Shown: one piece after another, positions 1-11,109 of the stretch | How the letters are laid out: every line of letters starts with the position of its first letter | How positions within the stretch are numbered: the first letter of the stretch is position 1 | DNA from: Chloroflexota bacterium | Lineage (GTDB): Bacteria; Chloroflexota; Anaerolineae; Anaerolineales; Villigracilaceae | Length of the DNA: 11,109 bases | Reading direction: 5' to 3' | NCBI GenBank assembly: GCA_021796315.1 | Contig: JAJYOH010000146.1 | Location: 1-11,109, forward strand | Program-made: the position numbers and the translations under genes | The notes under the pieces: model-generated | Databases searched by the model: none | The model's input: the letters and a program-made list of their open reading frames with translations, nothing else | What the model was told of the DNA's origin: nothing

Positions 1-2
1 AA

Positions 3-101
3 ACGTGCACAGGTTTGGATATGTTGCTCGTGCGCGCAGACCAGGCATTATATGCCGCCAAACAAGCCGGGGGGAATCGAATCTCCATTTGGCAGGAATA
101 A
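3..101 (+). CDS. GGDEF domain protein, C-terminal end (cut by window edge)
   Basis: The frame beginning at base 3 is open from the window edge and ends at TAA 99-101. It reads ...LVRADQALYAAKQAGGNR and then ISIWQE, the usual last helix of a GGDEF (diguanylate cyclase) domain, in which 'RAD.ALY.AK..G.NR' is conserved just before the C terminus. The GGDEF signature and everything before it lie outside the window, so whether this protein is active cannot be judged. A complete cyclase with a very similar tail lies on the opposite strand at 1100-2188, so two GGDEF genes flank the beta-lactamase-like gene. The family assignment is fairly safe although only about 32 residues are visible. The next gene starts 95 bases downstream. 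Confidence 0.75.
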   Translation, partial: TCTGLDMLLVRADQALYAAKQAGGNRISIWQE

Positions 102-196
102 GACTCTCACATTAATTTCTTCTCCATGCTCTGAAGAGCAAATATTGAACCGCCTTGTTTATAACTATCCCGGCGCCGACCCAGTTAGTGAGGCCC

Positions 197-1006
197 ATGC
201 AAAAAGAGATTCAGGAATTAATTCAAGAAACAACAATTGCAAAAGTGGGATTGGCCGCGCGTGACTTTTCAACCAGCGAAGAAATCCTTATTAACCCGGA
301 TCTATCTTTTCATCCGGCCAGTACGATGAAGATATGCGTGATGATGGAGGTCTTTCATCAGGCGCGGCGGGGTTTGTTTTCGCTGGATAATCGGATAATG
401 GTCAGGAATGAATTTGCCAGCATTGCGGATGGAAGCGCGTACGGTTTGTCGATCGCAGACGACTCGGAGAAGGATCTATACAACCGCATCAGCCAGCCGC
501 TTCCAATCCGGGACCTGGTGCGGCTCATGATCACCCTCAGTTCCAACCTGGCGACGAACCTTCTCGTCGAACGCGTCACCCCGCAGCGGATAACCGCCTT
601 CATGCGCGATCTCGGCGCAGACAGTTTGATCGTCCGCCGCGGCGTGGAAGATGACAAGGCTTTCCAGCTTGGATTGAATAATGATTCCACCGCGCGCGGC
701 TTTATGAATATTTTGGTAAAGCTTGCAAAGCGTGAAGTTGTCTCGCCGCAAGATTCAGATGAGATGATCGAGATTCTAAGCCAACAACAATTCAACGAGA
801 TGATTCCAGCACAATTGCCGGCCGGTGTCCGCGTAGCGCACAAGACGGGCTGGAACGATGACCTGTATCACGATGCAGGGATCGTATATCCGTTGAATGA
901 AGAGCCGTTTATTTTGGTTATTCTGACACGAGGATGCAAAACTGAAAGTGAAGCACATACGCTGATCGCCTCATTGGCAAAGGCAATCTATGATAACTGG
1001 GAATAA
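197..1006 (+). CDS. Class A beta-lactamase-like serine hydrolase without signal peptide
   Basis: A protein of about 269 residues of the beta-lactamase2/class A fold. The three active-site elements are visible: S42-T-M-K45 (SxxK nucleophile motif), S115-S-N117 (the SDN box with Ser for Asp) and K216-T-G218 (KTG box). E151 in 'RRGVEDD' sits where the omega-loop Glu166 of true class A enzymes would be, but the usual RxExxxN context is weak. I chose ATG 197 because GTGAGG lies just upstream (short spacing) and the motif spacing fits; a TTG at 155 in the same frame would add 14 residues but has no ribosome binding site. No signal peptide or lipobox is visible with either start. That is unusual for a penicillin-degrading enzyme and suggests a cytoplasmic hydrolase of unknown substrate rather than a resistance gene. 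It converges with the minus-strand GGDEF gene across 93 bases in which I see no strong terminator. Confidence 0.8.
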   Translation: MQKEIQELIQETTIAKVGLAARDFSTSEEILINPDLSFHPASTMKICVMMEVFHQARRGLFSLDNRIMVRNEFASIADGSAYGLSIADDSEKDLYNRISQPLPIRDLVRLMITLSSNLATNLLVERVTPQRITAFMRDLGADSLIVRRGVEDDKAFQLGLNNDSTARGFMNILVKLAKREVVSPQDSDEMIEILSQQQFNEMIPAQLPAGVRVAHKTGWNDDLYHDAGIVYPLNEEPFILVILTRGCKTESEAHTLIASLAKAIYDNWE

Positions 1007-1099
1007 TTCCCGCCCGGAACCTTACTCCTTAAGTCGCTGTTTGCACTGACATTGGCATTCTTTACCTGCCATATATCGATTTTGTTCTGGACCGGAACT

Positions 1100-2188
1100 T
1101 TATTCCGTTGTCACCAGATTTTTACCGCCCTGCTTGGCAGAGTACAACGTATCGTCGGCGCGTTTGAGCCAATCCTCGGGCGATTCCTGCAGACGATACT
1201 CCGCCACGCCAAAACTGGCTGTGATCCTGCCGACGTGCTCGAGCGGGTGGGCGGCAATAGCTTGCCGCAGGCGCTCAGCCAATCTGCGCGCTTGAGCCGA
1301 GTCCGTTTGCGGCGTGATGATGAGAAACTCATCGCCGCCCCAACGCCCCAGCAAGTCGGGGATGCGTAAGAGTCTCCGGACGGTGCGGGCAACTTCTTTG
1401 AGCACGTAATCACCTGCCGCGTGTCCGTAGGTGTCGTTCACCCGTTTAAAATCATCCAGATCGAACATGATAATCGCAAGCGGCTGGCGATGCCGCGTTG
1501 CCCGGTTGCTCTCGCGGATGATCGTCTCGTCGAGTTCGCGCCGGTTGGCAATTTGGATGAGGCTGTCGGTGTGTGCCAGATGCGTCATCGTCTCCGCCAA
1601 TGTGCGCACTCGAACGTAATGCTCGTCCAAGTGCACGCTCACTATTACCAGGACGATGTACGCGGCGTTCGCCAGATAGAAGAGGCCCAGCGGATAGAGG
1701 CCCGCCACATCCCCACTCGACTGCCACTCCATTATGCTGTACATCAGCCCCAGAATCACAGTCGCCGCAAAGAAGACAAGCGAGCTGACCAACAAGCGGC
1801 GGGGGCTTCTAAAAAGAAACGCCAGGATGTAAACGAGCGGGACCCAATAGAGCAGGTCGGAGAACGCTGCCAGATGGTTGGAGCCAAGGACAGTTTCCGG
1901 CTCATAAAATTTCTCCAGCAGACTGAGGGCAGTTATCGCAAAGAGCGACAATTCGATCCAGACCAACGAGACCCAATTTCGCCATAGGGCAATGAACAGG
2001 CCCAGGCACAGGGCAGCTAAAATTGGGAAGAAATCCCGGTCGAAGGTCGTGGCTGTCCCGCTGCAGGTCTTGAACACCAAGCCGGTAAGGAGGATAAACA
2101 GACCGATGACCAGTACCCACAGGTAGATACGACGCTCGAGCGCGTGCAGCGACTCGACATTTTCAGTTGGTTTATTATTTTCCTGCAT
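1100..2188 (-). CDS. Membrane-anchored diguanylate cyclase (GGDEF)
   Basis: A 362-residue protein. Residues about 20-185 form a hydrophobic sensor region with five or six membrane segments (for example 22-39, 53-69, 73-91, 111-126, 132-150, 165-185). It resembles no named sensor domain that I can identify. A short linker leads into a GGDEF domain at about 200-362. Key residues are present: the metal-binding Asp in 'MFDLDDFKRVND' (about 242-251), the signature G284-G-D-E-F288, and an allosteric I-site R275-I-P-D278 exactly five residues before the signature. The enzyme should therefore make c-di-GMP from two GTP and be product-inhibited. The ATG overlaps the end of a degenerate HD-GYP reading frame by 14 bases (2175-2188), so the pair was once translationally coupled: a phosphodiesterase followed by a cyclase. 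With the upstream gene broken, expression of the cyclase may have changed. Confidence 0.93.
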   Translation of the reverse strand: MQENNKPTENVESLHALERRIYLWVLVIGLFILLTGLVFKTCSGTATTFDRDFFPILAALCLGLFIALWRNWVSLVWIELSLFAITALSLLEKFYEPETVLGSNHLAAFSDLLYWVPLVYILAFLFRSPRRLLVSSLVFFAATVILGLMYSIMEWQSSGDVAGLYPLGLFYLANAAYIVLVIVSVHLDEHYVRVRTLAETMTHLAHTDSLIQIANRRELDETIIRESNRATRHRQPLAIIMFDLDDFKRVNDTYGHAAGDYVLKEVARTVRRLLRIPDLLGRWGGDEFLIITPQTDSAQARRLAERLRQAIAAHPLEHVGRITASFGVAEYRLQESPEDWLKRADDTLYSAKQGGKNLVTTE

Positions 2189-2476
2189 CGCGTGAAGTTT
2201 GCTCCATCACCTGCAAGAACACTGGCGCCACAGTCGGATCGAAATGCGTTCCCGAAAGTGATCGAATGTGTTCGCGTACCTTCTCTTCGTCCCACGCTTT
2301 GCGATACGGACGGTCCGAACGCAGCGCGTCCCACACAACCGCGACGCGCAGAGGCGCGCCGCCACCAGAAGTAAAATCCCATCCTGGGCCGCTACAAACA
2401 GGCGGCGGTAACGAAACTCTGAATCTTTCAGGGATGGTTTGGTTAACGGCTCCACTTTCATGGCTCTACTCTTCAT
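2175..2476 (-). pseudogene. Collapsed PAS / HD-GYP regulator (internal deletion remnant)
   Basis: Two unrelated pieces are joined out of frame. From ATG 2474-2476 the minus strand reads a PAS-type opening, 'SEFRYRRLFVAAQDGILLL' (about residues 19-37). After about 2365 that frame turns into Arg/Cys-rich nonsense. In another frame, from about 2365 down to TAA 2175-2177, the sequence reads ...VWDALRSDRPYRKAW and on through SGTHFDP, the unmistakable C-terminal end of an HD-GYP c-di-GMP phosphodiesterase, followed by a short tail ending in DAGK. The HD and GYP catalytic motifs and most of the PAS domain are missing, so a large internal deletion fused the two ends. The stop overlaps the GGDEF start by 14 bases. 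A TATAAT-like box lies upstream at 2554-2559 (minus) with no convincing -35. The product, if any, is not functional. Confidence 0.8.
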
Positions 2477-2728
2477 AGAGAGTCAGATGCCTTTCTTGTG
2501 CTAACCGGCCACGCACCTCGAACGTACGAGTAAATAGACCGACACCTTGTTTTATTATAAACCATCCCCAGAGTTACATCCATCGGACGGGAGGTTAGGT
2601 ACGAGGCTGCTTGGGAGAGATTTTAAAGGTCAAGGAACAATGCAGGATGCAGCGCATGGGTTGCCGCTTCCATACAGCCTGTCCGTCTTCAGGAATATGG
2701 TCAGTTGCCCCGCTTTAAAGCGCATCAG
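2477..2728. other. Intergenic stretch without a recognisable gene
   Basis: Short open frames exist on both strands, but none shows family motifs together with a ribosome binding site. A TATAAT hexamer on the minus strand (2559 down to 2554) could be the -10 box of the old promoter of the collapsed PAS/HD-GYP gene, but no good -35 lies 16-18 bases upstream. A perfect 12-base palindrome, cgctttaaagcg, lies at 2711-2722, next to the terminator-like hairpin that follows. I see nothing else here. Confidence 0.4.
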
Positions 2729-2774
2729 AAAAACGCCTTTAGTCGTTTGATTACAGCAAAGCGGCTAAAGGCGT
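2729..2774 (-). terminator. Candidate intrinsic terminator (minus strand)
   Basis: Bases 2733-2745 (acgcctttagtcg) and 2762-2774 (cggctaaaggcgt) pair over 13 positions with one G-U wobble and a 16-base loop. Read on the minus strand the stem is followed by five T (complement of 2729-2733). A-rich sequence also lies on the other side of the stem, but on the plus strand this gives A, not T, so termination would act on minus-strand transcripts, for example those running out of infA about 400 bases upstream. The loop is long and the T-run short, so efficiency is uncertain. Confidence 0.45.
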
Positions 2775-2831
2775 AATAGAAAAAAAATGATCATTAAGTC
2801 GGAAAGCAACTTTCTGAAAAATTATTTCAGC

Positions 2832-2951
2832 AGGACTTACGCAGAATGATTTTTCTCTGCGAATTCTTGCTAATCAACGCGAATTGGTGGTTCGAAATTA
2901 GTGAAAATTTGTGTGAATTCGTGGATGGTTTTTGGGTTTTGCGTAAGTCCT
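2832..2951. repeat. MITE-like element, 120 bp, with 12-bp perfect inverted ends
   Basis: aggacttacgca at 2832-2843 is matched exactly by its reverse complement tgcgtaagtcct at 2940-2951, enclosing 96 bases with no open frame of note. Short terminal inverted repeats, small size and lack of a transposase gene are the hallmarks of a miniature element mobilised in trans. Inside is a degenerate array in which aattNgtg occurs four times (2882, 2896, 2906, 2916), each copy with a different base at N. No clear target-site duplication flanks the ends. On its right side it abuts a stranded zinc-ribbon coding tail, whose reading frame runs into the inverted repeat. The family of the parent transposon is not identified. 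Confidence 0.6.
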
Positions 2952-2954
2952 ATT

Positions 2955-3044
2955 CAATTCAGATGTGCAGTTGCGACAGCGGGTGGCCCTGATGGTTATG
3001 GTGGTAAGGCAATATGGGCATAACTTGGCTTTTTTGCAATTCGG
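2955..3044 (-). pseudogene. Stranded double-CxxC zinc-ribbon tail (MscL-like C terminus?)
   Basis: On the minus strand, in the frame opened after a TAG at 3045-3047, about 30 residues read PNCKKAKL, then CPYC, ten residues, then CRNC and TSEL. Two CxxC knuckles separated by ten residues and ending in 'CTSEL' form a small zinc ribbon. To my knowledge such tails occur at the C terminus of some MscL mechanosensitive channels and other membrane proteins. No start codon, membrane segment or remaining domain is present, and the frame runs on into the neighbouring MITE-like element without an original stop. I read it as the 3' remnant of a lost gene. The parent family is uncertain; the zinc-ribbon pattern itself is clear. 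Confidence 0.5.
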
Positions 3045-3076
3045 CTACGGATTTTCGCTGTCAAGCGAAAGTCCTG

Positions 3077-3152
3077 TCTTTTCAATAAAGCGGTGTGTGT
3101 GGGCGGGTTCGCCCGCAAAACACCCCACTTCCCCCTTCTTTTTGAGGAGATA
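3077..3152 (+). repeat. Dispersed palindromic repeat, copy A
   Basis: This 76-base segment is related along its whole length to 4893-4972 in the same orientation. It begins tcttttcaataaagcgg, has a GC-rich centre (here gcggg-ttcg-cccgc), then aaaacacccca, a C-run, and ends tttttgaggagata. Copy A has lost part of the left stem, so its hairpin is weaker than that of copy B. It lies just past the 3' end of infA and next to a small hairpin, tttcgct-gtca-agcgaaa (3053-3070). It is non-coding; the peptide read from the minus strand is conserved between copies only because the DNA is. Confidence 0.65.
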
Positions 3153-3183
3153 TGGATTTTTCATAAATGCAGATGGTGCAGAG

Positions 3184-3435
3184 CTATTCTTGAACAGGAG
3201 CGACAGGCGCATTTTTGCGCTGGCGAAAGGTAATGCGGCCGCGGGTAAGATCATAGGGTGACATTTCCACGGCCACACGATCTCCCAACAAAATACGAAT
3301 ATAATACTTGCGCATCTTGCCGGAAAGATATGCCAGAACTACATGGCCATTTTCAAGCTTAACACGGAACTGTGTCCCGGGCAAAGCCTCGATCACAACG
3401 CCATCTGCACGAATTTTGTCTTCCTCTTTAGCCAT
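3184..3435 (-). CDS. infA: Translation initiation factor IF-1
   Basis: An 83-residue protein matching bacterial IF-1 from end to end: an OB-fold with '[20 protein letters not shown]', '[14 protein letters not shown]' and '[12 protein letters not shown]'. IF-1 binds the A site of the 30S subunit during initiation together with IF-2 and IF-3. The usual length is about 72 residues; this one carries an extra tail of about 11 residues ([10 protein letters not shown]). The ATG at 3433-3435 has a good GGAG site about seven bases upstream. It lies 17 bases after rpsU on the same strand and is probably cotranscribed with it. The gene is away from its common home in the spc/alpha ribosomal protein operon. 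No strong terminator immediately follows. Confidence 0.97.
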
Positions 3436-3452
3436 ACATATCTCCTGTATTC

Positions 3453-3653
3453 CTACTCAGTCTCCTTGGTAAAGGAGCGCCGCTTAATACGGCGGATTGC
3501 TTTCTTCTTCTCCATGCGCCGCTGTTCGCTCTTGGAAACGAACCAGCGCTTGCGGCGAACCGTGCTCAAGATGCCGCTCTTGACGATTTTCTTGCGAAAA
3601 CGCTTAAGCAAACTATCCTGGCCTTCGCCAGAACGTAAAACAACCATTGCCAT
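3453..3653 (-). CDS. rpsU: Small ribosomal subunit protein bS21
   Basis: 66 residues, highly basic, with the bS21 pattern '[25 protein letters not shown]....RKRWF.SKSEQRR.KKK.A.RR'. bS21 sits on the platform of the 30S subunit near the anti-Shine-Dalgarno end of 16S rRNA and helps mRNA binding during initiation. The start at 3651-3653 is supported by a near-perfect AGGAGGTGA seven bases upstream, much stronger than for other genes here; an in-frame ATG two codons later is less well placed. It is first in a two-gene operon with infA, so two initiation-stage proteins are made together. The leader holds a terminator and a possible antiterminator, described separately. Confidence 0.96.
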
Positions 3654-3826
3654 TTAAGATTCACCTCCTTCCAAGTGTAGAATGAGTAAATAAAAAAACT
3701 CAGCCGATATACAGACTCGGCTGAGGGACGTGTAAGAAAAGAATAAGCAAGAAGACCCTACGATCAAAACGCTTCACACTCCTCGAATTGTCAACCAGAG
3801 AAATAAATCTCTCAACCGAACCAGCG
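3654..3826 (-). promoter_or_regulatory. rpsU-infA leader with mutually exclusive pairings
   Basis: The leader of about 170 nt runs from the predicted start of transcription to the rpsU ATG. The segment tcggttgag (3819 down to 3811, minus strand) is nearly identical to the 3' arm of the leader terminator. It can therefore pair over all nine positions (one G-U) with the terminator's 5' arm ctcagccga (3725 down to 3717), which would prevent termination. Part of that segment is also in a small local hairpin (agaga/tctct, 3797-3812), giving a possible three-way switch. No leader peptide with a ribosome binding site is visible, so the signal may be a protein (bS21 itself is an obvious guess) or another RNA-binding factor. 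This is an inference from complementarity only. Confidence 0.5.
3691..3725 (-). terminator. Intrinsic terminator inside the rpsU leader (attenuator)
   Basis: On the minus strand ctcagccga (3725 down to 3717) and tcggctgag (3707 down to 3699) form a perfect 9-bp stem with a 9-base loop, followed directly by seven T (complement of 3698-3692). This is a textbook intrinsic terminator. It lies after the rpsU promoter and about 20 bases before the rpsU ribosome binding site, so it can only be an attenuator of rpsU-infA or the end of a short leader RNA. Confidence 0.8.
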
Positions 3827-3832
3827 GACGAG

Positions 3833-3861
3833 ATTATACACGATTCAAGAAAGATTGCACA
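3833..3861 (-). promoter_or_regulatory. Probable sigma-70-type promoter of rpsU-infA
   Basis: A perfect TATAAT (-10) is read on the minus strand from 3838 to 3833, preceded directly by TG. The hexamer 17 bases upstream, tgtgca (3861 down to 3856), is a weak -35. Transcription would start near 3826. The position, upstream of the leader hairpins, fits a promoter for rpsU. Confidence 0.55.
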
Positions 3862-4016
3862 GGCTTTTCAGCCGAATGTCATCATCAGGGAAGTGCGGGG
3901 CACAAAGGCGCAACCCCCAAAAATTTCGTCTCTGAGCAATGAGTAAAAACAATTCCAGGAATTTGTGGATAACGTGTTTGCTGTGTCTGCCTCACAATTG
4001 TGCAGATCCTGCTTAA

Positions 4017-4045
4017 TTGACGCATCCCATCCTTGCATGTATAAT
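4017..4045 (+). promoter_or_regulatory. Sigma-70-type promoter of the signalling island
   Basis: TTGACG (4017-4022), a 17-base spacer, and TATAAT (4040-4045) form a near-consensus promoter. It reads toward the DUF4388 gene, whose ATG lies 40 bases past the -10 box. It is divergent from the rpsU promoter about 180 bases away. Confidence 0.8.
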
Positions 4046-4085
4046 CTTTTCACTGTCCCTGTATGGGGGCCTTTGTTGAGGAGCT

Positions 4086-4889
4086 ATGGCATTACGCGGC
4101 AATCTACGCGATTTCACAATTACCCAGTTGCTGAACCTGATCAATCTGGCGCAGAAGACCGGCACGCTGATCGTGGACGGGCCGACCGAGCAGGCGCATG
4201 TCTCTTTCCGCGACGGAAAGCTGGCTTATGCGCGCATCGGCAGGGAAGATGGCGGCCTGGCCTCGGTATTACATAGAGACAATAAACTTAACGCCAACCA
4301 GTATCGCACCATCTCCGAACGCGCCGGAAATATTTCGGATAAGGAACTCGGACTCCTGTTGATCAACGCCGGTTATGTTTCACAGGAAGACATTCTGCTC
4401 GATCTGCAGACTTATTTTACGGATATCATCCGCCGCCTCTTTACCTGGGTGGAGGGCTTCTTCCGTTTCGAGAACGATATCCTGCCCCCCGAAGACCGCA
4501 TCAATGTGCGGCTCGACCTTGAAAACATCATCATCGAAGGCTCGCGTCAACTGCGTGAGTGGGAACAACTGCAGGACGAAATCCCCAGCCTCGACCTGGC
4601 GCTCAAGTTTACCGCCCGCCCGATAACCAATCTTAGTCTGAGCATCGAGGAATGGCGCGTGGTCAAATTTATTGACCCGAAAAACTCGATGAAACAGATC
4701 GCCGCCGCGACCAAGTTAAATAACATGGAAATCCGCCGCATCGTGTACGGACTGCTCCAGGCGGGCCTGGTTGAGATGATCCGCCCGCAGAGTCTTCGGA
4801 ATCATGACGCCAGGAATTATGCGCCGCGGGACAAGGAAGAGCAAAAGGACTTGATCAATAAATTGATCGGGCGCATTCAGAAGGTGTAA
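4086..4889 (+). CDS. DUF4388 (PATAN-type) signalling adaptor protein
   Basis: 267 residues. The first roughly 110 form a DUF4388/PATAN domain, recognised by its opening 'ALRGNLRDFTITQLLNLINLAQKTGTLIVDG' pattern and 'VSFRDGKLAYARIG'. A middle helical region follows (about 85-160, with 'LGLLLINAGYVSQEDI'). The C-terminal part (about 175-250) has a winged-helix look: 'SIEEWRVVKFIDPKNSMKQIAAATKLNNMEIRRIVYGLLQAGLVEMI', although no DNA binding is proved. DUF4388 proteins commonly lie beside small GTPases and receiver proteins and are thought to act as interaction adaptors. The start is fixed by the domain's usual first residues and GAGGAG just before ATG (spacing of only two bases). The gene is first in a plus-strand set with the GTPase 116 bases downstream, the gap being filled by a palindromic repeat. 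Confidence 0.85.
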   Translation: MALRGNLRDFTITQLLNLINLAQKTGTLIVDGPTEQAHVSFRDGKLAYARIGREDGGLASVLHRDNKLNANQYRTISERAGNISDKELGLLLINAGYVSQEDILLDLQTYFTDIIRRLFTWVEGFFRFENDILPPEDRINVRLDLENIIIEGSRQLREWEQLQDEIPSLDLALKFTARPITNLSLSIEEWRVVKFIDPKNSMKQIAAATKLNNMEIRRIVYGLLQAGLVEMIRPQSLRNHDARNYAPRDKEEQKDLINKLIGRIQKV

Positions 4890-4892
4890 ACA

Positions 4893-4972
4893 TCTTTTCA
4901 ATAAAGCGGGGTGTTTTGGGCGGACGAAGCCCGCCCAAAACACCCCATTTCCCCCATCTTTTTGAGAAGATA
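4893..4972 (+). repeat. Dispersed palindromic repeat, copy B (16-bp perfect hairpin)
   Basis: ggggtgttttgggcgg (4908-4923) pairs exactly with 4931-4946 around a 7-base loop, giving one of the strongest hairpins in the window. An outer imperfect arm (tcttttcaa against ttgagaaga) extends it. The whole 80-base unit matches 3077-3152 in the same orientation. It starts three bases after the DUF4388 stop and ends about 20 bases before the ribosome binding site of the GTPase gene. No T-run directly follows the stem, so it is not a classic terminator. It may protect the upstream mRNA end or dampen read-through. Confidence 0.75.
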
Positions 4973-5005
4973 CAGTTGTAATTTGTTTTTGGAAGGACAG
5001 AAGTT

Positions 5006-5545
5006 ATGCAAATGGTCAAAATGGTGGTCACAGGCCCTTTCAGTGCTGGCAAGACCCAGTTCATTCAGTCTGTCAGTGAAATTGATGTGGTCGCGACCGA
5101 GCGAAAGATATCCGTCGAAGCCGAGCGGTTGGTCAAGGATGCCACGACGGTCGCCATGGATTTTGGACGCATCACAGTGGACCAAGACCTGGTCTTGTAT
5201 CTGTTCGGCACCCCCGGCCAGAAACGCTTCGACTTCATGTGGGAGATCCTGTCCGAAGGAATGCTCGGCTTCATCGTACTGGTTGACTCGACCCGCCCCG
5301 AAACCTTCCGCGAGGCGCGTTCGATCCTTGAAACCTTCCGCGCCTACGCGCCCACGCCTTTCGTCGTCGCCGCCAATAAGCAGGATAAGGACGATGCCTG
5401 GGAGCTTGACGATATGCGTCACGCCCTGCGGCTTGACCGAAAGACCAAGTTCCTGCCCTGCATCGCCACTAACAAGAAACAGGTCAAGGATGTTCTGCTT
5501 GAATTGCTGTACAGCATCCTGGCAGAAATGGAGTCGGGCAAGTAA
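5006..5545 (+). CDS. Small Ras-like GTPase of the MglA/COG2229 type
   Basis: 179 residues, a single G domain. The P-loop is G10-PFSA-G15-K-T17, the switch I Thr lies in 'DATTVAMDFG' (47-54), switch II is 'LFGTPGQKRF' (67-76), in which the usual DxxG Asp is replaced as is typical of this prokaryotic group, the NKxD box is N124-K-Q-D127, and the G5-like 'CIAT' is at 152-155. It should bind and slowly hydrolyse GTP as a molecular switch in the cytoplasm. Relatives such as MglA work with a Roadblock-domain GAP (MglB), but no Roadblock gene is in the window. ATG 5006 has GGAAGGA eight bases upstream. It sits between the DUF4388 adaptor and the V4R sensor, which suggests a common pathway. Confidence 0.92.
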   Translation: MQMVKMVVTGPFSAGKTQFIQSVSEIDVVATERKISVEAERLVKDATTVAMDFGRITVDQDLVLYLFGTPGQKRFDFMWEILSEGMLGFIVLVDSTRPETFREARSILETFRAYAPTPFVVAANKQDKDDAWELDDMRHALRLDRKTKFLPCIATNKKQVKDVLLELLYSILAEMESGK

Positions 5546-5553
5546 GCATCTAT

Positions 5554-5679
5554 ATGGAACAACTGGGCATTGAATGCTTTCCTGCGGCGGGCCATTTTAT
5601 GATGCTCGAAGAGCCCGCTGCTTTTAGCCAGAAACTCAAGAACTTCCTCGACGAATCACAACCTGTTCCCGCGCCATGA
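5554..5679 (+). pseudogene. Alpha/beta hydrolase C-terminal remnant (41 residues)
   Basis: A 41-codon frame from ATG 5554 to TGA 5677-5679 reads 'AAGHFMMLEEPAAFSQKLKNFLDE'-like sequence, the final strand and helix of alpha/beta hydrolases; the His in 'AGHF' is the catalytic His. The nucleophile, acid and cap regions are absent and no ribosome binding site precedes the ATG. The stop overlaps the start of the V4R gene as ATGA, so before truncation the hydrolase was probably translationally coupled to V4R. It could still be translated as a small coupling peptide after the GTPase stop eight bases upstream. I favour a deletion remnant. Confidence 0.65.
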
Positions 5680-6293
5680 CCGAATACTTCAACCCTCAGC
5701 GTATGGGACGCATTATCCTGCTGGCAATGGAGGAAGTTCTCGGACGCGCAGGCGCTCACTCCATCATCCGACAGGCTTCCTTCACCTCCCATTTGGACAA
5801 TCTGCCGGAGATGCACTCCGGGAAGACTTTTTCCTTCGGGACGGTGAGCCGCCTCATGGAATCACTGGAGCAGGCATACGGTCCGCAGGGCGGACGCGGG
5901 ACGGCTTTGAGGGTTGGGCGGGCATGTTTCCAATATGGCCTGCGCGAATACGGTTCCATGCTTGGCCTGACCGAAATGGCATTCCGCCTGCTGCCTCTTT
6001 CATCCAAGTTCAGCATCGGGTCGAAATCCTTTGCTGACCTGTTCAACAAACATACCGATCAAATTGTGCGCATCGAAGAACAAGATGGGGAACTATTCTG
6101 GCACATCGAACGCTGTCCTTTGTGCTGGGAGCGGCATACCACCGAACCGGTTTGTCATCTGGCGGTTGGGCTTCTGCAGGAATCTGTGTACTGGTTGAGC
6201 AGCGGCAAAATTTTCAACGTGGAAGAGATTACCTGTATCGCGCGCGGAGATCCGGCCTGTACGATTGTGATTGATAAGACCCCGCTCGCCTGA
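5676..6293 (+). CDS. V4R-domain protein (predicted ligand/hydrocarbon sensor)
   Basis: 205 residues. An N-terminal helical part (1-110; 'FNPQRMGRIILLAMEEVLGRAG', 'YGPQGGRGTALRVGRACFQYGL') leads to a V4R (vinyl-4-reductase, COG1719) domain at about 110-203. The Cys residues expected of this domain are C147-x2-C150, C160, C187 and C195, which may bind a metal. V4R proteins bind small hydrophobic molecules and often act as sensor modules of regulators. Length and both ends agree with stand-alone family members as I know them, so the gene appears intact. The ATG overlaps the stop of the hydrolase remnant (ATGA) and has no ribosome binding site of its own, so translation probably depends on coupling. 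After its TGA stop the same frame stays open for 60 codons into a histidine kinase tail. Confidence 0.85.
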   Translation: MTEYFNPQRMGRIILLAMEEVLGRAGAHSIIRQASFTSHLDNLPEMHSGKTFSFGTVSRLMESLEQAYGPQGGRGTALRVGRACFQYGLREYGSMLGLTEMAFRLLPLSSKFSIGSKSFADLFNKHTDQIVRIEEQDGELFWHIERCPLCWERHTTEPVCHLAVGLLQESVYWLSSGKIFNVEEITCIARGDPACTIVIDKTPLA

Positions 6294-6476
6294 ATCGTCC
6301 CCAATTTTCTAACTAAACTGCAAGTGTATCTCGTCCACCATAAGATTATCCAAACCGGACAGATGGCCGAGAAATTGATTGAAATGCACAACGGACGAAT
6401 TTGGATGACGAGCGAGGGTGTTCCCGGACAGGGAAGCACGTTCTCTTTCACACTCCCAGCCTATAAGAATAAATGA
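6294..6476 (+). pseudogene. Histidine kinase ATPase-domain tail (remnant)
   Basis: In the same frame as the V4R gene, directly after its TGA, about 60 codons run to TGA 6474-6476. The second half reads 'AEKLIEMHNGRIWMTSEGVPGQGSTFSFTLP', the C-terminal end of the HATPase_c domain of sensor kinases (usually 'AK.LIE.HGGRIWVESE..GKGSTF.FTLP'). The phospho-acceptor His box, N box and the glycine-rich ATP lid are absent; where 'GTGLGL' should be the text is 'IQTGQ'. There is no start codon with a ribosome binding site. It is therefore the 3' end of a lost kinase gene that stood just before its response regulator, ten bases downstream. A fused or read-through product would lack kinase activity. Confidence 0.7.
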
Positions 6477-6485
6477 GGATATTCA

Positions 6486-6860
6486 ATGGCAAAGATTCTT
6501 ATCGCTGAAGACGACCCCGATATCCGCGAACTGGTGGCTTTCACTCTGCGCTTTGCAGGCCATGAAGTGGTGGCAGCTTCCAACGGCGAGGAGGCCGTGC
6601 AACTGGCCGGGCGCGAATTCCCCGACTTGATCCTTATGGATGTCCGTATGCCGCGCATGACCGGTTATGACGCCTGCCGTGTCATGAAAGCCAACTCTGA
6701 ATTGAAAGACATTCCCGTTGTTTTTCTTTCCGCCAAAGGGCAGGAGTCTGAAATTCAGACCGGCCTCGAGGCCGGCGCAGAAGAATATCTTTTAAAACCC
6801 TTTGCGCCCAATCAACTAACAGATCGCGTGCGCGCCATCTTATCCAAGTTTGGTAAGTGA
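6486..6860 (+). CDS. Stand-alone CheY-like response regulator (receiver domain only)
   Basis: 124 residues, one complete REC domain with no output domain. The acidic pocket is E8-D9-D10, the phospho-acceptor D52 lies in 'LILMDVRMP', the switch Ser is S82 ('VFLSAKG') and the conserved Lys K104 ('LLKPF'). It should be phosphorylated on D52 by a sensor kinase and act by protein contact, as CheY or Spo0F do. GAGGAT lies five bases before ATG. The kinase that presumably served it is reduced to a tail just upstream, so it is now an orphan in this locus and must rely on another kinase or another signal. The gene is intact and shows no sign of decay. Confidence 0.94.
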   Translation: MAKILIAEDDPDIRELVAFTLRFAGHEVVAASNGEEAVQLAGREFPDLILMDVRMPRMTGYDACRVMKANSELKDIPVVFLSAKGQESEIQTGLEAGAEEYLLKPFAPNQLTDRVRAILSKFGK

Positions 6861-7429
6861 GATTTGCATCCAGCAAGCTTTGCTATTGAGCTGCTTCCTC
6901 GATGAGAAGATTGCCATTGTCGGACATGGACTTGGTGGGTTTATTTTGTGGTAGCAGCCCAGCAACGTGGATCACATTATGACGGTCAATTGCCCTAGGG
7001 ATTTCAACTCGATCAACGTAAAGCTCAAGACATCTACTGCGCCTGGATTTGTGGAGTGGCGTTCCAGCCGCACGCCCAAGGTGGCCACAGCGCTTTCAAA
7101 CACATCCAAATCGGACCCGCGGGCGGATCATAATCTCTATGAGCGGATTCCTGGCTGATGGTTTGTTCCAGAAATTCCGCGAGACTGACATGCCCTGCCT
7201 GTTGGTCTACGGACAGAACGATCCATCGCTGACGATCCCGTCTATCGAGAATGCCGCTCCCATGTCACAGCATCTGCACAGGATCAGTCTTGAAAACTCC
7301 GGCCATTTCCCAATGATAGACGAGACCACGCGCTTCAACCGCCTGCTGATTGATTTCCTCGCCATTGATTCGGGCATGAGTCCGCGTGAATTGCAGATGA
7401 AAGGAGAATGGCGGCGGCGCGCGTGTTAA
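6859..7429 (+). pseudogene. Decayed alpha/beta hydrolase
   Basis: Homology begins abruptly at the stop codon of the receiver gene. The first frame reads ...DEKIAIVGHGLGGF, an alpha/beta hydrolase nucleophile elbow (GHSLGG) with Gly in place of the catalytic Ser, then hits TAG at 6952-6954. The same frame continues with 'VDHIMTVNCP', typical of the strand after the elbow, to about 7125. There a frameshift moves the homology to the frame containing 'GFLADGLFQKF', 'MPCLLVYGQNDP' (acid loop) and 'ENSGHFPMIDE' (catalytic His), ending 'SPRELQMKGEWRRR' and TAA 7427-7429. The roughly 90 N-terminal residues are missing. Loss of the start, one nonsense codon, one frameshift and loss of the nucleophile make this a pseudogene. 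The last part, from about 7145, is a good open frame but has no clear start signal. Confidence 0.8.
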
Positions 7430-7432
7430 AGG

Positions 7433-7460
7433 TTGACATGCCGTAAGTTTGGAGTATATT
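7433..7460 (+). promoter_or_regulatory. Sigma-70-type promoter of the thiamine operon
   Basis: A perfect TTGACA (7433-7438), a 16-base spacer and TATATT (7455-7460) begin three bases after the end of the decayed hydrolase. Transcription should start near 7467, about 15 bases before the riboswitch. Confidence 0.75.
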
Positions 7461-7481
7461 TACAGCCATTCAACCAAATAG

Positions 7482-7566
7482 AACGGGGAGCCTGTGTACA
7501 GGCTGAGAGGAGCGTATCGCGCTCGACCCGCAATACCTGATCTGGTTCATACCAGCGGAGGGAACA
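7482..7566 (+). promoter_or_regulatory. TPP riboswitch (THI element)
   Basis: The conserved blocks occur in order: cggggagcc, ggctgagag (7501-7509), the variable P3 arm, gaccc, atacctgatctgg, and ccagcggagggaaca (7552-7566). This matches the thiamine pyrophosphate aptamer closely, including the CUGAGA loop that binds the pyrimidine and the GCGGAGGGA segment that closes the core. It precedes a terminator and the thiamine pyrophosphokinase gene, so TPP binding should reduce operon expression. Confidence 0.97.
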
Positions 7567-7580
7567 TAGTCTTAACACTG

Positions 7581-7607
7581 ACCATCCTCCGCCGAGGATG
7601 GTTTTTT
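7581..7607 (+). terminator. Riboswitch expression platform: intrinsic terminator at the thiN start
   Basis: accatcctc (7581-7589) and gaggatggt (7594-7602) form a perfect 9-bp stem with a 4-base loop, followed by six T ending at the base before ATG 7608. The conserved aptamer segment gcggagg (7555-7561) can pair over seven bases with cctccgc (7586-7592), which would break the terminator when TPP is absent. The only Shine-Dalgarno-like GAGG of the next gene is inside the 3' arm (7594-7597), so the same hairpin may also block translation. Confidence 0.88.
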
Positions 7608-8270
7608 ATGTCACGCATTCTTATTTTTGCCAACGGCGACCTGCCCGATCTCGAAAAAGCCCGCGCTTTGATTCGCGTCGACGACCTCATCCTCTGCGCT
7701 GACGGCGGTACACGCCATGCCCTCGCGCTTGGTTTGACTCCGCACCTCGTCATCGGAGACATGGATTCGGCGACCAGCGATGAAATACAGCAACTTAAAA
7801 AAGCGGATGTTCCCATCGAATTGTTGCCGCGCGACAAAGACGAAACAGACTTGGAATTGGCAATTCGTCACGCGCTCGAAAAAAAGCCACAGGCAATTTT
7901 GATTATCGCCGCGCTTGGCGGTCGTCTCGATCAGACGCTTGGAAATATTTCCCTGCTCTCCGACTCCCGACTCTCGACTCTCGACTGCCGCCTTGACGAC
8001 GGGCTGGAGGAAATATTTTTTTGCCGGGCCCGCTCCGAGGTCCGGGGAAGAAGCGGTGATCTCGTGTCTCTGATCCCGTGGCATAAAAAAGTCGAAGGAG
8101 TCCAAACAAAAAATCTCAAGTGGCCTTTACACGGCGAAATACTTTATCCCGAAAAGACACGCGGCATCAGCAATGAAATGATCGGTGATACGGCTGAGGT
8201 CAGTGTTGCCTCTGGCTTGCTTCTCATCATTCATCGCCGCCAATCGAAAATCGTAAATCCAAAATTGTAA
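7608..8270 (+). CDS. thiN: Thiamine pyrophosphokinase
   Basis: 220 residues. The enzyme transfers pyrophosphate from ATP to thiamine, giving TPP. Family motifs are clear: 'CADGGTRHAL' (30-39), 'VIGDMDS' (48-54), 'DKDETDLELAI' (76-86), 'GGRLDQTLGN' (104-113) and 'TRGISNE' (184-190), with the Asp/Gly residues that bind metal and substrate. The frame is open upstream through the riboswitch, but only ATG 7608 fits, lying right after the terminator T-run. Two odd segments stand out: residues about 118-128 are encoded by a 7-base tandem repeat, and the last residues (SKIVNPKL) by a second, A-rich 7-base repeat. The stop lies 14 bases before the ThiB-like gene. The role in the operon is to trap imported thiamine as TPP, which then feeds back on the riboswitch. 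Confidence 0.94.
   Translation: MSRILIFANGDLPDLEKARALIRVDDLILCADGGTRHALALGLTPHLVIGDMDSATSDEIQQLKKADVPIELLPRDKDETDLELAIRHALEKKPQAILIIAALGGRLDQTLGNISLLSDSRLSTLDCRLDDGLEEIFFCRARSEVRGRSGDLVSLIPWHKKVEGVQTKNLKWPLHGEILYPEKTRGISNEMIGDTAEVSVASGLLLIIHRRQSKIVNPKL
7961..7988 (+). repeat. Heptamer tandem repeat inside thiN (cgactcy x4)
   Basis: Four consecutive units cgactcc, cgactct, cgactct, cgactgc. Since seven is not a multiple of three, a gain or loss of one unit would shift the thiN frame. Confidence 0.7.
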
Positions 8271-8275
8271 ATTGA
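8248..8275 (+). repeat. A-rich heptamer tandem repeat spanning the thiN stop
   Basis: Units aaatcgt, aaatcca, aaattgt and aaattga follow one another; a fifth, weaker unit precedes them at 8241-8247. The array encodes the last residues of ThiN, contains its TAA and runs into the AAAGG ribosome binding site of the next gene. Confidence 0.65.
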
Positions 8276-8284
8276 AAGGTTCCC

Positions 8285-9328
8285 ATGAAACGCATACTCT
8301 ACTTCCTGCTTCCCATCTTTATTTTGCTAAGCGCCTGCGCGCCAAAACCATCCGGCCCGCAGACTCTGACCGTGATGACTCACGACTCATTTGCCGCAAC
8401 CGATACCGTCATCAAAGCTTTTGAACAAGCCAATAATGCCACGGTAACTTTTATCAAAAGCGGCGATGCTGGTGCGGCCTTGAACAAGGCCATTCTTTTA
8501 AAGGATGCGCCGCTGGCCGATGTGTTCTATGGCGTGGATAATACATTTTTATCACGCGCGATTTCGGCTGGCATTTACGAGCCCTATAGTTCGCCCGCGC
8601 TTAAAAATATTCCTGCCGAATATCAACTGGATTCAACCAACCAGGCTTTTCCGGTTGATCAAAGCTATGTGTGCCCGGTCTTCGACAAGGCTTACTTTGC
8701 TTCACACAATCTTCCTGTGCCGCAGACGCTTGAAGATTTGGTCAAGCCCGAATACAAAGGTTTGCTCGTGATGGAAAACCCGGCTACATCATCGCCCGGC
8801 CTCGTTTTTCTGCTTGCCACGGTCAAACATTTCGGCGACCCGAATTATCTCGGCTTTTGGAAGAACCTGCGCCAGAATGGTCTTGTGGTTGTTGACGGTT
8901 GGGAGACCGCATATTACACCAACTTCAGCGGATCATCAGGCAAGGGGCCTCAACCAATTGTAATTTCCTACGCGACCGACCCGGCGGCAGAAGTGATGAA
9001 CGCACAGACTCCTCCGGCGGATTCCCCGGTCGGCGCCATTCTTGGACCCGATACCTGCTTCCGCCAAGTTGAATTTGTCGGCATCCTCAAAGGGACCAAG
9101 CAACGCGCCCTGGCCGAAAAGTTCGTGGACTTCATGCTGGGTGCGCAATTCCAGGCCGACATGCCCGCGCAGATGTACGTGCTTCCGGTTGTGCCCAACA
9201 TTACTCTGCCCGATGCGTTCGCAAAATATGCGCAGATCCCGACTCAGCCTGCCACGCTTTCTCCCGATGACATTTCAAAGAATCGTGACGCGTGGATACA
9301 GGCTTGGACGGATGCAGTGTTGCATTAA
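8285..9328 (+). CDS. thiB: Thiamine ABC transporter substrate-binding lipoprotein
   Basis: 347 residues. A lipoprotein signal peptide is plain: basic start MKR, hydrophobic core, and lipobox L15-S-A-C18, so the mature protein is anchored on the outer face of the cytoplasmic membrane. The rest matches the ThiB/TbpA family of periplasmic-binding proteins: 'TLTVMTHDSFAATDTVIKAFEQ' near the mature start, 'LADVFYGVDNTFL', 'PVDQSYVCPVFDK', 'NPATSSPGLVFLLATV' and 'DGWETAYYTNF', the last containing the aromatic residues expected to stack on thiamine. AAAGG lies five bases before ATG. It sits between thiN and the permease gene in a TPP-riboswitch operon, which supports thiamine or a precursor as ligand rather than iron, a related specificity in this fold. 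Confidence 0.92.
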   Translation: MKRILYFLLPIFILLSACAPKPSGPQTLTVMTHDSFAATDTVIKAFEQANNATVTFIKSGDAGAALNKAILLKDAPLADVFYGVDNTFLSRAISAGIYEPYSSPALKNIPAEYQLDSTNQAFPVDQSYVCPVFDKAYFASHNLPVPQTLEDLVKPEYKGLLVMENPATSSPGLVFLLATVKHFGDPNYLGFWKNLRQNGLVVVDGWETAYYTNFSGSSGKGPQPIVISYATDPAAEVMNAQTPPADSPVGAILGPDTCFRQVEFVGILKGTKQRALAEKFVDFMLGAQFQADMPAQMYVLPVVPNITLPDAFAKYAQIPTQPATLSPDDISKNRDAWIQAWTDAVLH

Positions 9329-9332
9329 TAAA

Positions 9333-9368
9333 TTTGTAGGGGCGACCCACCGGGTCGCCCTACAAAAA
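9333..9368 (+). repeat. GC-rich palindrome between thiB and thiP
   Basis: Left arm tttgtaggggcgaccc (9333-9348) and right arm gggtcgccctacaaa (9352-9366) pair with one bulged G around the loop acc. The hairpin fills the 42-base gap and ends five bases before the thiP ATG. No T-run follows. It may protect the thiB message so that the binding protein is made in excess over the permease, as REP-type elements do in other binding-protein operons. Confidence 0.75.
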
Positions 9369-9370
9369 TT

Positions 9371-11014
9371 ATGAATTCAACTATTTCTCGCCGCATCCTT
9401 CTCTGGCTTGCGCCGTTAACTTTTCTCGGCGTCTTTTTCTTCTATCCCTTTTTTCGCATTCTTGCTTACAGCTTCAATCTTTCCACGCTTGTTCCAGCCA
9501 ATCTTCAACTCGCTTTTCAAATTTTAGGCTTTACTTTCTATCAGGCCCTCCTCTCGACCCTGCTTACGCTCCTCATCGGCCTTCCCTCCGCTTATCTCTT
9601 CGCGCGCTTTGACTTCCGCGGCAAATCTCTGCTGCGTGCCCTGACCGCCGTGCCGTTCATGCTTCCAACTGTCGTGGTCGCGGCCGGGTTCAACGCGTTG
9701 CTCGGCCCGAATGGTTGGTTCTCTGTCATCTTCCATCTTTCGTCTTTTCAATTCATCGGCACGCTTGGAGCGATTCTTGCCGCTCACGTTTTTTACAATA
9801 CAACCATTGTTATTCGCATCGTCGGCAACGCGCTCTCAAGACTAGATCCCAAACTGGAACAGGCTGCCCGTTCCCTCGGCGCGGACTCGCACCGCGTCTG
9901 GCTAAATGTGATATTGCCGCTGCTTCGCCCGTCATTGTTTGCATCATCCCTGTTGGTTTTCCTTTTCGATTTTTCCAGCTTTGGCGTGATCCTATTGCTG
10001 GGGGGTCCGCGCTTTGCCACGCTGGAAGTGGAGATTTATATTCAGGCCATGCAGATGCTCAACCTTCCGCTGGCCGCCCTGCTTTCTTTGATTCAATTGC
10101 TTTGCACACTGTTTTTTTCCATTCTTTATACGCGCACGTTGACTCATACATCAGTTCAGACCGCACCGCGCTCGTGGACAACTCACAAAGCTGAAATCCT
10201 GCGCGAAAAAGTTTTTGTATTTGCGTTTTGCGTTTTGCTCTTTGCGCTTTTTGTTTTACCAATGCTTGCCCTGCCTCTGCATTCCGTCTCCCGCCTCACT
10301 GCAGATCGCGGCGACCGCACACAAATCCAAACCGGCTTCACCATTGATTACTACTCCGAACTTTTTATCAATCGCCGCGATTCGATCTTTTACGTTCCGC
10401 CGGCGCAAGCCGCACTGAATTCGCTTGGCTATGCCAGCGCGACCGTTTTGCTTTCGCTTATGCTTGGCTTTCCCGCCGCATCCGCGTTGGCAAAGCCGGG
10501 CCGCCTCGAAAAGATTCTCGATCCAATCTTGATCCTTCCGCTTGGAGCTTCGGCGGTCACACTTGGTCTCGGTTTCATTATTGCGTTTGGTCGAATGCTC
10601 ACTTCTCCATGGCTCGTGCCATTGGCCCATACACTCGTGGCTTTGCCTTTCGTTATCCGTGCGCTTCAACCCGCGATTGCATCCATCCCTGATCGCCTGC
10701 GTCAGGCTGCAACATCACTTGGCGCATCGCCTTTTCGCGTTTGGCAAAATGTGGATTGGCCGATCCTGCGCCGCGCGACTCTTTCAGCCGCGATCTTTGC
10801 ATTCACAATTTCGCTCGGCGAGTTCGGCGCAACGGCTTTGCTTTCGCGTCCCGAATATCCAACCATCCCAATTGCCATCTATCGCTTTCTCTCGCAACCC
10901 GGTGGCTTGAATTACGGTCAGGCCATGGCCATGGCAACATTGCTTATGACGCTCACGGCAACCAGTATTTTGCTCATTGAAAAATTGCGCCTGCCCGGCG
11001 CGGGAGAATTTTAG
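9371..11014 (+). CDS. thiP: Thiamine ABC transporter permease, two fused permease domains
   Basis: 547 residues, strongly hydrophobic, about twelve membrane segments in two homologous halves (about 1-260 and 280-547), as in ThiP and FbpB-type permeases. Each half has the cytoplasmic EAA loop that docks on the ATPase: 'EQAARSLGADSHRVWLNVILP' (about 163-183) and 'QAATSLGASPFRVWQNVDWP' (about 445-464). The first helix begins right after the start (LLWLAPLTFLGVFFFYPFFRIL), so ATG 9371 is reasonable, although no Shine-Dalgarno site precedes it. The upstream bases come from a palindromic repeat ending cctacaaaaatt. It should form the membrane pore for thiamine with the ThiB-like lipoprotein and the ATPase that begins at 11048. 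Length is close to the usual ThiP. Confidence 0.92.
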   Translation: MNSTISRRILLWLAPLTFLGVFFFYPFFRILAYSFNLSTLVPANLQLAFQILGFTFYQALLSTLLTLLIGLPSAYLFARFDFRGKSLLRALTAVPFMLPTVVVAAGFNALLGPNGWFSVIFHLSSFQFIGTLGAILAAHVFYNTTIVIRIVGNALSRLDPKLEQAARSLGADSHRVWLNVILPLLRPSLFASSLLVFLFDFSSFGVILLLGGPRFATLEVEIYIQAMQMLNLPLAALLSLIQLLCTLFFSILYTRTLTHTSVQTAPRSWTTHKAEILREKVFVFAFCVLLFALFVLPMLALPLHSVSRLTADRGDRTQIQTGFTIDYYSELFINRRDSIFYVPPAQAALNSLGYASATVLLSLMLGFPAASALAKPGRLEKILDPILILPLGASAVTLGLGFIIAFGRMLTSPWLVPLAHTLVALPFVIRALQPAIASIPDRLRQAATSLGASPFRVWQNVDWPILRRATLSAAIFAFTISLGEFGATALLSRPEYPTIPIAIYRFLSQPGGLNYGQAMAMATLLMTLTATSILLIEKLRLPGAGEF

Positions 11015-11017
11015 GAA

Positions 11018-11047
11018 AGGCGGATGCCATGCGCTCCTACAAAAATT
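11018..11047 (+). repeat. Repeat fragment before the ATPase gene
   Basis: The 33-base gap after thiP contains aaggcggatgccatgcgctcctacaaaaatt. Its last 12 bases, cctacaaaaatt, are identical to those just before the thiP ATG, so both gene junctions carry the end of a related repeat. No hairpin as strong as the first is formed here. Confidence 0.5.
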
Positions 11048-11109
11048 ATGTTGCAAATAATCAACGTTTGCAAAACTTATGAAGGTCAGCCGCTCTTGCG
11101 CGGCATCTC
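11048..11109 (+). CDS. thiQ: Thiamine ABC transporter ATPase, N-terminal start (cut by window edge)
   Basis: Twenty codons from ATG 11048 read 'MLQIINVCKTYEGQPLLRGI', the usual opening strand of ABC ATPases ('..l.nv.k.Y.....L.gi') before the Walker A motif, which lies beyond the window. Position directly after the double permease makes it the energising subunit of the thiamine importer. No Shine-Dalgarno site is visible. The identification rests on 20 residues and context. Confidence 0.75.
   Translation, partial: MLQIINVCKTYEGQPLLRGI

Follow-up and report, generated by a model that had tools for sequence, protein, structure and literature searches.

The rpsU-infA locus and its leader

The window analysed here, a stretch of 11,109 nt from a Chloroflexota bacterium (contig JAJYOH010000146.1), carries on its minus strand a gene pair formed by rpsU (3653-3453), which encodes the 66 aa ribosomal protein bS21 (PF01165, E 9.1e-13), and infA (3435-3184), which encodes the 83 aa translation initiation factor IF-1 (PF01176, E 2.9e-25). 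On the upstream side of rpsU lies a divergently oriented DUF4388 gene (4086-4889). The bS21 protein of the window is identical to that of L001, a groundwater Chloroflexi MAG, while the DNA of the two loci differs.

The rpsU promoter has a TATAAT -10 box (3838-3833), preceded after a 17-nt spacer by a weak -35-like TGTGCA (3861-3856), and transcription would start near 3826. An initial annotation of this DNA had described three segments in the leader that follows, and their coordinates proved to be exact: segment 1 (TCGGTTGAG, 3819-3811), segment 2 (CTCAGCCGA, 3725-3717) and segment 3 (TCGGCTGAG, 3707-3699), all on the minus strand. Segments 2 and 3 can pair without a mismatch into a 9-bp hairpin, the loop of which measures 9 nt (3716-3708). 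Seven T follow (3698-3692), and this predicted intrinsic terminator (3725-3692) sits between the TATAAT (3838) and rpsU (3653). As the gene at 4086-4889 is divergent, the hairpin does not belong to its 3' end. A search for hairpins with nine Watson-Crick pairs, a loop of 3-12 nt and at least seven T in eight returned just this one in the whole window, and it is a hairpin for which a segment-1-like partner is present; none of 100 dinucleotide shuffles of the window contained even the hairpin. It is not listed by a standard terminator scan of the window, the loop maximum of which is 8.

Segment 1 can pair with segment 2 over nine positions, one of them G-U, as had been annotated; however, the putative antiterminator strand extends beyond segment 1, which makes up just the inner part. 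This 5' strand (3825-3811) consists of segment 1 and an outer extension, and it pairs with 3725-3711, that is with segment 2, which doubles as the 5' arm of the terminator, and with the terminator loop nucleotides 3716-3711, which are contacted by the outer part. The duplex has a calculated energy of -17.2 kcal/mol in the window. Judged from the position of the TATAAT box, the antiterminator strand would be the very 5' end of the RNA.

The antiterminator closes a three-way junction containing a hairpin P1 (3812-3808 paired with 3801-3797), an unpaired, Shine-Dalgarno-like AGGAG (3783-3779) in the P1-P2 junction, and a hairpin P2/P3 (3773-3746; P2, 3773-3770 with 3749-3746; P3, 3765-3762 with 3757-3754). 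P1 folds in the window and overlaps segment 1 by two bases, so the earlier description of segment 1 as partly held in a small hairpin of its own was right. The extended Shine-Dalgarno sequence of rpsU, AAGGAGGTGA (3670-3661), agrees exactly over 10 nt with the complement of the 16S rRNA 3' end.

Conservation and distribution of the leader

Scanning genome contigs with bS21 yielded 179 relatives, and the best 80, labelled Chloroflexi, Chloroflexota or subgroups of these, were used together with the window (81 loci, L001-L080 being the relatives). These loci contain 88 copies of rpsU, starting with TTG (38), ATG (25) or GTG (25), and infA lies within 150 nt behind 87 of them; the sole exception, L029, is at a contig end. 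The leader can be recognized by eye in most of the best 80 relatives, and in Anaerolineales it is conserved between a TATAAT box and rpsU. The segments are thus conserved, and the lack of conservation that the initial annotation had named as its refuting case was not what we found.

For a first alignment 53 of the 81 loci were chosen by eye (28 were excluded, among them five without a -10 box), and 51 of these leaders, L029 and L078 being omitted, form alignment A1. The larger alignment A3 draws on 76 sources (the window, 58 of L001-L080 and 17 later loci) with 72 distinct leaders; 22 of L001-L080, later loci taken as repeats and the weak matches L160-L170 were left out. The rows of both alignments were selected for the presence of the leader.

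A covariance model, R1, was used on whole genomes with a cut-off of E 0.01 or better; only the best 8-21 candidates per genome were scored under strict filters, and the counts are therefore lower bounds. Matches were obtained in at least 11 of 298 genomes of the class, at least 72 of 400 of the order and at least 85 of 152 of one family. Within the family, 85 of the 87 matches share the strand of rpsU and precede it by 24-123 nt; the remaining two are G642:C21 and G599:C103, and in the stretch examined around the latter no recognizable bS21 was found. A conserved structured RNA therefore stands consistently upstream of one ribosomal-protein gene, as is expected of a ribosomal-protein leader. 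By eye, the family list contains every one of the 11 matches from the class and 71 of the 72 from the order (the exception is G651, E 0.006), which makes the leader essentially an element of one family. The gene itself is more widespread, bS21 being present in 260 of the 298 class genomes and in 124 of the 152 family genomes; 84 of these 124 have an R1 match and 40 have none in this strictly filtered search. No leader was seen by eye in the upstream regions of other class genomes (L129-L145), except for a resemblance in L132, which belongs to G169, itself a weak family match.

Seven loci (L007, L019, L035, L054, L056, L067 and L076) have two rpsU copies each, every one of them followed by infA, and an R1 match above 45 bits occurs at just one of the copies. 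In the upstream copy the leader is degraded or absent, and a 5S rRNA signature precedes this copy in most of the loci. Among eight main-group copies with no or a poor leader, five have a terminator score below 14, versus 10 of the 79 other copies, a number that includes divergent leaders; copy 1 of L007, with a good terminator and a degraded antiterminator, is a counterexample.

We do not claim the same architecture for the divergent leaders. When pairing of the 5' end with the terminator was compared with mononucleotide shuffles in 19 of 20 such leaders (L032 had no terminator call, and L044 was not included), p was 0.003-0.04 in five (L046, L061, L062, L077, L079), 0.06-0.13 in six (L026, L049, L051, L065, L071, L073) and 0.24-0.86 in eight (L021, L031, L037, L041-L043, L070, L074). 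Ten divergent leaders (L041-L043, L046, L051, L061, L062, L070, L071 and L077), several of them from Anaerolineaceae by title, have GAGGUGA(U) where the main group has AGGAG, and their terminators differ from those of the main group.

Pairing, covariation and folding

A TATAAT box is found upstream of 71 of the 72 distinct leaders, mostly 12-14 nt ahead of segment 1. For duplex calculations transcripts were taken from 7 nt past this box, and the duplex tests thus cover 71 leaders, the remaining one having no -10 box. The predicted RNA 5' end has the consensus GCAG-n-UUCGGYUG, and its duplexes with segment 2 and the terminator loop have energies from -9.6 to -23.4 kcal/mol across the leaders. 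Shuffling the 5' strand weakens its pairing with segment 2 (the real strands have a mean z of -3.24), and in 59 of 71 leaders at most 5% of the shuffled strands were as good.

In a partner-swap test, strands were exchanged between leaders in 2000 permutations, using all 71 leaders and then the 56 and 34 that remained after clustering. For the whole antiterminator no permutation was as good as the true partners in any of the three runs (mean rank of the true partner 0.29-0.32), and the same was the case for the terminator (0.32-0.33); both results also hold with clustering at 75% identity. The outer helix likewise gave 0 of 2000 in all three runs (mean rank 0.40-0.41), while the inner helix gave 0, 0 and 2 (0.47-0.48). 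As a control, the 5' strand was combined with the segment-3 side, and here 235, 422 and 310 permutations were as good. The whole antiterminator helix and the terminator thus show a strong effect, the outer helix a modest one and the inner helix a small one.

The initial annotation had suggested testing both pairings for covariation, and by partner swapping we see it in both. Column counts in A3 bear it out for the terminator, where 42 cells are changed on both sides, compared with 20.4 in shuffles (0 of 500 as high), and where no shuffle of 500 reaches the real covariation score, although a count of six pairs out of nine with two-sided changes does not exceed what shuffles give (228 of 500). 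In the inner antiterminator helix, taken by itself, the column counts do not clearly show it: 81.3% of the cells of the segment 1-segment 2 helix are paired and double changes occur at four pairs, but 132 of 500 column shuffles do as well on paired cells, 470 on double-change pairs and 19 on the covariation score, and counts on A1 are similar. Segment 1 varies little, which is why this helix is not clearly above chance in column shuffles. Taken alone, the A3 column counts speak against a strong claim of antiterminator covariation.

The pair list shows what the swap test picks up. In the outer helix GCAG pairs with CUGC or CUGU in many leaders, and rarer exchanges are AUAG:CUAU (L066), UAAG:CUUA (L099, L106) and GCAA:UUGC (L078); the outer helix would also explain why UCUG is conserved in the terminator loop. 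In a subclade (L011-L014, L153, L155) the terminator is shifted downstream to a CUCUGC/GCAGAG stem, and the outer helix still covers part of the terminator 5' arm. The (U)GCAG of the RNA 5' end still pairs with CUGC(A) in these leaders, so that the two folds would continue to exclude each other with other bases, and in our view this makes the best single case for antitermination. Together with the swap test and the pair list, it upholds the proposal that the alternative pairing is mutually exclusive with the terminator and has been maintained.

Within the junction, all five aligned pairs of P1 have changed on both sides in A3, with 67.5% of the cells paired. P2 (95.5%) and P3 (98.8%) are nearly invariant, and because they hardly vary their pairing receives little support from covariation; the window and L001 have a changed P2 3' arm, with GCTT replacing CGTTTC. 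Taken jointly, P1, P2 and P3 exceed all 500 shuffles of A3 on all five measures. The AGGAG is present in 62 of the 72 leaders, and a further three have CGGAG and two AGGAA, five leaders not being scored. RNAalifold, given A1 without a structure, returned ten pairs with a weak consensus energy (-4.4), namely four of the segment 1-segment 2 helix, five of P3 and an isolated one; it did not return P1, P2 or the terminator from these 51 leaders.

The folding energy of the full leader of the window is moderately low (z -1.98, 8 of 200 shuffles as low), and that of the leader cut before segment 3 has a z of -1.28. The full leader folds as the terminator, and the RNA cut before segment 3 folds as the antiterminator. 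Among the best full-length folds of the 72 leaders the terminator core occurs in 37 and the antiterminator in 19, shifted terminators not being counted, while folding of prefixes gave the antiterminator in 68 of 72 best folds. Prefix folding was, however, dropped as proof that the antiterminator forms first: by a lax measure, pairing occurs in the cut RNA of 71 of 71 real leaders but also in 240 of 355 controls whose 5' strand had been shuffled, and the approach therefore says little.

Proposed mechanism and alternative explanations

Its anatomy and covariation make the leader very probably a transcription attenuator of the antiterminator/terminator type. The conservation and position of the leader and both pairings with their covariation come directly from the computations, and actual termination would be expected from them. 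According to the model that we propose, RNA polymerase would start near 3826, and the first 15 or so nucleotides of the RNA would pair with segment 2 and the adjoining loop nucleotides as soon as these emerge, closing the three-way junction around P1, the unpaired AGGAG and P2/P3. With the antiterminator in place no terminator could form and rpsU-infA would be read. Read-through is somewhat more likely than not to be the default state. If the 5' strand were barred from this pairing, segment 2 would fold with segment 3 and transcription would stop at the T7 tract.

Because the leader is so strictly associated with rpsU, the signal would most naturally be bS21 or a complex or subunit that contains it. 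The likeliest form may be free bS21, alone or with its neighbours of the 30S platform, acting on the AGGAG and the almost invariant P2/P3 core, which is a candidate ligand site. That bS21 is the ligand is a guess, one that may well be right but falls a little short of what we would call probable, and the sign of the response is likewise guessed: binding might favour termination, which would amount to negative feedback on bS21 and IF-1. As a whole, an attenuator leader with bS21-favoured termination is the explanation that we favour and think reasonably likely. The P2/P3 core was also considered as a 16S rRNA mimic pointing to bS21, and this was rejected: in a comparison at the sequence level, not in 3D, 76 cores scored no better against one family 16S gene (L173) than shuffled cores did (mean local score 10.33 and 10.40). 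An extended P1, in which the 5' strand pairs with the linker before the AGGAG, was rejected as a universal anti-antiterminator (2, 15 and 35 of 2000 permutations as good, 69 leaders), and it could conceivably have this role in some relatives.

A simpler reading takes the hairpin to be an ordinary terminator of an upstream RNA, often an rRNA operon, with rpsU transcribed by unregulated leaky read-through. A 5S rRNA 3' signature does occur 123-443 nt upstream of rpsU in 49 of the 81 loci, and Rfam confirmed 23S and 5S rRNA upstream in eight of 17 loci scanned. However, the other 32 loci lack this signature in up to 600 nt (less was available in five), and 18 of them, including the window, have a strong leader match (at least 89 bits). 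The almost universal TATAAT ahead of the leader and the divergent upstream gene of the window also argue against a hairpin that is simply the end of an upstream RNA, a case that the initial annotation had raised, and a plain terminator would need no antiterminator helix, let alone one that covaries in the swap test. We consider this reading very unlikely. Leader-peptide attenuation, with a ribosome on a short frame behind the AGGAG choosing the fold, appears just as improbable. The AGGAG is often followed by (G/A/T)TG AAG CGn, 47 of the 65 leaders scored have in the P3 stem a TGA that shares its frame with the AAG of AAGCG (seven more were not scored), more than the expected one in three, and in the window a TTG 11 nt behind GGAG opens a frame of 37 codons. 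All 47 in-frame leaders nevertheless share one spacing, 12 nt, which indicates that the frame follows from the geometry of the stem and not from conservation of a peptide; the remaining 18, including the window, have other spacings and are out of frame. Furthermore, about 1 nt separates GGAG from the (G/A/T)TG, a distance too short for initiation, and a start codon 4-12 nt past GGAG is present in just seven of 69 scored leaders, the window included. A conserved leader peptide (GTG AAG CGn ... TGA) was therefore rejected, no conserved translatable short frame having been found among the 65-69 leaders scored.

It is also conceivable that the two folds exist without any ligand, their role being in RNA stability or in holding partial termination at a fixed level. 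The wide variation of the fold balance among relatives would fit this, but conservation of the P2/P3 core goes far beyond that of P1, and probably far beyond what a passive spacer would need, and we think it unlikely that no ligand takes part. A similarly low probability is given to the possibility that the leader senses ribosomes and not free bS21, in that a 30S subunit with a free anti-Shine-Dalgarno sequence docks on the AGGAG and shifts the fold, the extended Shine-Dalgarno of rpsU adding a translational layer. The AGGAG mostly comes without a usable start codon, and 10 of 21 divergent leaders have GAGGUGA(U) as their best match. Moreover, 54 of the 88 rpsU copies have a 10-14-nt match to the complement of the 16S tail, whereas the 87 infA copies of the same loci reach at most 8 nt. 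Against this, the longest 16S-tail match in main-group leaders is 5-7 nt, and 5 nt is reached by 61% of shuffled leaders. GGA-rich sites, in addition, also bind proteins. In Flavobacterium, ribosomes free of bS21 are described as driving rpsU through an extended Shine-Dalgarno sequence (PMC9976891), which would speak for ribosome sensing; on the other side, Anaerolineae stand at 58 in what appears to be the per-cent-SD column of a table in PMC10783764, and on that figure a free anti-Shine-Dalgarno would be no special signal there. A specific version, an attenuator without an open reading frame in which the junction AGGAG on the nascent RNA is captured by 30S subunits whose 16S tail is free, such as those lacking bS21, and in which this contact, in place of a leader peptide or a free protein, sets antitermination of rpsU-infA, with the extended Shine-Dalgarno of rpsU as a second step, seems to us quite improbable.

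Relation to known systems

If it acts as an attenuator, the rpsU leader would mechanistically be of the kind known for B. subtilis rplJL and for infC-rpmI-rplT. In the latter operon infC encodes IF-3, and bL20 is thus combined with IF-3, whereas the operon in the window combines bS21 with IF-1. The likeness to the L20 attenuator of infC-rpmI-rplT, as it is cited in PMC4538822 and PMC10931766 (Choonee 2007), is that of an attenuated operon containing a ribosomal protein and an initiation factor.

The L10(L12)4 attenuator of rplJL, as described in PMC4538822, likewise has overlapping antiterminator and intrinsic terminator structures in the leader of a ribosomal-protein operon, and its 5' hairpin, which might serve as an anti-antiterminator, may be comparable with the weakly supported extended P1 described here. 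The two leaders differ in gene, protein and phylum. Furthermore, rplJL has a known kink-turn target and its leader peptide is translated (PMC4538822), whereas the rpsU leader has a candidate core proposed from its sequence and no conserved peptide was found in it; it also differs from rplJL in that its antiterminator strand is the predicted 5' end of the RNA.

Flavobacterium rpsU shares with the present system an unusually long Shine-Dalgarno sequence ahead of a bS21 gene. According to PMC9976891, such extended sequences measure 9-13 bp in Bacteroidia and are tied to autoregulation by ribosomes lacking bS21. The control described there is translational and works from a native leader of 25 nt, whereas here a conserved predicted attenuator precedes the extended Shine-Dalgarno; attenuation is not mentioned in the main text of that paper. 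The ribosomal leaders predicted by Eckert and Weinberg 2020 (PMC7247131) resemble the present one as covarying leaders upstream of a ribosomal-protein gene, and their main text contains no S21, rpsU, Chloroflex or Anaerolin; neither S21 nor rpsU occurs in the main texts of Weinberg 2010 and of a 2010 paper that we take to be by Naville and Gautheret. With Rfam 15, searched up to E 1, the window gave a TPP riboswitch and two matches below the gathering score, none of them in the rpsU leader, and 17 loci of relatives gave rRNA and one intron at the gathering score and nothing else. A bS21 attenuator or structured leader of this form was thus found neither in Rfam 15 nor in the parts of the literature that we searched, and to that extent the earlier remark that none had been described still stands.

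Should the leader work as proposed, two components of translation initiation would be controlled together by transcription attenuation in this lineage. It is a lineage with few cultured members. The alignment yields exact pairs to mutate and, with the AGGAG and P2/P3, a compact core for binding tests. As bS21 has been described as loosely bound and exchangeable among ribosomes (PMC10931766), the setting of its level would also bear on ribosome heterogeneity.

Other features of the window and of related loci

Elsewhere in the window, the TPP riboswitch (RF00059, 67.3 bits, E 8e-12) lies at 7474-7580 on the plus strand and opens a stretch with thiamin pyrophosphokinase and, judged from the translations alone, the binding protein and permease of an ABC transporter. 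A dispersed repeat is present in two copies (3077-3152 and 4893-4972) about 1.8 kb apart, with blocks of 37 and 27 nt that are 92% and 89% alike. The second copy includes a perfect 16-bp inverted repeat (4908-4923/4931-4946), and the element looks like a small repeated palindromic element. Among the relatives, a group I intron (RF00028, 64.4 bits) lies at 175-842 of L044, inside a 23S rRNA match upstream of rpsU, and many of the loci preceded by a 5S signature (for example L002, L006 and L012) show by eye, immediately ahead of the -10 box, an inverted repeat that encloses a TCTTTTCAT-like loop.
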